Assembly (NCBI GenBank): GCA_020072565.1
Contig: JAIQGI010000011.1
Coordinates: 1 to 64,000 of the forward strand
DNA from: Terriglobia bacterium
GTDB lineage: Bacteria; Acidobacteriota; UBA6911
DNA: 64,000 bases
Direction: 5' to 3'
Shown one piece after another: positions 1 to 64,000 of this stretch. How positions within the stretch are numbered: position 1 is the first letter of the stretch; every line of letters starts with the position of its first letter. Below the pieces are notes generated by a model that worked only from the letters and a program-made list of their open reading frames with translations, was not told the DNA's origin and did not search any database. The translations under genes and the position numbers were made by a program.

Positions 1-2227
1 TTGGCTTGAACACCCTTTTTCCCCAGGTTTTGGTGTCCCAGACCATAGCCGTGTTGTTGGTCCCTCCGCAGGCAACAAGTTTGCCGTCGGTCGAAAAACG
101 GATGGACATGATGGTGATGTAATTGCCTCCGGGGACCGCTGGCTTCCCTATCGGTGCGCCGCGGCCTCCGGGCCATTCTGCCGAGTTTCCCAACAGGACC
201 TTGATCCTTTTGCCCGTCTTGACATCCCACACGATCAAGCCGTCATCAGCCCCGCTGATGAGAATCGAGCCGTCGGGCGAGAAGGAGATGCTGCGTACCG
301 GACCCCGATGCCCGTCAAGCGTTCTTACGCTTTTTCGGTTTCTCACATCCCACAAAATGACTTTCGAGTCATCCCCGCCACTCGCAAGAAGCGCATTCGG
401 GCCCGCCGCGAAGGTCACTGCATTTGCCTTCCTCTTGCGCGCTTCCAAGGACTGCACCAAGGCGCCTGTACCCACGCTCCATAAATTCAGCGTCAGGTCA
501 TCCGCGCTGCTTGCCAGCATCGTGCCATCGCGGGAAAACGCCATGGAGCGGACCGCCCCGCCGTGACCCTTCCATTGCCGGACTACCGCACGTTTTGTCA
601 CATCCCAGATGACGATCATCCCATCCGTTCCGCCGAACGCCAGCATTTCTCCGCCCGGTGATGCCGCGAGGGCGCCGGCCCGCTGCGCAATGTCGGTCGA
701 TGGAACCCTTCTTAGGCTGCCGTTATCCTCCAAAGAAAAAACCGATTTCCCATCCTCTCCCGCCGCGGCGACGGTCCGGCCATTCTCCGATATGGCGAGA
801 CAGTCCGTGGAAGGCACAATCCGGCTCCTTTGCAGCTCAGTTCCCGTTGCCATGTTCCAGAAATAGGCGACGCCGTCATCGTTGACGCCCACCAGCACGC
901 CGGGATCACCGGGGAGGAAGGATATGGCCAGGATTCGATGTATGCTGAACGATTGCTGGGCCCGTCGCATTTCCTGATGCAGAAGTGCGGCGCCGGCCGG
1001 AATGCACTGGGGACCCACAGCCACGATGCTGGCCTTGACTTCGGCAGTCTGCAGGTCACGAAATGACCAAGTGCTTCCGGCCAGTGAGGCCAGAGCATTT
1101 TGTTTCGGGATGAGCAGGTTTACGGTACTGTCGCTCGGGAGAACCATTCTCTTCTCGACTTTTCCATTCGCCGGATTCCATATCGTAACTGCGCGGAGGG
1201 CCTGATTTATTTGCGCCGGCAAAGCGGACGGCAAGTCGATCGCTTGCATCCGTGCCTGTAATAAAGTCTGGGGAAGGGCCGCAAGCCTTCCGTCGGCCAG
1301 AAACACGAGGGACATTCCGTTGGTCGGGAAGTTCCGGATTCTTCGCACATCCTTGCTTTTGGCAAAGTCGTGAAATCCAATTACATAGGAACCGATCCCG
1401 CGACCAACAGTACCAGATTGATTAGCGCAATATGCTAACGTCTTTCCGTCGTCTGAAAATGCCAGAGCCGTGACGCGGAAGGGGTAGCCCCAATAGTCTG
1501 CCAACCCTGCAATCTTGTGTGCGACGGAAGGCGCGGCAGTGGAATCCATCCAGATCTCATCCTTGGGCCCATTGCCAAGCGACAAGACAAAAGACTCGCC
1601 GTCGGGAGCGAATGCGGCGCGTTGACACACCACTGTTGGCGCCTGGTCTCCGGTCAACAGGGGAGTCAGTTTGCCGGCAAACACATTCCAGAGAAATAAT
1701 CCGTCGAGCGGGGGAATATAGTACCGCCCGGCCACATTGGGTCCAGTGTTGGCCACCACCGCAAACAGCGCTCCCGCGGACGTGAACGCCATTTCCATAA
1801 CATTCGTGACTCTGGTGTCAGGGAGTTTTTTCTTTACGGCGCCGGTGCGCACATCAATGATCTGAATCTCAACGAAAGGAGCGGGCTCGCCGATCGGTGA
1901 ATTGTCGTTGGAACCTTTCGCAGCGATTGCCAGTTCGGCACCGTCATGGGTGAAAGCGAGTGCGGTGACCCCTTCTTTGGTAACCAGGCACTTCTCCCTC
2001 CAATACTCAAGATCCAACACTGTAACCCCATATCTATAAACCAGGGCTACCAATTTGCCGTCTCGCGAAAACGCGGTCTTTGAGACGGTAGGGGAAGTGT
2101 CAGACCAAGGGCGTGCGCCGGGGGGAGCAAATTGGGACTCTGTGGCCTGGGGCATTGCGGCCAGCGCCCAAAGCAACATTGCCAACGTCAACGATCCGCA
2201 GGCTCTTGATCTTGAACGATGCGCCAT
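1..2227 (-). CDS. Exported WD40-repeat protein (3' part outside the window)
   Basis: The minus strand reads open from an ATG at 2227 to the window edge, about 742 codons without a stop, so the C-terminus is missing. The start has a good Shine-Dalgarno sequence (AAGGAAG, about 9 nt upstream). The first 25 residues contain an Arg-rich n-region and a hydrophobic stretch (LTLAMLLWALAAM), consistent with a signal peptide. Many WD40 blades are legible, especially nearer the window edge, for example FSPDGSILISGADDGLIVWD and SGGDDSKVILWDV, each ending in the usual W-D or W-S pair. WD40 proteins are beta-propeller scaffolds; no catalytic domain is visible, so I assign no specific role. It follows the toxin-antitoxin pair on the same strand by about 70 bp and may be transcribed with it. 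Confidence 0.85.
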   Translation of the reverse strand, partial: MAHRSRSRACGSLTLAMLLWALAAMPQATESQFAPPGARPWSDTSPTVSKTAFSRDGKLVALVYRYGVTVLDLEYWREKCLVTKEGVTALAFTHDGAELAIAAKGSNDNSPIGEPAPFVEIQIIDVRTGAVKKKLPDTRVTNVMEMAFTSAGALFAVVANTGPNVAGRYYIPPLDGLFLWNVFAGKLTPLLTGDQAPTVVCQRAAFAPDGESFVLSLGNGPKDEIWMDSTAAPSVAHKIAGLADYWGYPFRVTALAFSDDGKTLAYCANQSGTVGRGIGSYVIGFHDFAKSKDVRRIRNFPTNGMSLVFLADGRLAALPQTLLQARMQAIDLPSALPAQINQALRAVTIWNPANGKVEKRMVLPSDSTVNLLIPKQNALASLAGSTWSFRDLQTAEVKASIVAVGPQCIPAGAALLHQEMRRAQQSFSIHRILAISFLPGDPGVLVGVNDDGVAYFWNMATGTELQRSRIVPSTDCLAISENGRTVAAAGEDGKSVFSLEDNGSLRRVPSTDIAQRAGALAASPGGEMLAFGGTDGMIVIWDVTKRAVVRQWKGHGGAVRSMAFSRDGTMLASSADDLTLNLWSVGTGALVQSLEARKRKANAVTFAAGPNALLASGGDDSKVILWDVRNRKSVRTLDGHRGPVRSISFSPDGSILISGADDGLIVWDVKTGKRIKVLLGNSAEWPGGRGAPIGKPAVPGGNYITIMSIRFSTDGKLVACGGTNNTAMVWDTKTWGKRVFKP

Positions 2228-2298
2228 AGGCGGTCTTCCTTCGGAGACCCGGGGACGCAATACTTATCGGATTCTCCAGAATCACCTGCTTCGTCACA

Positions 2299-2559
2299 TT
2301 AAAGCCGGCGATAGACTTCTCGACGATGGCCGATCCTGTAGATCCTCACAAGATGCAGATTGTCATCGACGGTGTAAAGGATGCGGTAGTCACCGGTCCG
2401 AACGCGAAACCCGTTGCCCCCGACAAGTTTTTTGCATCCGGGTGGCCGAGGATCCGCCTGGAGGTCGTCGATGGCATCGGAGATCAGCTCGCGAGTCTCG
2501 GCTGGCAGATCGCGATATTCACGTCTGGCGCGGGTTTCCAACTCTACCTTATACGTCAC
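2299..2559 (-). CDS. RelE/ParE-family toxin
   Basis: An 86-residue protein of the usual RelE/ParE size. The sequence runs from a basic N-terminal helix through the core motif FRVRTGDYRILYTV to a C-terminal HRREVYRRL, the Arg/Tyr-rich end typical of RelE-type mRNA interferases. The start codon overlaps the stop of the upstream antitoxin by 4 nt (ATGA), which implies translational coupling and is the classic toxin-antitoxin arrangement. In characterised RelE systems the toxin cleaves mRNA in the ribosomal A site; ParE relatives instead inhibit gyrase. The core and the C-terminal Arg/Tyr pattern favour RelE, but sequence reading alone does not settle the target. Confidence 0.85.
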   Translation of the reverse strand: MTYKVELETRARREYRDLPAETRELISDAIDDLQADPRPPGCKKLVGGNGFRVRTGDYRILYTVDDNLHLVRIYRIGHRREVYRRL

Positions 2560-2786
2560 TTCTTGCCACCCCGGCGTGATTCTCTCTTTATATCGCCCCA
2601 GGCGTGAAATCCCGTGGCTTCGCTCATTGCTTCTCGAAGATCCTCAGCGTCGAGCAAGTCTTCGAGTTTTTCTCTCAAGGCGGTTTCGAGTACGAAGTTC
2701 TTTCGCAGGCCCAGCTTTTTGCAGACAGCGTCCAATTGGGCGGTGAGATCGGACGGGAGCTTTGTGGCAAAGGGCTCGTTTTTCAT
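2556..2786 (-). CDS. Ribbon-helix-helix antitoxin for the adjacent RelE-type toxin
   Basis: A 76-residue protein with an N-terminal beta strand (FATKLPSDLTAQLD) followed by two helices (KKLGLRKNFVLETALREKL), the ribbon-helix-helix pattern of CopG/RelB-like antitoxins. The C-terminal part (AEDLREAMSEATGF onward) would wrap the toxin. I chose the ATG at 2786, five codons inside the longest frame, because AAAGGAAA lies 6 nt before it; the longer start at 2801 has no such site and itself contains this one. Antitoxins of this type bind their own promoter as dimers and are co-repressed by the toxin, so autoregulation of the pair is expected; I did not identify the operator. Confidence 0.8.
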   Translation of the reverse strand: MKNEPFATKLPSDLTAQLDAVCKKLGLRKNFVLETALREKLEDLLDAEDLREAMSEATGFHAWGDIKRESRRGGKK

Positions 2787-2819
2787 AGCATTTCCTTTCA
2801 TGCTACATCATACCAAATC

Positions 2820-3043
2820 ATGATCTAACATGCCAGGTAACCTACTCCAGTCTTTGGCGACAGACCGGAATGGCGCATGCATAAAAAGTCCAATTGAGGC
2901 CCTGAAAGGGTCCACCAGCAAAGCCCAGGCGCAAGTCCGGAGAACTGACGTATGGTATGAATCAGCCCGATGGCAGCGAACCCAGAGAGCCAAATCCTGA
3001 GGGCTGCCGGCAACAGAAGCGTCCTTGAACAAATTTGGCGACA
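2820..3043. repeat. Non-coding spacer, possibly an old dispersed-repeat remnant
   Basis: About 220 bp between the antitoxin and the truncated VWFA-related gene. No frame has coding character. The phrases GGCCCTGAAAGGGTCCACC and AGCCCAGGCGCAAGTCC resemble degenerate intergenic repeats of the kind that occur in large environmental bacterial genomes, but there is no second copy in this window, so the repeat assignment is from general familiarity only. Confidence 0.25.
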
Positions 3044-3967
3044 CTATCTCAACTTTACCAGCTTGCTTCCAAGCTTATCGCCCCCTATGTCGTAGATGAT
3101 CACTTTGAGAATCTGGCGGGGCGCCTTCTCCGGGATCATGATGGAACAATGGATCCCCGTTTGTAGAAACTGCTGATAGGTCTCTTCGAGCAGGTTCAGG
3201 TCCATTGTTTTCAAGTCGGCACCCAAATAATGTCTCTGGGCGTCCGCGTAATAGATGGCGATGCGCAGCCTGGCTGTGTGCAGGTTGCCGAAAACCTTGT
3301 ATGCGACATCGGCGGCTTCGATCTGCAGATCGACTTTGATTTGAGGTTGGCCGCCGGCGTCCTTCAGTGCAGCCGTGTCGACTTTGAATTCAAGCTCGTC
3401 CAGGTCCCGCTCGTAGGCTCCGGCGGCCGTAACGCGGGAATTGATAAATCTCTCGTCACGTTCTGAAGGTTGCACGGCGTCGCGAGCGTAATACCCGTGC
3501 CTGAAGGAAACGCGCAGATTGCGCCGATTCACTTTCACGTCGATCCGCCGGTAATCTCCGTTCCAGGTCTCGTCCTTCGGGTAATAGCCAAGCAGGTACT
3601 CCACCCGCGTGATCTCGTTGATGCGGTCGAGCGCCTTGCCGACGTTTTCGTAAATCGCTGCCCGGCCGCCGGTCAGTCGGGCAATCTCCCGCACGGTTGT
3701 GACTCCCAGCCACTCATTCCATCTTCCGGCCGTCGCGCTCGGCTCACCCATCTTGAGCCTCGCCATCGCGGTGTTGATGCCCGGAGCGGAAAGATAACTG
3801 TCGAGACCTCCGGTGCGGAATATGTCCAGCGCAACCCGGGCATCGTTTGCGTATGCGGAAATGAGGACATCTGATTGGAGGCGAGTCCCTGGACGTCTTC
3901 CCCTGGTCTGTCCCCGCTGCTCCGGACCACTCAAGATCATCAGCCTGATCGGAGACGCCCCGGTCAT
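3044..3967 (-). pseudogene. VWFA-related acidobacterial protein, N-terminus lost (C-terminal fragment)
   Basis: The last ~285 codons match the C-terminal part of the acidobacterial VWFA-related family: the end of the von Willebrand factor A fold (TTVREIARLTGGRAAIYENV), the family hallmark EYLLGYYPKDETWNGDYRRI, then RVSFRHGYYARDA and a beta-rich tail ending IMIPEKAPRQILKVIIYD. Intact members are usually much longer and begin with a signal peptide, a strand-rich region and the MIDAS motif (DxSxS); all of these are absent. The first ~25 codons of the open frame (down from 3967) are the antisense of a transposase tail on the other strand, so the native gene was cut near 3880-3900. There is no convincing ribosome-binding site at 3967. 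Intact relatives are exported proteins of unknown function. Confidence 0.7.
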
Positions 3968-4106
3968 CGAAAAGATCCTGCGCCGCCTGAAGATGTGGGA
4001 CCGGCCCGAGCGCCCGCCGCCGCCCCCTGCCGCATAATGGGTCCATTACGATGAGGAGATCGTCGACCCTGACGACGCCGGCCACTGGCCGGACGCAACC
4101 GCCTGA
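3909..4106 (+). pseudogene. IS91-like transposase, C-terminal remnant with an in-frame stop
   Basis: The plus frame encodes CPRCSGPLKIISLIGDAPV followed by IEKILRRLKMWDRPERPPPP, the zinc-knuckle and Pro-rich tail that ends many IS91-type transposases. A TAA interrupts it at 4035-4037, yet the same frame continues for 22 codons (WVHYDEEIVDPDDAGHWPD onward) to a TGA at 4104-4106, an acidic Trp/Asp-rich end that looks native. A single CAA-to-TAA change would explain the interruption. Everything upstream of the CPRC knuckle is missing, so this is a dead fragment. It abuts the truncated VWFA-related gene, and the simplest reading is that insertion and later deletion removed both 5' portions. Family assignment is by recognition of the tail only. 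Confidence 0.6.
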
Positions 4107-4186
4107 GGCGGCCTGCGCTCCTGTGCTTTCAACACAGCCGGCCTTGCCCGGGCGGAAGTGTGCCCGGATCCGGCGCCGGCGCGGAA

Positions 4187-4224
4187 AGAGGGAGAGGGGC
4201 GGGACGTCCCGCCCCTCTCCCTCT
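4187..4224. repeat. Perfect 38-bp palindrome with no spacer
   Basis: Each arm is 19 nt, AGAGGGAGAGGGGCGGGAC, followed immediately by its exact reverse complement, centred between 4205 and 4206. There is no T-run after it, so it is not an ordinary terminator. It lies 80 bp past the transposase tail and 160 bp from the 3' end of the DUF523 gene. The flanking bases 4107-4387 otherwise show no coding frame. It could be a recombination scar or end of the mobile element, or a cruciform-forming repeat. Confidence 0.85.
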
Positions 4225-4387
4225 CCCGCTTTCGCCTCCTGCAGGTTACCTTTCACGGATGCGGCAGCTGCATCCCATCCGAAACCGGGCATATTCCCCT
4301 ACTCCTCCCCGCCCACCTGCCCCATCCTCACGCACTCCCTGCAAAGCAATTCCTTATCATTCATTCATTTGTATCGGGTGCTTTGCT

Positions 4388-5341
4388 TTACACATGGTTG
4401 CGCAGCATCAGCTCGGCGGGATAGGGATTCAGATAGGTTTGCTCCAGGACCCAAGGGACCGGGTGGCGTCGCAGATGGTGCTGGAGAAGAGTCATGGGCA
4501 CTACCAGGGGCACGAGTTCTTTGCGATAGTCATCGATGCTCGCTGCGAGTTCAGCCTTATCTTCCGCGTCGATCTGGTTTTTCAGGAAACCAAGGATGTG
4601 AAATAGGACGTTGGCATGTTTCCTCGCAGTCGCCCTGACTCTCAGTGCTTCCATGAAGAGATGGCCGTACTCCTGGAGCACCTCGTTTATTTTCCGTCTG
4701 CCGATGTCGGCGACCAGACGCCCCAATTTCCGATAGCGCTCACTGCTATGAGATGAGAGTGTCAGCTTGTGCCTGGTGTGAAAAACCACGAGATCACGCG
4801 ACTGCGGCCCGGCCTTTACGAATTCCTGCCAGCGATGATGTGCGAAAACGCGTTCGACAAAGTTCTCGCGGATACTCATGTCGTGCAGACGCCCCTCCTC
4901 CTCCACCGGAATCATCTCGAACCGGCGGATCAGCAGTCCGGCAAAGATCCCGCTCCCCGTGCGCCGCGCCATGCCATTCTCGTCATATATCCGCACACGC
5001 TCCATGCCGCACGAAGGGGAGTCCTTCTTCAATACGTAGCCATTCAGATCGAGTAGCGCAAGCTCCTCGAGCCGCTTTTCGGCCCAGTCCCGCATTTTAC
5101 GGCTGTGGTCTGTGCCCGATCTGATCGCGATGAGGCGCGGACTTTCGGAACTCCCGATCAGGCGCAGGCTTTCCCGCGGGGTTCCGAGGCCGATCTCCAT
5201 CTCGGGGCAAACGGGAACCCACTCAAAGCAGCTCCCCAGTACTTCTGTGATCAGCGTGTCAAGCTTATGCCCACCATCGAACCGGACTTTCTGGCCGAGG
5301 AGACAGCTGCTGACGCCCACCCGAATCACAGGCTTTTCCAT
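4388..5341 (-). CDS. DUF523/DUF1722 (YbgA-like) two-domain protein
   Basis: A 317-residue protein with two recognisable domains. Residues 1-150 are DUF523: IRVGVSSCLLGQKVRFDGGH, PVCPEMEIGLGTPRE and VLKKDSPSCGMERVRIY carry the conserved cysteines. Residues ~185-317 are DUF1722, the YbgA domain, with LVVFHTRHKLTLSSHS and the C-terminal EQTYLNPYPAELMLRNHV. The fusion is a well-known bacterial arrangement but its biochemical activity is not established to my knowledge; the conserved cysteines suggest metal or thiol chemistry. It ends about 160 bp from the palindrome at 4187-4224 and is divergent from the downstream glycosyltransferase gene, so it is probably a single-gene unit. Confidence 0.85.
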   Translation of the reverse strand: MEKPVIRVGVSSCLLGQKVRFDGGHKLDTLITEVLGSCFEWVPVCPEMEIGLGTPRESLRLIGSSESPRLIAIRSGTDHSRKMRDWAEKRLEELALLDLNGYVLKKDSPSCGMERVRIYDENGMARRTGSGIFAGLLIRRFEMIPVEEEGRLHDMSIRENFVERVFAHHRWQEFVKAGPQSRDLVVFHTRHKLTLSSHSSERYRKLGRLVADIGRRKINEVLQEYGHLFMEALRVRATARKHANVLFHILGFLKNQIDAEDKAELAASIDDYRKELVPLVVPMTLLQHHLRRHPVPWVLEQTYLNPYPAELMLRNHV

Positions 5342-5462
5342 GTGGTAATACTATCAACGAAATCCTGTGACTGAATAGCCGTTTCCTGCTCCGAAAACAG
5401 CTCCTCAAAAACCGGCATCCTGTAACCCATTTTTTTCATCGTGGTACCTGGAAGGTGATATC

Positions 5463-6620
5463 TTGGCCACCGTGTTGCTCATACTCGCCTCATTATCTTT
5501 GGCTGCCTGGCTTTACTTGCTGCTCTTCCGGGGATTTTTTTGGAAGCTCGACATGGATCTGCCGGCTGACGCCAATGAGTTCGCGGAGTGGCCTGCCGTG
5601 GTAGCCGTGGTGCCTGCCCGGAACGAGGCTCCTGTTATCCAACGTACTATCACCTCATTGCGGTCCCAGGATTATCCCGGTGAGTTTTCGATAGTCCTGA
5701 TCGATGACAGCAGCGATGACGGAACGGCGGCTCAGGCTCGGCTGGCCGCCGAAGGTGAGGGACATGCGTTTCATATTTTTCCCGGCCAAGCGTTGCCCAC
5801 GGGGTGGACCGGCAAGCTCTGGGCAATGGCGCAGGGAGTAGAGCATGCCAGTGTCGTTCTCCGGCGCGCCAGGTACATATGGTTCACCGATGCCGATCTC
5901 GAACATGACCGGCAGGCCTTGCGCGATCTCGTTGGGCGGGCGGAGAGCCGGAGGCTGGATCTCGTCTCGACCATGGCGCTGCTTTACTGTGCCGCTTTCT
6001 GGGAACGAATGCTGATTCCCGCATTCATATTCTATTTCCGCAAGCTTTATCCGTTCCGATATGCAAACAGCCCCCGGCATCCGATCGCCGCGGCCGCCGG
6101 CGGCAGCATGCTGGTGCGCATCGAGGCGCTGCGACGGGCGGGCGGCCTCGAAGCCATTCGCGGGGATCTGATCGATGACTGCGCGCTGGCGCGGCTGATC
6201 AAGGCCCGCGGACCAATCCGGATCGAGCTCACTCAGCGCTCACACAGCATCCGCCCTCACAGGTTTGCAGATATCTGGAATATGGTGGCGCGCAGCGCCT
6301 ACGTGCAGCTGAAATATTCTCCGATCGGGCTCCTGCTCACAATTGTTGGAATGATCGTGATTTACATGGTGCCGGTGATCGGCCTTGCGGCTGGAAGCCT
6401 CACGCGTCATTTCCTGATTGCCGGGCTTGGCGGTGCCGCCTGGGCGCTCATGGCTCTGGCCTATCGGCCCACCATCCGACTCTACCGGCAACCTGGATTG
6501 ACCGCCTTGCTGCTCCCCGTGGCAGCGCTCCTCTACACGTTCATGACCATCGACTCGGCCCGACGACACTGGCAAGGAAAAGGCGGGATGTGGAAAGGCA
6601 GAATCCAATCGTGCCTTTGA
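5463..6620 (+). CDS. hpnB: Glycosyltransferase family 2, HpnB-like (hopanoid-associated)
   Basis: A 385-residue membrane glycosyltransferase starting at TTG with AAGGTGAT just upstream. An N-terminal membrane anchor (LLILASLSLAAWLYLLLF) is followed by a GT-A fold: VVAVVPARNEAPVI, the nucleotide-sugar motif LIDDSSDDGT, GWTGKLWAMAQG and the metal-binding DADLEHD. The C-terminal third has two to three membrane segments (LLLTIVGMIVIYMVPVIGLA and others). The combination, length and the LPTGWTGKLWA segment match the family annotated hopene-associated glycosyltransferase HpnB, found beside squalene-hopene cyclase genes. No other hopanoid gene is in this window, so the link to hopanoids rests on family resemblance. 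The enzyme's acceptor is not known from sequence. Confidence 0.8.
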   Translation: MATVLLILASLSLAAWLYLLLFRGFFWKLDMDLPADANEFAEWPAVVAVVPARNEAPVIQRTITSLRSQDYPGEFSIVLIDDSSDDGTAAQARLAAEGEGHAFHIFPGQALPTGWTGKLWAMAQGVEHASVVLRRARYIWFTDADLEHDRQALRDLVGRAESRRLDLVSTMALLYCAAFWERMLIPAFIFYFRKLYPFRYANSPRHPIAAAAGGSMLVRIEALRRAGGLEAIRGDLIDDCALARLIKARGPIRIELTQRSHSIRPHRFADIWNMVARSAYVQLKYSPIGLLLTIVGMIVIYMVPVIGLAAGSLTRHFLIAGLGGAAWALMALAYRPTIRLYRQPGLTALLLPVAALLYTFMTIDSARRHWQGKGGMWKGRIQSCL

Positions 6621-6752
6621 ACCATCATCATCCCGCGCACGGCAGAAACCGCGTATGAAGCCAGCTGGACGGCACTGGAGCTGGTGGGGACTGAATTTAT
6701 CCCCCGATGCCTCCAGGGAGGCCCGTGGCAGAACCATTCCCGGTGTCAACCC

Positions 6753-8099
6753 TCAGTAGCGTTTGTCGACGGCAAGGACTGCTTTGTAGAGAACCTCGCA
6801 TCCGTTTGCGGCGTCTTCCCATCGGGTCAGTTCCTTGGGCGAGTGGCTGATGCCGCCCGCGGATGGCACAAAAATCATCCCCATAGGAGCGATTCGAGCC
6901 AACATCTGGGCGTCATGCCCGGCACCGGATGGCAGGCTGAGCGTCTTCAGCCCCGTCGCTGCCGCCGCCTGCGCGATGACTTCTCTCACCCAGGGAGCGG
7001 CCAGCGCCGGTTGGTGCGTGCTGGTGGGTTGAAGCGTGATTTTTGTGCCGCTTGAAGCGGCGATCTCCGCGGCGCGCATCTCGATGCGCTTGAAAATGCC
7101 GGCGACCTTTCCCATTGCGAGGTCGCGCAGTTCGATGACGAGCTCGACCTGTCCTGGAACAATATTGGGCACATCGGGATGAACCGAAAGTTTTCCCACC
7201 GTACCCACCTGGCGGCCCGGTTCCCGAACGGTCTCCTCCCGGACAGCAATAACCAGTCGGGAGGCAGCAACCAGGGCGTCGTGCCGGTCGGGCATGGGCG
7301 TGGTTCCCGCATGATTGGCTTCCCCGTTGACTACCGCCCGGTAGCGCACGACGCCCACAATGCCCTCCACAATCCCAACGGGAATTCCCGCCCGGTCAAG
7401 AACGCCCCCCTGTTCGATGTGCAATTCGAGGTACGCCGTAATTTCGCCCGCCTTGCGCACGGCTTCCCCTATGCGCGACAGATCGCCGCCGATGCCGGCA
7501 ACGGCGTCCCGGATATATACCCCCTGCTCATCCTTTTCATCCAGCTCTCCGGGTTCAAACTCTCCGACGACTGCCCGCGATCCGAACAATCCGCGCCCGT
7601 AGTGCGTGCCTTCTTCGTTCGACCAGATCACGCACTCGAGCGGATGGCGGGTTTCGATCCTTCGCTCCGCAAGCGTCTGCATGATCTCAATCGCCGACAG
7701 CGAGCCGAGCGCACCATCGAAAATGCCGCCTTCCGGAACGCTGTCGATATGCGAGCCGAACAGGATCACCGGCAGGTTCTCGCGCCCCTCCCGTCTGCCG
7801 AAAATTGATCCGGCAGGATCCATGCGGACTTTGAGGCCGGCAGCCGGCATCAGCTTTCCCATCACAAAACGCCTGGCTTCGATATCCGCCCGAGTCCAGG
7901 CTACGCGTGTCACGCCGCCTTGCGGATTGCGCCCGAACTGCGACAGCGCTTCCAGGCTCGAGCGCAGGCGATCCGGATTGATGGTGTAGCCCGCCGGGTT
8001 TGGCCCGGCACCGGACCTGACGAACTCCGGCAATCGGAATGAGCCCGCCGCTCCGACGGCGCATGCCAGCAGCAGGCGATTGAATTCCCTTCTTTTCAT
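6753..8099 (-). CDS. Tat-exported Zn-dependent amidase (hydantoinase/carbamoylase family, M20)
   Basis: A 448-residue protein beginning with a twin-arginine signal (MKRREFNRLLLACAVGAAGS), so the enzyme is probably folded in the cytoplasm and exported. The mature part has the hydantoinase/carbamoylase signature: GSHIDSVPEGGIFDGALG (metal-binding His and Asp), SNEEGTHYG (paired Glu), LELHIEQG (His/Glu), a dimerisation lid with GEANHAGTTPM, and a late GAGHDAQM His. Family members hydrolyse N-carbamoyl amino acids, allantoate or ureidoglycolate; the substrate here cannot be fixed from sequence. Its ATG overlaps the hflX stop by 4 nt (ATGA), so translation is probably coupled. A Tat signal on this family is uncommon but occurs. 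Confidence 0.85.
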   Translation of the reverse strand: MKRREFNRLLLACAVGAAGSFRLPEFVRSGAGPNPAGYTINPDRLRSSLEALSQFGRNPQGGVTRVAWTRADIEARRFVMGKLMPAAGLKVRMDPAGSIFGRREGRENLPVILFGSHIDSVPEGGIFDGALGSLSAIEIMQTLAERRIETRHPLECVIWSNEEGTHYGRGLFGSRAVVGEFEPGELDEKDEQGVYIRDAVAGIGGDLSRIGEAVRKAGEITAYLELHIEQGGVLDRAGIPVGIVEGIVGVVRYRAVVNGEANHAGTTPMPDRHDALVAASRLVIAVREETVREPGRQVGTVGKLSVHPDVPNIVPGQVELVIELRDLAMGKVAGIFKRIEMRAAEIAASSGTKITLQPTSTHQPALAAPWVREVIAQAAAATGLKTLSLPSGAGHDAQMLARIAPMGMIFVPSAGGISHSPKELTRWEDAANGCEVLYKAVLAVDKRY

Positions 8100-9436
8100 T
8101 TTGAATGCTCCTCGTGCTCCTTGTGAAGAACGTAACGGCGCAACGACCGCGCCGCCGAACGCGGGATCACGACGTTGACCTTGACGCCGTCGTTTTCGTA
8201 CACCTCCGAGAGAATCCGGCCCTGTTCGTGAATCCGGGAGAGCACTGCAGCGTTGGCGTACGGAATCTTGAGCTCCACCTGCATGGCAAAGGACTCGAGT
8301 TCCGCCATGAGTTCCTTGATCAAGGCCGGCAGCCCCGTGCCGGTCTTGGCGGAGACAAGAACAAATCGGTGCCCGGGCAGCGGGGGGGTGTGTGCGGCCA
8401 TGCCGGCGGGCAACAGATCGGTCTTGTTATAGACCGCGATGGTAGGGGTCTTCGACACCTCCAGCTGCGCCAGCACGTCCTCTACTGCTTTGGCCTGATC
8501 GCGCCAGTTTGGGTTGCTGATGTCGATGAGGTGCAGCAACAGGTCCGCCTCCCGCACTTCCTCGAGCGTAGCGCGGAATGCGGCCACGATGTCGTGAGGG
8601 AGCTTGCGCACGAAGCCTACCGTGTCGGAGAGGACGATCTGGAGCCGGTTGGGCAGTATCACCCGACGCAGCAGCGGATCGAGCGTCGCGAAAAGCCGAC
8701 TGCTCTCTTCGGTGCCTGCCTGCGTCAAGGTGTTGAACAGCGTCGACTTGCCCGCATTGGTATAGCCTACCAGAGCCACGATCGGCACCGGCACGCCCTG
8801 CCGCCGGGCGCGTTGAAGGTCCCGCTTCGCGCGCACCTGTTCCAGCTCGCAGCTCAGGCGAGCGATCCGGCTGCGGATGCGCCGCCGGTCCATCTCCAGT
8901 TTCGTCTCGCCCGGCCCCCGGGTGCCGATCCCGCCGCCCAGCCGTGACAACAGCGTGCCCTTCCCTGTCAGTCTGGGAAGCAGGTAATTCAGCTGCGCCA
9001 GCTCGACCTGGAGTTGCCCTTCCCGCGTGCGGGCACGGCGCGCGAATATGTCCAGGATCAGCTGGGTGCGGTCGAGGATCTTGCAGCCGATCCTGTTCTC
9101 GAGGTTGCGCTGCTGTCCCGGAGTCAGCTCCTGATCGAAGATGATAAGATCGAGATTCTCAGCCTCTGTGCGCAGGCGGAGCTCTTCAGCTTTGCCTCGG
9201 CCGATGAAGAATGCCGGATCGGGCTTGAGACGCACCTGAAGCACACGCTCGACGACCTCGGCGCCGGCAGCATCTGCCAGCGCTTCGAGTTCCTGCAGCG
9301 ATTCTTCGGCTTGCTCGCGCATACGACCGGAAAGATAACAACCAACGACCCCGGCCCTTTCGGCACGATCCCCGGTTTCGATTGCTTTACGACGATTCTG
9401 ATTGATGCCGCCACCTCCTCGCACATACGGCGACAC
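8096..9436 (-). CDS. hflX: GTPase HflX
   Basis: A 446-residue GTPase starting at GTG with AGGAGATG about 7 nt upstream. The N-terminal HflX domain (GRGKAEELRLRTE, LIIFDQELTPGQQRNLE, RTQLILDIFARRA, GGGIGTRGPGETKLEMDRR) is followed by a coiled segment and a G domain with G1 GYTNAGKST, G3 DTVGFVRKLPH and G4 NKTD. HflX binds the 50S subunit and splits stalled or hibernating ribosomes, especially after heat stress. Length is normal for the family. It is divergently transcribed from the SIS-domain gene and forms an operon with the downstream amidase through a 4-nt overlap. The extreme C-terminus (LHKEHEEHSK) is unusually charged. Confidence 0.93.
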   Translation of the reverse strand: MSPYVRGGGGINQNRRKAIETGDRAERAGVVGCYLSGRMREQAEESLQELEALADAAGAEVVERVLQVRLKPDPAFFIGRGKAEELRLRTEAENLDLIIFDQELTPGQQRNLENRIGCKILDRTQLILDIFARRARTREGQLQVELAQLNYLLPRLTGKGTLLSRLGGGIGTRGPGETKLEMDRRRIRSRIARLSCELEQVRAKRDLQRARRQGVPVPIVALVGYTNAGKSTLFNTLTQAGTEESSRLFATLDPLLRRVILPNRLQIVLSDTVGFVRKLPHDIVAAFRATLEEVREADLLLHLIDISNPNWRDQAKAVEDVLAQLEVSKTPTIAVYNKTDLLPAGMAAHTPPLPGHRFVLVSAKTGTGLPALIKELMAELESFAMQVELKIPYANAAVLSRIHEQGRILSEVYENDGVKVNVVIPRSAARSLRRYVLHKEHEEHSK

Positions 9437-9559
9437 TTTGCATCTCCTGCCTTCACATCCTGACGGCCGCGAAAAGGCAGGAAAAGCGGGATGTCCCCTT
9501 TTCAGTCATTGACAAAAATGCCGTTCGTTGCCCATGATCGGTGCCGGAGGAAATTCCGC

Positions 9560-10591
9560 GTGTCGATCATGTTTCGGGAAATCGCCGAGCAGCCGGAGGC
9601 TCTCGACCGCACGCTGCGCTCCGAGTTGCCGAGGATGGTTCGCCTGGCCTCTTTCCTGAAGAGTCGCGATCTGCGCCTCATCGTGCTCGTCGCGCGCGGG
9701 ACCTCGGATAACGCCGCTCTGTTTGGGCGATATCTGCTCGAGATCAGCACCGGCATACCGGTTTCTCTCTCCGCCCCTTCGGTGCATACGCTGTATCGCA
9801 AACGGCTGAAGCTGCGTGACGCCCTGGTCGTCGGCATCAGCCAGTCGGGTGAGGGAGCCGACGTGAATGCCGTCCTGGAAAGCTGCAAGAGGAGCGGCGC
9901 GCACGTGCTCGCCATCACCAATCACAGCCGATCCAGCATGGCCGGTATTGTGCATGAAGCCTTCGTCACCCGCGCCGGCATGGAAAGAAGCGTCGCCGCC
10001 ACCAAGACCTACACCTGTCAGCTCATGCTCCTCCACATGCTTGCCGACACTCTGAGCGGCGGCAACTGCGAGCCCCTCCGTCGCATCCCCGATTACGCGC
10101 AGGCTGCCCTCGGCCTGTCACCGCGGATCGAGTCGATCATTGAAAGATATCGATTCATGGACCGCTGCGCCGTGGTCGGCCGCGGCCTGAACTACGCCAA
10201 TGCCTACGAACTCGCCATTAAGCTCATGGAAACCTGCTACATCATCGCCGAGCGTTTCTCTGCCGCGGATTTTCTGCACGGCCCCATTGCCATGGTGCAG
10301 CGGGATTTTCCGGTGATGCTCTTTGCACCACCCGGCAAAGTCCTGCGCGACATGCGCGTGCTCATTTCGCGGCTCAAGGAGCTGCAGGCAGACATGCTGG
10401 TCATCTCGAGCGAGAAGACGGCACTGAACCAAGCCCGCTGCGCGATCGAAATCCCGGCCTCCATTCCGGAACTCTACTCGGCAATCCCTTACATCATCCC
10501 CGGCCAGATCTTCGCAGAGAAGCTCTCACTCCTGAAGGGCCTGAGCCCGGACCGCCCGCGAAGCCTCACGAAGGTGACCAGTACACGTTGA
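9560..10591 (+). CDS. SIS-domain sugar isomerase (isomerase half of GlmS type)
   Basis: A 343-residue protein with two SIS folds and no glutaminase domain. Visible motifs are VARGTSDNAALFGRYLLE, VVGISQSGEGADVNAVLESC, RSVAATKTYTCQL and, late, AADFLHGPIAMV, matching the fructose-6-phosphate-binding half of GlmS and the AgaS/NagB-II deaminases. I chose GTG at 9560 because GGAGG sits 9 nt before it; longer in-frame starts lack a site and would begin near a plausible promoter (TTGACA at 9509-9514, CATGAT at 9533-9538). Family members deaminate or isomerise amino-sugar phosphates, so a role in amino-sugar catabolism is likely. A complete GlmS is encoded at 25906, so this is not the biosynthetic enzyme. 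It stands alone, divergent from hflX. Confidence 0.82.
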   Translation: MSIMFREIAEQPEALDRTLRSELPRMVRLASFLKSRDLRLIVLVARGTSDNAALFGRYLLEISTGIPVSLSAPSVHTLYRKRLKLRDALVVGISQSGEGADVNAVLESCKRSGAHVLAITNHSRSSMAGIVHEAFVTRAGMERSVAATKTYTCQLMLLHMLADTLSGGNCEPLRRIPDYAQAALGLSPRIESIIERYRFMDRCAVVGRGLNYANAYELAIKLMETCYIIAERFSAADFLHGPIAMVQRDFPVMLFAPPGKVLRDMRVLISRLKELQADMLVISSEKTALNQARCAIEIPASIPELYSAIPYIIPGQIFAEKLSLLKGLSPDRPRSLTKVTSTR

Positions 10592-10599
10592 GCACCTTG

Positions 10600-10713
10600 A
10601 TATTTTGGATTCTGGATTTCTGATTTTGGAATCCCGGCCTGTCTTTCGGAGTTAACCTCAACTGATTCGAAGTCGCTATCCAGCTCAAATCCAAAATCCA
10701 AGATCCAAAATCA
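10600..10713. repeat. Imperfect inverted repeat of the ATCCAAAATC type
   Basis: Left arm (10601-10630) reads TATTTTGGATTCTGGATTTC then TGATTTTGGA; right arm (10687-10713) reads ATCCAAAATCCAAGATCCAA then AATCA, giving an imperfect hairpin around a ~55-bp centre. It lies just past the SIS gene and ends inside the stop region of the convergent small gene. The same short words recur at 61227-61434, so this is a dispersed family. It may double as a terminator for the two convergent genes. Confidence 0.7.
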
Positions 10714-10935
10714 GGAGACCGGCTCTGATGATGAGGCCGAATCGGGAGGCGCGGAGGGATGGCCGGCCCGGTCAAAGCCCCCCAGTCCCCGGCAGTTCTG
10801 GCATTTCCCGCTCCCATGAGGGAAACAGGAGGTGCATTGCTTGCCCTTTTGAAGAGCCAGCCGCCCGGTTCCATGGCACACATGGCAGATGCCGGTACCC
10901 TTGCAATGCGAGCATTTCTTGTAGTCTTCTGTCAC
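10711..10935 (-). CDS. Small DnaJ-type CxxCxGxG zinc-finger protein
   Basis: A small protein of about 74 residues whose first half is dense in cysteine: KKCSHCKGTGICHVCHGTGR, then KQCTSCFPHGSGKCQNCRGLGG. These are four CxxC pairs, several in the CxxCxGxG form of the DnaJ zinc-binding domain, enough for two zinc sites. I favour the GTG at 10935, which overlaps mutM by none and has AAGGAAGGG about 9 nt upstream; an ATG at 10974 in the same frame would overlap mutM by 35 nt. The tail is Ser/Pro-rich and probably disordered. No J-domain is present. Its position directly after mutM suggests co-transcription, but a link to DNA repair is only inference. Isolated DnaJ-like zinc domains often act as chaperone or redox modules. 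Confidence 0.6.
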   Translation of the reverse strand: MTEDYKKCSHCKGTGICHVCHGTGRLALQKGKQCTSCFPHGSGKCQNCRGLGGFDRAGHPSAPPDSASSSEPVS

Positions 10936-10939
10936 AGGA

Positions 10940-11791
10940 TCAACCCTTCTTTCCTTGGCTCCCCAGCCTGCCATTCTGGCAGCGAGGACAATAGTATGTG
11001 CTGCGATTCCCCTGCCTCATGCGCACTATTGTCGCACGACAGCGCCGGCATTTCTCTCCCTCTCTTTGAAAGACATGCAGGAAGTCCTGATGCGCACCGG
11101 GTTCCCCGTCGGAATCCATGAAGTCGGAAAAGCTCGTGCCGCGATTGCGGATGGCAGCCCGGAGAACTTCGCGTATCGCTCGAGCCAGACTGACCGCCTC
11201 CCGCCGGGTAAAGGTGTCGCAGCGCCTTGTCGGATGCACCCGGGCGCGGAACATCGCCTCGCAAACGTAAATGTTTCCCAGGCCGGCGATTTTATGCTGG
11301 TCGAGCAGAAACGACTTGATCTCCCTCCGGCTCTGCGCGAGTTCCGGCAAAAGCCAGTCAGCGTTAAATCCTGAACTGAGAGGGTCTTTTCCCAAGAGGC
11401 GCAGCTCGGGGAGAGCCGCCAGGCTGGAGACCTGGTAAACATCCATCAGTCCGAAACGCCGCGGGTCGCAAAACTGAAGCTCTCCTCCATCGGTGAATCG
11501 AAAAGTAGCGTGGGTGTGCTTCGGGGGTTCGGACGCGCTGGGCAGATAGAAAATCCTTCCTGACATCCCCAGGTGGATCAGCCAGAAGGCGTGTGGTTCC
11601 ATCTCCAGGATCAGATACTTCCCCCTGCGGTGTATCGACCGAATCGCGCGGCCCTGAAGAATGGAAGCAAGATCGGCGGGGATGGGCCGGCGCAGGGCTT
11701 TGCCGGAAAGGTGAACCGCGGCGATGCGCTTGCCGGCAATCGTGCTGCGGAGCTTGCAAGCGATGGTCTCTACTTCGGGCAATTCGGGCAT
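10940..11791 (-). CDS. mutM: Formamidopyrimidine-DNA glycosylase
   Basis: A 283-residue Fpg/MutM protein. The N-terminus MPELPEVETI supplies the catalytic N-terminal proline and the conserved Glu residues; the helix-two-turn-helix segment is IAGLGNIYVCEAMFRARVHP, and the C-terminal zinc finger is CRRCRATIVRM with YYCPRCQ. MutM excises 8-oxoguanine and formamidopyrimidines from oxidised DNA, with AP-lyase activity. GNIYVCEA is the region that contacts the damaged strand in the family. Length is normal. It is followed without a gap by the small CxxCxGxG gene, and it starts 7 bp after the radical SAM gene ends, so the three genes probably form one minus-strand operon. Confidence 0.95.
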   Translation of the reverse strand: MPELPEVETIACKLRSTIAGKRIAAVHLSGKALRRPIPADLASILQGRAIRSIHRRGKYLILEMEPHAFWLIHLGMSGRIFYLPSASEPPKHTHATFRFTDGGELQFCDPRRFGLMDVYQVSSLAALPELRLLGKDPLSSGFNADWLLPELAQSRREIKSFLLDQHKIAGLGNIYVCEAMFRARVHPTRRCDTFTRREAVSLARAIREVLRAAIRNRGTSFSDFMDSDGEPGAHQDFLHVFQREGEKCRRCRATIVRMRQGNRSTYYCPRCQNGRLGSQGKKG

Positions 11792-11797
11792 GGGGCA

Positions 11798-13114
11798 CTA
11801 ACAGTCCGGCCGCGGCGGCAGCACATCCATAAAAGAGGAAACCGAAAAGACCGCCCGCCCCAGACCCGGCTCCCCGTATCCGGGCGGGGCAGGAAGGTGG
11901 TGCTTCGCATGCGTGTCGCGGTACACACGCAGCAGGCGAACGTGGTACTCCAGCGGGGCGCCTTTTCGATCTCTACCCAGCACGCTTAGCGGTTCCGGGC
12001 ACCATGTAGTGAACCTCGGCGAAATACCGTGGCTCATGAAAAAATCAATCCCTTCCGCCGTCGAGGCGATTGCTTCGTCCACCGTGGCAAAACCGCGCGG
12101 TCCGGCCATCTCAATCCCGGCCACGAAATTCGGGATCACATGCGCGGGAGGGAACACCGTCGCCGCATCCAGGATCCGGCGTATCCACTCCTTCCGGCCG
12201 ATGTAACGGGCTTTCCCGGCGCACAAAGTTTCGAACAGGCTATTGTCCCAGATTTCATAATTCGGATGATAGATCTGCACCCCCGCATCGCGAAGTTTCT
12301 GAACCTCATCTTTGGGCAGCGCCTGGACCACGACCTTGCTGATCCAGCGCCCGGGAAATCGCGTCTCTATGGCTTCCGGGTACTGCACATAAAAGTCAAC
12401 CTCGGACTTCCCTTCCAGCGTCGACGTGATGCTCCCGCCGGTGACGGTATAGGCCTTGCTGTCGCTGTCGGTAGCGGCAATGATCTCGAGCGCTTCCAGG
12501 ATCTCGGCCACCGATTTGACGGAAGTGTAGGGCCTGCCCGCCTGTTTCTGCTGCCGGTAATTCTCGTTGATGTCGCAGAACTGGCACTCCTCCTGGGCCC
12601 CAAAATACTGGCAAAGGCGGAATACGGTCAGATACAGCAGATAGCCCCATTCGATGGTAGGGGCGATATCGGTGATCGGTTTGCCGTTCGAAAGAGTACG
12701 CTCGTAGTACGCGGGGGATTTCTGCAGCTCGACGCGCGCGACGGCGTGCCCATCGAGTTTGAGGACCAGGCCGCTTTCCTCCGATTCCACCCGATAGGGA
12801 GATGTGGGATTGAGGCGCACGGAGACGATCACCGGGTTGAAATTGAACGCGCCTCCAACCAGGCGGACCTCCTCGGGGGCCCTGATGTTCTCGCCCAGTT
12901 CCATTCCCGAGATCGGCACCATGTCGAAGGAAAAAATGAAATAAGCCTTGCGCTTGTAATTCGCGGCCAGTTCCAGCGCTTCTCCCGACCATGCCATCCC
13001 CCGCCGCAGGAGGTCTTCCTTGAAGATAGCCTCGATGGGGAGATCGGGATGGCGCCGAGCGAGAAGTTCGACCAATTCCAGCGCCGGCGTCCGGCTCTCA
13101 AGCGTCTGTTGCAT
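11798..13114 (-). CDS. Radical SAM protein with an atypical CX8CX2C cluster motif
   Basis: A protein of about 438 residues. The first ~160 residues are a separate N-terminal region; then FRLCQYFGAQEECQFCDIN gives cysteines near 169, 178 and 181 of the longest frame, a CX8CX2C spacing instead of the canonical CX3CX2C. Downstream, YTVTGGSITS resembles the glycine-rich SAM-binding strand, and VQIYHPNYEIWD, HVIPNFVAGIEM and TTWCPEPLS look like successive strands of the radical SAM barrel. I take the ATG at 13114; a TTG one codon earlier is also possible. The substrate is unknown and I do not recognise a named family. It precedes mutM by only 6 bp on the same strand. Function is not assignable from context. 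Confidence 0.7.
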   Translation of the reverse strand: MQQTLESRTPALELVELLARRHPDLPIEAIFKEDLLRRGMAWSGEALELAANYKRKAYFIFSFDMVPISGMELGENIRAPEEVRLVGGAFNFNPVIVSVRLNPTSPYRVESEESGLVLKLDGHAVARVELQKSPAYYERTLSNGKPITDIAPTIEWGYLLYLTVFRLCQYFGAQEECQFCDINENYRQQKQAGRPYTSVKSVAEILEALEIIAATDSDSKAYTVTGGSITSTLEGKSEVDFYVQYPEAIETRFPGRWISKVVVQALPKDEVQKLRDAGVQIYHPNYEIWDNSLFETLCAGKARYIGRKEWIRRILDAATVFPPAHVIPNFVAGIEMAGPRGFATVDEAIASTAEGIDFFMSHGISPRFTTWCPEPLSVLGRDRKGAPLEYHVRLLRVYRDTHAKHHLPAPPGYGEPGLGRAVFSVSSFMDVLPPRPDC

Positions 13115-13117
13115 CAA

Positions 13118-13542
13118 AATAATCTACCATAAATGAAAAAGGGGGCCTCCCGATTTTCCCGGAAGAGCCCGACATGCATAATAGAACTAGCTCGGGCAGA
13201 GAAGAGGAAGGACATTGGCCCGGATCGGATTATTAGTGAATATGCGATCAAAATGAATTTTGGGACGCGGAAAAACGCTGACAGACGCTGACCGTTCGGT
13301 CTTGGACGGCGTGCAGGAGATTTTGCCGCGCCGCAGGCGCCAGCGTTCCGGGCAAGCAGGACGGCAAAAGCTCCGGCCAGCGTCTATCCGCGTCCAGTTT
13401 GGTTGCCTTTCACCGGCGTTTGGCTCTGCTTCACGAATAATTCGGGTTGGAACACAGGGTAACTTTAGTTTGCCCGCAATTCTGGCTTGTGAGAGCAATT
13501 CTTAGTACCATTTCTGCAGCTCGTGAAGGAGGCGATCATCTG
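13118..13542. other. Intergenic region between divergent genes
   Basis: A 425-bp non-coding stretch between the radical SAM gene and the membrane-protein gene. It contains the 133-bp repeat listed at 13263-13395 and, before it, an A-rich run with GGGGGCCTCCCGATTTTCCC near 13142. The last 15 bases include the AGGAGG ribosome-binding site of the downstream gene. Short open frames here lack initiation sites and I reject them. Confidence 0.6.
13263..13395. repeat. Dispersed palindromic repeat, copy A
   Basis: The element is bounded by GGACGCGGAAAAACGCTGAC and its partial inverse CGTCTATCCGCGTCC. Its reverse complement aligns almost base for base with the element at 59024-59105: GGACGC, GATA, ACGC, GGAGCTTTTGC, then CACGCCG, ACGGTC, GTCAGCGTTTTT and GCGTCC occur in the same order, with about 50 extra bases in the middle of this copy. 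The ends can pair to form a long imperfect hairpin. Confidence 0.75.
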
Positions 13543-14358
13543 GTGCTCGCTCTGTTGAAGATTCTTCCGATAGCAACGGGGGCGGTGGCTGGCCTCATCG
13601 TATCCAGTTGGCAGGGATTTAAGGATCCGCCGTGGGAGGGTTTCTTTATCGGCAGGTTTTTTCGCAGTATTCTCGTCGGGGCTGCCGCCGGCGCTGTCTT
13701 ATCCTACGCCGGCATCGCCGGAATTCGCGCCACAGACAATCTCGGCATTTTTGCCTTTGCAATTGTAGCGGTGGAGCGGGTGGTCGACGAGGCCTACAAG
13801 GGCTTCTTCCGTAAAGGCGCGCACGGCGAGTACTACAAGCTACTCAACAGGATGCGCGTGCCGGCCGATGCTCGTGTCGTAAAAGTGCTGCTGGGCGTCG
13901 GTTTCGTGATCGGTTCCTATTGGCTGTTCCGCCTGCTGGCCTGGTGGCTTGCCAGGATGGTGACCGGTTCTGCGAACCTGTGGCTGCCGGGACTGATTGT
14001 GGGGGCTGCCGGCGGGTTGCTCGTTGCCATCGGCGGTGCGCTGAAGGACTCACAGTTCGAAGGATTCATACCGGCGAAATTCGTCCGGAGCCCCATCGTG
14101 AGCGCCATGACCGGGATGCTCTTCATCCGCTTCTCGACGAACTGGTTCGTGATCGCCCTTGCTGCTGTCGGGGGTGAACGGGTCGGCGTAGAGCTCTACA
14201 AGACGTTTTTGAAGCGCCAGGTGAGGGGGATGCACGCCAACAAACCGGTCAGCTATCCTGTCTGGCTGGCCCGGCGCTGGATTTTCGCGCTTTCGTACGG
14301 GATCGCGGTGCTTGTCTGCATCATCCTGCTGGTCGCCCAGCTCCAAAGAGGCTTCTAG
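13543..14358 (+). CDS. Uncharacterised membrane protein with internal duplication (paralogue of 14967-15746)
   Basis: A 271-residue polytopic membrane protein. I chose GTG at 13543 because AGGAGG lies 10 nt upstream; the frame can extend to a TTG at 13447 but that part overlaps intergenic repeat sequence. The protein contains the same motif twice: GFKDPPWEGF at 25-34 and GALKDSQFEGF at 165-175, each followed by an F-x-R-S segment, a hydrophobic span and an E-R/E-x-Y-K segment (VERVVDEAYKGFF near 78-89; GERVGVELYKTFL near 211-223). This implies two pseudo-symmetric halves of about 140 residues. The minus-strand gene at 14967-15746 shares the design. I do not recognise the family. The stop overlaps the convergent VTT-domain gene's stop within a CTAG. 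Confidence 0.8.
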   Translation: MLALLKILPIATGAVAGLIVSSWQGFKDPPWEGFFIGRFFRSILVGAAAGAVLSYAGIAGIRATDNLGIFAFAIVAVERVVDEAYKGFFRKGAHGEYYKLLNRMRVPADARVVKVLLGVGFVIGSYWLFRLLAWWLARMVTGSANLWLPGLIVGAAGGLLVAIGGALKDSQFEGFIPAKFVRSPIVSAMTGMLFIRFSTNWFVIALAAVGGERVGVELYKTFLKRQVRGMHANKPVSYPVWLARRWIFALSYGIAVLVCIILLVAQLQRGF

Positions 14359-14831
14359 CGAAGCAGCCGGATCGCGAAGTGAGGGACGGCGACCAGAATT
14401 CCAAACCGTACCAACCGGCCGCACGTTCCCACGCCGATGAAGGGGCCCAACCTCACCCTGAGAGCTCCTGCCAGAATCGTTACTACATAAAAGGGCGGGA
14501 TGCCGAGGGCGGAACTCACAAAGACGAGTGCGAGCAGCTTGGAGGGCGCCCGCTCGAACCGCTCCCGCCAGGCGTTCACCACGCGCCGGATGCGCGCGGA
14601 CTGGAGCCAGCCCGTGCCGCGGCCTGCCCAATACAGGACGCACTTCCCCACCATCTGTCCTGCGCTCGCAAGCAGTACCAGCACCACAAGATCGGATGGA
14701 GAGCGGGCCAGCGCGGTAAGCGACAGCAGTAGCACCTCGCCGTTCACCCAGGGCACGAGGGCACTCACGATCGACAGACTGAAGCATAAGAGAAACAATC
14801 CCGTCGCGCTCAGTTGCTGCCAGGTCTCCAT
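14355..14831 (-). CDS. Small VTT-domain (SNARE-associated/YqaA-like) membrane protein
   Basis: A 158-residue membrane protein with four or so hydrophobic spans. VLLLSLTALARSPSDLVVLV and ASAGQMVGKCVLYWAGRG, followed by GIPPFYVVTILAGALRVRLG and a final FIGVGTCGRLVRFG, match the VTT/SNARE-associated (DedA-superfamily, YqaA-like) pattern. DedA relatives act as lipid flippases or scramblases in characterised cases; YqaA-type members are little studied. An SD (GGAGGAGG) sits within the end of a small upstream ORF, suggesting coupled translation with the gene pair upstream. It is convergent with the membrane protein ending at 14358, sharing the CTAG. Confidence 0.75.
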   Translation of the reverse strand: METWQQLSATGLFLLCFSLSIVSALVPWVNGEVLLLSLTALARSPSDLVVLVLLASAGQMVGKCVLYWAGRGTGWLQSARIRRVVNAWRERFERAPSKLLALVFVSSALGIPPFYVVTILAGALRVRLGPFIGVGTCGRLVRFGILVAVPHFAIRLLR

Positions 14832-14832
14832 G

Positions 14833-14922
14833 TCATCCTCCTCCAGGGCCTTTCATGCCGTGAGAAGCAAGCACAAGACAGGCGGCGTTCAGGACGCAGT
14901 CTATAAAACCAAGCCTTGTCAT
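14833..14922 (-). CDS. Candidate 29-residue hydrophobic small protein
   Basis: A 30-codon frame between the two minus-strand membrane genes. It starts with ATG preceded by AGGAGAG at good spacing and encodes MTRLGFIDCVLNAACLVLAS followed by a Gly-rich end. The stop lies one base before the ATG of the VTT-domain gene, and the tail codons (Gly-Pro-Gly-Gly-Gly) carry that gene's ribosome-binding site. It may be a genuine small membrane peptide or only a translational coupler. No homologue is known to me. Confidence 0.4.
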   Translation of the reverse strand: MTRLGFIDCVLNAACLVLASHGMKGPGGG

Positions 14923-14966
14923 GGCACTCTCCTGTCTTGTACGGATTCCGCTTCTCGCCCTCCCCA

Positions 14967-15746
14967 TCAGCTCAAACGGGCGAAGAGGACCAGATAAAGC
15001 AGCCAAGTCGCGGCATAGGGCGGCAGGAAGAAGCGCCGCCGAGTCATCCATTCCTGGAAGGGGCCGACCATGGACTTGAACTTTCCAGGGGTATAGTCGC
15101 GCACGATCATTTTGAACAGCAGCTCGTTGAACATCCGCATGGTCCCGATGGCGGCAAGGAGCAGGAACGCCAGGCTGGTCGTGTGAAAACATGCGACGAG
15201 TCCGCCGAGCGTCCCGAAGGTCGGGCTCTTCAGAAATTTGCGGAAGGAGAAACCTTCAATGGTCCCGTCCTTATATGCGCCGACCATCGCCTCCGCGAGG
15301 CCTATCCCGCAACCGACGATCAGCCCGGTTACGACCCACGGCAGCGAGTGCGGCAAGAGCCGGAACAGCCGATAGCAACCGTAGATGCCGGCAAGAAAGC
15401 CGATGCCCATGATCAGACGAATGATAGGATCATGCACGACTCCCCTGACCCAATGGACCTGGGTGGGGATGCGGAAGTCTTCTTGCGGTTCGACGCGCAG
15501 GAACAGCTTCCAGAATTCCGTGATAATGCGCGCCAGCGCAAAAACCGACAGGTAGATCACGAATGGGGTTTGGCCATCGGAGAGGTGCAGCGCAGCGAGC
15601 ACCGCGGCCACACCGGTGGCGAAAACAAGCTCGCGCACAAACCGCCGAGCCATAAACGATTCATGGGGAGAGTCCTTGTAGGCACCATAGAGGGCTGCGT
15701 GAAATCCCGCCGCCAAGCCGATGACGATAACCAAGACTGCGCTCAT
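14967..15746 (-). CDS. Uncharacterised membrane protein with internal duplication (paralogue of 13543-14358)
   Basis: A 259-residue polytopic membrane protein starting at ATG with AAAGGAGG about 8 nt upstream. It carries GAYKDSPHESF at 21-31 and GAYKDGTIEGF at 156-166, the second followed by FRKFLKSP, with companion segments ARIITEFWKLFLR near 72-84 and MRMFNELLFKMIVR near 203-216. The middle hydrophobic stretch (PIIRLIMGIGFLAGIYGCYR) aligns with the equivalent part of the gene at 13543 (RVVKVLLGVGFVIGSYW). The two proteins are therefore paralogues, and each half of each protein is itself a repeat. Lys-Asp and Glu residues next to membrane spans could be functional. No known family is recognised. 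The small ORF and VTT gene follow on the same strand. Confidence 0.8.
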   Translation of the reverse strand: MSAVLVIVIGLAAGFHAALYGAYKDSPHESFMARRFVRELVFATGVAAVLAALHLSDGQTPFVIYLSVFALARIITEFWKLFLRVEPQEDFRIPTQVHWVRGVVHDPIIRLIMGIGFLAGIYGCYRLFRLLPHSLPWVVTGLIVGCGIGLAEAMVGAYKDGTIEGFSFRKFLKSPTFGTLGGLVACFHTTSLAFLLLAAIGTMRMFNELLFKMIVRDYTPGKFKSMVGPFQEWMTRRRFFLPPYAATWLLYLVLFARLS

Positions 15747-16008
15747 GAGTAAACCTCCTTTGAATTCGGAAGCGGGTCATCCCCGCTGGCTGGGTCTGAG
15801 CAAAGGGTCCGAGGATCGCGCCAAGTTTCGTCCTCTGCCACCAAATGCGAAAACCAGGGGAAAAACAGCTCATGGAATGACATGGGATCTGGAGGAAATT
15901 CCCCGGCTATTCGGCAGAACGGTCCCGGAGAGCCGGTCGTGCAGGAAGTCCCCGGCCTGGCGCCAGGTTTCCCAATGTGCTGAAATCGGGTAAAGTGATT
16001 CTGAATCT

Positions 16009-16611
16009 ATGAAAAGACTGCCGATACATCCAGTGAGTCCGCAAGAACGGCACTTGAAAGCCGCCGTCGATGTGCTAAGGAACGGCGGGCTTGTCATTTA
16101 TCCCACGGACTCCGTGTACGGGCTCGGTTGCGGTCTTTTCAACAAGAAGGCGGTCGAAAGGATCTATCAGATCAAAGGCAATGACAAACGCAAGCTTCTG
16201 AGCTTCATCTGTCCGGATCTGAAGGGCATTGCAGAATATGCCTTCGTCTCCAATCCCGCATATAAAATCATGCGGCATCTGCTTCCTGGGCCTTATACCT
16301 TCATTCTTACTGCTACGAAGCAGGTTCCCCGGATCCTCTTGGAGAATCGAAAAACGGTTGGCATAAGGGTGCCGGATGACGCCACCTGCCAGGCTCTGCT
16401 GTCTGAATTCGGATTGCCCATAATCAGCACGAGCGCTTGCCTGCCCGATCAGGGTTTTCTCAGCGACCCTGATGAAATAGCTGAGACCTTCGCACGCACG
16501 GTGGATCTTTTTCTGGATGCTGGACCTGGAGGTCTGGAGCCCTCGACTATTGTTGACCTGACTCAGGAGGAACCCGTTCTGGTCAGGCAGGGCAAAGGCC
16601 CCCTGCGCTGA
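16009..16611 (+). CDS. YrdC/Sua5/YciO-family threonylcarbamoyl-AMP synthase-like protein
   Basis: A 200-residue single-domain protein. GGLVIYPTDSVYGLGCGLFN, IYQIKGNDKRKLLSF, LPGPYTFILTATKQVP and VGIRVPDD are the YrdC fold's nucleotide- and substrate-binding elements. True TsaC/Sua5 enzymes make threonylcarbamoyl-AMP for the t6A modification of ANN-decoding tRNAs. The segment usually reading S-A-N here is STSACLPDQG, and the C-terminus PSTIVDLTQEEPVLVRQGKG is closer to YciO, a relative with weaker or uncertain activity. So the fold is certain and the t6A role is only probable. There is no other YrdC gene in the window to compare with. It is a single-gene unit upstream of the ABC transporter genes. 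Confidence 0.85.
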   Translation: MKRLPIHPVSPQERHLKAAVDVLRNGGLVIYPTDSVYGLGCGLFNKKAVERIYQIKGNDKRKLLSFICPDLKGIAEYAFVSNPAYKIMRHLLPGPYTFILTATKQVPRILLENRKTVGIRVPDDATCQALLSEFGLPIISTSACLPDQGFLSDPDEIAETFARTVDLFLDAGPGGLEPSTIVDLTQEEPVLVRQGKGPLR

Positions 16612-16831
16612 CGGCGGACTCCGAGCTGTTGTTTTTACTTGAATCGCGCATTTGATGAATCGAAACCTCCCTGCCCAAAGCTGCGGCCATGGTACAGAAA
16701 TGTGAGGGCGTGTGCTGATACGAAGCGTGCCCGTGAATTTGGCGGTCAACGGACTGGCAAAAAAATTCGTATATGAAACCAGTGGGAGGAACACGGACCA
16801 GGACTGCGGTGCTGGAGTTTGCGGAGGCATC

Positions 16832-17761
16832 TTGATCGAGGTTGAAGGACTGTCCAAGAAATACGGCGACTTGCTCGCAGTTGCAGATGTAAGCTTCACC
16901 GCCGAGGCCGGGAAAATTCTGGGGCTGCTGGGGCCCAACGGTGCGGGCAAGACCACGACCATCGGCTGCATCTCAGGGCTGCTCCAGCCCACCACGGGCA
17001 GAGTCCGTGTGATGGGTTACGACGTGATTCTGGAGGGTCGCGCAGCGCGAGCGCAGGTCGGCATCGTCCCGCAAGACCTGGCCCTGTATGAAGAGCTCTC
17101 CGCCACTGAAAACCTGCTCTACTGGGGAGCGGCATACGGGATGCGGGGGGCCCCACTCAAGCAGCGGGCCCAAGAGGTGCTCGCGAGCATTGGCCTGCTC
17201 GATCGGGCGCGTGAACCGGTCAAGCGCTTCAGCGGGGGCATGAAGCGCCGGCTCAACTTCGGCTGCGGCATTTTGCATCGGCCGAAGGTGCTGTTACTGG
17301 ACGAACCCACGCTCGGCGTGGATCCGCAGTCTCGTGTGCATCTGCTCGGTATGGTGCGGAGCCAGGCAGGCGAAGGCGCCTGCGTGCTCTACACCACCCA
17401 CTACATGGATGAGGCCGAGACCCTCTGCGATCGGCTTGCCGCGATCGACCACGGCAAGGTCATCGCAAGCGGTTCGCTGCCGGAACTTCGAGCCCTTCTT
17501 GGCGAAAGCGACATCCTGCGGCTCGTGGGACATTTCGACGCCGCCAAGGCGGTCGAGGCGTTGAAGGCGCTGGATGGAGTGGAAGTAGTGCAGGCTGACG
17601 AAGGGGCACTGAGGCTTGCGATTCTCGGCGCCTCGCGCAAGCTACCGGACCTCTTCGCTGCCCTCGCGCGCACAGGCGCCGAGGTGCGCGAAACCACGCT
17701 GACTCAGCCAAGCCTGGAGAGCCTGTTCATCAAGCTCACCGGCAAGGAACTGAGGGAGTGA
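16832..17761 (+). CDS. ABC-2 exporter ATP-binding protein
   Basis: About 309 residues from the TTG at 16832, where GGAGG is close upstream; a longer frame reaches GTG at 16712 but its extra 40 residues do not resemble the family. Walker A is GPNGAGKTT, the Q-loop is IVPQDLALYEELSA, the signature is RFSGGMKRRL, Walker B is LLLDEPTLGVD and the switch His is in TTHYMDEAE. The C-terminal ~90 residues form the usual regulatory extension of the ABC-2/YbhF-like exporters. It overlaps the first permease by 4 nt and is the energy subunit of a three-gene exporter with two permeases. Substrate is unknown; such systems export drugs, lipids or polysaccharide precursors. Confidence 0.92.
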   Translation: MIEVEGLSKKYGDLLAVADVSFTAEAGKILGLLGPNGAGKTTTIGCISGLLQPTTGRVRVMGYDVILEGRAARAQVGIVPQDLALYEELSATENLLYWGAAYGMRGAPLKQRAQEVLASIGLLDRAREPVKRFSGGMKRRLNFGCGILHRPKVLLLDEPTLGVDPQSRVHLLGMVRSQAGEGACVLYTTHYMDEAETLCDRLAAIDHGKVIASGSLPELRALLGESDILRLVGHFDAAKAVEALKALDGVEVVQADEGALRLAILGASRKLPDLFAALARTGAEVRETTLTQPSLESLFIKLTGKELRE

Positions 17762-19002
17762 CCGTGAGATTCCTATGGAGCGCGGCGATCAAGGACGTGC
17801 GGCGTCGCCTGCGCGATCCGCTTGCCCTGCTTCTCTGGCTCGTCATTCCCTTGGCCATTGCAAGCCTGATCGCGCTCGCATTCGGGGGCCAGGAAGGACC
17901 GCAGCTCAGCGCTCGCCTCCTCGTTGCGGATGAAGACGGCAGCCTCCTGAGCAGCCTCCTGGTGAGATCCTTTGGGCAATTCGACGCCGGCAATCTCGTC
18001 CAGACGGAATCGGTCGCGCAGGAGACGGGCCGAACCCGCCTCGAGCAGGGGGATGGAAGTGCGCTCCTGGTGATACCGCGGGGTTTCGCAGCGGCAGTCC
18101 TCAACCAGCAGCCGACCAGGCTGCTGCTCGTGACCAATCCCGAACAGCGCATCCTGCCAGGAATTCTCAAAGAGGGGCTCGAGATGCTGACGGACGCGAT
18201 CGCCTATTTGCAACAGCTCTTCGGAAAGGAACTCCGTGAAATGGCCGCCGGTCCGGGGGCGGGCCGCACCAGTTTTCCCGATGCTACCATCGCCCGGCTG
18301 AGCATCTCGATCAACCGGTTCGTCCAACGCCAGCAAAAGTATCTCTTTCCACCGGTGATAGAGATCGAGACCACAACAGACCAGGCCCAAAGCAGCGAGA
18401 TCAACTTTTCATTGCTGTTTTTACCCATGATCCTCCTCATGGCTCTGACGTTTACTACTCTGGGTTTGAGCGATGATTACTGGCAGGAGCGTGATCGGGG
18501 AACGCTGGCACGAACTCTCACTACACCGGGCGGCGTGCCCGGGCTCCTGGCCGGGAAAATGATCTCCGCCCTGATCATCTCGACGCTCCTGTCGTCCGTG
18601 ATCCTCGCGATCGGCATGGCGTACCTCTCGCTGCCTTTTGGGGTTTTCCCGCTGGCCGTGGCATGGTCAGCCGCCACAGGCGCGTTGCTGCTTGCGCTTT
18701 TTTTGCTGCTTCAAACACTTGCTCCCAGCCGCCAGACCGCATCCGTGCTGGTAACCAGCCTGGTGTTCCCACTGCTGATGCTCGGCGGCAGCTTCTTCCC
18801 TCTGGAGACCATGCCCGGCTGGATGGCCGCGGTCGGACGCTGGACGCCGAACGGCTGGGCTGCGGAAAGACTCAAGGACATACTCCTGAAGCGGGCGGAT
18901 CCAGTGTCTATCACGATCGCTTTTGCTGTCTTCCTGGTCGCCTGCATGTGCCTTCTCTTTTTGAGCGCGCGCCGCATCCGGCACGTTCTGGCAGGGAGGT
19001 AA
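17758..19002 (+). CDS. ABC-2 type permease (first of pair)
   Basis: A 414-residue membrane protein starting at GTG in a 4-nt overlap with the ATPase gene; another GTG two codons on is equally usable. One N-terminal membrane span (PLALLLWLVIPLAIASLIAL) is followed by a ~200-residue extracytoplasmic domain (LLVADEDGSLLSSLLV onward), then a block of five spans starting at FSLLFLPMILLMALTFTTLG. This is the ABC2_membrane_3 architecture of YhhJ/YbhS/YbhR permeases. The motif WTPNGWAAERLKD before the last span is typical. It should form a heterodimeric channel with the next gene. It ends 2 bp before that gene's ATG. Confidence 0.9.
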   Translation: MTVRFLWSAAIKDVRRRLRDPLALLLWLVIPLAIASLIALAFGGQEGPQLSARLLVADEDGSLLSSLLVRSFGQFDAGNLVQTESVAQETGRTRLEQGDGSALLVIPRGFAAAVLNQQPTRLLLVTNPEQRILPGILKEGLEMLTDAIAYLQQLFGKELREMAAGPGAGRTSFPDATIARLSISINRFVQRQQKYLFPPVIEIETTTDQAQSSEINFSLLFLPMILLMALTFTTLGLSDDYWQERDRGTLARTLTTPGGVPGLLAGKMISALIISTLLSSVILAIGMAYLSLPFGVFPLAVAWSAATGALLLALFLLLQTLAPSRQTASVLVTSLVFPLLMLGGSFFPLETMPGWMAAVGRWTPNGWAAERLKDILLKRADPVSITIAFAVFLVACMCLLFLSARRIRHVLAGR

Positions 19003-19004
19003 AA

Positions 19005-20147
19005 ATGTTGCGCAGCACATGGCTGATCGCCAGGATGGACCTGCAGTTCGTGCTGCACACCCGCTTGACACTCCTCTGGCTTTTCGTGATGCCCATCATT
19101 TTCTTTTACTTCATCGGCACGGTCACGAAGGATTTTGGCGGCGGCACGATCGCACAGGGCGAGCAGTTGGCGCTCCGGGTGGAAGATGGCGCCGGGTTTC
19201 TCGCCGATCAAATAGCCGTTCGCCTGCAGGAAGGCGGTTACCGTATCGTCAGGCCGCAGACGGCGGAGAGTTTTGCGGAGCAGCCGCGTCGCATGGTCAT
19301 CCCCCGAGGTTTTACGGACAAGGTGGTCAACGGAGAGAAGGTTGTTCTGCGTCTTCAGCGCAAGGAAGCGGGCCTGGAGCAGGACTACGACAAGGTCCGA
19401 CTCGCGCGTGCCGTCTATACGACGCTGGCGGATCTGATCAGCACCTTAGAGGCGGGAGAGGAGCCGAGCCCCGAAGCTTTTCGCAGGCTGAAGGAGGCTC
19501 CCCGTTCCGTGACATTGGACGTCCAGCCGGCAGGAAAGCGCCGGCTGATACCGACCGGATTCGAGCAGGCCATTCCCGGAATCATGGTAATGTTTACCCT
19601 CACCGTGTTGTTGACCAGCGGCGCCATTACCCTTGTCGTCGAGCGCAGGAAGGGGCTTCTGCGGCGGCTCGCCTCGACGCCGATTCCGCGCGGCGCCATC
19701 CTGCTAGGCAAATGGACAGGCAAGATGGCGTTGGCGTGCGTTCAAATCACCTTCGCCATGATTGCAGGGACGGTGATCTTCTCGATGAGATGGGGACCTG
19801 CACTGCCGATGATTCTCCTCGTGATGCTTGGCTGGGCAGCCCTCTGCGCGTCCCTTGGCCTGCTTCTGGGAAACCTGGCGCGTACGGAAGGACAAGCGAG
19901 CGCGATCGGCGTGCTGGCGGGCATGGTGCTCGCCGCTGTGGGCGGATGCTGGTGGCCGATCGAGATTACGCCGCGGTGGATGCAGACACTGGCAGCCTGC
20001 CTGCCGACCGGTTGGGCCATGGGCGCGCTGCACAAATTGATCAGCTTTCAGGCGGGTTGGACCAGCGCGCTCCCTCATGTGATCGCGATGTTGACCGCCG
20101 CGTTGGTGCTTGGGTGGCTGGGAGCCCGCCTGCTCCGTTTCGAGTAG
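19005..20147 (+). CDS. ABC-2 type permease (second of pair)
   Basis: A 380-residue permease starting at ATG 19005 with GGGAGGT about 5 nt upstream. The architecture mirrors the previous gene: N-terminal span (LTLLWLFVMPIIFFYFIGTV), a long extracytoplasmic domain with LRVEDGAGFLADQIAVRL and RLQRKEAGLEQDYDK, then five spans from IPGIMVMFTLTVLLTSGAIT, with the conserved ERRKGLLRRLASTPI before span two and CLPTGWAMGALHKLIS before the last. The paired permeases and one ATPase make a complete exporter. Because the frame is open for more than 300 nt upstream inside the previous gene, the start matters; the ribosome-binding site settles it. Confidence 0.9.
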   Translation: MLRSTWLIARMDLQFVLHTRLTLLWLFVMPIIFFYFIGTVTKDFGGGTIAQGEQLALRVEDGAGFLADQIAVRLQEGGYRIVRPQTAESFAEQPRRMVIPRGFTDKVVNGEKVVLRLQRKEAGLEQDYDKVRLARAVYTTLADLISTLEAGEEPSPEAFRRLKEAPRSVTLDVQPAGKRRLIPTGFEQAIPGIMVMFTLTVLLTSGAITLVVERRKGLLRRLASTPIPRGAILLGKWTGKMALACVQITFAMIAGTVIFSMRWGPALPMILLVMLGWAALCASLGLLLGNLARTEGQASAIGVLAGMVLAAVGGCWWPIEITPRWMQTLAACLPTGWAMGALHKLISFQAGWTSALPHVIAMLTAALVLGWLGARLLRFE

Positions 20148-20209
20148 ACAGAGGGAAGACCGCGAACGACCCGAAACCCACGAGAGCCTTTGTGTGTCCC
20201 GCGGTAATT

Positions 20210-20581
20210 TCACAAGTCGTCGGAGGGACCCGGGCCTGCGGATTCGTCCTCGCCTGCCTTGCCGGAAGCAACTTCCTGTGCCGCCTCTTCCGCAATCTGG
20301 TCGAAATCTTCCCCCACATCCTCGCCCATCTCTTTACCCATTTTCTTCATCCAGCGGGCGACGCTGGCAGGATCGTTCTCATCCAGACCGCCCAGGCTCG
20401 ATGGATCGGCCAGGGATTCCAGACGTTGTTCCTCGGATTTCGGCGAAGAAAAGCGCGAGTACAGCTGCTCCAGGTTCGTGCCCCTGCAAAACTTGCAGAC
20501 AGGCTGAAACGAGGACGGCGTCAGCACCAGGAAGCTCATCTTGCGTTTGCAGCCGAGACAGGAATATTCGTAGATCGGCAT
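20210..20581 (-). CDS. FmdB-family zinc-ribbon protein
   Basis: A 123-residue protein. MPIYEYSCLGCKRKMSFLV and PVCKFCRGTNLEQLYSRF form the short FmdB-type zinc ribbon with two CxxC pairs at about 8-11 and 29-32. The rest is an acidic helical tail (GEDVGEDFDQIAEEAAQEVA) ending in a disordered Ser/Pro segment. FmdB was named from a regulator of formamide degradation but most members are of unknown function. It is convergent with the ABC exporter genes and lies downstream of moaC with a 186-bp gap. No operon partner is obvious. Confidence 0.85.
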   Translation of the reverse strand: MPIYEYSCLGCKRKMSFLVLTPSSFQPVCKFCRGTNLEQLYSRFSSPKSEEQRLESLADPSSLGGLDENDPASVARWMKKMGKEMGEDVGEDFDQIAEEAAQEVASGKAGEDESAGPGPSDDL

Positions 20582-20767
20582 AGTCTTGCAGCCTTGTCTG
20601 ATTCAAAGTAACGTAACACGATCCCAACCGATAGCGAGGAGTATAGCGCGCGCAAATCTGAACTGGCAAGCTGCGGCAGCCACAAAGTGAAAAGGGGACA
20701 TTCCGAATTCCCAGGTCTCACCATCAAGGGCCGGATATGGTTCGGGAAATTCGGGATGGCACCTCTT

Positions 20768-21271
20768 TCACTTCGTGTATTTGGCCGGTCGGACCCGCTT
20801 GCGGCGGAATGCGCCGCTCTTGCCGCCGGATTTTTCCAGCAGCCGGATTCTCTCGATCGTCGCGCCCTTTTCCACGGCCTTGACCATGTCATAGAGCGTG
20901 AGCGCAGCCACAGAAGCGGCGGTGAGCGCCTCCATCTCGACACCCGTCTGGCCGGCGGCTGAGATGCTTGCTTCAAATCTCACACCGGCATCACGTACTT
21001 CCGTCCGGACATCCACATGAGTCAGGAGCAGAGGATGGCACAGCGGCACCAAATCGGGGGTTCGTTTCGCCGCCATGATTCCTGCAAGACGGGCGGTCCC
21101 CAGCGCATCTCCCTTCGGCAAGCTGCCCTCCGTGATAAGCGCCATGGTCTGGCGCGAGAGTTTCACATAGGACTCTGCGATCGCCTGGCGCCGGGTTACG
21201 GGCTTTTCGGAGACATCAACCATGCGCGCCGCTCCTTCGGAATTGACATGCGAGAGCTTCGGGTCGTGCAT
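20768..21271 (-). CDS. moaC: Cyclic pyranopterin monophosphate synthase MoaC
   Basis: A 167-residue MoaC. Characteristic segments are [75 protein letters not shown] and YDMVKAVEK, carrying the Lys, His, Glu and Asp residues of the active site. MoaC acts after MoaA to form cyclic pyranopterin monophosphate, the first stable precursor of molybdenum cofactor. The start codon follows the moeA stop directly, so the two genes form one unit with moeA first. The C-terminal end ([15 protein letters not shown]) is basic and slightly longer than in many members. The other moco genes are not in the window. Confidence 0.95.
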
Positions 21272-22498
21272 CTAGCGCCTCCGCAGGAAAAAGTCCGGCA
21301 AAAGCAGGGCCTCGACCCTTTCTCCGCGAGCCAGCATGTCGCGGTTGCCGGGGAAAATGACCAGTGCATTGGAGCGTGAAAAGCCGATGATATCGCCGGA
21401 ACCTCTCCAGGGAAGCGGGTCCACCTTCCACTCGCCGCCTTCGCAGGATACCAGGGCGGGCAAGAAGGCCGTTCTTCCCGGCATCTGTTTCATCGGGCTC
21501 GAAAGCTCTCCGGCAATGCGCGTCAGGTCCGGTCTGGGCAGGCCGCACATGCGTCCGAGAATCGGGCGCACGAAGTTCTCGAATGATACCAGGGACGAAA
21601 CCGGATTACCCGGCAAACCGAAGACGAGCTTGTCTCCCTTGCGTGCAAAGATCGTTGGCTTGCCCGGCCTTACAGCCACCCGGGAAAAGAGGATTGTGAT
21701 CTCCAGCTCTTCGAAGATGGTCTTGACGAGATCATAGGGACCGACGGAAGCCCCGCCCGAGATGATGATCACGTCTCTAGCGAGGCCTTCCACCACCTTT
21801 CGGCGCAACTCTGCCGGCTGGTCCCAGGCGATGCCCAGATACTCGGGCTCGATTCCCAGGCAGCGGAGTTGAGCCGTCAGGGAGTAGGCATTGGAGTTGC
21901 GGATCTGTCCGCCGTGAGGAGTCTCCTCGACCTCGACCAACTCGTCGCCCGTCGCCAGCAGGGCAACCCGTGGCCGGCTCCAGACGGCAACCTGGGTGCA
22001 GCCGAAGGTCGCCAGTACGGCGATTTCTGCCGGGCCGAGCATGCGGCCGGCATCGAGCACAGTCTCACCGGTTGCCGCCTCCAAACCCCGCGGCACGACA
22101 TTCTGGCCCGGCTCAACGGGCTGAAGGATGGTGACGCTCCGTCCGTCTGCAGCCGGCTGGGCGTGTTCGAGCATCTGCACGGCATCGGCCCCGGCCGGAA
22201 CCGCCGCCCCGGTCGTGATCGCCATTGCCTGGCCCGGGTCGATCGCCGCTGAAGCTTCGCGGCCGGCACGCACCTCACCGACGAGTTTCAGAGCGGCCGG
22301 GACGCTCCTGACATCTGCTGCGCGCACGGCATAGCCATCCATTGCGGCGCGATGAAATGGAGGTATGTCCATGCTCGCGACCAGATCCTCCGCCAGCACG
22401 CGGTTCAGCGCTGACTGGAAATGGACTCGCTCCACGCGGGGGGGAGGCAGGCTTTCGAGCACCAGCCCGTACGCCTCCTCAATGCTTATTAGATCCAT
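21272..22498 (-). CDS. moeA: Molybdopterin molybdenumtransferase MoeA
   Basis: A 408-residue MoeA. FHRAAMDGYAVRAADV near the N-terminus, GAAVPAGADAVQMLEH, ALLATGDELVEVEETP, IIISGGASVGPYDLVK and VFGLPGNPVSSLVSFENFVR are all family signatures, and the C-terminal domain IV follows after PFLP-like ARTAFLPALVSCEGG. MoeA inserts molybdate into adenylated molybdopterin to make active Mo cofactor. It is the first gene of a two-gene unit with moaC. I see no moco-type riboswitch upstream; the 90 bp to the neighbouring Lon-like gene contain a degenerate repeat (22512-22570). Confidence 0.95.
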   Translation of the reverse strand: MDLISIEEAYGLVLESLPPPRVERVHFQSALNRVLAEDLVASMDIPPFHRAAMDGYAVRAADVRSVPAALKLVGEVRAGREASAAIDPGQAMAITTGAAVPAGADAVQMLEHAQPAADGRSVTILQPVEPGQNVVPRGLEAATGETVLDAGRMLGPAEIAVLATFGCTQVAVWSRPRVALLATGDELVEVEETPHGGQIRNSNAYSLTAQLRCLGIEPEYLGIAWDQPAELRRKVVEGLARDVIIISGGASVGPYDLVKTIFEELEITILFSRVAVRPGKPTIFARKGDKLVFGLPGNPVSSLVSFENFVRPILGRMCGLPRPDLTRIAGELSSPMKQMPGRTAFLPALVSCEGGEWKVDPLPWRGSGDIIGFSRSNALVIFPGNRDMLARGERVEALLLPDFFLRRR

Positions 22499-22511
22499 TC
22501 AATGCTCTGCT

Positions 22512-22570
22512 TTTCTCAAAACCACGAAAGACGCGAGACACACGACACGAGCTCCATGTGTTTCAGGGGT
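22512..22570. repeat. Degenerate CACGAAA-type intergenic repeat
   Basis: Between moeA and the Lon-like gene the sequence reads AAAACCACGAAAGACGCGAG, then ACACACGACACGAGC. Similar words occur after the thiolase gene (36736-36816) and before the biotin carboxylase gene (39055-39117), which marks it as one member of a degenerate dispersed class. It sits at the end of the minus-strand protease gene. Confidence 0.5.
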
Positions 22571-22588
22571 GTTATCCGTCGATCGGAC

Positions 22589-25015
22589 CTATTTTGCGTC
22601 TTTCTCTTTTTCGCTGTCCGCTTCGGTGAATTTTTTCAGTCCCTCCGCGAAATCCTTCAGCCGCTGCTCTACACGTTGGTTGATGGTGCCTTCCGGATAG
22701 CAACCGTTGACCTTGACCCCTGCGGGCAAACCGGTGAGGATCTCGATGCCTTCGTTGATCGAGCGCACGGCATAGAGGTGGAACTTTCCCTGCTTCACAG
22801 CTTCTACCACATCCGGGCGCAACATGAGGTTTTTGATGTTCTGGATCGGGATCATGACACCCTGGTCTCCGGTCAGCCCTTTGGCCTTGCAGACGTCGTA
22901 GAATCCCTCGATCTTCTGGTTCACCCCTCCTATGGGCTGGATCATGCCGTGCTGGTTGACCGAGCCTGTCACCGCAATGCCCTGCCTGATGGGAGCGTTC
23001 GACAGGCTCGAGAGCAGCGCATAGAGTTCCGTCGATGAAGCACTATCGCCGTCGACGCCTTCATAAGACTGCTCAAAGCAGATGCTCGCCGAGAGCGACA
23101 GCGGCCGTTCCTGGGCAAAGCTGGCACCGAGATACCCGCCGAGGATCAGCACCCCCTTTTCGTAGATTTTCCCGCTCATCTTCGACTCCCGCTCGATATC
23201 CAGAACCCCACTCTTGCCCACAAATGTTTTCGCCGTGATGCGCGAAGGCTTGCCGAAGCGGATGTCGCCGAGGTCGATCACCGCAAGTCCATTCACCTGC
23301 CCGACGGCTTCCCCGGTCACGTCCACCATGATCGTTCCTTCGGTGATAAACTCCCGGAGGCGTTCCTCGACGAGGCTGGAGCGGAAATATTTTTCCTCAA
23401 TGGCCCGGCGCACATGATCGGCCGAAACGATCTCCCGCCGGTCCTGGGCCGCCCAGAAGCTCGCTTCCCTCACAATGTCGGCGACGTCGCTGAACCGCGA
23501 GGAAAGCTTTTCCTGATCATCCACCAGGCGTGCGCCGTACTCGATGACCTCGGCAACGCCGGTCGGATCGAAGTGGAGCAGGTTCTCATGATGGCAACGG
23601 TTGCTGATGAAGGAAGCGTAGCTCTGCAACGACTTCGTGCTTCGGTCCATCTGGGAGTCGAAGTCCGCCTTCACCTTGAAAATCTTGCGGAAATCCTCGT
23701 CCATCTCATACAGGAGGTGATAGATCATCTGGTTGCCGATCATGATGACCTTGACATTGGTCGGAATCGGGTTCGGACGCATTCCCGCAACCGGCACCAG
23801 GCCATACTGCACGCTCAGGTCTTCGATGCGGACTTCCTTGTTCTTCACCGTGCGCTTCAGGGTTTCCCACACGCCGAAGTTCAACAGAACGTCGTGGGCA
23901 TTGACGACGAGAAATCCCCCATTCGCCTTCATGTAGGCGCCGGCCTGTATCATGGTGAAATCTGTCTGAAGGGTGCCCAGTTGAGTCCAGCGGTCCATGC
24001 GGCCAAAAATGTTGTAGTAGGTGGGATTGGTTTCAATGACGACAGGCGCCCCTTGGACGTCGGTGTTGTCCACGACGATGTTCACCCGATACTTAACGAA
24101 CGGGTCTGCCGGCGGCTCGAGGCTCAGCTTCGCAGTGGGGGAAGATTCTTGCTTCTGACTATCCTCCGTGAAATCATCCAGATGGGACAGAATATAGTCC
24201 TGGACGTCGTCCAGATAGGCAGTGACCCTGGGTAACTGAGCGTGCTGCTCCTTAAGGCTTTCGATTTTCATTCCCACGACATACATGCCGACACGCCTGT
24301 TGAGCTCGTTGACACGGTCGCGGCTCGATTTATTGATGTCTCGCACCTGGCGCAGAAAGGCGTTGATCTCCTGCTGCAGTGCTTCACGCCTCGTCTCGAT
24401 ATCATTCTTGGTTGCCTCATCGAGCGCTTCGAACTGCTCCGGGCCGACAGGATTGCCGTCGATGATGGGAACGACCGAAACGCCCATTTTCGAGATTTCC
24501 AGAGAAAACCCCTGCGTGCGGGCCTTCTCCGAAAGCTGGTTGAACATTTCCTGCTGCAGGTTCTGGTTCTCATGGATCAGGGCGTGCACGCTCTGTTCGT
24601 ACTCTTTGCTCTCGAAAGCCTTAGGAATGTCGGTTTTCAAGTGAAGCACGAGTTCGTCCATTCCGGCCTTGAGTATTTTGGCTCCGCCGGCCGGCATGTT
24701 CAGGACGGTAGGGGAATTGGGGCTGCGGAAGTTGTAAACGAAACACCAGTCGTCGGGCGTGGGCATGGTACAGGCAATATCATCGAGAAACTGCTTGATG
24801 ACGGTGGTTTTCCCAGTGCCCGTGAGGCCGCTCACATAGATGTTGTAGCCCGGGGAGGCGATGCCCAGCCCGAAGCGGATGGCCCGGATGGGCCGTTCCT
24901 GCTCTACCAGCCCTTTAAGGGGAGGAATATCGGCCGTGGTGCCGAAAGGAAAGGCGGAGCAGTCGCAGCGCCAGCGTAGTTGTTCCGGAGACACTTTGTA
25001 CTGTTGCAGGTTCAT
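22589..25015 (-). CDS. Lon-like ATP-dependent protease (YcbZ/LonB-type, S16)
   Basis: An 808-residue protein. Walker A is GLTGTGKTTV at 63-72; a large inserted helical region (about 110-290) breaks the AAA+ core, followed by DFTMIQAGAYMKANGGFLVV and the sensor segments. The C-terminal domain is a Lon (S16) protease: the nucleophile is Ser658 in VDGDSASSTELYALL and the general base is Lys701 in GGVNQKIEGF. The 43-residue spacing equals that between Ser679 and Lys722 of E. coli Lon. The N-terminal LAN substrate domain of classical Lon is missing, so this belongs with the YcbZ-type Lon-like proteins. It degrades unknown substrates in the cytoplasm. It appears monocistronic. Confidence 0.92.
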   Translation of the reverse strand: MNLQQYKVSPEQLRWRCDCSAFPFGTTADIPPLKGLVEQERPIRAIRFGLGIASPGYNIYVSGLTGTGKTTVIKQFLDDIACTMPTPDDWCFVYNFRSPNSPTVLNMPAGGAKILKAGMDELVLHLKTDIPKAFESKEYEQSVHALIHENQNLQQEMFNQLSEKARTQGFSLEISKMGVSVVPIIDGNPVGPEQFEALDEATKNDIETRREALQQEINAFLRQVRDINKSSRDRVNELNRRVGMYVVGMKIESLKEQHAQLPRVTAYLDDVQDYILSHLDDFTEDSQKQESSPTAKLSLEPPADPFVKYRVNIVVDNTDVQGAPVVIETNPTYYNIFGRMDRWTQLGTLQTDFTMIQAGAYMKANGGFLVVNAHDVLLNFGVWETLKRTVKNKEVRIEDLSVQYGLVPVAGMRPNPIPTNVKVIMIGNQMIYHLLYEMDEDFRKIFKVKADFDSQMDRSTKSLQSYASFISNRCHHENLLHFDPTGVAEVIEYGARLVDDQEKLSSRFSDVADIVREASFWAAQDRREIVSADHVRRAIEEKYFRSSLVEERLREFITEGTIMVDVTGEAVGQVNGLAVIDLGDIRFGKPSRITAKTFVGKSGVLDIERESKMSGKIYEKGVLILGGYLGASFAQERPLSLSASICFEQSYEGVDGDSASSTELYALLSSLSNAPIRQGIAVTGSVNQHGMIQPIGGVNQKIEGFYDVCKAKGLTGDQGVMIPIQNIKNLMLRPDVVEAVKQGKFHLYAVRSINEGIEILTGLPAGVKVNGCYPEGTINQRVEQRLKDFAEGLKKFTEADSEKEKDAK

Positions 25016-25187
25016 CTCGCTCCTCGCATTTCGATAAAGGCAGAGCCTTTCACCAGCGACGGACGGAATTCACAGGATAAAATAATAGCCTGGCATGCCT
25101 AGGGACATCCCGCTTATCATCCAGATTGCTGTTGCTGCCTATCCTCCAACTCCCGGTCGAAAGGCAAACATTAAGGTGCGTCATCAA

Positions 25188-25670
25188 CTATCTTTTATAT
25201 CCGATCCGGCGGAGAAACTCCCTGCGATTTCTGATATCCGTTTCCATCTCAACCCCTTTGGGTGGGGCACCGTCAATAACTCCCAGAATGCCGCGGCCCT
25301 GGGATGTTTCCACAATGATCGCCTGCAGCGGATTGGCCGTGGCACAATATATAGTGCAGACTTCGGGGCACGATTTCACGGCATTCAGGATATTTATGGG
25401 GAAGGCGTCCTTCAGGAGAATCACAAAAGTGTGTCCGGCTCCGAGCAGCATGGCGTTCTCCGCCGCAAGGTTCTTGAGCGCCTCATCATTGCCCTCAACC
25501 CGGACCAGACACGGACCGGAGGCTTCACAGAAGGCGACTCCGAATTTGGCGTGCGGACAGCCCGTGGTAATGATTTCGTAAAGATCCTCGGTCGTCTTGA
25601 TAAAATGTGTCTGGCCCAGGATGATGTTGCTGCCGTCCGGAACGGATAGTTGGACAATCTTCAGATCCAT
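25188..25670 (-). CDS. Adenosine-specific kinase family protein (DUF355)
   Basis: A 160-residue protein. KFGVAFCEASGPCLVRVEGN, LAAENAMLLGAGHTFVILLK, FPINILNAVKSCPEVCTIYC and ANPLQAIIVETSQGRGILGV are the continuous core of the small family annotated as adenosine-specific kinase after an archaeal structure. Length fits the family exactly. I chose the ATG at 25670, which has TAGGGTG about 7 nt before it; the frame also permits a GTG nine bases upstream. The family's activity is thinly documented, so the kinase label should be read as a family name. It is divergent from glmS across about 235 bp. Confidence 0.88.
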   Translation of the reverse strand: MDLKIVQLSVPDGSNIILGQTHFIKTTEDLYEIITTGCPHAKFGVAFCEASGPCLVRVEGNDEALKNLAAENAMLLGAGHTFVILLKDAFPINILNAVKSCPEVCTIYCATANPLQAIIVETSQGRGILGVIDGAPPKGVEMETDIRNRREFLRRIGYKR

Positions 25671-25905
25671 GGTATTCACCCTAATGGCTCGTTTCAGTGA
25701 AACCGATTGATTTAATGTGGTTCAAAGCGTCGGAGGCAGGAGTGGTAACGGGGTCGCACCTCCGACGAATTGCATTTCTCATCTCCCGCTGCTGCGGGAT
25801 CTTCCGGGCAACGCCCATGGTTGGCCGATCACAATAACTGTTCGCCCGGGATTCTAGCACGCATCTTCGGCGGCAGAGAACCTCAATTGATGGAGCTTGA
25901 CTGTT

Positions 25906-27759
25906 ATGTGCGGCATTGTTGGCTATATTGGGCCTAAACCACCCGTACCGGTTCTCCTGCAGGGCTTGCGCAAGCTCGAGTACCGCGGATATGACTCCGC
26001 CGGGCTCGCCGTCGTTTCCGGCGATGTCGTGCAGATCCGCCGATCCACCGGGAAGCTCAACAACCTCATCCAGTCCATCAATGGCACTTCGTTGCAGGGA
26101 GAATACGGCATCGGGCACACCCGGTGGGCGACCCACGGGCGACCCACCGAGGAAAATGCCCATCCCCATCGGGATTGTTCCGGGAAAATAGTAGTGGTCC
26201 ACAACGGCATCATCGAGAACTACCTGGACTTGAAGGCAAGGTTGCATCAGGCGGGCCACCGATTCGTCACCGAGACCGACACGGAAGTCATCGCACATCT
26301 GATCGAATCCCTGATGCCCGGGCACTCACTTCCGGAGGCGGTGCGCACAGCGGCCTTACAATTGCGCGGCAGCTTCGCCATCTGCGTGCTTTCGGCCGAC
26401 AGCCCCAAAATGATCGTGGCAGCGCGCAACGGTCCTCCGCTGGCCCTCGGTTTGGGCGACGGAGAACAGCTGGTGGCTTCCGACGTGCCGGCGCTGCTCG
26501 ATCACACCCAGATGGTGTATTTCCTGGGTGACGGGGAAATGGCTACGCTGAAAGCCGAGGGAGTGCGGGTCGAAAACTTCATGGGTGAGACCGTTCCGTT
26601 CACGCCCCAGCGAATCACCTGGACCCCGGCGATGGCAGAGAAGGGCGGTTACCGGCACTTCATGCTCAAGGAGATTCACGAGCAGCCGCGCGGAATCAAG
26701 GACACCATCGCAGGACGCGTCTCGCTCGACTCCGGGCGCGTGTTTCTCGATGAGACTAACCTGTCGGAAGAGGTTTTTGCGGGCATCGACCGTATTCACA
26801 TCGTGGCTTGCGGCACCTCCTGGCACGCCGGACTGGTCGGCAAATATCTCCTGGAGGAGATGGCCCGCATCCCCGTGGAAGTGGACTACGGATCGGAATT
26901 CCGTTATCGGGATCCGATCCTGGACCAACGATCCCTTGTGGTCGCCATCAGCCAGTCGGGCGAAACCGCGGATACGCTCGCGGCTGTGCGTGAAGCAAAA
27001 GCCAAGGGCGCCCGGGTGCTGGCAATCTGCAACGTGGTCGGCAGCATGCTCTCCAGGGAAAGCGATGGCACGTTATACACGCGCAGCGGTCCCGAGATCG
27101 GCGTCGCCTCGACCAAGGCCTTCACTGCTCAGCTCGCCGTGCTTTTCCTCCTGGCGCTGCATCTGGCACAGCTGCGCAAGAAGGTGACAGCCGAGCAGAC
27201 CTCGGTCCTGCTCGCCGACCTCATGCGCACCCCCCACTGCATCGAGCAACTCCTGGCGCGCGACGCCCAGTACGAGAAACTCGCCTCCATCCTGTTCCGG
27301 CGCTACAACTTCCTCTACCTGGGGCGCGGCATCCACTTTCCCATAGCCCTCGAAGGCGCTTTGAAGCTCAAGGAAATATCTTATATCCACGCGGAAGGCT
27401 ATCCCGCCGGTGAAATGAAGCACGGCCCGAACGCCTTGATCGACGGGGATCTCCCGGTTGTGGCTCTGGCAGCGAAGGATGCCTCAAATCCCAAGTCGCT
27501 GCTGCGCTATGAGAAGATGCTGAGCAATATCCAGGAAGTGCGGGCGCGCGACGGCATCGTGATCATCGTCGCCACCGAGGGGGACGAGCACGTCGCCCAG
27601 TTTTCGGACCACATCATCCACGTACCCGCGCTGTCAGATTATCTGATTCCCCTGCTGCTCGTGATCCCGCTGCAGCTGCTCGCATATCATGTCGCAGTGT
27701 TGCGCGGTTGCGATGTCGATCAGCCCCGCAACCTTGCCAAGAGTGTCACGGTGGAGTAG
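25906..27759 (+). CDS. glmS: Glutamine-fructose-6-phosphate aminotransferase (isomerizing)
   Basis: A 617-residue GlmS. The start is fixed at 25906 because Cys2 (MCGIVGYIG) must become the N-terminal nucleophile of the glutaminase domain; an in-frame TTG nine bases earlier is not compatible. The class II glutamine amidotransferase part includes LEYRGYDSAGLAV, GIGHTRWATHG and VVHNGIIENY. Two SIS domains follow, with VACGTSWHAGLVGKY, VVAISQSGETADTLAAVREA, GVASTKAFTAQLAVL and the C-terminal LAKSVTVE. It makes glucosamine-6-phosphate for peptidoglycan and lipopolysaccharide. No glmS ribozyme-like structure is apparent upstream; the ~235-bp gap to the divergent kinase gene shows nothing else. Confidence 0.97.
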   Translation: MCGIVGYIGPKPPVPVLLQGLRKLEYRGYDSAGLAVVSGDVVQIRRSTGKLNNLIQSINGTSLQGEYGIGHTRWATHGRPTEENAHPHRDCSGKIVVVHNGIIENYLDLKARLHQAGHRFVTETDTEVIAHLIESLMPGHSLPEAVRTAALQLRGSFAICVLSADSPKMIVAARNGPPLALGLGDGEQLVASDVPALLDHTQMVYFLGDGEMATLKAEGVRVENFMGETVPFTPQRITWTPAMAEKGGYRHFMLKEIHEQPRGIKDTIAGRVSLDSGRVFLDETNLSEEVFAGIDRIHIVACGTSWHAGLVGKYLLEEMARIPVEVDYGSEFRYRDPILDQRSLVVAISQSGETADTLAAVREAKAKGARVLAICNVVGSMLSRESDGTLYTRSGPEIGVASTKAFTAQLAVLFLLALHLAQLRKKVTAEQTSVLLADLMRTPHCIEQLLARDAQYEKLASILFRRYNFLYLGRGIHFPIALEGALKLKEISYIHAEGYPAGEMKHGPNALIDGDLPVVALAAKDASNPKSLLRYEKMLSNIQEVRARDGIVIIVATEGDEHVAQFSDHIIHVPALSDYLIPLLLVIPLQLLAYHVAVLRGCDVDQPRNLAKSVTVE

Positions 27760-27822
27760 GCGGCCACCCAACTCACCAGAGCATTCCTGTTCGTGTTTTT
27801 CACGGGTTTCACGGCTTGTTCC

Positions 27823-28590
27823 TCAGCTCACTGCTTTCTTGCGGAACTGGCGCAGGCCGAAAAAGAGAAACGCGAAATCGAAAACGGCCAAAGCGATCAG
27901 GACCAGGGAGACCGACAGGTGCGGATACTGTGGAACAAGAGCGCTCCGCAAGCCTTCGCTGGCATAGACCACCGGGTTCACCAGCACCGCCCACTGCAAC
28001 ACCGGGAACGCGTCGAGTGTGCGCCACGGATAGTAGGTGCATCCGAAAAAAATCATCGGCGCGAGCACCATGCTGAACATCAGGCCGATCTGCGTCTGCC
28101 CCACGCTGCAGCCCAGCGTCAGGCCGACCGCCGCCGCCAGGCATGACACCAGCAGGGCAATCACCGTAAAGAGCAGGAGATGGTCGACGCTTACCGCGAC
28201 GCGCCCCATCACCAGCCATGCTGCGGGCAGCACGACCAGCCCGGCCGCCAGCGCCTGGATCATCCCGGCCAGGACCTTCTCAACGGCCAGCCACTCGATT
28301 TCCATCGGCGCCAGCAGCCGGTCTTCGATCTCACGGCTGAATTGGAACTCGGCCACCAGGGGCATGGCCACGGCCATGATACCCGACATGACCATGCTGA
28401 TGGCAATGATCCCCGGCAGCAGCAGCACCTTGTACTGCCCGGACATCAGGCCGCTCGTCGTCATCACACGTCCGAAGATAAAGACGAAAAACATCGGCTG
28501 CAGCAACGTCTGGACGAGGATCGTCACGAAGTTGCGGCGCGCGACGTGTGCGTCGCGCGCCAGCATGGCCAGAAAGGTTTTTGGATTCAT
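27823..28590 (-). CDS. ABC-2 type permease of a PadR-controlled exporter
   Basis: A 255-residue permease with six predicted spans, beginning VTILVQTLLQPMFFVFIFGR. The region AEFQFSREIEDRLLAPMEIE between spans two and three is the amphipathic conserved segment of the ABC-2 fold, and GCTYYPWRTLDAFPVLQWAV precedes the last span with the usual NPVVYASEGLR motif. It lacks a large extracytoplasmic domain, so it belongs to the small drug/antibiotic resistance type (compare DrrB, NodJ). Its start overlaps the ATPase gene's stop by 4 nt. The three genes padR, ATPase and permease form one minus-strand operon. The exported compound is unknown. Confidence 0.9.
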   Translation of the reverse strand: MNPKTFLAMLARDAHVARRNFVTILVQTLLQPMFFVFIFGRVMTTSGLMSGQYKVLLLPGIIAISMVMSGIMAVAMPLVAEFQFSREIEDRLLAPMEIEWLAVEKVLAGMIQALAAGLVVLPAAWLVMGRVAVSVDHLLLFTVIALLVSCLAAAVGLTLGCSVGQTQIGLMFSMVLAPMIFFGCTYYPWRTLDAFPVLQWAVLVNPVVYASEGLRSALVPQYPHLSVSLVLIALAVFDFAFLFFGLRQFRKKAVS

Positions 28591-29609
28591 TCGCGCAGGC
28601 TCCTTCCCGTGTGATGCAGAAACAGATTCTCGAGGCTTGGCTCCGAGATGTGTACGTCGCGGATGCCGACGCGCGCCTCCGTTGCGAGGCTTGCCACTTC
28701 GGGGACAAGCGAGCCGCCGCGGTCCGCGTAGATGTAGACAGTGCCGTCGCCGCGGGGCCGAACTTCCGTGACGCCCTCCAGCCGCTCGAGCCCCTGCAGG
28801 AGCTCCGGCGTCGGCGCGTCAAACTGCAGCTGCAGCAGAAAGCCCCCCGGCACAGATTGCTTAAGTTCCTGGGGCGTGCCCAGGGCAATGATTTTGCCGT
28901 GATCCACAATGGCCACGCGCCGGCACAGCGCGTCCGCCTCCTCCATATTGTGGGTCGTGAGCAGGATGGTCTTGCCGCGCGCATGATACTCGCGGATGAT
29001 GTCCCAAAGCAGCAGCCGTGTCTGCGGATCCAGGCCCGCGCTCGGCTCATCCAGAAACAGGACTTCCGGGTCATGCATCATGGCCCGGGCAATCGAGAGC
29101 CGCTGCAGCATTCCGCCGGAAAAGCCGAGCAGCATCTCATTGGCCCGCTCGGTCAGCTTGAACCGGTCGAGCAACTCGGCGGCGCGCCGCGTGCGCTGCG
29201 CCGGGGGAACCTGAAAGTAGGCCCCGTGAAAGACGAGGATTTCCCGGGCGGTCAAACTGAAATCGAGATTCGGCCGCTGCGGCACCACGCCAATCAAGCG
29301 CTTGACCTGCACCAGTTCCTGCCACACGTTGTGGGCGCCGATCCAGGCCGTGCCGTCTGTGGGACGGACCCGGGTGGTGAGAATGCCCACGGTCGTGGTC
29401 TTGCCGGCGCCATTGGGCCCGAGCAGCCCGAAAATTTCGCCGGCGCCGACTTCGAGTGAGATCCCGTCCAGCGCCACAACCCGAATTGCCTGCTTCTTGC
29501 GCCGGAACCCGCCCATGCTGTGGGCGGCGCCCCGCATCCCGGCAGCGGCCAGCGGGGGCGCAGAGGTGTAGATTTTCTTGAGATTTTCCATGCGAATACT
29601 GACGGACAT
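28587..29609 (-). CDS. ABC-2 exporter ATP-binding protein (PadR operon)
   Basis: A 340-residue ATPase of the DrrA/NodI type. Walker A is GPNGAGKTTT, Q-loop VVPQRPNLDFSLT, signature GFSGGMLQRLSIA, Walker B VLFLDEPSAGLD and switch TTHNMEEADALC. Between the first strand and the core, a Gly/Ala/Lys-rich insertion (residues ~17-40, from APPLAAAGMRGAAHSMGG) is unusual in this family and probably forms a surface loop. The C-terminal ~80 residues are a regulatory tail (ELLQGLERLEGVTEVRPRGD). It couples ATP hydrolysis to the adjacent permease. The gene lies 24 bp after padR and overlaps the permease by 4 nt. Confidence 0.92.
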   Translation of the reverse strand: MSVSIRMENLKKIYTSAPPLAAAGMRGAAHSMGGFRRKKQAIRVVALDGISLEVGAGEIFGLLGPNGAGKTTTVGILTTRVRPTDGTAWIGAHNVWQELVQVKRLIGVVPQRPNLDFSLTAREILVFHGAYFQVPPAQRTRRAAELLDRFKLTERANEMLLGFSGGMLQRLSIARAMMHDPEVLFLDEPSAGLDPQTRLLLWDIIREYHARGKTILLTTHNMEEADALCRRVAIVDHGKIIALGTPQELKQSVPGGFLLQLQFDAPTPELLQGLERLEGVTEVRPRGDGTVYIYADRGGSLVPEVASLATEARVGIRDVHISEPSLENLFLHHTGRSLRE

Positions 29610-29633
29610 TCAATCCTCCCCGACCGTTCGCAA

Positions 29634-30167
29634 TCAATCATTCAACTCTTCCAGCTCGCGGCGCGCCTGCTCGAGAATTTCCCGGATCCGCTCCCGGCGA
29701 ACCGGGTCTTCGGCGGCGTGCGTAACAGCCCGGAATGTGGCCTTCATGAGGGCACCCAGGGGGACAGCGATGAGCGCGGCTTCAGGCCCCATCCATTGGG
29801 ACCAATCCTCCCAGCGCGCCGCCCGGTTCCAGATGCCGCGCACGGTATCGCTTTCCCGCTCGAGCTCGGCCTTCCCGGCGTCGGTAAGCCGATATACCCG
29901 CTTGCCCGCCTGGGGCTCTGAGACAATCAGGCCTTCGTCCTCGAGCAATTGAAGCGTCGGGTAGACCGTCCCGGCACTCGCGCGGTAGAGACCGCCGGAA
30001 CGCGCCTCCAGCTCCTTGATCAGCTCGTATCCATGCTTGGGTCCCTCATTCAGGAGCGAAAGAATCGCGAGTCGGACTTCGCCCGTCTCGAAAAACCTGC
30101 CGCGTTGACCCCAGGGGCCAAATGAACTCCACCGTCCCTTGTAAAATCCCCAACCATGAACTCGCAT
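29634..30167 (-). CDS. PadR-family transcriptional regulator
   Basis: A 177-residue regulator from the ATG at 30167, which has GAGGTGA 6 nt upstream; the frame stays open far upstream but that part overlaps promoter sequence. After a basic N-terminus (GRFFETGEVRLAILSLL), the winged helix reads KHGYELIKELEARSGGLYRA followed by GTVYPTLQLLEDEGLI and a wing AGKRVYRLTDAGKAEL. The C-terminal helices (ALMKATFRAVTHAAEDPVRR) should form the dimer interface. PadR proteins commonly repress exporter genes in their own operon and are released by the exported drug or phenolic; the operator at 30207-30218 supports autoregulation here. Confidence 0.9.
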   Translation of the reverse strand: MRVHGWGFYKGRWSSFGPWGQRGRFFETGEVRLAILSLLNEGPKHGYELIKELEARSGGLYRASAGTVYPTLQLLEDEGLIVSEPQAGKRVYRLTDAGKAELERESDTVRGIWNRAARWEDWSQWMGPEAALIAVPLGALMKATFRAVTHAAEDPVRRERIREILEQARRELEELND

Positions 30168-30204
30168 AATATTCACCTCGTCATCTAACGCTATATCTGG
30201 CGAT

Positions 30205-30233
30205 AGTATCGTACGATATATCGAATCAGTCAA
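30205..30233 (-). promoter_or_regulatory. Putative sigma70-type promoter of the padR-ABC operon
   Basis: Reading the minus strand, TTGACT (30233-30228, five of six to the -35 consensus) is followed by a 17-bp spacer and GATACT (30210-30205, four of six to the -10 consensus). The predicted start site is about 30 bp before the padR ATG, leaving room for the GAGGTGA site. Confidence 0.55.
30207..30218. promoter_or_regulatory. Putative PadR operator, 12-bp palindrome
   Basis: TATCGTACGATA is a perfect 12-bp palindrome lying between, and overlapping, the -35 and -10 elements of the padR promoter. Flanking TATATC/GATA words extend it imperfectly. A repressor bound here would block RNA polymerase, matching the usual autorepression of PadR operons. 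The binding protein is inferred from position only. Confidence 0.5.
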
Positions 30234-30479
30234 CTGCCTTGCCTGCCACATTGTTGCTGGAGTTCGGCAGCCTGCCGACGACCATAGTTCCCGCACCCCA
30301 CTGAATGAATCAAGGCACAGGCGAGCTTGCGTATTCCACGGAGATCGCTGCAATTTCGTTGCGGCATTGCCGAAAGTTCGTGATAGGCTACCGGACCACG
30401 TATCGCGGATTGTTTGTCGAGATGAAAACGTGTCTTGACACTCCCAGAGCATCGGCATCACTCAGGTGGGGTGAACCTC

Positions 30480-31691
30480 ATGAGGAAACTCTCGCGACGC
30501 CAGTTTTTCCACAGTTCAACTGCGCTCGCCGCCGGCGCCGCCATTCCCCGTAATTCGGGGATGATCGCCCTTCAGCCGGCAGCCGGACCCAAGATCAGGC
30601 GACTCAAGCCATTCGGCAAGACCGGATGGAAAGTAAGTGACATCTCCGGGGGGTCGGGCCAGACCGAGCCGGCAATCATAGACTATATTTTCGAATGCGG
30701 GGTCAACCTGATCGATACGGGCGCTCAATATCAGGGGCATGAGGAGATCGTCGGCAAGGCTTTGCCCAAGTGGCGAGACAAAATCTTCGTCGTAGACAAA
30801 TGGGATCCACCGCTGGTGACAGCGTCCGTTTCCAAGAGTGCGCTGTTGGAGGCGCTCGACGTCTCGCTGAGGAAGCTCAACACGAAATACATCGACTGCA
30901 TGATGATTCATTCTATCGGCCACCCCAGGTACGGCGGCATCGAGCGCATTCAAAACCCGGCGATCTACGAGGCGTGGGATGAGGCCAAGAAGCAGGGAAA
31001 GATTCGCTTCACGGGCGCTTCCGGCCACAGCGTCAACGTGCTTCGGGAAATGGAGTGGGGCATCGACAACAACCGGTTCGATGTGATCCTGGTCGGGGCC
31101 AACTTCCTGACGCACGGCGTCGAACCTCTGCTCAGGAAGGCCCGGGCCCGGGGCGTTGCGACCATAGCCATGAAAACCATGACGATTTACCAGTCGGATC
31201 TGAACATCCGGGCGCTGCAGAATAAAAACACCAGCGCCCGCCAGGCGGTCCTCAAGTGGATCCTGGCATCGGATTTGTTCGACACCATGGTGGTCAGAAT
31301 GCCCAACTTCGACCTGGCCACGGAATATCTCGCGGTCTCGGGCACCACAAAACTGACGCGGGAAGACCAGGACCACCTGGAGGTTCTGGAGGCAGCCATC
31401 AGCACGAAGTATTGCCGGCCCGGCTGCAACGGCTGTTATGGATCCTGCCCGCAGGGAGTGCCGATCTGGGACATCTTGCGCTACAAGATGTACTTCGAGA
31501 ACTATGGCGACCAGAAATATGCGATGGCGAAATACAGGCAAGTCCCCGTCGCTCGGACTGCGGCTGCATGCCGCGGGTGCAATGCGCCCTGCGAGAATGC
31601 CTGCAGGTACCATTTGCCCGTGCGCGAGCGCCTGCTCGAGGCACATGCTCAACTCACGTTTACCGAACCCGGATCTGAGGAGCGGTCATGA
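30480..31691 (+). CDS. Tat-exported aldo/keto reductase with C-terminal [4Fe-4S] motifs
   Basis: A 403-residue protein with a canonical twin-arginine signal (LSRRQFFHSSTALAAGAA). The start at 30480 has GGGGTGA upstream. The aldo/keto reductase barrel follows, with Asp and Tyr in NLIDTGAQYQGHEE, Lys in FVVDKWDPP and His in CMMIHSIG, the family tetrad. After the barrel, two cysteine clusters appear: YCRPGCNGCYGSCPQGVP and ACRGCNAPCENACRYH, which look like two ferredoxin-type [4Fe-4S] sites. Such ferredoxin-fused AKRs are common in bacteria, but a Tat-exported form implies periplasmic redox work where NADPH is scarce; electrons could come through the Fe-S sites. It overlaps the next gene by 4 nt. 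A paralogue lies at 48077-49261. Confidence 0.88.
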   Translation: MRKLSRRQFFHSSTALAAGAAIPRNSGMIALQPAAGPKIRRLKPFGKTGWKVSDISGGSGQTEPAIIDYIFECGVNLIDTGAQYQGHEEIVGKALPKWRDKIFVVDKWDPPLVTASVSKSALLEALDVSLRKLNTKYIDCMMIHSIGHPRYGGIERIQNPAIYEAWDEAKKQGKIRFTGASGHSVNVLREMEWGIDNNRFDVILVGANFLTHGVEPLLRKARARGVATIAMKTMTIYQSDLNIRALQNKNTSARQAVLKWILASDLFDTMVVRMPNFDLATEYLAVSGTTKLTREDQDHLEVLEAAISTKYCRPGCNGCYGSCPQGVPIWDILRYKMYFENYGDQKYAMAKYRQVPVARTAAACRGCNAPCENACRYHLPVRERLLEAHAQLTFTEPGSEERS

Positions 31692-32476
31692 AAACCGGAG
31701 CCATCGTCAAGCCATTGCCCGCACTGCTGCTGTGCCTCACTCTCCTCGGAGGCTTCAAATATGAGATGTCGCCGAAGGACATCGTCAGCCGCTCCGTGCA
31801 AGCCCACGGCGGTGACAAGCTCACCAGCTGGAAAAGCATGACCATCAAGGGAACCGTCGACATGTCCGACGGCATCACATTCCGGGCAGCGTACCGGGTG
31901 TTTGCCAAGGCACCGGGAAAGCTCCGCGTCGAAAAGGACATGACGGTGGTCCGGGGTGGTCGCTATTTCTACGAGTACTTCCTGAATAACGGAACGGCCT
32001 GGAGCCGGAGGAACCTTGTTCCTGAGCGCAGCAACCTCGAGGAAATGAAGCGATGGATGAATCAGTGCTACGGCATCGCACACTATGCCGACAAGGCCGA
32101 ATCGCTGGTGCGCAAGGAAGACGCTGTTGTCGAATGGAGGGAAAAAACCGATCTGCAATCGAACGAGTACAAGGTGGTCGCCACCAGGCCTGCGTACGTC
32201 ATCGCCGCACTCATAGGCAGAGAAACCACCGACCTCTATATTGACAAGGAGAGTTTCTATTTCTTGCAGGAGGTTGCGGGCAGGTCGAAGCGCGTCTTCT
32301 GGGACTTCAAGAAATTCGGCGACGTCACGATGCCGACCCGGCTCCTGGAGATTGTCGCCGGGTCGCAAAGAGAGCAAATCACACCGTTCACTTACGAGAG
32401 CGTGAAATTCAACATCCCGATCGAAGACTGGCTGTTCACCGAAGACATGCCCAAGACCGGCACCATCGGGAAATAA
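31688..32476 (+). CDS. Exported protein, outer-membrane lipoprotein-sorting (LolA/LolB-like) fold candidate
   Basis: A 262-residue protein with an N-terminal signal-like stretch (PLPALLLCLTLLGGF). The mature part is rich in beta strands and begins SPKDIVSRSVQAHGGDKLTS, a phrase typical of exported proteins related to the LolA-type outer-membrane lipoprotein-sorting fold (the a/b start VSRSVQAHGG, then MTIKGTVDM and LRVEKDMTV). Motif FWDFKKFGDVTMPTRLLEIV near residues 200-220 is also typical. No catalytic residues are evident. The 4-nt overlap with the Tat reductase gene indicates a two-gene operon, so it may bind a lipid or carrier related to that enzyme. That link is inference. Confidence 0.65.
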   Translation: MKTGAIVKPLPALLLCLTLLGGFKYEMSPKDIVSRSVQAHGGDKLTSWKSMTIKGTVDMSDGITFRAAYRVFAKAPGKLRVEKDMTVVRGGRYFYEYFLNNGTAWSRRNLVPERSNLEEMKRWMNQCYGIAHYADKAESLVRKEDAVVEWREKTDLQSNEYKVVATRPAYVIAALIGRETTDLYIDKESFYFLQEVAGRSKRVFWDFKKFGDVTMPTRLLEIVAGSQREQITPFTYESVKFNIPIEDWLFTEDMPKTGTIGK

Positions 32477-32727
32477 GGAAAGGACGACAAGACACATTCC
32501 CGGTCCGATCCCAAGTCCGTAAGCATCCCTCCCCGCCATCCGGCAACACTTCACAGGTACACCAAACTGGAATCATTAGGATTCTCCAATTACTTGTGAT
32601 ATCTTGCCGCCACATTCGAACACAACTCAGGTCAAGCGGCCGCACCGCGCCATGGCGCTCAAAGAGTACCTGGTGACGCAGTTGCTCCAGGCTCATGCCC
32701 TAGTGTAGACAGGACGGAGGCTGCCCG

Positions 32728-34287
32728 ATGGTCACGAAAACACAGCCTGTCTGGCTTGCACTTCTCTTATGTTTGATGTCGCCATTTGCAGCTCTCGGAG
32801 CCCAGAGCTACCTGGAGCACCCGTCCGCGGAGAGTTTTTTCAACAGGGGAAATCTGTATCTTGCGAAGGATAGCCTGAAAGAGGCAATCCGCGAATATAG
32901 CAGGGCGATCGAGATCAAGCCCAATTTGGCGGAGGCCTACGTAAACCGCGGCATCGCACGTCAGCGCCAGGGCGACCCGGATGGCGCCCTGGCGGATTTC
33001 AGCCGGGCCATCGAAATCAAGCCCCAGCTCGCCGGAGCCTACAACTGCAGCGGCGGCGTGCGCTTTTCCCAGGGGAAAATCGATGAAGCAATCCGCGATT
33101 TCAGCACGGCAATCCGCATCGATCCATCTCTGGCAGAAGCCTTCTACAACCGCGGCAAGGCTCGATATGCCGACAAGAACTTCACCGCCGCAATAGCGGA
33201 TTTCGATCTTGCCATCGCCAGGTTCCCCAAGTTCTACTCTGATTCGTTCTCCCTTGCCGTCAAGAACTCCAATCTGGCCGCGGCATATAACAGTCGCGGC
33301 CTGGCCCGGCATGCTCTATCGGACTTTGACGGCGCGGTCGCCGACTATGGGCGCGCCCTGGAAATCAATCCGCGTCTGGCAGCGGCTTACATAAATCGGG
33401 GCAATGCCGTCAAAGCCAAAGGGGACCGCGAGGGTGCGATCAGGGACTACACGAAGGCGCTGGCAATCAACCCGAACTCAACCGAGGCCTACTACAATCG
33501 CGGCCTCACGCGAAAGAACCAAGGGGATCTCGATGGCGCTCTGAATGATCTCAGCAGGGCCATCGAGATCAGCTCCAGCCTCGCCGATGCCTACAACGTT
33601 CGCGGTGAAATCCGCCTGATCAGGAGCGATTTTGCGGGTGCGATCGCTGATCTTGACCGGGTCATTGAGAGCAATCCCCGTCTGGCGAGTGCTTACAACA
33701 ATCGCGGAGCCGCCCGCCGGCACATTCGGGATTTCGACGCCGCCATCGCCGACTTCACCAAGGCCATGGAGCTGCGTCCCGATATCGCGGCATATTGCCG
33801 GAATCGGGGCAGGGTGCAATCTGAGGTCGGGGACCTGGATGCCGCGCTTGCCGATCTTACCAGTGCGATCCAGATTGACCCTGGAGAGGCGGGAGCCTAC
33901 TCCGATAGAGGATCGATCTGGGCGTCCAGAGGCGAGCCGGATAAAGCCATCGCCGACTACAATCAAGCCATCGAAATCGACCCCAAATGCGCCAATGCCT
34001 ATGCCGGGCGCGGCCGCGTGCACGAGCGGAGAGACAACCTGGAAGCAGCCATTGCCGACTTCGACAAAGCGATCGAGCTTCAGCCGAATGACACTCCTTC
34101 CTACCTGTGCCGCGGCCTGGTACAACTCATGCAAAACAGAGACGCTGAGGCTGAGCGTGACTTTGCCCGATGTCTTTTGCTGGCGCCCGAGTTGAGGCCC
34201 TACATCGAGAGCCGCATCGCCGCAGTTAAAGCGCAACGCCAGGCGCAGCAAGCCAACCGCCGGTTCCTGTCTGAAAGGCCGTGGTAA
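32728..34287 (+). CDS. Exported TPR-repeat protein
   Basis: A 519-residue protein with a signal peptide (VWLALLLCLMSPFAALGAQS) and about 13 tandem tetratricopeptide repeats. The repeat unit is clear: A-x-N-R-G, then D-x-x-x-A-I-x-D-x-x-x-A-I-E-I-x-P, as in AYYNRGLTRKNQGDLDGALN and AYINRGNAVKAKGDREGAIR. TPR arrays are protein-binding solenoids; no other domain is present. A slightly longer linker near residues 155-185 (KFYSDSFSLAVKNSNLA) interrupts the register. The gene is separated from its neighbours by about 250 bp upstream and 214 bp downstream, so it is likely monocistronic. Target unknown. Confidence 0.88.
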   Translation: MVTKTQPVWLALLLCLMSPFAALGAQSYLEHPSAESFFNRGNLYLAKDSLKEAIREYSRAIEIKPNLAEAYVNRGIARQRQGDPDGALADFSRAIEIKPQLAGAYNCSGGVRFSQGKIDEAIRDFSTAIRIDPSLAEAFYNRGKARYADKNFTAAIADFDLAIARFPKFYSDSFSLAVKNSNLAAAYNSRGLARHALSDFDGAVADYGRALEINPRLAAAYINRGNAVKAKGDREGAIRDYTKALAINPNSTEAYYNRGLTRKNQGDLDGALNDLSRAIEISSSLADAYNVRGEIRLIRSDFAGAIADLDRVIESNPRLASAYNNRGAARRHIRDFDAAIADFTKAMELRPDIAAYCRNRGRVQSEVGDLDAALADLTSAIQIDPGEAGAYSDRGSIWASRGEPDKAIADYNQAIEIDPKCANAYAGRGRVHERRDNLEAAIADFDKAIELQPNDTPSYLCRGLVQLMQNRDAEAERDFARCLLLAPELRPYIESRIAAVKAQRQAQQANRRFLSERPW

Positions 34288-34501
34288 AACCACGGTATCT
34301 GTGCGTCCCGATTCGTTCCAGGCAAATTGGATTTGGAAACACTCGTCCTGACGCGGATTGAATCAGTGTCCCGGCAAAGCGCAGATGCTCCCTCAGATCA
34401 GGAGAAAGCCATAATGCCCTTGTGTTACGCAAAACGAACTGGTTAAATGAAAACCGGTTTGAGTTCTCTCTTCTTGCTCAGTCTTCAGAGGAGGATCACT
34501 A

Positions 34502-35548
34502 ATGGCCGGTATTATCGGCTACGGAGCCTACATCCCTCGCAACAGAATCAAAGTCGAAGAGATTGCCAAGATCTGGGGGGCGGACGCACCCAGTTACAAG
34601 CGCGGTCTTGGCCTGGAGGAAAAATCAGTGCCCGGCCCGGATCAGGACACGATCACAATGTCCGTGGAGGCCGCCAGGAAAGCCATCAGGCGCGCGGGAA
34701 TCAATCCGAAGGATCTCGGTGCGGTCTACGTCGGCTCCGAGTCCCATCCTTACGCGGTCAAGCCCTCCGGAACAATCCTGGCCGAGGCGATCGGCGCCAC
34801 CCCCGAGGTACATTCCGCCAGCTTTGAATTCGCCTGCAAGGCCGGGACCGAGGCCATGTTCGTGTGTCTGTGCCAGGTTGAATCGGGACGGATCAGGTAT
34901 GGCATGGCCGTCGGGGCGGACACGTCTCAAGGGGCTCCGGGAGACGCTCTGGAGTATTCCACCGCTGCCGGCGCTGCGGCTTTCATCTTCGGCAGGGAAA
35001 ACGTCGTCGCGGAAGTGAACGAGACATACTCCTTCATGACGGACACTCCGGATTTCTGGCGCCGGGAATATGAGCACTACCCACGGCACGCCGGCCGCTT
35101 CACAGGGGAGCCGGCCTACTTCAAGCACGTTCTCGGCGCAGCCCGCGGCATCATGGCGAAGGCGGGGATGACCCCCAAGGACTTCACCTACGTCGTCTTC
35201 CACCAGCCCAACGGCAAGTTCCCTCTGAGGGCCGGCAAGGAGTTGGGTTTCACCAAAGAACAGATCGAAACCGGGCGGCTGGTGCCCAAGCTGGGAAACA
35301 CTTACTCCGGCTCGTCTCCAATGGGGCTCACGGCGATCCTGGATGTGGCCGGGCCTGGGGACAAAATCCTGATGGTCTCCTATGGGTCGGGCGCGGGCAG
35401 CGACGGTTTCATTTATACGGTGACCGACCTCATCGAGGAGGTCCGTGACAAGGCCGTGAAAACCCGGGAAATGCTCGACAACAATAAGGTCTATATCGAC
35501 TACGGGACCTATGCCAAATACCGCGGCAAGATCCGGAAGGCGGAGTAA
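34502..35548 (+). CDS. Archaeal-type hydroxymethylglutaryl-CoA synthase
   Basis: A 348-residue thiolase-superfamily protein starting at ATG with GAGGAGG 7 nt upstream. It matches the short archaeal HMG-CoA synthase rather than bacterial MvaS: the catalytic triad is Glu80 ([15 protein letters not shown]), Cys112 ([12 protein letters not shown]) and His234 ([10 protein letters not shown]), and the ends [20 protein letters not shown] and ITGS-like [15 protein letters not shown] are typical. In archaea this enzyme forms a complex with an acetoacetyl-CoA thiolase and a DUF35 protein, channelling acetoacetyl-CoA; all three genes are adjacent here. The reaction condenses acetyl-CoA with acetoacetyl-CoA, or runs backwards. 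Beside a methylcrotonyl-CoA carboxylase cluster, a role at the HMG-CoA step of leucine metabolism is plausible. Confidence 0.88.
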
Positions 35549-35561
35549 GGAGAAGCTCGCA

Positions 35562-36722
35562 ATGAGAGAAGTAGCAGTACTGGGAGTCGGCTTGAACAAG
35601 AGGTGGGGCGAGCTCTGGGAGATGTCACTGCGTGACATCTTTGTGGAAGCCGCGCTGAACGCTCTGGACGATGCGGCCCTGGACCACTTCGATTCGATGT
35701 ACGTCGGCTGCATGTCCGGCGGGCTGTTCGTAGGGCAGGAACACCTGGGCTGCCTGCTGGCCGACTACCTGGGGATGAACCCGGTCCCGGCCACGCGCGT
35801 GGAATCCGCCTGCTCTTCGGGTGGCGCTGCGTTCCGGCAGGGATTCATCGAAGTGGCGTCAGGAGTGAGCGACCTGGTCCTCGTGGCCGGCGTCGAAAAG
35901 ATGACCGATGTGAACGGGGATGAAGCGACCTATGCGCTGTCCGCAGCCGCGGACATGGAATACGAGGCATATCAAGGGATCACCTTCCCGGGGCTCTACG
36001 CCCTGATGGCCCAGGCGCATATGTGCCGCTATGGCACCACGCGCGAACAATTGGCCCATGTAGCCGTGAAGAACCACAAGCACGGGTCAATGAATGCCGT
36101 AGCGCAATATCGGTACGAAATCAGTCTCGCGGATGTGATGGGGTCTGTGCTGGTGGCGGATCCGTTGCGCATCCTGGATTGCTCGCCCATCACGGATGGG
36201 GCGGCTGCCGTCGTGCTTTGTCCTCTGGAAATGGCGCGAAAAATATCCAAAAAGCCCGTGGTGAAGGTGCTGGCGTCGGCCCAGGCATCGAGCACGATCG
36301 CCCTGCACTCCCGCAAGGATCTGACCTGGTTGGAATCGACCGCAAAGGCTGCCGAGAGCGCCTACCGCATGGCCGGCATAGGCCAAAAAAATCTGGACGT
36401 GGTCGAAGTCCATGACTGCTTCACGATTGCAGAGATCATGGTGCTCGAGGCTCTGTGCCTGGTGGAGCGAGGCAAGGGCGGCCAGGCGGCGGAGAGTGGC
36501 TTAACCGCCCTCGGAGGCAAAATCCCGGTCAACACCAGCGGAGGACTGAAATCCAAAGGCCATCCTGTGGGCGCCACCGGAGTGGCCCAGGTAGTTGAAA
36601 TCGCCACACAGCTGCGGGGCGGCGCCGGCGCCCGTCAGGTAAAAGGGGCCAGGATCGGCCTGACGCAAAACATGGGAGGCACCGGCGGCAGCAGCGTGGT
36701 GCACATCTTCGAGGCCGTTTAG
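35562..36722 (+). CDS. SCP2-type/archaeal-type thiolase (acetoacetyl-CoA thiolase)
   Basis: A 386-residue thiolase. The start at 35562 has TAAGGAG upstream; the frame continues back into the previous gene, which I exclude. The nucleophile is Cys84 in [13 protein letters not shown]. The second-Cys motif is [14 protein letters not shown] (HDCF replaces NEAF) and the third is [17 protein letters not shown]. The C-terminal CxG of classical thiolases is replaced by MGGTGGSS, which is the pattern of SCP2-type and archaeal thiolases that use the Cys of HDCF as acid/base. Retention of Cys84 argues against a Ltp2-type aldolase. It is 13 bp after the HMG-CoA synthase gene and should form the synthase/thiolase/DUF35 complex. 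Confidence 0.9.
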
Positions 36723-36735
36723 CGTATTCCGGTTC

Positions 36736-36816
36736 GAGAATGACAAGAAAATATCAAGCCACGAAACACACGAAATGCCTGGGGAGGTTTTTCGCGTTCC
36801 TCGTGGTTTTTGAACC
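36736..36816. repeat. CACGAAA-type imperfect inverted repeat after the thiolase gene
   Basis: GCCACGAAACACACGAAATG at the left and TTTTTCGCGTTCCTCGTGGT at the right are roughly complementary, with a short GGGGAGG centre. It resembles elements near 22512 and 39055. Its place inside the gene run, between the thiolase and DUF35 genes, may explain the 170-bp gap there. Confidence 0.55.
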
Positions 36817-36893
36817 GGGTTCACGGGCCATTCTGAGATCGTCTCGGCGGCGGGAACCCGTTTCTTAAGCTTTTGACGGGAGGTTTGTAGGCC

Positions 36894-37286
36894 ATGCCCA
36901 ATCCTGCGAGGTATTGGAGAGAAATCCCTCAGCGCTATCGCCTCGAAGCCGGGAAGTGCACATCCTGCGGCGAGGTTTTTTTCCCGCCGCGCCTCATCTG
37001 CACCAAGTGCCGATGCCGCCGGTTCGAGACCGTAAAGCTCCATGACGAGGGTCATCTCGTGACCTACACCGTTATCCGGGTCGGACCGTCTCAGTTCGCG
37101 GATCAGACACCTTATGCTGTGGGCATCGTGGAGCTGGACGGCGGGGTTCGCATCACGATCCAGATTGTGGATTGTGAATTTGACAAACTGGTAATGGGGC
37201 AGCGAATGCGCATCGAGTTTCGCAGGCTCCAGAAACAGGGTGACGCAGGCATCCTGTGCTACGGCTACAAGTGTGTGCCGGCCTAG
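36894..37286 (+). CDS. DUF35 zinc-ribbon/OB-fold acyl-CoA-associated protein
   Basis: A 130-residue protein starting at ATG with GGGAGG upstream. The N-terminal rubredoxin-like zinc ribbon has Cys22, Cys25, Cys36 and Cys39 (KCTSCGEVFFPPRLICTKC), and the OB-fold follows with GHLVTYTVIRVGP and PYAVGIVELDGGVRITIQIV. DUF35 proteins hold thiolase-fold enzymes together; in archaea one binds both HMG-CoA synthase and thiolase and provides the shared CoA-binding groove. Order and spacing after the two partner genes fit that role. The C-terminal half ends with IEFRRLQKQGDAGILCYGY, also typical. It is followed by the methylcrotonyl-CoA carboxylase genes after a 150-bp gap. Confidence 0.88.
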   Translation: MPNPARYWREIPQRYRLEAGKCTSCGEVFFPPRLICTKCRCRRFETVKLHDEGHLVTYTVIRVGPSQFADQTPYAVGIVELDGGVRITIQIVDCEFDKLVMGQRMRIEFRRLQKQGDAGILCYGYKCVPA

Positions 37287-37436
37287 AAATGAGAGATAAA
37301 CGGTTGTGCAGCCGGATCGTGGCTCTGCGTGGCAGGGCGGTCCTGGCCACGCGGTGGCTGCCGCGCGCCAGGCACGCAGTGGATCCGCACGGTATTGCGG
37401 CCTGGGCAACGCATTCCCAGATTCCCGGCCCTTCCT

Positions 37437-39044
37437 ATGTTTCGAATAGAATCTAAGATTAACCCCCGGTCCAAGGAGTTCCAAGAGAACGCGGCAGCCC
37501 TGAAGGCTCAGGTGGAGGAATTCAAACAGCGCCTCGCTGAGGTGAAGAAAGGAGGCCCTCCCGCCGCCCTCGAGAAGCACAAAGCGCGGGGAAAACTGAG
37601 CGCCCGCGAGCGCCTCGATCTGCTCTTCGACCGCAACACCCCGTTCCTGGAATTCAGTCCCCTGGCAGCCTACGGGATGTATAACAACGAAGCTCCCGGT
37701 GCCGGAATCATCACTGGTGTCGGGGTGGTGCACGGCAAGGAAGTCCTGGTCGTGGCCAACGATGCCACGGTCAAAGGCGGGACTTATTTCCCGGAGACCA
37801 TCAAGAAGCATGTCCGTGCCCAGGAAATCGCACTGGAAAACCGCCTGCCCTGCGTTTATCTCGTGGATTCGGGCGGCATCTTCCTCCCACTTCACACCGG
37901 GACATTTCCGGACAAGGACCACTTCGGCCGGATTTTTTACAACCAGGCTCGCCTGTCGGCTCTGGCCATCCCCCAGATTTCGGCGGTCATGGGCTCCTGC
38001 ACTGCCGGAGGAGCCTACGTGCCCGCCATGAGCGACGAAACTGTGATCGTCAAAGGGCAGGGCACGATCTTCATTGGCGGTCCGCCTCTGGTCAAGGCCG
38101 CAACCGGTGTCGATGTCACGCCCGAGGAACTCGGCGGGGCGGATGTGCACTGCCGCATCTCCGGCGTGTCCGACCACTACGCCCTCAATGACCAGCACGC
38201 CATCGAAATCACCCGCAACATCATCGAGAATCTTCCAGTGCCTCAAAAATTCCCTGTCGACATCGCCGACCCCATGGAGCCGGCATATGATCCGAAAGAG
38301 CTCTACGGAGTAATCCCCAGAGACCTCAGGAAGACCTTCGACATGCGCGAGGTGATCGCCCGCATTGTGGACGGCAGTTGTTTCCACGAGTTCAAGGAAC
38401 TCTATGGACCCACTCTGGTCTGCGGCTACGCTCGTCTCATGGGCTACTCCGTCGGCATTGTGGCCAACAACGGCGTTCTCTTCTCGGAGAGTTCACTGAA
38501 AGGCGCGCACTTCATTTCGATGTGTGCCGTGCGCAAGATTCCTCTTCTCTTCCTGCAGAACATCACCGGATTTATCGTCGGCCGGCAGTATGAACACGGA
38601 GGCATCGCCAGGGACGGCGCCAAGATGGTTCACGCCGTCGCCAACGCCCAGGTGCCCCGGTTCACCGTCATCGTCGGCGGGTCTTACGGTGCCGGCAACT
38701 ATGCGATGTGCGGGCGCGGTTATTCACCGCGCCTCCTCTGGATGTGGCCGAATGCCAGAATCGCGGTCATGGGCGGGGAGCAGGCAGCCTCTGTGCTCCT
38801 GCAGGTGAAAGTTGAAAGCCTCAAGGCCAAGGGACAGAACATGAGCGAAGAAGAACAGGAGAAGTTCAAGGCCCCTATCCTGGCCAGGTACGAGGAGGAA
38901 TCCAGTCCCTACTTCAGCGGTTCCCGGTTATGGGATGACGGCATCCTGGATCCCATCGACACCCGGACAGCTGTTGGCTTGGGCATCTCCATGGCCCTGA
39001 ACGCCCCCATACCCGAGCATCAATTCGGCGTGTTTCGAATGTAG
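37437..39044 (+). CDS. mccB: Methylcrotonyl-CoA carboxylase, carboxyltransferase (beta) subunit
   Basis: A 535-residue acyl-CoA carboxyltransferase. I start at ATG 37437 because the product then begins [20 protein letters not shown], the usual family N-terminus, although no clear ribosome-binding site precedes it. Hallmarks of the methylcrotonyl-CoA type are [65 protein letters not shown] and [18 protein letters not shown]. It transfers carboxyl from biotin to 3-methylcrotonyl-CoA, giving 3-methylglutaconyl-CoA in leucine breakdown. Biotin carboxylase and biotin carrier are separate genes immediately downstream, so this is a three-subunit (split alpha) enzyme. Related geranyl-CoA carboxylases cannot be fully excluded. 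Confidence 0.88.
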
Positions 39045-39127
39045 CATGAAAAGGAAAGCACGGAACGCAGGGAAGACGCGAAATCAGATTCGTGTCTACC
39101 GAGCATTTCGTGGTTTCTGAGGATGAG

Positions 39128-40627
39128 ATGTTCAAGAAGATCCTGGTAGCCAATCGTGGAGAAATCGCCCTGCGCGTGATCCGTGCCTGCCGGGAAATGG
39201 GGATTGCTACGGTCGCCGTCTATTCCACAGTGGATCGAGGGGCGCGTCACGTGCAGATGGCGGATGAAGCGATATGCATCGGCCCTCCACCACCGCTGGA
39301 GAGCTATCTGAACATCGATGCCATTTTGTCCGCGGCCCGACGCACAGGCACCGGTGCCATCCATCCCGGCTACGGCTTCCTGGCCGAGAATCCTCAATTC
39401 GCGAGGCGCTGCGAAGAGTCGGGCATCGTGTTCATCGGCCCGGATTCCAGGGCACTGGCGCTTGTGGGCGACAAGGTAGCTTCGCGCAACACTGCCTCCG
39501 GCATCAAAGTGCCCCTGATTCCAGGGATGATGACCTCCAGCAGGTCGCTGCGCGAGTTCGAGGAGACGGTCGACAGGATCGGTTACCCCGTGCTCATCAA
39601 GGCTTCCGGCGGCGGGGGGGGCAAGGGCATGCACATCGTCCGCGCGCCCAGGGAACTCAATTCCGCCATCGAAACCAGCCGGCGTGAGGCCCGCTCCGCT
39701 TTCGGGGACGACTCGGTTTACCTCGAGAAATACATCGAGCAGCCACGACATGTGGAGTTTCAGGTCCTGGCGGACCGGCACGGAGGGATCGTACATCTCT
39801 TCGAGCGGGAATGTTCCATCCAGCGCCGTTACCAGAAGATTCTCGAGGAGACCCCATCGGTCGCCCTCGATGACGACCTGCGCCAGCGGATGGGCGAGAC
39901 TGCCGTGGCAATCATCCGGGCCACCAATTACACCAATGCCGGCACTGTGGAGTTTCTCCTGGATACAACCCGGAACTTCTATTTCCTCGAGGTCAATGCC
40001 CGCATCCAGGTGGAGCATCCAATCACGGAAATGGTCCTGGGAATAGACCTGGTCAAACAGCAGATACACATCGCCGACGGCGCCAGACTCCCCTTCGTGC
40101 AGAATGACCTGAGGCAGCGCGGCCATGCCATGGAATGCAGGATTTACGCCGAGGATCCTGAGCAGGGCTTCCTCCCCAGCCCGGGCCGGATCCTACTGGC
40201 AGAGGAGCCTGCCGGGCCCGACATTCGTTGCGATTCGGGCATCTACTCAGGGATCGAAGTAACTCCACATTACGACCCGATTCTTTCCAAGCTCATCGTC
40301 CGGGCTGAGGACCGGGAGTCCGCCCGGAGGCGGATGATTTCCGCTTTGAAGGACTACACCATCCTCGGGATTCCCACAACCATCGGATTTCTGGCCGATG
40401 TGCTCGCTCATCCAGAGTTCGTCGCCGGCAGGACCCATACCCACTTTATCGAGCAACATTTTTCAGGCTGGAAACAAGGCAACAGCAGCGGCGGCTCTCT
40501 GGACATCGCCCTGATCGCAGCGGCGCTGGCCGACTCCCAGGGCGGCGTTGCCGGTACAAGAAAACAGATGCTGAAAAAACCCACTCCCTGGCAGACCACA
40601 GGAAAGTGGACCATCGGCGGGACATAG
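39128..40627 (+). CDS. Biotin carboxylase subunit of acyl-CoA carboxylase
   Basis: A 499-residue AccC/MccA-type biotin carboxylase from the ATG at 39128 (GAGGATGAG just upstream); an extension to 39092 would run into an intergenic repeat. ATP-grasp landmarks are MFKKILVANRGEIALRVIRA, GAIHPGYGFLAENPQFA, KASGGGGGKGMHIV, FQVLADRHGGIVHLFERECS, VEFLLDTTRNFYFLEVNARI and QVEHPITEMVLGIDLV. The biotin carrier domain normally fused to the alpha subunit of methylcrotonyl-CoA carboxylase is on the next gene, 1 bp away. The C-terminal ~50 residues are a helical tail that may contact the carrier. It carboxylates biotin using ATP and bicarbonate. Confidence 0.92.
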   Translation: MFKKILVANRGEIALRVIRACREMGIATVAVYSTVDRGARHVQMADEAICIGPPPPLESYLNIDAILSAARRTGTGAIHPGYGFLAENPQFARRCEESGIVFIGPDSRALALVGDKVASRNTASGIKVPLIPGMMTSSRSLREFEETVDRIGYPVLIKASGGGGGKGMHIVRAPRELNSAIETSRREARSAFGDDSVYLEKYIEQPRHVEFQVLADRHGGIVHLFERECSIQRRYQKILEETPSVALDDDLRQRMGETAVAIIRATNYTNAGTVEFLLDTTRNFYFLEVNARIQVEHPITEMVLGIDLVKQQIHIADGARLPFVQNDLRQRGHAMECRIYAEDPEQGFLPSPGRILLAEEPAGPDIRCDSGIYSGIEVTPHYDPILSKLIVRAEDRESARRRMISALKDYTILGIPTTIGFLADVLAHPEFVAGRTHTHFIEQHFSGWKQGNSSGGSLDIALIAAALADSQGGVAGTRKQMLKKPTPWQTTGKWTIGGT

Positions 40628-40628
40628 C

Positions 40629-41144
40629 ATGGACTACGAGTTTCTTGCAGACGGAACAACCCACAGAATCTCTTTGGAACACATCGAGGGGAAAGCCATC
40701 GCTACTCTGAGGGACGAACGGATCGAGGTGGATGTTCACTGGGTGTCCCCGCAGGCCGTTTCTCTGCTGGTAAACGGCAAGTCCTACCTGGCGCGTGTGG
40801 CCACTCGGGGAGAGAAGATCTTCGTTGCCGTCGGCGCAATCCATTTCTGCCTGGAACAGCCAAAACAGCAGAGCGCGCTGTCCCGTCTCAAAGAGGGTAT
40901 GCCGGAAAAAGCCGAGGGAACGATCAAGGCTCCGATGCCCGGATTGGTGATCAAGGTGAATGTCACCGAGGGAGATGAGGTGGATCGCGGCGATGGCCTC
41001 GTCGTCGTCGAAGCCATGAAGATGGAGCACGAGATGCGCGCGGCGTTCCAGGCAACCGTCGAGAAGGTTTACGTCAAAGCAGGCCAGCAGGTGGACGCAT
41101 TTCAGCCTCTGGTGGAACTGAAACCGGCAGCGAGCGGCGCATAG
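40629..41144 (+). CDS. Biotin carboxyl carrier protein of acyl-CoA carboxylase
   Basis: A 171-residue carrier. The biotinyl domain is at the C-terminus, with GTIKAPMPGLVIKVNVTEGD and the biotin-accepting Lys131 in VVVEAMKMEHEM. The first ~90 residues form a small beta domain (VDVHWVSPQAVSLLVNGKSY) resembling the linking domain found between biotin carboxylase and biotin carrier in fused alpha subunits of propionyl- and methylcrotonyl-CoA carboxylases. So the alpha subunit here has been split between this gene and the previous one. It needs biotinylation by BirA. It begins 1 bp after the biotin carboxylase stop. Confidence 0.9.
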   Translation: MDYEFLADGTTHRISLEHIEGKAIATLRDERIEVDVHWVSPQAVSLLVNGKSYLARVATRGEKIFVAVGAIHFCLEQPKQQSALSRLKEGMPEKAEGTIKAPMPGLVIKVNVTEGDEVDRGDGLVVVEAMKMEHEMRAAFQATVEKVYVKAGQQVDAFQPLVELKPAASGA

Positions 41145-41287
41145 CGAGCAGTTTCCTGAATTTGCACGCCGCAGGATTGCGACGAAGTCCCGGAACGCGC
41201 ACGCTTGCCGATGCACTCCGTAAACTCGGGCTCGTGTGTAAATAGGGTTTTCCTTCGAGGGGTTTATTGCGAGCGAAGGAGCCATGC

Positions 41288-42445
41288 ATGTTTACCAATT
41301 TTGATTTGACCGAAGAACAAGCTCTCATCAAAAGTACCCTGAGGGATTTTGCCAGCGAGAAAATCGAACCTATTGCGGCCGAGCACGACGAGCAGCAGAA
41401 GTTTCCCGGAGATACAGTCCGGGAACTCGCCGGACTGGGGATCCTTGGGATTACAGTACCGGAAGAATACGGCGGCTCGGGCGGCGATGAATTGAGCTAC
41501 ATCCTCGCCGTCGAGGAACTCTCGCGCGTGGACGGTTCTCACGGGCTGACGCTCGCCGCACACACCTCACTCGGGGTGTACCCGGTATTGACCTACGGCA
41601 CGGAGCAGCAGAAGAAGAAATACCTGCCTCCGCTGTGCGACGGCACGGGACTTGGCGCATTTGGCCTCACCGAACCCAACGCAGGATCCGACGCAAGCGG
41701 TACCCAGACGAAGGCTGTGCTCGAGGGCGACTGTTGGGTCATTAACGGACGCAAGCAGTTCATCACAAATGCGACCTACAGCCTCTCGCCGGTGATAACC
41801 GCAAAGACCGATAGGGAAATCAAGGGCGCCCACGGCATCAGCGCGTTCATTGTACCCATAAAAACTCCCGGATTCATTCTCGGGAAGAAAGAGAACAAAC
41901 TCGGGCTCAGAGCCTCGGATACGCGTGAATTGATTTTTGAGGGCTGCAGAATTCCGAAGGAAAACCTGCTCGGGGAATTGGGCCAGGGATTTAAAATCTT
42001 CATGAACACCCTCGACGGCGGACGCATAAGCATAGCCGCGCTCGCATTGGGTCTTGCCCAAGGGGCCCTCGACAAGGTGATCCCATACGCGAAGGAGCGC
42101 CGTCAATTCGATCAGCCCATCGGCTCGTTTCAGTCGGTTTCCAACATGATTGCCGACATGGCGACCGAAATCGAAGCGGCACGGCACCTCACCTATCACG
42201 CGGCACGCCTCAAGGACGCAGGCAGGCCCCATGGCCACGAATCGTCCATGGCCAAACTGTATGCAAGTGAAGTCGCGATGCGCGCCACAACCAAGGCCAT
42301 CCAGGTTTTCGGCGGCTATGGGTACACAAAGGATTACCCTGTAGAACGCTATTTCCGCGACGCCAAGCTCACCGAAATAGGCGAAGGAACCAGCGAGATC
42401 CAGCGCCTGGTGATCGCGCGCCATTTGTTGGGTAAGTTAAAGTAG
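41288..42445 (+). CDS. Acyl-CoA dehydrogenase (short/branched-chain), MCAD-type catalytic Glu
   Basis: A 385-residue FAD flavoprotein starting at ATG 41288 with AAGGAG upstream. [38 protein letters not shown], the arginine-rich [20 protein letters not shown] and [20 protein letters not shown] are all family signatures. The catalytic base is Glu366 in [12 protein letters not shown], the MCAD/SCAD position. True isovaleryl-CoA dehydrogenases carry Ala or Gly there and use a Glu in helix G; the equivalent site here is Gly ([10 protein letters not shown]). So although its place downstream of the carboxylase genes suggests isovaleryl-CoA, the active site looks like a straight-chain or general short-chain enzyme. 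Electrons would pass to ETF. Confidence 0.88.
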
Positions 42446-42521
42446 TACCTCACTTCAGACGCGAATGATGAGGAGGAATGGCGCCGGCAGCACATGCCAT
42501 TCGTCGCTCGTCATTTGCGTC

Positions 42522-43298
42522 TCACTCGTCTTTCCACTGCGGCTTGCGTTTTTCGACGAATGCGCTCATGCCCTCCCTGCTATCGGCGCATGACATCACC
42601 CTGGCCAGGGCCGACTCGAGATACGCGAGATCCTCCCGCAAGGTCCGGCCTTCGACGCGCAGGATTGCTTCCTTACCCAGGCGGAGGATGCTGCCGCTCG
42701 TATCGGCCAGTTTCCGAACCAGCTCACCGGCCTCTATTTCGAAGCGATCGCGAGGATACACATGATTGACGATTCCCAACTCCATGGCTGCTCCTGCCGC
42801 CATCCGTTCCCCGAGGAACAGCATCTCCGTTGCCTTCTTTCGCCCGACGTGGCCATAGAGAAGCGCGAGCACCATCATCGGGAACATCCCCACCTGAATC
42901 TCGGGTGTGGAGAAGTGGACGTCATCGCAGGCCAGCGCCAGGTCACAGGCAAGCAGGATGCCCATGCCCCCTGCCATGACATGCCCCCGGGCCAGTGCAA
43001 TCGTGGGTTTGGGGCAGCGCAGGATTTCCATGAGCAGTTCGCGATAGTCGCTTCGGCTGAACGCGTCCCCTCCCAGCCCTTGGGGAAGCGATGATTTCAG
43101 GTCGGCTCCGGCGCAGAAAACCTTATCTCCGGCTCCCGTAAGAGTCACAACCCGAACCGCCCGGTTCCCGGCTGCCTGTCGGAACGCCTCCCCCAGCCCT
43201 TTAAGCACCGCCTGATTCAGTGCGTTCCTCTGATCAGGCCTGTGGATTGTGAGCGTGAGAATCCCTGATTCAAGCGCAGAACGCACTTCGTCAGTCAT
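42522..43298 (-). CDS. Enoyl-CoA hydratase/isomerase family protein
   Basis: A 258-residue crotonase-fold protein. Key segments are LTIHRPDQRNALNQAVLKGL, VFCAGADLKSS (oxyanion hole), AGGMGILLACDLALACDDVH and STPEIQVGMFPMM. In rat enoyl-CoA hydratase the two catalytic Glu residues fall in these last two segments; here Glu133 (TPEIQ) is kept while the first is replaced by Gly113 (GGMGIL). One-Glu crotonases are often isomerases or specialised hydratases. Its place beside the methylcrotonyl-CoA carboxylase genes fits a 3-methylglutaconyl-CoA hydratase, but that is inference. It is convergent with the dehydrogenase gene with a 76-bp gap. Confidence 0.85.
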   Translation of the reverse strand: MTDEVRSALESGILTLTIHRPDQRNALNQAVLKGLGEAFRQAAGNRAVRVVTLTGAGDKVFCAGADLKSSLPQGLGGDAFSRSDYRELLMEILRCPKPTIALARGHVMAGGMGILLACDLALACDDVHFSTPEIQVGMFPMMVLALLYGHVGRKKATEMLFLGERMAAGAAMELGIVNHVYPRDRFEIEAGELVRKLADTSGSILRLGKEAILRVEGRTLREDLAYLESALARVMSCADSREGMSAFVEKRKPQWKDE

Positions 43299-43451
43299 GG
43301 TTTACCTCCTCCTTCCAGGCTGCTTCGATTGGACCTGTGTGCTGCAGTCTCCGAGGTATCTGGCTTTGGGCAGTGTGAACCCGGCGAATTTGAATCTCAT
43401 TTTGTCAAGCATCCCCCTTTGCCCCTTGCTCTTTCCTTGATCGGTTTACGC

Positions 43452-44687
43452 TCACATCCGCAGGCGGTCTGCCGGAATCTCCAGGCGCTGAACATGAATA
43501 TTGTGCTTTTCCAGTCTGGGAAACACCTTCTCATAAGGCACGTCCAGGGGTGTCAGAAGACCGGATCTATCCAGTTTTCGCTCCAGGATCAGTTGCGCAC
43601 CCAGGCTCAGCGTAAAACCTACCGTCCTCTGCATCGAGGTGAGCCCTGATTCCAGGTCACGGGTGTCGACCAGTTGGTAGATCACTCCGGTCTTTTTCCC
43701 ATGGCGCGTCCCCCGCGCCTCTACCCGCACCAATGTCATATCCTGTTCGTCGTCTGCATAATAAAACTGTTTTTGCGACGCCAGAAGCGACGTCGTATAG
43801 AGCATCGGCGACGCGGACAGATCACCACAGCGTATCGGCTTGTCATCGAGGAAGCCGCACTTCACCATGGTATTCCAGAAGGCGCAATGGCTGGGCAAAC
43901 GGCAGGTGTACCGCCCCATTTCCCGAATCGAATCCCGGACGCCGAACAACTCGGCATAGTGAACGCTGTCCCCATTGGGAAAACATTCCAGCGGGCTGCC
44001 GATCTCAGCCACATCAAGCAGGTGACAATTCGCTGGTTCGAAGAGCCTGGCTGGCTCGATGACCTGAACTTGTCCCGCTTTGATTATTTTGGCAGCACGC
44101 CGATATGCCTTCATGACCCCGATGATCGACCAGGAGAATTTGTACTGTAATGGATTCGAGCGGGCATTCGGGCCCGGGATGCCTGCTCCATACATGTGGA
44201 GTTCATGGACCTCGTCCAGCTCGCCGATTGCCTTGGCCCCGAGAATGAGGTCCAGGCCCGGATCCAATCCGAACTCAGTGAGTATTACTATCCCTTTCCC
44301 TTTCGCCTTGCCATGGATGTAACGGATCTCGTTGTTGATGGACTGGATCTTTTCGGCCTCCTGCTCGCCCGGGTTGAGATAGTACATGCTGCTCACCAGG
44401 TTCACGCCGCAATCCGCTGCGAGCCGGCCTACCTGAAGGGCGAAAGCCCCGGGCAGAGCCTCGACAACGGCGTCCGCATGGCGCAAGAGAACAGCCAGAC
44501 TTTCCTCATCGGTGGCATCCAGGATTCGGCCGCTGACTTTTCCGGACGGGTAGATGCTCAAATCAGACTGGAGATCGGGCCTGCTGTCCACAACATCGAT
44601 GCGGGAGATGTCGGCGCAGTGCACCAGATCATGGAGCACCGCCTTTCCTTGCATGCCGAATCCCACGAGGAGAACTCTTTTTCCCAT
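43452..44687 (-). CDS. Saccharopine dehydrogenase-like NAD(P)-dependent protein
   Basis: A 411-residue protein with an N-terminal Rossmann fold (KRVLLVGFGMQGKAVLHDLV, the NAD(P) Gly motif GFGMQG) and a catalytic domain with ILTEFGLDPGLDLILGAKAI, IPGPNARSNPLQYKFSW and YTTSLLASQKQFYYADDEQD. Best fit is the saccharopine dehydrogenase family, which oxidises saccharopine in lysine metabolism, though many bacterial members act on other substrates (carboxynorspermidine, for example). It lies next to an amino-acid permease gene on the same strand, in the same block as the acyl-CoA metabolism genes, which suggests amino-acid breakdown. No partner lysine-ketoglutarate reductase is visible. Confidence 0.82.
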   Translation of the reverse strand: MGKRVLLVGFGMQGKAVLHDLVHCADISRIDVVDSRPDLQSDLSIYPSGKVSGRILDATDEESLAVLLRHADAVVEALPGAFALQVGRLAADCGVNLVSSMYYLNPGEQEAEKIQSINNEIRYIHGKAKGKGIVILTEFGLDPGLDLILGAKAIGELDEVHELHMYGAGIPGPNARSNPLQYKFSWSIIGVMKAYRRAAKIIKAGQVQVIEPARLFEPANCHLLDVAEIGSPLECFPNGDSVHYAELFGVRDSIREMGRYTCRLPSHCAFWNTMVKCGFLDDKPIRCGDLSASPMLYTTSLLASQKQFYYADDEQDMTLVRVEARGTRHGKKTGVIYQLVDTRDLESGLTSMQRTVGFTLSLGAQLILERKLDRSGLLTPLDVPYEKVFPRLEKHNIHVQRLEIPADRLRM

Positions 44688-44724
44688 TGTTGCTCTGACT
44701 CCTTTCGGTCATTGAGGCACTTCC

Positions 44725-46119
44725 TCACACAGTCCTCGCTTTCCTTGTCCAGTGATAGTAAAACGGCAGAGAGATAAGGAGCAGGACGATTCCGATGATC
44801 GCATTGCGCGGGTCGCGCACCAGCGTATTGCCGAGGAACCAGCCCGTCACAGCGACAAACAGGAGCGTAGTGTACGGATAGCCCCATGCCCTGTAGGGCC
44901 TCGGTGATTGGGGCATTTTCCGCCGCAGGGCCATGACCGACAAAGCGGTGAGCGCGTAAAATCCCCATGAGCCGAAGACCACATAGGAAGTGATCTGATC
45001 ATAGGTTCCACTCAGCGTAAGCAAACCGCCCCAGACACCTAGAGTCACGATGGCGACTGCGGGAGTGTGGAACCGCTTGTGCACCTTGCCAAAGCTCCTG
45101 GAAAATGTGCCGTCTGCACCGGCGGCGTAAATGCATCGCGGGCCGCCCAGCACGCAGCCATGGATGGTGCCGAATGTCGAGCAAAGAATCCCGGCGATGA
45201 TCAACAGGACACCCAACGGGCCGAGCACCTCGCCGGCCACGTCGGCGGCAACGCGCGGGGAACCGGCCATGGCGGGCAACGGAAGGACATAGACATAGGC
45301 GAGGTTGGCGGCAACGTAGAGTGCGATAACCGAAAGGGTGCCGGTCACCAGTGAAAGCGGGACGTTTCGCTGCGGATTTTTGATTTCTCCCGCCGTCAGC
45401 GTCACCGTGATCCAGCCGTCATAGGCCCACAGCACGGAGATCATGGACAGGCCCAGGCCGGCGGTCAACTCGCTCGTCCAACTGTCAGGCCAGATGGGCG
45501 ACAGGTTGGCCATCCTGCCTTTGCCGGAAAAAACCACCGCGAGAATCAACGCTGCCAGTGCCGAGACTTTTGCCGCCGTGAAAAAATTCATGACCCACCC
45601 GCCAAGCTTGACCCCGCGGACGTTGATGAAGGTGACCAATGCGATCGTCGCCATGGCTGCGATCTGAACCCAACCGACCGTGAAACTCATCGGGCGACCG
45701 AACCATACCCAGTGGCTGGAAAGGAAGGGCCGCTGGGGCGAGAGCGCCGGGATGAAGTGCCCGAGATAGGTCGCGAAGGCCACCGCAATGGCGGCGACGG
45801 AACCGGCCGTGTTGATGAAAAAATGATTCCAGCTGAACATGAAAGCCCATACGGATCCAAAGCCGTGCCGGAGGTACACGTAAGGACCGCCGGCCTGGGG
45901 GAGAATTGAACTCAACTCGGCCAGGGTCAGGGCTCCGAAGAGAATCAGCAGTCCGCCCAGAACCCACACAAGAAGGATCGGCCCGAGGGCATGAAGGCGG
46001 CCGGCGATCGTGGCCGGAACCACAAAGATCCCCGACCCGATGATCATGCCCATCTGGATCGCGATTGCTTCGCGCAGCCCGAGCGCTCTAACCAGTTGGG
46101 GTTGCGTGGATTCTTGCAT
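44725..46119 (-). CDS. APC-superfamily amino-acid permease
   Basis: A 464-residue transporter from the ATG at 46119 with GGAGAGG close upstream. IAIQMGMIIGSGIFVVPATI is the signature first span of APC-family permeases (GSGIF), followed by about 12 hydrophobic spans, among them LLVWVLGGLLILFGALTLAE, MSWNHF-like FMFSWNHFFINTAGSVAAIA and VFGSWGFYALTALSVMALRR. LAELSSILPQAGGPYVYLRH is the conserved second-span loop. Family members import amino acids or exchange them for products. It lies 37 bp upstream of the saccharopine-dehydrogenase-like gene, so co-transcription is likely and an amino-acid substrate (possibly lysine) is a fair guess. Confidence 0.88.
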   Translation of the reverse strand: MQESTQPQLVRALGLREAIAIQMGMIIGSGIFVVPATIAGRLHALGPILLVWVLGGLLILFGALTLAELSSILPQAGGPYVYLRHGFGSVWAFMFSWNHFFINTAGSVAAIAVAFATYLGHFIPALSPQRPFLSSHWVWFGRPMSFTVGWVQIAAMATIALVTFINVRGVKLGGWVMNFFTAAKVSALAALILAVVFSGKGRMANLSPIWPDSWTSELTAGLGLSMISVLWAYDGWITVTLTAGEIKNPQRNVPLSLVTGTLSVIALYVAANLAYVYVLPLPAMAGSPRVAADVAGEVLGPLGVLLIIAGILCSTFGTIHGCVLGGPRCIYAAGADGTFSRSFGKVHKRFHTPAVAIVTLGVWGGLLTLSGTYDQITSYVVFGSWGFYALTALSVMALRRKMPQSPRPYRAWGYPYTTLLFVAVTGWFLGNTLVRDPRNAIIGIVLLLISLPFYYHWTRKARTV

Positions 46120-46137
46120 GACCTCTCCGGGTCTCAC

Positions 46138-46561
46138 CTGGCGGCCAGGCGATCAAGAATCTTAAACCACAGATGCTTGCGGATAAACGCCGATCATTAT
46201 CCAGCCGGATCGGCGTCCGGCTGTGATTCCGTTTTGCGCTGTCGTCGGATGCCAAATTTCATTTTCATGCGGGCGGCATTGAGGAGCAAGCGAGAAATCT
46301 TGCGGCCCCCGGGGAGGCAAGTGCTTTTGAAAATTCTCGACAAAGCCGCGGGAGTGCATAAGGGTGCTTGTGCCTTGGATGCCGGGCTCCGCTTTGCTCC
46401 ATTTAAAGGCGGCAGAAAGTTGCCGCACTTCAGGGTAGGCCCCCCGCTCTTGCACCGCGCCCGGATTTTCCTTGTTCCTCCAGCCCGCTTGAGATACAAA
46501 CTCTCCTTGCCAACGTGAGCGACACCGATCCTCTCAACAACCCTGCTGAGAAGGAGGGAAA
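46138..46561. other. Intergenic region between permease and symporter genes, with two hairpins
   Basis: A 424-bp divergent gap. Near 46174 it has GCGGATAAACGCCGATC facing GATCGGCGTCCGGC, an imperfect hairpin of the GGATAAACGC type seen in the repeats at 13263 and 59024. Near 46409 GCGGCAGAAAGTTGCCGC forms a short stem. The rest is unremarkable. The symporter's ribosome-binding site (GAAGGAGGG) lies at the right edge. Confidence 0.55.
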
Positions 46562-48046
46562 ATGTACTTCTATCTCTACATCATTCTGGCCTATCTCCTC
46601 GGCCTTACGGTGCTGAACTTCATCCGTTCCAGACGGATTAAGAGCCAGGAGCAGTTCATGGTCGCCGGCCGCAGCTTGAAGTGGCAGGTCATGGTCTTCA
46701 CGCTGATCTGCACCTGGATCGGTTCCGGCACGTTCATCAGCGGAGCCGAGTTCGCCTCCAAGGCCGGCTTCTCGGCCCTGTGGCTCGCCGGCGGGGCATG
46801 GGTGGGCATCATCCTCATTTACTTTCTTGCGGCCAAGATCCACACTTTCGGCCAGTATACGGTCGGCGATGTCCTTGAGGTCCGCTACGGACCGGCGGCC
46901 CGGCTCTTCGGAGCCCTCGCGCTGATCCTGTCCTTCATCTCGATCGTGTCCTATCAATTCGTGGCGGGCGGATTCATTTTAAACGTAATCACCGACGGCC
47001 AGATCTCCGAGTGGACGGGCACGATCATCGCGGCCGCGTTCGTCATTCTCTTCACAATGCTTGGTGGCATGGTGGCCATCGCCTACACGGATCTGCCGAA
47101 CGGAATCGTTATTGTGCTGGCCTGTCTCCTGGCGGTACCCTTCGTCGTCTCATCGGCGGGTGGCCTGCCGGGCGCCCACGCGGCACTTGATCCCGGATAC
47201 TTTGCCGTTGTCAACAACCAGTTTGGAGCCCATCCATGGCTTAAGGCCATCGGCTATTTCCTTTCGACGCTGTTCCTGCTCATGGGTGTCCAAAGCATGT
47301 ACCAGAAGTTCTATAGCGCCAAGTCCGCCAAGGACGCGAAAAAGGCCGTCGCCTGGTGGACGATCGGGACGATCTTTGTCGAAACCGTCGTGGTCATCAT
47401 CGCCGTCTTCGCTTATAGCAAGTTTAAAGGCCAGATCGACCTGACCATCCCTAAAGCGGGCGGCAAAGTAGTTCTCATGGCCGCCCGAAGCCTGGTGCCG
47501 CCATGGGTCGGGGTGCTGCTCCTGGGTGCGGCCTGCGCCGTCGTCCTCTCCACGGGCATGAACTATCTGCTCTCCCCGTCGACGACGCTCATGCGCGACA
47601 TCTATCAGCGATTCATGAAAAAGGACGCAGACGAAAAGACCCTGGTCCCCTTGCAGAAGATCCTCGTCCTCGTCATCGGTGTGCTGGCTTTCCTGCTCGC
47701 GACGCAACTGACGAGCATCCTCCAGATGAGCTTGTTCGCCTATACGATCTACGGCGTCGCAATCACACCGGCCCTGCTCGCGGCCCTGGCCTGGAAGCGC
47801 GCCACAAAGGCGGGCGGTCTGGCTTCGATCATTTCGGGAACGGCCGTCTGCCTGTTCTTCTTCATCGCGTCCAAGCTCTTGCCTGCAGAACAGGTCCCCG
47901 AGGGCGATCCCTGGGGGATCCCGCTCATCTATCCGGCGCTCATTGCATCCCTGGGCGCCCTTATCATCGTCAGCCTGGCGACTCCGAAGCCCGGCCCGGA
48001 AGTGCTCGAGAAATTTTTCCCGGAGAAAGAAAGAGCCTCGAAGTAG
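46562..48046 (+). CDS. Sodium:solute symporter (SSS family)
   Basis: A 494-residue transporter with about 13 spans, starting at ATG with GAAGGAGGG upstream. SRRIKSQEQFMVAGRSLKWQ is the SSS family's first loop, and IGSGTFISGAEFASKAGFSA, YTVGDVLEVRYGPAARLFGA and LLLGAACAVVLSTGMNYLLS hold the conserved Na+-site residues. Members co-transport Na+ with proline, pantothenate, sugars, acetate and others. Substrate cannot be read from sequence; the spacing to the Tat reductase gene (30 bp, same strand) suggests a common transcript. It is divergent from the APC permease gene. Confidence 0.9.
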   Translation: MYFYLYIILAYLLGLTVLNFIRSRRIKSQEQFMVAGRSLKWQVMVFTLICTWIGSGTFISGAEFASKAGFSALWLAGGAWVGIILIYFLAAKIHTFGQYTVGDVLEVRYGPAARLFGALALILSFISIVSYQFVAGGFILNVITDGQISEWTGTIIAAAFVILFTMLGGMVAIAYTDLPNGIVIVLACLLAVPFVVSSAGGLPGAHAALDPGYFAVVNNQFGAHPWLKAIGYFLSTLFLLMGVQSMYQKFYSAKSAKDAKKAVAWWTIGTIFVETVVVIIAVFAYSKFKGQIDLTIPKAGGKVVLMAARSLVPPWVGVLLLGAACAVVLSTGMNYLLSPSTTLMRDIYQRFMKKDADEKTLVPLQKILVLVIGVLAFLLATQLTSILQMSLFAYTIYGVAITPALLAALAWKRATKAGGLASIISGTAVCLFFFIASKLLPAEQVPEGDPWGIPLIYPALIASLGALIIVSLATPKPGPEVLEKFFPEKERASK

Positions 48047-48076
48047 AAACTCATGAATCAATCAGGAGCCCCAGTT

Positions 48077-49261
48077 ATGGCATCAGACAGTCCGGATAAA
48101 AACAGAAGGAAATTCTTGTCTCAGACCTCGTTGGCCCTGGCCTCTGCGGGCGTGATCGGCGTGCCGCGTCGCTGGATGCCCGGCCAGCAACCGGTTGGCA
48201 ACACGGCAAAGGGCAAGGCCGCTATCCAGCGCACCCTCGGCAGAACCGGCATCAGGGTGCCGATTGTCAGCATGGGCGTGATGAACGCCAACAATCCTGA
48301 AGTACTGAAACAGGCCTATGAAGCAGGGGTGCGCCTCTTCGACACAGCGCTGGGTTATCAGCAGGGGAGAAACGAGGAAATGGTGGGGAGCGTCATCGCC
48401 CAGCTGGGGGTGCGCGACAAAGTCATCATTCAGACCAAGATTCCCTTTCCCCGCGTCCCGGCCGGTTCGATCAAGGACAAGTTCCTGAGCGATTTCGCCG
48501 GGTGCCTGAAACGTCTTCAGACCGATTACGTTGACGGACTGCTGATTCATCAGCCCAACGTGGATCAAATGAACAACCCGGAGGTCATCGAAGCGCTCAA
48601 GGAGGCAAGGCAGCAGAAGAAGGCGCGCTATATCGGCGTCTCTCAGCACGCGGGGCAGGCGGGAATTCTGAATAGTGCTGCCGGGAGCGGGATTTATGAC
48701 ATGGTTGTGGTCGGGTTTAACTTCCAGAACTCCGGTGATGCGGATTTCCTTCAGGCACTGAAAACCGCTTCTGCAAAAGGGGTCGGTATTGTCGCCATGA
48801 AAACGCAGACCGGCGGGCGCGCCAAAAATCTGGGTGCGCTCAACCAGACCGCCATGCTCAAGTGGGTGCTCCAGCATCCGGAAATCACCACGGCAATTCC
48901 AGGCTTCACAAATTTCGACCAGCTGAATGAAAGCTTCGCCGTCGCCTCGGGCCTGGATTACACCAACGAAGAGAAGACCTGGCTGGCTGACAAGAACGTC
49001 ATGCTCGCCCTCGACTACTGCAAGCAGTGCGGAACCTGCCTTGCGACCTGTCCGAAGGGCGTCGACATACCCACGCTCATGCGCACGCACATGTACGCCG
49101 CCTGCTACGCCAACTTCGATCAGGCCCGGGCCACGTTTGAGGAGATCCCTGAAAATGAAGGTTTGAGGAACTGCTCTGATTGCTCCAGCTGTTCGGCGCG
49201 CTGCGCAAATAATGTCAGAATCGGTGAGAGGATTGCCGACCTGAGAGCAATCTATATCTAG
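48077..49261 (+). CDS. Tat-exported aldo/keto reductase with ferredoxin-like C-terminus (paralogue)
   Basis: A 394-residue protein. I start at ATG 48077 (AGGAG 8 nt upstream); an ATG at 48053 is also possible. NRRKFLSQTSLALASAGVIG is a twin-arginine-like signal. The reductase tetrad is visible: Asp and Tyr in RLFDTALGYQQGRNEE, Lys in IIQTKIPF and His in GLLIHQPNVDQM. The C-terminus has DYCKQCGTCLATCPKGVDIP and NCSDCSSCSARCANNV, each a ferredoxin-type cluster candidate. It shares this design with the protein at 30480-31691, including the Tat signal, so they are paralogues. Neighbours are an SSS symporter upstream and a lipoprotein/polyferredoxin/DUF362 operon downstream on the other strand. 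Function is unknown; periplasmic sugar or quinone redox chemistry is possible. Confidence 0.88.
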   Translation: MASDSPDKNRRKFLSQTSLALASAGVIGVPRRWMPGQQPVGNTAKGKAAIQRTLGRTGIRVPIVSMGVMNANNPEVLKQAYEAGVRLFDTALGYQQGRNEEMVGSVIAQLGVRDKVIIQTKIPFPRVPAGSIKDKFLSDFAGCLKRLQTDYVDGLLIHQPNVDQMNNPEVIEALKEARQQKKARYIGVSQHAGQAGILNSAAGSGIYDMVVVGFNFQNSGDADFLQALKTASAKGVGIVAMKTQTGGRAKNLGALNQTAMLKWVLQHPEITTAIPGFTNFDQLNESFAVASGLDYTNEEKTWLADKNVMLALDYCKQCGTCLATCPKGVDIPTLMRTHMYAACYANFDQARATFEEIPENEGLRNCSDCSSCSARCANNVRIGERIADLRAIYI

Positions 49262-49269
49262 AGAGAATC

Positions 49270-49340
49270 ATAACCGCAGATGGACACCGAGGAACGCTGA
49301 CATCGATCAGCCCCCATCGGTGTCTGTCTGCAGTTTCGAT
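49270..49340. repeat. Imperfect inverted repeat between convergent genes
   Basis: AACCGCAGATGGACACCGAG on the left and ATCGGTGTCTGTCTGCAGTT on the right pair with two interruptions, around a short centre rich in ATCGATCAGC. It lies between the ends of the Tat reductase and lipoprotein genes, so it may act as a bidirectional terminator as well as being a repeat. Confidence 0.6.
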
Positions 49341-49360
49341 CCTGCGTCGGCCGGATGCGG

Positions 49361-50317
49361 CTATTTGATGTGGGCGAGCAGTTCGGCAATCAACTTCTTC
49401 CCCGCCTCCTCGGAAGCAATGCCGAGCGCGACCACAATGTTCTTCCCGGCGCGGATCGCCGCCATGTTGCCGTAAAAACTGTCTCTGCCTGAAAAGCCCC
49501 CCTCACCCGGCGACTTTAGATCTTTAACATCCTTCCCTCCGGTCGAGAGAAACTGCCGATAGCGCGCCAACGCGTCCTGTGCGGCCGCAGGGCTCTCCAG
49601 GGTTACGAGGATCATCTTGTACTCCTTGGCGTCCGCCTTGTACCTGGCCTCGAATCCGTTGGTAAAGTAGCTCTGCGCGAGCACGTCTTTGGGAATGTAA
49701 GCGATGGTGTGGGGCATCTGGTTTTCTTTAGGGAAGTAGGAAACTTCCGCCGGCTCCGCCCCCGCGGCCGGCACCTTGCCGGCGACGGCATTCGCGAGCT
49801 TGGTCATCTCCTGCTTGATCGCATCCTTTTCATCGAAGGTCGTGATCTTGACATAGTAGGGGCCGGACCAGAAGTTCACTGATGTCCCTCCCGAATACCC
49901 TTCGTTCCCGATCTTCAGAAACTGGTATCCCGGATTGCGCTCCTCGGTGTATTTGCCGAAGGCGTTGAGCGGGTCTTTCATCTGGTAGATTTCGACTACT
50001 GCCTCGTAGCCCGTCCCGTCCTGTTTGTAGTCGGCGCTTGCGACTTCCTGAAATCCGTAGGCCAGGAAACTGTCTGCGGCGCCATCGATATACTCGTAGA
50101 GATCCCCTGCCTTGAAAGAACGCGGCTTCTGGGACATCGCCCACCCGGGGACCTCGTTCTTGGCTGGGAGCAGCGCCAGCAACTGAGGCGATACATCGGA
50201 AGGCCGCGCCGCCGGCTCGACGGCCTTGGCCTCCTCCTTGTTGCTGCTTTCCTTTTTGGCGCAAGAAGCAACACCGAAGCTGGCCAGAAGCAGGAAGAAC
50301 ACGAGGGATTTTTTCAT
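49361..50317 (-). CDS. Lipoprotein (DUF6599-like)
   Basis: A 318-residue protein with a lipoprotein signal (MKKSLVFFLLLASFGVASCA), lipobox cysteine about residue 19, and Ala/Glu-rich linker. Start 50317 has GGAGAG 6 nt upstream; the frame extends a further 14 codons without a site. The core phrase AGDLYEYIDGAADSFLAYGF followed by QEVASADYKQDG resembles the DUF6599 family of exported proteins, in which Y-I-N/D-G-A is the hallmark; the number is from memory. The rest is alternating strands with EVSYFPKENQMPHTIAYIPK and a repeat-like second half. No enzyme motif is visible. It is the last gene of a set with the polyferredoxin and DUF362 genes (100-bp gap), so a role in the same membrane redox unit is likely. 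Confidence 0.78.
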   Translation of the reverse strand: MKKSLVFFLLLASFGVASCAKKESSNKEEAKAVEPAARPSDVSPQLLALLPAKNEVPGWAMSQKPRSFKAGDLYEYIDGAADSFLAYGFQEVASADYKQDGTGYEAVVEIYQMKDPLNAFGKYTEERNPGYQFLKIGNEGYSGGTSVNFWSGPYYVKITTFDEKDAIKQEMTKLANAVAGKVPAAGAEPAEVSYFPKENQMPHTIAYIPKDVLAQSYFTNGFEARYKADAKEYKMILVTLESPAAAQDALARYRQFLSTGGKDVKDLKSPGEGGFSGRDSFYGNMAAIRAGKNIVVALGIASEEAGKKLIAELLAHIK

Positions 50318-50416
50318 GAATACTCTCCGCAAAGGGGGACACTCCGATTTCTCACTCATAGCTTCCTAATACTAGAATACTGACGGGAAAATCGGAATGC
50401 CCTCTTATTGCCGCAA

Positions 50417-52147
50417 TTATCGGTAGGCGCCGCTCTCGAGGCGAATCTGATTCGTGCGCGAGCGGGTCTCCCCTATGCTGGTCACGTAAACCGCGGGCTT
50501 ATCCTGGACCGGGCAGACATTCTCGCATATTCCACATCCGACGCACCGGTCAACGTCCACTCGAGGGCGCTGAACCGTCACCATGGTGCCGTCACGGCGC
50601 GGAATCGTTTCCACCTGCACCCAAATCGCCTTTGGCGAAGTGGGACAGAATTCCTCGCACACAATGCACGGAGTGGCCATCGCCCAGGGGAGGCACCTTC
50701 CCTGATCGTAGAACGCGGTGCCGATCTTCACAGGCCCCGGGTTCTTCTTCCCGGAGGCATCTGCCCCTGCTTTGCCCAGCTTTTCGGCCTCCGTCAATTT
50801 CCAGATCGCCCCCGTAGGACAGACCTGGCCGCACAGGACGCAGCTGTACTCGCAGTAGCCGACGCGCATCTTCAGCATCGGCGTCCACAGGCCCTCCACG
50901 CCGCTCTCAAAAAGCGCCGGCTGAATCGCGTTGGTCGGGCACACCTTCATGCACTCGCCGCAACGGATGCATCGGGCCAGGAAATCGTTCTCTGCCAGCG
51001 AACCCGGAGGGCGGATGACGCCGGAGTTGTAATCCTTGGCCAAACCTGTGCTCGCGCGCACGACCGGCAGTATGACAAGACCGGCCGCAACACTCTCGAG
51101 CGCCCGGCGCCGTTTCAAGTCAGGCAAAACGTTAATGGAGTCGGCCTTCGGAAAGAACTTGAAACGGATGACATCCTCAGGGCACGCCGCCTCGCAGTTG
51201 AAGCACAGGTGGCATTCGGCCTGCCGCCATGGCACCTTTCCCTGCGGATCGCAGGCCCCCTGGCAATGAAGCAGGCACCGGTTGCAGTCGTCACACTTGC
51301 CGTGGTTCTTTTCCATGCCGAAGATCGAATAGCGCGACAGCAGCCCCATGAAGGCGCCGAGCGGGCAGATGCCCCGGCACCAGAACCGCGTGATGGCACG
51401 ATTGAGGATCGCCAGGGCCACGAAGATCGCCCCAAGCAGGAAGCCGAAGTAGTAGTACTGCGGCTTGAAGCTCAAGATGTTTGAGCCGAACAGGCGATAT
51501 CCGGCATCGGCGCACCACTGGAGAACCGCGATGTTGGTCCCGTACAAGAAATCGAACCCGCTTCTCAGCCCGAAGTTGAGCCCGGGAATGATCGACACTG
51601 CGAGTGAGCGCACCAGGAACGGGATGGGGTCGAGGATGCCGGTCTGCAGCGAAGTGAAAATCGACATGGCGATCAGGCCGAACAGCAGGTAGTACTTGAT
51701 CGACATCCATTTTTTGTAATGGTTGGCATCCACGCGCTTCTTGCCTTTGCGCTCAGGCTTATAACTCGAGAAAAAGTGGTGGAGCGTCCCTAAGGGGCAG
51801 ACCCAGCCGCAGAAGAACCTTCCGATCAGGATGGTCACCGAAATGATGACGAGCGCCCAGATGACATTGCCGTAGAGCGCATGAGTCGAGAGTGCCGTGG
51901 AGAAAGCCACCAGTGGATCCATCTCCAGGAAAATGCTGACCGGATAGTCGAGCCGGACAGCGTCGGTCGCGCCTCGTGCAAAGGTGCCGCGGAACTCGGT
52001 CTGGAAAAGCAGAAACAGGAACAGCCCCAGAAAGACGATCTGCGAGATGCGTCGGAGCCGGCGCAGCCACATTCTGGGTCTTCGCTTCTCTGGTGCTTCG
52101 GGACTCGGGAAAGCCGGGCGAGGTATCGATTTATTCGAGGTTGACAT
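50417..52147 (-). CDS. NapH/NapG-like membrane polyferredoxin
   Basis: A 576-residue protein. The N-terminal half has about six membrane spans with the two NapH signatures FFCGWVCPLGTLHHFF and FWCRGICPLGAFMG. A series of ferredoxin-type [4Fe-4S] motifs follows: CDDCNRCLLHCQGACDP, CHLCFNCEAACPEDV, CIRCGECMKVCPTNA, CEYSCVLCGQVCPTGA, CIVCEEFCPTSPKA and CVGCGICENVCPV. Together these make an NapH membrane module fused to a NapG-like electron-transfer module, able to pass quinol or cytoplasmic electrons across the membrane. It overlaps the DUF362 gene by 17 nt (translational coupling) and precedes the lipoprotein gene. No terminal reductase is in the window, so the electron acceptor is unknown. Confidence 0.9.
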   Translation of the reverse strand: MSTSNKSIPRPAFPSPEAPEKRRPRMWLRRLRRISQIVFLGLFLFLLFQTEFRGTFARGATDAVRLDYPVSIFLEMDPLVAFSTALSTHALYGNVIWALVIISVTILIGRFFCGWVCPLGTLHHFFSSYKPERKGKKRVDANHYKKWMSIKYYLLFGLIAMSIFTSLQTGILDPIPFLVRSLAVSIIPGLNFGLRSGFDFLYGTNIAVLQWCADAGYRLFGSNILSFKPQYYYFGFLLGAIFVALAILNRAITRFWCRGICPLGAFMGLLSRYSIFGMEKNHGKCDDCNRCLLHCQGACDPQGKVPWRQAECHLCFNCEAACPEDVIRFKFFPKADSINVLPDLKRRRALESVAAGLVILPVVRASTGLAKDYNSGVIRPPGSLAENDFLARCIRCGECMKVCPTNAIQPALFESGVEGLWTPMLKMRVGYCEYSCVLCGQVCPTGAIWKLTEAEKLGKAGADASGKKNPGPVKIGTAFYDQGRCLPWAMATPCIVCEEFCPTSPKAIWVQVETIPRRDGTMVTVQRPRVDVDRCVGCGICENVCPVQDKPAVYVTSIGETRSRTNQIRLESGAYR

Positions 52148-53093
52148 ACTTCACCTGCAGTTCCGAATAGTTCTTGTTCCCCAGACCGCGCGTGTGACCG
52201 ATCATGATATAAGGGATCTGTTCTGCTCTTAAGCCCAGAAACGTGGCCCCGAGGGCGTCGATGGCCACAGGATCCACGCCGGCCACGACTGTCTTGAGCA
52301 GCTTGACGTCGTTGAGATTTCCCCCTTGAGGCCCATTCACCATGAGCACCCGGTAGGCATCCAGGATCGTCAGCGTCGGTCGCACAAAGGTCGCCAGATC
52401 CGCGATGCCGACGTCGATATTCTGATGCAATTGGTTTCTTCTCCCCCCGAGAATTCCATACCAGTTCTTCATTCCCATCGTGACGCGAGAGAGATTGTGG
52501 TGTTTCACAATCGGGATATTAATGATCTTGTCAGCCTCGATGATCGGCGTATACACCGGCCAAACCGACAGCAGCTCGCCATTGATGCGGTAATCCCGGA
52601 ACTTGCGTTCCTCGGGAAGGAGTACTGTCGCGCCTGCGGATTCGGCCGCGCTGGCAATGCCGCTGCGCATGAAGCAGCGCCGGGGGTCGTTGCAGGATAC
52701 ATCCGTTACCACCACCTGTTTGGCTCCCGCTTCAAAACACAGCTGAGCAACAGCCTTCACAAGCTCGGGATTTGTGTTCGCCGCCTGCTGAGGGACCCGG
52801 TCCCAACCGATGTTGGGCTTCAGAACCACAACATCGCCTCTGGCGATGAACTTCTGCATCCCGCCGAGGGCCGCCAGCGCGGCCGCCGCCAGACCGCCCG
52901 GCGTGCCGCCCGAAACCACGACCATCTTTGGCAGATCGTTTCCGATATTGACGCGATAGTTTCTTACCTGCGAGGTCGACAGCTCCTGGCCGGGGTGACG
53001 GCTGCGCGAGTGGAGCCAGAAGCCGAGCCCGCATGCGGCAGCTACGCCCGCGCCCACCCGGGATGATCGTTTCAGGAAATCGCGGCGGTCCAT
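52131..53093 (-). CDS. Tat-exported DUF362 protein
   Basis: A 320-residue protein with a twin-arginine signal (MDRRDFLKRSSRVGAGVAAA); start 53093 has AAGGAAG upstream. The DUF362 domain is clear: VVVLKPNIGWDRVPQQAANT, AGAKQVVVTDVSCNDPRRCF, IINIPIVKHHNLSRVTMGMK, NWYGILGGRRNQLHQNIDVG and DALGATFLGLRAEQIPYIMI. DUF362 is often fused to or next to ferredoxins, and its function is unknown. Here it is coupled to a membrane polyferredoxin gene and a lipoprotein gene, and it is exported, so it probably works outside the cytoplasm as a redox or metal-handling partner. This is inference. The MarR-type gene lies upstream on the same strand with a ~295-bp gap. Confidence 0.88.
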   Translation of the reverse strand: MDRRDFLKRSSRVGAGVAAACGLGFWLHSRSRHPGQELSTSQVRNYRVNIGNDLPKMVVVSGGTPGGLAAAALAALGGMQKFIARGDVVVLKPNIGWDRVPQQAANTNPELVKAVAQLCFEAGAKQVVVTDVSCNDPRRCFMRSGIASAAESAGATVLLPEERKFRDYRINGELLSVWPVYTPIIEADKIINIPIVKHHNLSRVTMGMKNWYGILGGRRNQLHQNIDVGIADLATFVRPTLTILDAYRVLMVNGPQGGNLNDVKLLKTVVAGVDPVAIDALGATFLGLRAEQIPYIMIGHTRGLGNKNYSELQVKYVNLE

Positions 53094-53387
53094 ACCATCT
53101 TCCTTCATGTTTCTGGTCGCTCTCGAAAACCGGACGGGGCCGGTGAATCATCCATGCGCACCTGGTCGGAGATTCCCGTGGAGAAAAACGATAGGTTTCG
53201 CCCTGAGTTTCCAGAGTGCCACTGCGGCTTATGCATTGCTCCGAGTTCGGCCCCGGGAACCGACTGGGATCAGGCACGCCCCGAAATGATAGGTAAATGG
53301 CCTGTGATTGTAAACCGCAATTGGGAGGTCAAATGAACGATGCCCGCCGATCGACCGATGTTTACTTCCAAAAACAAGCACTGCCCT

Positions 53388-53990
53388 TCACTGGTTATTC
53401 TTCATCTGTAATTCATCAGACCCTTGGCGCTCCTTCTGGCGCTGGTACAGGCATTGGCGGCTGAGCAGCTTGCGCAGCACGCATTTCTCGCGGAAATAGA
53501 TACCGCACTGCAGGCACATCTGTTCCCCTTCAGCGCTCTGGTTGACGATCTGGGCGGAGAGCCGATCGAGCAGCGCCGCCGCCTGCCGGAGTTCCTCAGG
53601 CTCGAAATCTCCGAAGATCTGCTGCAGCTTGTGCCGCCTGGCGGCGTCGTAAGCGGCCAGCAGACGCCGGCTCGGCTGCGTCAGGGAGAGATGGATCGCG
53701 CGGCGATCGGTTTCGCCTTCACTGCGCCGCAGCAGCATCATCCGCACCAGCTTGTCCACCGCCTTGCTCGCAGCTGCGTTACTGACCCCCAGAAAAGCGG
53801 CCACATCGCCAATCGTCTGCGCTTCGGTCAAGTTCACGAGCTTGAGCAGCTTCAACTGGGAGACGGTGATTTGGTTTTCAGCCACCTCCCGCAGCAACTC
53901 TTCTTCGATCACGTCTGCCAGCGCTGAGGCGAATACGTGGGCACTGCCAAGAAAGTCATCGATCAAATCCGTTGCATGATCCTCAGTCAT
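53388..53990 (-). CDS. MarR-family regulator with C-terminal four-cysteine motif
   Basis: A 200-residue regulator. The winged helix-turn-helix is near residues 43-100, with SQLKLLKLVNLTEAQTIGDV, AAFLGVSNAAASKAVDKLVR and a wing around RSEGETDRRAIHLSLT. After the usual dimerisation helices a tail carries Cys159, Cys162, Cys170 and Cys180 (MCLQCGIYFREKC then VLRKLLSRQC), a CX2CX7CX9C pattern able to bind zinc or an Fe-S cluster. MarR proteins sense phenolics, oxidants or metals and repress nearby genes. The neighbouring operon on the same strand (DUF362, polyferredoxin, lipoprotein) is a plausible target because it is redox-rich. No operator was identified in the 295-bp gap. Confidence 0.85.
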   Translation of the reverse strand: MTEDHATDLIDDFLGSAHVFASALADVIEEELLREVAENQITVSQLKLLKLVNLTEAQTIGDVAAFLGVSNAAASKAVDKLVRMMLLRRSEGETDRRAIHLSLTQPSRRLLAAYDAARRHKLQQIFGDFEPEELRQAAALLDRLSAQIVNQSAEGEQMCLQCGIYFREKCVLRKLLSRQCLYQRQKERQGSDELQMKNNQ

Positions 53991-54372
53991 TCCTCACCTG
54001 TCTCCATCCCCGACCAGGTCAAAAACAATCAATCTAACTCGCTCGGATAATTCCATTTATTCTATCACACGACGATCGCAGCAGACAGTTCTGCCGCAAA
54101 ATGCCTGCGACTCGGACCCAGCGGGTAAAAAGCAGCGCCGAATGACGCGAACAACATGAATGGGGCCTGGAGGAGCGCATGCGCCGCCGCCGCGACAGGG
54201 GCGAAAGCGCTTGCCTGGTATTTCTCCGGCCCCTTCGTCCCTGGCGGTCAAGCAGCGCGAATGTTCCGCGATTACTGCGATCTCAGCACACTTTGCGTTG
54301 AGGTTTTTTGGATGCGGCTCTGCCCTCCGTGCCAATCATCGCCGGTCTTTTTCCCACTGCCCGGCACCGGTT
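53991..54372. other. Intergenic region, degenerate repeat remnant
   Basis: About 380 bp between the MarR-type and glutamine synthetase genes. Short open frames, including one of 92 codons on the minus strand at 54057-54335, lack initiation sites and have no recognisable content. Around 54263-54313 the words CGCGATTACTGCGATCTCAG and CACTTTGCGTTGAGG resemble the degenerate intergenic repeats seen in related genomes, but no second copy is in this window. Confidence 0.4.
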
Positions 54373-55815
54373 CTAGGATCGAAGGACGGTCAGGAATTGG
54401 TCGATCAGACTAGGAGGGAAAACGCCCCCTTGTTCCAAGACCGAACGATGGGCGGCGAGCAGGTCCGCGATCTCGGGGAAGGAGGCCGGAAGCCGATCGC
54501 CGTTTGTGACGGCTCCGGTTTTCGGCGTGACGCTCGAAGAGGATGTGCGTGCCAGCAAAGCGTCCAGGTCGGGAGTCAGGCGTCCGGCAAACATTGCCTG
54601 TGCAACGCCGGCAAGAAGCAGATGAGGATGCGCCGAACCGTCCGGCAGACGAAACTCAATAGTCGGCGGGCTGACCACGCGGCCTTCGGCTGTAGTGGCA
54701 ATGAGAGGCAGCCGCACGAGCGCGTGGCGATCATATGCCCCCCAGGTAATTGCTGTGGGGGCCTCCTTGGCCTGGCTCAGTCGGACAAACGAACCGGCAC
54801 TTCGGTTGCCGAAGGCCATAAGCGCGCTGCCGAACTGTACCAACCCGGCAACAAGCCACTTTCCCGGGGCGCTCAACTGCTCCGCGCCGGATGAACGCCC
54901 GGCATGTTTTCCGTCGACCATGGGCGAGAGATGGAAATGGAGGCCCGATCCCGCGTGCCCCTTGCGCAGAATCGGATCGAAACTGCAGCGCATGCCGTGC
55001 TGATGCACCAGGTTGCGCAGCACCCACTGAGTAAGAGCGACGCTCTCCGCAGCCTGCGGCAGCGGGGTCAGGGCCAATTCCACCTCGTGCTGTTCCCAAA
55101 TCATGTCATCGGCCTCGGTTGCAGCAATATAGCCGACCTCGCTGTGGCCGTATTTGACCCGCACACCGATTTCAGCCAGCGTAACCAGAGCCTGCCGGCG
55201 CAGCGTCTGGCCAAAAACGAAAGGCGAGCTGGCGTGATAGCCGCGCTCGTCGGCGCCATAGATGTCGCTTTCAGACGCATGCTTACCGAGGAAGTACTCC
55301 ACCTCCCCGAGGGCCCAGAGATCGACACCGGTCGTGGCGCGCAAATGCTCGTAACTGCGCCGGAGGATGGCGTCCGGCGATTCGCGTAACGGACCTCCAT
55401 CCTGGCCGAGGTGCAGGCACATCAGCACCAGGGTCGGGCTGGGCGAGAAGGGGTCCAGGAATGCGCTCTCAACGCGGGGCCGGAGCAACATGTCGGAGGT
55501 TCCCTCGCGAATTCCTTTGCCGGCGAACAGGCTGGATCCGTCTGCTCGCTCTCCTCCTTCGAGTATGTCCTGAAGATGCTGCAAATCCCGCGGCACAAAG
55601 TCCAGAGTCTTCAGCCAGCCGTCGCCCCCCACATGCATCAGGCTCACCAGGCGGATGCGCTTTGAGCGAAAAAGCTCGACGAGGTCCTGCGATGTCCACG
55701 CTGCCGGCGGCTTGCCGATGATCCGTTCCAGAGTGCGTGCCGGAAGCGTTCCACCTGAAAACTCTTCACAATCTCCCGTCACCGCCCCCGATGCTTCCTG
55801 GCGAAAATTCCTCAT
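54373..55815 (-). CDS. Glutamine synthetase family protein (divergent)
   Basis: A 480-residue protein. I start at ATG 55815 with GGAGGAG about 9 nt upstream; the frame extends 70 codons further with no site. Glutamine-synthetase landmarks are ADGSSLFAGKGIREGTSDML, WALGEVEYFLG (the ExE metal ligands), KGHAGSGLHFHLSPMVDGK, LSQAKEAPTAITWGAYDRHA and TIEFRLPDGSAHPHLLLAG. The catalytic-domain glutamate in KEAP and the Arg-Asp stretch are present. The usual motif around HEI is preceded by an extra loop (AATEADDMIWEQHEVELAL). This divergence suggests a GlnA-like enzyme, perhaps gamma-glutamyl-polyamine ligase or another amide ligase, rather than the housekeeping enzyme. It is a single gene. Confidence 0.8.
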   Translation of the reverse strand: MRNFRQEASGAVTGDCEEFSGGTLPARTLERIIGKPPAAWTSQDLVELFRSKRIRLVSLMHVGGDGWLKTLDFVPRDLQHLQDILEGGERADGSSLFAGKGIREGTSDMLLRPRVESAFLDPFSPSPTLVLMCLHLGQDGGPLRESPDAILRRSYEHLRATTGVDLWALGEVEYFLGKHASESDIYGADERGYHASSPFVFGQTLRRQALVTLAEIGVRVKYGHSEVGYIAATEADDMIWEQHEVELALTPLPQAAESVALTQWVLRNLVHQHGMRCSFDPILRKGHAGSGLHFHLSPMVDGKHAGRSSGAEQLSAPGKWLVAGLVQFGSALMAFGNRSAGSFVRLSQAKEAPTAITWGAYDRHALVRLPLIATTAEGRVVSPPTIEFRLPDGSAHPHLLLAGVAQAMFAGRLTPDLDALLARTSSSSVTPKTGAVTNGDRLPASFPEIADLLAAHRSVLEQGGVFPPSLIDQFLTVLRS

Positions 55816-56218
55816 TATGATTGCTCCTCCCACAGCCGGTTCTCCTGCCAACAACATGGCGGCGGCCGATCCGGCCGGCTTCAGTCTAGCACGACCGGCG
55901 CGACGCAAGTCAACCCGCGATGCAACGCAGGTGCAGGGAGCCGTCCTAGAACAATTCCGCTCCGACGCCAGGTAGGCAGCGGCATGGGCAGAGGGCAGCG
56001 GGCCATAGGAATTAAGAAGTCTCACAGCAAACTGCCGAATGCATGGTGAATTTCCAGCTTGCTTCTGCAGGCAGACCCGCGCTACAAATGTCCCTACATT
56101 GTCATAGACCCGGGCAGGGTACGAGCATAGGCCTACGAATCGAAAACCCGCGATACTATGCCTTTAACTTTTTCAGGCAAATCCGCGATAAATGCCTCTA
56201 TCAAAGGAGCCGTTTAAT
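55816..56218. other. Intergenic region upstream of the Asp-box protein gene
   Basis: A 403-bp divergent gap. I see no coding frame and no strong promoter consensus. The final bases hold GGAG of the ribosome-binding site of the Asp-box protein gene. Nothing else is identified. Confidence 0.4.
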
Positions 56219-58972
56219 ATGAGAACGCCACGTCTTAAGATCCTCGGCAGCGTGGTAGTGCTTGCGCTGTCGGCACTCCTCCTCGCCTCCGACCTCGGCG
56301 CGCAGGCGCTCACGCCCGATATCCTCAAGGCCTTCGCCTTCCGCAACATCGGGCCGACGCGCCAGAGCGGCCGGTTTGTCGACATAGCGGTCCCCGACCT
56401 CGAACCGGCCACGATCTATGCTGCTGCAGCCTCCGGCGGCCTGTGGAAGTCGATGAACAACGGCACTTCGTGGGAACCGATCTTTGACAATCAGGCGGTT
56501 ATTTCGATCGGCGATGTCGCTGTTGCCCCTTCGGATGCCATGGTCGTTTATGTAGGCAGCGGTGAAGCCACAACCTCCCGCAGCACCTATTGGGGTGACG
56601 GTGTGTACAAGTCCACTGACGCCGGCAAAACATGGACAAATGTGGGGCTCAAGGAAAGCCATCATATCGGCCGCATCATTGTGGACCCGAAAAATCCGGA
56701 TATTGTCTACGTGGCTGCTCTAGGCCACCTCTACTCAGAAAACCCGGAGCGCGGTCTGTACAAGACAACCGATGGCGGCAGGACCTGGACGAAATCGCTC
56801 GACGTCAAGGTGGGCAACCGCTCGATCGGCGTCTGCGATGTCGCCATGGATTCGCGGAATCCCAAGGTGCTCTACGCGGCGTCCTACGACAAGGAGCGCA
56901 AACCCTGGACCTTCAACCTCGGCGGCCCAGGGAGCGGTATCTACAAGACCATCGATGCCGGCGCCACCTGGACGAAGCTGACCAACGGGCTTCCCGGCGG
57001 CATGCTCGGCCGCATCGGGATCGACGTGGCCCGGAACAACCCGGATGTCGTATATGCCGTCATCGAGAACGCCAACAAGCCCGGTATGTCCGACGAAGAA
57101 CGCCTCAAGGAATTGCGCGCAGGCAAGTCAAGCGCCGGGATGATTGGCGGTGAGATATACAGAAGCGACGACGCAGGCAAGGCCTGGCGCAAAGTGAGCC
57201 CCGAGAAACTGCCACCTGGAATTGATTTCGGCGGTCCCGGCTATTATTACTCCCAAATCCGCGTCGATCCGAACGACGTGAACCACGTCTACGTGCTCTC
57301 TGTTGGAGTGTCCCATTCCACGGATGGCGGCAAGACCTGGAGCTCTGCTTTCCGTTTCGGCGGCGACAACCACGGTCTTTGGATCGATCCGGCAAACTCG
57401 AGTCACATGATTCTCGGGTACGACCATGGCATGGGAATCACCTGGGACAGCGGCAAAAATTGGTATCACCCGGACGAACTGCCTCTGGCCCAACTCTACC
57501 AGGTCGGCTACGACATGCAGTACCCTTATAACGTCTATGGCGGAATCCAGGACAACGGCTCCGTGCGCGGACCGAGCTCGAAGCGGGGCACCGCGCCGAT
57601 CGTGTTTGAGGACTGGCAGTCTGTAGGCGGCGGCGACGGATTCTACAACGTGGTCGACCTGGTGACGAATCGTTACCTCTATAACGAATCCCAGTTCGGG
57701 TCGCTGGGCCGGACCGACCTTTATACCGGGGAATCCAGGAACATCACCCCGCGCGACCAGGCCCTCCGCCACAACTGGTCGTCCCCCATCGTCGTTTCGC
57801 CCCACGATCCGGCCGTGATCTATCACGCGGCCAACAAGCTGATGAAATCGACTACCCGCGGGGACACGTGGGTGGAGGCCAGCCCTGATTTGTCAACCAA
57901 TGACGCGAGCAAGATGCCCACCGGCAAGGGCGGCGACGGGAACATCGAGTACTGCACCATCACCGCTCTGGACGAGTCGCCCATTGTCAGGGGCCTGATC
58001 TGGGCCGGCACCGATGACGGCAACGTATGGGTGACCAAGAACGTGGACGACATGAAAGCCTGGACGAAGCTGAATGACAACATCAAGGGCAATCCGGGTT
58101 TCTGGGTCAGCCACATAGTCGCCTCCAGGCACCAGCCGGGCACCGCCTACGTTTCCTACACCGGGCTCCGGAATGACGATTTCAGGCCGTTCATCTATAA
58201 AACCTCCGACTTCGGCCAGACCTGGACATCAGTCGTCGGCAACCTGCCCAACAAATCGGTCAACGTCGTGATCGAGGATCCGAAAAATCCAAACCTGCTT
58301 TTCGCCGGTGTCGATTTCGGCCTCTACGTTACCATCGACGGCGGCAAGACCTGGACGGAGATGAAGGGCTTTCCAACTCAACCCGTGCATGATCTCGAGA
58401 TCCACCCGCGTGAGAACGAACTGATCCTGGCCACACACGGCCGCGGATTCTTCATCGCCGACATCAGCCCTTTCCAGGAACTGGACGCGCAAGTACTGGG
58501 GCAGGACCTATACCTTTTCGATGTCAAGCCCAGGGTAAAATGGGTGACGCGCACGAATCCGGTGTCGGCATCCATCAATTTCAGAGCACCGGGCCAGCCG
58601 AACGGGATGGTCATCAACTATTACCAGAAGGCGCCAGTGTCAGGCGAAGTCACGATCCAGGTTCTTCAGGGATCCCGTGTCGTGTCCGAAACCAAGGGCC
58701 CGAACGCAGCAGGACTGAACCAGGTTATGTGGAACATGCGCAGCACCGAAACCACGCTCGTGCCACCGGCGCAAGGTGGCAGAGGCAGAGGCGCAGGCGG
58801 AGGTTTTGGAGGCGGCGGCCGCGGCGGCGGAGCGGCGCAGGCGATCTCCGCTTTCGGAGGTTCCGTGCCGGCCACTCCCGGGAATTACACCATCGTTGTG
58901 CGCGCCGGCGGCAAGTCACTGATTAAGAAGACCTTCATCTTGGAGGACGCCTGGTTTGACAAGATGTATTAA
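56219..58972 (+). CDS. Exported sortilin/VPS10-like Asp-box (BNR) repeat protein
   Basis: A 917-residue protein from ATG 56219 (GGAG about 9 nt upstream) with a signal peptide (LGSVVVLALSALLLASDLGA). It contains at least nine Asp-box (BNR) motifs, including TDAGKTW, TDGGRTW, DAGATW, DAGKAW, TDGGKTW, DSGKNW, SDFGQTW and IDGGKTW, which mark a sortilin/glycosidase-like beta-propeller of the type seen in exported Acidobacteria and Bacteroidetes proteins. Near residues 849-867 a glycine-rich linker (GRGRGAGGGFGGGGRGGGA) precedes a small C-terminal beta domain. No enzymatic residues are assigned; sialidase-type active-site Arg residues are not evident. It is a single gene. Confidence 0.88.
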   Translation: MRTPRLKILGSVVVLALSALLLASDLGAQALTPDILKAFAFRNIGPTRQSGRFVDIAVPDLEPATIYAAAASGGLWKSMNNGTSWEPIFDNQAVISIGDVAVAPSDAMVVYVGSGEATTSRSTYWGDGVYKSTDAGKTWTNVGLKESHHIGRIIVDPKNPDIVYVAALGHLYSENPERGLYKTTDGGRTWTKSLDVKVGNRSIGVCDVAMDSRNPKVLYAASYDKERKPWTFNLGGPGSGIYKTIDAGATWTKLTNGLPGGMLGRIGIDVARNNPDVVYAVIENANKPGMSDEERLKELRAGKSSAGMIGGEIYRSDDAGKAWRKVSPEKLPPGIDFGGPGYYYSQIRVDPNDVNHVYVLSVGVSHSTDGGKTWSSAFRFGGDNHGLWIDPANSSHMILGYDHGMGITWDSGKNWYHPDELPLAQLYQVGYDMQYPYNVYGGIQDNGSVRGPSSKRGTAPIVFEDWQSVGGGDGFYNVVDLVTNRYLYNESQFGSLGRTDLYTGESRNITPRDQALRHNWSSPIVVSPHDPAVIYHAANKLMKSTTRGDTWVEASPDLSTNDASKMPTGKGGDGNIEYCTITALDESPIVRGLIWAGTDDGNVWVTKNVDDMKAWTKLNDNIKGNPGFWVSHIVASRHQPGTAYVSYTGLRNDDFRPFIYKTSDFGQTWTSVVGNLPNKSVNVVIEDPKNPNLLFAGVDFGLYVTIDGGKTWTEMKGFPTQPVHDLEIHPRENELILATHGRGFFIADISPFQELDAQVLGQDLYLFDVKPRVKWVTRTNPVSASINFRAPGQPNGMVINYYQKAPVSGEVTIQVLQGSRVVSETKGPNAAGLNQVMWNMRSTETTLVPPAQGGRGRGAGGGFGGGGRGGGAAQAISAFGGSVPATPGNYTIVVRAGGKSLIKKTFILEDAWFDKMY

Positions 58973-59023
58973 CCTGAATTATTCATGAAGCGGAACCGCG
59001 CGCCCGTGAAGAGCAACAAAATT

Positions 59024-59105
59024 GGACGCAGATAAACGCAGGCAGGAGCTTTTGCACGCCGACCAGGACCAGACGGTCGGCGTCGGTCAGCGTTTTTCTG
59101 CGTCC
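59024..59105. repeat. Dispersed palindromic repeat, copy B
   Basis: GGACGCAGATAAACGCAGGC opens the element and CGTCAGCGTTTTTCTGCGTCC-like sequence (GTCAGCGTTTTTCTGCGTCC) closes it, so its ends pair. In order and spelling it matches the reverse complement of the element at 13263-13395. The shared words are GGAGCTTTTGC, CACGCCG, ACGGTC and GTCAGCGTTTTT. It lies between the Asp-box protein gene and the response-regulator gene. Confidence 0.75.
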
Positions 59106-59186
59106 AAAACTGCATTTTGGTCGCACATTCATGAACGATCCGGGGTAAACAAACACGAAAATGCCGGGGAAACGGAATGCCCCTAA

Positions 59187-59828
59187 TTACGTCGAGATGT
59201 ATCCGTGCCGCATGGCATACTGCGTGAGTTCGGCTGTCGTCCTGATACCCAGAGCCTGCATGAGGTTGTATTTATGAAACTCTACCGTTTTGGTAGAGAC
59301 CTTGAGAACCGAGGCGATCTCTTTGTTTGAATGGCCCTCCGCCACCAGCTGGAGCACCTCCCGCTGGCGCGGCGTCAGGCGGCTGTGCAACTTCTCGGGG
59401 GAATCGGTGGGCTCGATGAAAGACTCCATCATGTCTTTGGTGACCAGCGGAGTCACGTAGGTGCGGCCTTTCAGCACCTCTTGGATCGCGGTGACCAGCT
59501 CCGAAGCTGCCGAGCGCTTGATCAGGTATCCGGAGGCTCCCACCCGGAACGCTTCCTTGACGTACGCGACATCCCCATGCATGGTGAGGAAGATAATCTT
59601 GGATTGAGGAACCAGCTTCTTCAGCTGGCGCGCGGCCTCAATGCCATTCAACAGAGGCATCGAAATATCCACCATAATGATGTCGGGCTTCAACTGCACG
59701 GCGGCATCGAGCAGAGCACGTCCGTCTTCTACCGTTCCGACCAGGTCGAAGTCAGATTCCAGCAGGCTGCGCAACCCGGCCAGGATCATGGTGTGGTCGT
59801 CTGCCAATAACACGCGTGGGCGATTCAT
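59187..59828 (-). CDS. NarL/FixJ-type response regulator (orphan)
   Basis: A 213-residue two-domain regulator. The receiver has LLADDHTMILAGLRSLL (acidic pair), the phosphoacceptor Asp54 in IIMVDISMPLLNG, Thr in FLTMHGDVAYV and Lys in YLIKRSAASE. The C-terminal LuxR-type helix-turn-helix reads LTPRQREVLQLVAEGHSNKE and VSTKTVEFHKYNLMQAL. Such proteins are usually activated by a histidine kinase encoded next door; none is in this window, so the partner must be elsewhere. It is divergent from the complex I operon, with a 279-bp gap that shows no clear operator. Its regulon cannot be inferred. Confidence 0.92.
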   Translation of the reverse strand: MNRPRVLLADDHTMILAGLRSLLESDFDLVGTVEDGRALLDAAVQLKPDIIMVDISMPLLNGIEAARQLKKLVPQSKIIFLTMHGDVAYVKEAFRVGASGYLIKRSAASELVTAIQEVLKGRTYVTPLVTKDMMESFIEPTDSPEKLHSRLTPRQREVLQLVAEGHSNKEIASVLKVSTKTVEFHKYNLMQALGIRTTAELTQYAMRHGYIST

Positions 59829-60107
59829 CCCTCAGCCCTCCTCGCTCCGACACCGCCCATTTTCGGCCGCCCTTGGCGAACGTGGGGAACAACCGCAAAG
59901 CGCTGGGGCGTTTGTCCCCACTCCCCGTCAGACTACAGGTTAAGATAACATGATCTGACAGGACAAAGAAACTCAGTTTCAATTGATATCCAAGACCGTA
60001 TCAGCCACCCAAGGTATTCCTTAACATCAAGGTACCTGCTATTCTCAGCTAAAGGTAGGTCTGCTCCCGGCGCCGCCATGGCATCGGGAGAAAGGGGGAT
60101 CGTCACC

Positions 60108-60491
60108 TTGGATGCTTCGATGCAGACAGCCCTTTGGCCTCTGATTGCTTATTTCGCCGCTACCGTTGTTTTGGCCGCCGGCATGATCCTGGTTTCATAC
60201 TTCCTGGGCCCCCGTCATCGAGGGAAGGAGACCGGCGAACCCTACGAATCAGGCATTATCTCGACCGGCTCCGCACAGGGCCGCCTGTCCGTGCAGTACT
60301 ACCTGATCGCCATGTTTTTCGTCATCTTCGATCTGGAGGCAGTTTTCATCATCGCCTGGGCCATCGCATTTCGTCAAGTGGGCTGGGCCGGCTATCTCGA
60401 GGTCGCGATTTTCATCGGCATCCTGATCGCGACGCTCGCTTATTTGTGGCGCCTCGGCGCCCTGAACTGGAGCCCCCGCACAAGAACCTAG
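60108..60491 (+). CDS. nuoA: NADH-quinone oxidoreductase subunit A
   Basis: A 127-residue NuoA with three membrane spans. WPLIAYFAATVVLAAGMILV, the matrix loop GPRHRGKETGEPYESGI and FDLEAVFIIAWAIAF are family landmarks; the GEPYESGI loop and FDLE are conserved in complex I. I take TTG at 60108, which has AAGGGGG about 9 nt upstream; the ATG at 60120 is an alternative. It is the first gene of the nuo operon, 16 bp before nuoB. The subunit lies in the membrane arm next to the quinone site. Confidence 0.9.
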   Translation: MDASMQTALWPLIAYFAATVVLAAGMILVSYFLGPRHRGKETGEPYESGIISTGSAQGRLSVQYYLIAMFFVIFDLEAVFIIAWAIAFRQVGWAGYLEVAIFIGILIATLAYLWRLGALNWSPRTRT

Positions 60492-60506
60492 AAAGGAATT
60501 GGCTCT

Positions 60507-61208
60507 ATGCGTTGGTGGTTGAGCAAAGCACCAGGCGCGGCGCGGTCATCGCCCATTCCGACGCCCTGGTCATCCTCGGCCCGTGATGTGTCATCCCGCT
60601 CGCCGATCCCCGAAGTCGGGGATGGGTCCTTTCAGGAAGTGGCGAAACGCAGCGTCTTGCTGTCGCGCCTGGAAGATCTGATTGCCTGGGGACGCAAGAA
60701 CTCGATCTGGCCCTTCAACTTCGGACTTTCCTGTTGCTATGTGGAAATGGCGACCAGCATCACGAGCAAGTATGACATCGCCCGTTTTGGCGCTGAGGTG
60801 ATCAGAGGCTCTCCACGCGAGGCCGATCTGATGGTGATCGCCGGCACGCCGTTCATCAAGATGGCTCCGATCATCCGCAGGCTCTACGATCAGATGATGG
60901 AACCGCGTTGGGTGATCTCAATGGGTTCCTGCGCAAATTCCGGAGGCATGTACGACATTTACAGCGTGGTGCAGGGGGTTGACAAGTTCATGCCCGTAGA
61001 CGTCTATGTGCCGGGTTGCCCGCCGCGTCCCGATGCGTTCCTGGAGGGACTGCTGCTCCTGCAGAAAGCGGTGGGAACCGAGCGGCGGCCGCTCAGCTGG
61101 GTGCTGGGCGAGGGGATTGCCCGGCGGGGCGACACCCCCTCACAGCGAGATCTCAAGCGCGCCGAACGGCAACAAGCTGGCCTGCTGCGCCCACCCGACG
61201 AAATATGA
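60507..61208 (+). CDS. nuoB: NADH-quinone oxidoreductase subunit B
   Basis: A 233-residue NuoB. The N2 [4Fe-4S] cluster ligands are in [22 protein letters not shown] and [24 protein letters not shown] and [18 protein letters not shown] complete the family pattern. The first ~45 residues ([20 protein letters not shown]) are Pro/Ser-rich and unlike NuoB, and contain a short DNA palindrome at 60606-60623. The ATG at 60507 has AAAGGAA upstream, so translation probably starts there despite the odd extension. The C-terminus ([19 protein letters not shown]) is also longer than the core. The protein sits at the junction of peripheral and membrane arms. Confidence 0.93.
60606..60623. repeat. Short palindrome inside the nuoB 5' extension
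   Basis: ATCCCCGAAGTCGGGGAT has 8-bp perfect arms and a 2-base loop. It lies within the codons of the atypical Pro/Ser-rich N-terminal extension of NuoB, which it could have created. Confidence 0.6.
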
Positions 61209-61226
61209 CGAAAGCAGATACGATAG

Positions 61227-61434
61227 GGGTTTCTAATTTTAGATTTTGGATTGCGGATTTTGGATTTCAAGACTCCTAACTAGGGATTCCTCCGAAATCC
61301 AAGATCTAAAATCCAAAATCATACGAACAGGGTTTTTTAATTTTAGATTTTGGATTGCGGATTTTGGATTTCAAGATCCCTAACTAGGAATTCCTCCGAA
61401 ATCCAAAATCTAAAATCCAAAATCCAAAATCAAA
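61227..61434. repeat. Tandem pair of ~104-bp hairpin repeats between nuoB and nuoCD
   Basis: Two near-identical units with a 104-bp period. Each holds ATTTTAGATTTTGGATTGCG on the left, a centre with CCTAACTAGG, and AAATCCAA, TCTAAAATCCAAAATC on the right, so each unit is an imperfect inverted repeat. The same words occur at 10600-10713. The region has no coding frame and separates nuoB from nuoCD by 226 bp, unusual for a complex I operon. It could form two RNA hairpins. Confidence 0.85.
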
Positions 61435-63174
61435 ATGATGGACGTCCGGCAGGAAGTGATGGACAGGTTCAATGGGTCGGTGGTCGCGTTTCAGGCAACG
61501 CGCGATCAGATTCCGACTCTATGGATTTCCAGGGAGCGCGCGGCGGCGGCATTGCGTTACCTCAAGGAGGAGGCGAACCAGCCTTATCGGATGCTCTATG
61601 ACTTGACGGCCATCGACGAACGTGTCCGCGAGCATCGGCAGGGTCAGCCTCCGAGCGATTTCAGTGTGGTTTACCATTTGCTCTCCTTCGAACGCAATCA
61701 GGATGTGCGCATCAAAGTTCCGCTCCTGGGTGAGACCCCGTCACTACCGTCCATTACCGATCTCTGGCCCGCAGCCAACTGGTACGAGCGCGAAGTATGG
61801 GACATGTTCGGTATCTGCTTCGAAGGACATCCGCATCTGCGCCGCCTCTTGATGCCGCCCACTTGGGAGGGGCACCCGTTGCGCAAGGATCATCCTGCGC
61901 GTGGGACGGAGATGGGTCCGTTTCAGCTTCCCGATGAAAAACAGGAAAGGGAGCAGGAAGCTTTGCTTTTCAGCCCCGAGGATTGGGGGTTGAAGCGCCA
62001 CAGCGAGGAAACCGATTTCATGTTTCTCAATGTGGGGCCGCAGCATCCGGGGACTCACGGCGTGTTCCGCATCGTCCTCCAGCTCGACGGCGAGGAAATC
62101 CTGGATGCGGTGCCCGAGATCGGATTCCACCACCGGGCCGCAGAGAAAATGGGCGAGCGCCAGTCGTGGCACACCTACATCCCCTACACGGATCGTGTCG
62201 ACTACCTCGGCGGCGTGATGAACAACCTCGCCTATGTGCTGGCGGTGGAAACGCTGGCGGGAATTGAGGTGCCCGATCGCGCCAAAGTAATCCGGGTCAT
62301 GATGGCAGAGTTGTTCCGGCTGTCCAGCCATCTCGTCTGGTACGGCACATTCGCGCAGGACGTAGGCGCGCTCTCGCCCGTCTTCTATATGTTCACTGAT
62401 CGCGAGCGGATCCTTGAGATCGTCGAAGCCATATGCGGAGCCCGCATGCATCCCAACTGGTTCCGCATCGGCGGCGTGGCGCAGGATCTGCCGAGGGGTT
62501 GGGATCAAATGGTGCGGAACTTTCTCGACTACCTGCCGAAGCGGCTCGCGGAATATGACAGCCTCGTCATGAAAAACCGGATTTTCAAGGCCCGCACACA
62601 GGGGATCGGCAGCTACAACACGGCCGAGGCGATCGAATGGGGTGTAACCGGGCCGGGGCTGCGCGCGACCGGCTTTGAGTGGGACTTCCGCAAAAAACGG
62701 CCTTACTCCGGATACGACCGGTTTGAATTCGACATCCCCATTGCCCAGCACGGCGATTGTTACGACCGCGGACTCGTACGTGTGGAGGAGATGCGGCAAA
62801 GCCTGCGCATCATCCGCCAGTGCCTCGAGAACATGCCACCCGGCCAGTACAAGTCCGATCATCCGCTGGCAACGCCGCCGCTCAAAGAGAACACCATGCA
62901 TGACATCGAGACCCTGATCACCCATTTTCTGGGAGTGAGCTGGGGTCCGGTGATTCCCCCGGGCGAAGCGTTTTTCGGCATTGAAGCAACCAAAGGCAAC
63001 AACGGCTATTTCCTCGTAAGCGATGGAAACACCGTTTCGTATCGCACGCGCATCCGCGCGCCATCGTTTCCCCATGTGCAGATGGTACCGCTGCTCAGCC
63101 GTGGCCGCCTGGTTCCCGACCTGGTGGCCATTCTCGGCAGCATCGACTTCGTGCTGGCTGATGTAGATCGTTGA
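61435..63174 (+). CDS. nuoCD: NADH-quinone oxidoreductase subunit CD (fused)
   Basis: A 579-residue fusion. Residues ~1-165 are the NuoC domain ([51 protein letters not shown]); residues ~190-579 are the NuoD domain, with [55 protein letters not shown] and [11 protein letters not shown] at the end. NuoD's His and Tyr residues that line the quinone site fall in the first motifs. A fused NuoCD occurs in several bacteria, including E. coli. The start ATG is two bases before a second Met codon; a ribosome-binding site is weak (the gene begins right after the hairpin repeats), so translation may be affected by RNA structure. It overlaps the following nuoE frame. Confidence 0.95.
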
Positions 63175-63188
63175 GAAGAGGAAGAACC

Positions 63189-63653
63189 TTGTTGAGTGAG
63201 AAAGAGGTCCGGGAAATCGAAACGGCTCTCGAACATTACGAGCAGAAGCAGGCCGCCTGCCTCGATGCGCTGAAGATCGTTCAGCGGCACCGGGGATGGG
63301 TCTCGGATGAAAGCCTCACGGAGATCGCCGGGCTGCTCGAGATGTCACCGGATGAGCTTGACGGCGTCGCGACGTTTTACAACCTCATCTTTCGCAAGCC
63401 CGTCGGGAAACATGTGGTCCTCGTCTGCGACAGCGTCAGCTGCTGGATCATGGGGTATGACAGCATCCGGGCCCATCTGACGGCGCGCCTGGGCGTCGGG
63501 CTCGGGCAGACCACCGCCGACGGCAGGTTTACCCTGCTGCCGATTGTCTGTCTGGGTGCCTGTGATCACGCGCCCGCGATGATGATCGATGATGTGCTTT
63601 ATCACGACCTCGATCCGGACAAGATCGACCGGATCCTCGAGAGCTACCAATGA
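63189..63653 (+). CDS. nuoE: NADH-quinone oxidoreductase subunit E
   Basis: About 154 residues, depending on start. I take TTG at 63189, with AGAGGAAG upstream; a neighbouring TTG (63192) works as well. [20 protein letters not shown] and [20 protein letters not shown] are the N-terminal part, and the [2Fe-2S] N1a ligands are in [12 protein letters not shown] (two Cys) and [18 protein letters not shown] (two Cys). NuoE passes electrons near the FMN site in the peripheral arm. The stop overlaps the nuoF start by 4 nt (ATGA). Confidence 0.95.
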
Positions 63654-64000
63654 TGGAGAGACCGCTGACCGCCAACATCCGGCCGGGCGAAGAGCCGCTC
63701 AATCTGAGGGATTACGAGCGCGTCGGAGGATACCAGGCCGTACATAAGGCACTTGCGAAGATGACGCCGGCCGAGGTGACGGATGTCGTCAAGCAATCGG
63801 GCCTCAAGGGCCGGGGCGGGGCGGGATTTCCCACCGGGCTGAAATGGACCTTCGTCCCGATGGGCAGGGATGCGCCCGCGCGCAAATATCTGGTGCTCAA
63901 TGCGGACGAGATGGAACCCGGTACGTTCAAGGACCGCTTCCTGTTGGAGGGCAATCCGCATCAGATTATCGAGGGCATGATCATTGCAGCGTTCGCGATC
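63650..64000 (+). CDS. nuoF: NADH-quinone oxidoreductase subunit F (5' part; continues beyond window)
   Basis: The first 117 codons, open to the window edge. After [20 protein letters not shown] the FMN/NADH-binding region begins: [19 protein letters not shown] is the Gly-rich FMN loop, and [20 protein letters not shown] is the conserved stretch next to the NADH site. NuoF holds FMN and the N3 [4Fe-4S] cluster, whose cysteines lie in the missing C-terminal part. It overlaps nuoE by 4 nt. The operon presumably continues with nuoG and the membrane subunits. Confidence 0.93.

Follow-up and report, generated by a model that had tools for sequence, protein, structure and literature searches.

Background

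The nickel-pincer nucleotide (NPN) is made by the products of larB, larC and larE and used by LarA, in which H174 is catalytic, K184 is the site of NPN attachment and H200 is a nickel ligand (PMC7583248, PMC11770544). About 15% of surveyed genomes contain larB, larC and larE and lack larA; for these, a yet-unidentified NPN protein is expected by workers in the field, who presumed its fold to differ from that of LarA (PMC11796402). DUF362 belongs to the same Pfam clan, CL0471, as the LarA superfamily of NPN-dependent 2-hydroxyacid racemases and epimerases (DUF2088, PF09861; PMC11770544). DUF362 is named in nine open-access papers and COG2006 in four, and the passages on DUF362 consulted give no function. 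A second related system is the NapGH quinol dehydrogenase, together with the fused polytopic polyferredoxins, one member of which has been demonstrated to have a dual Sec-Tat topology (PMC5449189).

Here we present the analysis of a window (i.e., the whole stretch of 64,000 nucleotides studied) from a Terriglobia bacterium, in which a DUF362 gene and a NapH-NapG-type polyferredoxin gene are found side by side.

The gene cluster

A preliminary description of this DNA proposed three minus-strand genes, encoding an exported DUF362 protein, a NapH/NapG fusion and a lipoprotein resembling DUF6599. All three open reading frames (ORFs) are present, with Pfam or motif support. The DUF362 gene (52131-53108, minus strand, with a further in-frame ATG at 53093, downstream of the 53108 start, which the preliminary description took as the start) encodes a protein scoring 168.5 bits against PF04015, whose gathering cut-off is 24 bits, and starting with the twin-arginine sequence MDRRDFLKR (RRDFLK motif). 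It overlaps by the 17 nt previously described (52131-52147) with the polyferredoxin gene (50417-52147, minus strand), whose 576-residue product matches the NapH and then the NapG model. The two CxxxCP motifs and six ferredoxin-type cysteine motifs attributed to this protein were located at residues 113 and 257, and at residues 285, 312, 393, 432, 485 and 535, respectively. They are arranged as a membrane part with both CxxxCP motifs and the NapH ferredoxin pair, followed by a NapG-like part with four cluster motifs; an internal twin-arginine segment lies near residue 346. This motif set and the NapH-NapG order are common to NapGH and the fused polyferredoxins (PMC5449189), yet the protein scores far under the NapG and NapH equivalog cut-offs (97 bits versus 269, and 78 versus 234, respectively). 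In a further difference from NapGH, no nitrate reductase was found among the neighbouring ORFs read (44.7-59 kb).

The DUF6599 lipoprotein gene (49361-50359, minus strand) presents 179.3 bits against PF20244, with a cut-off of 27. Its lipobox, VASC, follows an internal Met at 50317, which may be the actual start. The AlphaFold (AF2) model has a pLDDT of 88.9, and its halves match PDB structures separately (Z of 13.0 and 10.9), the prediction being of two domains that resemble Mog1/PsbP-type folds. A PDB sequence search yielded a single match, at chance level, and no mention of DUF6599 was found in the open-access literature.

The order and orientation of the three genes recur in other genomes of the window's class, hence the arrangement is not due to chance, and the linkage is conserved in several phyla. 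Among 80 DUF362 loci, 66 have a polyferredoxin gene no more than 4 kb from DUF362, 26 a DUF6599 gene and 25 both; no polyferredoxin was detected in 14, some of them being cut by contig ends. These values indicate that the co-occurrence extends beyond close relatives. One ORF (L113:2100-4055) is a polyferredoxin fused to a DUF6599 domain. The linkage across phyla, the Tat signals and this fusion support the earlier reading, in which the exported DUF362 protein and a lipoprotein on the outside belong to one coupled redox unit. That reading did not include three features presented below: the Fe-S aldo-keto reductase as a fourth gene, the resemblance of DUF362 to LarA in fold, and the association with larB, larC and larE.

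A fourth gene and other neighbours

Convergent with the lipoprotein gene lies a gene for an aldo-keto reductase (AKR; 48053-49261, plus strand; 108.4 bits against PF00248, cut-off 24) with a twin-arginine motif (RRKFL), two C-terminal 4Fe-4S motifs (eight Cys) and an intact catalytic tetrad (D97, Y102, K129 and H166). Judged by sequence, it shares the AKR fold, the D-Y-K-H tetrad and the eight cysteines with described AKRs that have C-terminal 4Fe-4S domains, and differs from them in its Tat signal and in that some linked copies have no tetrad. Elsewhere its relatives adjoin other genes of the system, in lineages as far apart as Acidobacteriota, Magnetococcales and Syntrophaceae. The eight cysteines and the Tat motif are preserved in nearly all linked copies and the tetrad in most, being lost in some (L048, L078:8672). 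We propose the Fe-S AKR as the fourth component of the system, conserved beside the other three, which renders doubtful the earlier statement that no terminal reductase is adjacent. No paper on a system with an exported Fe-S aldo-keto reductase came up in a literature search.

A Na+/solute symporter (SSF) gene (46562-48046, plus strand; 147.5 bits against PF00474) lies 6 nt upstream of the AKR gene. From this spacing we infer that the two form an operon, and the symporter is a possible carrier of substrate or product. On the other side, upstream of the DUF362 gene and codirectional with it, a MarR-type protein with a Cys-rich C-terminal tail (53388-53990, minus strand; 35 bits against PF01047) is a candidate regulator of the cluster; a close relative occupies the same position in a locus of the same genus (L062). 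At another locus of the window's own genome (C5), DUF362, AKR and DUF6599 genes stand beside lactate permease, lactonase and enolase-superfamily genes, neighbours that give a hint on the substrate.

Two further associations were discarded. The neighbourhood clustering also gave apparent antisense clusters, which turned out to be shadow ORFs of GC-rich genes. A pathway shared with the AmmeMemoRadiSam genes, which adjoin DUF362 in some Acidobacteriota, was set aside because the DUF362 arrangement is different there and no such genes were detected in the loci with all four components.

Predicted fold and conserved residues of DUF362

The AF2 model of the DUF362 protein has a pLDDT of 91.1. When searched with Foldseek, it yielded 19 matches with E < 0.001, all of them LarA-family chains; against the PDB, twelve LarA-family entries present Z of 15.0-17.7, and the best unrelated match 5.5. 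Residues 66-294 of the model align to LarA residues 35-269 (about 205 residues at about 2.8-3.2 Å). The predicted structure therefore matches the fold of LarA's N-terminal, NPN-binding domain, in a protein of a single domain. Unlike LarA, it has a Tat signal, electron-transfer partner proteins and no LarA C-terminal domain.

A profile-profile comparison of DUF362 against LarA with hhalign was not significant (E of 0.033, probability of 1.5%), and when it was repeated on broader alignments the two profiles could not be usefully aligned. A PDB sequence search with DUF362 found nothing. Pfam scans of the window protein give DUF362 only, with no match to PF09861 (Lar_N), although the Lar_N model cross-matches three DUF362 genes at the region discussed next, one of them above the cut-off. 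The protein is also distant from the Npun_F2552 family of DUF362 proteins (NF052623), with 84 bits against a cut-off of 500.

Residues H204, K214 and H228 (codons at 52425-52499, minus strand) follow one another in the same order as LarA's H174, K184 and H200 and at roughly similar intervals, and we propose them as the equivalents of these. They are invariant in all 48 system-type DUF362 proteins and also across a more diverse set of 64, of which four had been chosen by the same motif. In the hhalign alignment, which is not significant overall, H204 is placed on H174 and K214 on K184 without a gap. Other LarA residues are less well represented. No equivalent of the second catalytic histidine, H108, was recognised in DUF362: around residues 138-141 the alignment of diverse DUF362 proteins shows no histidine that is conserved. 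R104, the putative counterpart of the phosphate-binding R75 of LarA, is kept only in system-type proteins, and D103 and R104 are missing from distant ones.

Link to NPN biosynthesis genes

The cluster adjoins larB, larC and larE in six Magnetococcia genomes, in two arrangements, and in three Syntrophaceae genomes. All three genes were confirmed next to the cluster at one locus (L145); at another (L141), larB and larE were confirmed and larC was assigned by homology. At the latter, 8 nt separate the polyferredoxin gene from larC, in a genome (G073) without LarA.

LarC is present in 50 of the 51 genomes tested, and LarA in 27. In the Nitrospirota, LarC occurs in 115 of 120 genomes with DUF362 versus 38 of 78 without, and LarA in about 15 of 198; 37 genomes with LarC have neither LarA nor DUF362. 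In the phylum of G073, LarC is likewise strongly correlated with DUF362 (38/42 versus 9/158), which probably reflects one clade, and the co-occurrence of DUF362 and lar genes is partly clade-driven. Co-occurrence within the window's class is uninformative and was rejected as evidence, because LarC is near universal there (36 of 38 genomes, including some without system-type DUF362) and LarA, too, is present in the window genome. The window's cluster is not near lar genes, the LarC of its genome being on contig C3.

Proposed mechanism and alternatives

The best explanation of these results, to which we give an even chance, is an extracytoplasmic NPN-dependent oxidoreductase coupled to the quinone pool. 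It builds on the genes, signals, motifs, predicted fold and gene linkage observed here; in particular, the LarA fold, the invariant H/K/H residues, the linkage to larB, larC and larE and the co-occurrence with LarC lead to DUF362 as the candidate NPN-dependent catalytic subunit. NPN would be made in the cytoplasm by LarB, LarE and LarC and loaded there into DUF362, with Lys214 as the attachment site, His228 as nickel ligand and His204 as acid/base. The loaded protein would be exported folded via Tat. Outside, it would move a hydride to or from the alcohol/carbonyl carbon of a substrate resembling a 2-hydroxyacid or sugar acid. Through putative contacts with the Fe-S AKR and the polyferredoxin's NapG-like part, two electrons would be exchanged with quinone, for which the NapH-like part is the proposed site. 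Whereas LarA gives the hydride back to the same carbon, net redox turnover is expected here. By analogy with NapGH, the favoured direction would be quinol oxidation, i.e., substrate reduction, and the DUF6599 lipoprotein would anchor the complex on the outside of the membrane. Against this explanation speak the lack of significant profile similarity to LarA, of a recognised H108 counterpart and of the LarA C-terminal domain, the missing D103 and R104 of distant DUF362 proteins, the partly clade-driven co-occurrence, the 37 Nitrospirota genomes that have LarC and lack both families, and the genome of Bacteroides ihuae, which has DUF362 and no LarC.

Alternatively, DUF362 might be an NPN-binding exported racemase or epimerase with no net redox, the polyferredoxin and the AKR maintaining or restoring active cofactor outside. 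In favour of this explanation, every LarA homologue characterised so far is an isomerase (PMC7583248, PMC11770544), enzymes that use NPN are labile (PMC11796402), and 14 loci have no detected polyferredoxin. We nevertheless regard it as unlikely: no conserved counterpart of H108 was recognised, the polyferredoxin is the most constant partner of DUF362 (66/80), and together with the AKR it is a heavy apparatus for mere repair.

It is similarly improbable that DUF362 has the LarA fold and binds no NPN, acting as a scaffold or maturation factor in an unrelated exported redox unit whose terminal enzyme is the Fe-S AKR, a version of the earlier reading with this enzyme added. The retention of the AKR tetrad in most linked copies, the lack of significant profile similarity to LarA and the existence of some genomes with DUF362 and no LarC would fit this version. 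Nevertheless, this explanation has to contend with residues invariant at the positions proposed as the LarA cofactor site, and with larB, larC and larE adjoining the cluster in two distant lineages in more than one gene arrangement. A non-catalytic carrier exporting NPN and handing it to another enzyme, as might be suggested by the Tat signal and by a single-domain structure that lacks LarA's C-terminal part, is very improbable, given that most loci have no second LarA-fold partner and that the proposed catalytic H204 is invariant.

Significance

Returning to the NPN-dependent oxidoreductase, it is conceivable, at somewhat less than even chances, that a second widespread family of NPN enzymes exists in DUF362, the missing NPN user in many prokaryotes with larB, larC and larE and without larA, perhaps including cyanobacteria, and that this cluster is the first extracytoplasmic NPN system and the first with net respiration-linked redox. 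For the question of what uses NPN in such genomes, the results offer a concrete candidate family, residues and natural operons with the cofactor genes. If true, NPN chemistry would go beyond hidden-redox racemases and include extracytoplasmic catalysis linked to respiration; DUF362, a domain found in bacteria and archaea, would gain a testable role. This may explain why many bacteria without lactate racemase synthesise the rare nickel-pincer cofactor.

Gene organization in the window

As the preliminary description had it, three minus-strand genes are present: a DUF362 protein with a twin-arginine start, MDRRDFLKR (52131-53108; PF04015, 168.5 bits), a NapH-NapG polyferredoxin of 576 residues (50417-52147), and a DUF6599 lipoprotein (49361-50359; PF20244, 179.3 bits). 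The 17-nt overlap between the first two genes was recovered, and a motif count of the polyferredoxin gave the same two CxxxCP and six ferredoxin-type motifs. The claim of no adjacent terminal reductase holds poorly, given that the plus strand at 48053-49261 encodes an aldo-keto reductase with a Tat signal and, at its C-terminus, two 4Fe-4S motifs. The observation stands, while its interpretation is extended and in part changed.

Near residue 346 of the polyferredoxin, a KRRRAL segment matches the Tat-dependent fifth membrane segment found by reporter fusions in another NapH-NapG fusion (PMC5449189). A MarR-type regulator with a Cys-rich tail (MCLQCGIYFREKCVLRKLLSRQC), a possible metal or Fe-S sensor, is encoded at 53388-53990 on the minus strand, and occupies the same position in a same-genus genome.

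Relationship of DUF362 to LarA

An AlphaFold2 model of DUF362 was built from 48 relatives (pLDDT 91.1). In a Foldseek search, all 19 matches at E < 0.001 were chains of the family of LarA, the lactate racemase dependent on the nickel-pincer nucleotide (NPN). Structural alignment against twelve LarA-family entries gave Z values of 15.0-17.7, versus 5.5 for the next fold, with ~2.8-3.2 Å across ~205 residues, and the matched region is the NPN-binding domain. In LarA, K184 is the NPN attachment, H200 a nickel ligand, R75 contacts phosphate, and H108 and H174 are catalytic (PMC7583248, PMC11770544). H204, K214 and H228 are invariant in DUF362; the H204-K214 spacing of ten residues equals that of H174-K184, and K214-H228 span 14 residues versus 16 in LarA. 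The position of H108 appears not to be conserved in DUF362. Although the overall hhalign comparison is not significant, it aligns H204 to the catalytic histidine of LarA and K214 to the lysine that attaches NPN in an ungapped stretch, and the Pfam Lar_N model cross-matches three DUF362 genes at the H204/K214/H228 stretch. By sequence, DUF362 falls outside the LarA family; by the fold of the model, it is a relative, and Pfam groups the two families in clan CL0471 (PMC11770544).

Distribution of the system

Within the window's class, the DUF362-polyferredoxin-DUF6599 order recurs in four genomes (G027, G031, G028 and G037) and in part in G036, while G021 carries the three genes twice in a different order. 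Scanning a DUF362 alignment against ~85,000 species genomes yielded 80 loci (L numbers) in Acidobacteriota, Myxococcota, Nitrospirota, KSB1, Aminicenantes, Syntrophaceae, Magnetococcales and others. Within 4 kb of DUF362, polyferredoxin was found in at least 66 of the 80 loci, DUF6599 in at least 26, the aldo-keto reductase in at least 15, and all four genes together in at least 14, these being lower bounds because of contig ends. In L047 and L061 the Fe-S aldo-keto reductase gene adjoins the cluster; in L048 and L052 it also shares the direction of the other genes (with a broken frame in L052). A natural fusion exists in the single ORF L113:2100-4055, a polyferredoxin with a C-terminal DUF6599 domain, and three of the four DUF6599 genes in the window's genome adjoin a DUF362 gene.

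Several variants were also observed. On contig C15 of the window's genome, a DUF6599 gene immediately follows a DUF362 gene of another type, and no polyferredoxin accompanies them (L040:7358-9468). The polyferredoxin at L048:11819-13658 appears divided between two ORFs that overlap, whether by a genuine split of the gene or by a frameshift in sequencing. AmmeMemoRadiSam genes, which encode a radical SAM enzyme whose start is Tat-like and a fusion of protein B with protein A, are located between or near a second-type DUF362 and one of the type found in this system at L105:4823-7676, and at such DUF362 genes in L093, L102, L104, L113, L116, L120 and L125.

Linkage to NPN biosynthesis

The genes for NPN synthesis adjoin the cluster in several loci: larC, larB and larE in L145 (Syntrophaceae), each above the NCBIfam cut-off; larB and larE above cut-off, with larC by homology, in L141 (Magnetococcales); and all three by homology in L152 and L154. 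L141 has seven codirectional genes (aldo-keto reductase, DUF6599, DUF362, polyferredoxin, larC, larB, larE), in which 8 nt separate polyferredoxin from larC, and the linkage occurs in six Magnetococcia genomes in two arrangements.

In raw counts that ignore kinship, LarC is present in 50 and LarA in 27 of 51 genomes, the set being the window's genome plus 50 others that carry DUF362 loci; Nitrospirota have LarC in 115 of 120 genomes with DUF362 versus 38 of 78 without; LarA occurs in ~15 of 198 Nitrospirota genomes. LarC is near universal in the window's class, so its presence there is uninformative, and the sample from the phylum of genome G073 probably reflects a single clade.

According to PMC11796402, larBCE occur in the absence of larA in about 15% of genomes, whose NPN protein is yet to be identified. 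The 14 control genomes include those of Synechococcus elongatus and Haloferax volcanii, which encode DUF362 and LarC but no Lar_N. In Corynebacterium glutamicum and Methanocaldococcus jannaschii, from the same set, LarC occurs in the absence of both DUF362 and Lar_N, hence DUF362 is not the whole answer. The open-access papers found state no NPN role for DUF362, which serves as an outgroup in the single NPN paper among them that uses it.

Proposed function

The halves of DUF6599 separately matched the PknH sensor domain (Z 13.0) and TM1622 (Z 10.9), and resemble Mog1/PsbP-type folds. For the exported aldo-keto reductase, the hydride source is in question: its eight conserved cysteines make an electron supply through Fe-S clusters plausible, the alternative being tightly bound NADP(H). 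Two aldo-keto reductase relatives within the cluster (L078:8672-9901 and L048:8604-9770) have lost residues of the tetrad and retain all eight Fe-S cysteines.

The best explanation for the system, to which we give about even odds, is an exported NPN-dependent oxidoreductase, whose cofactor, substrate and direction we infer. NPN would be inserted into DUF362 in the cytoplasm, and the folded protein exported by Tat to exchange hydride with a hydroxy/oxo carbon of its substrate. Electrons would pass between DUF362 and quinone via the Fe-S aldo-keto reductase and the polyferredoxin, with DUF6599 as a putative scaffold at the outer face. On contig C5 of the window's genome, DUF362, aldo-keto reductase and DUF6599 genes adjoin lactate permease, lactonase and enolase-superfamily genes, and these neighbours suggest that the substrates may be hydroxyacids or sugar acids.
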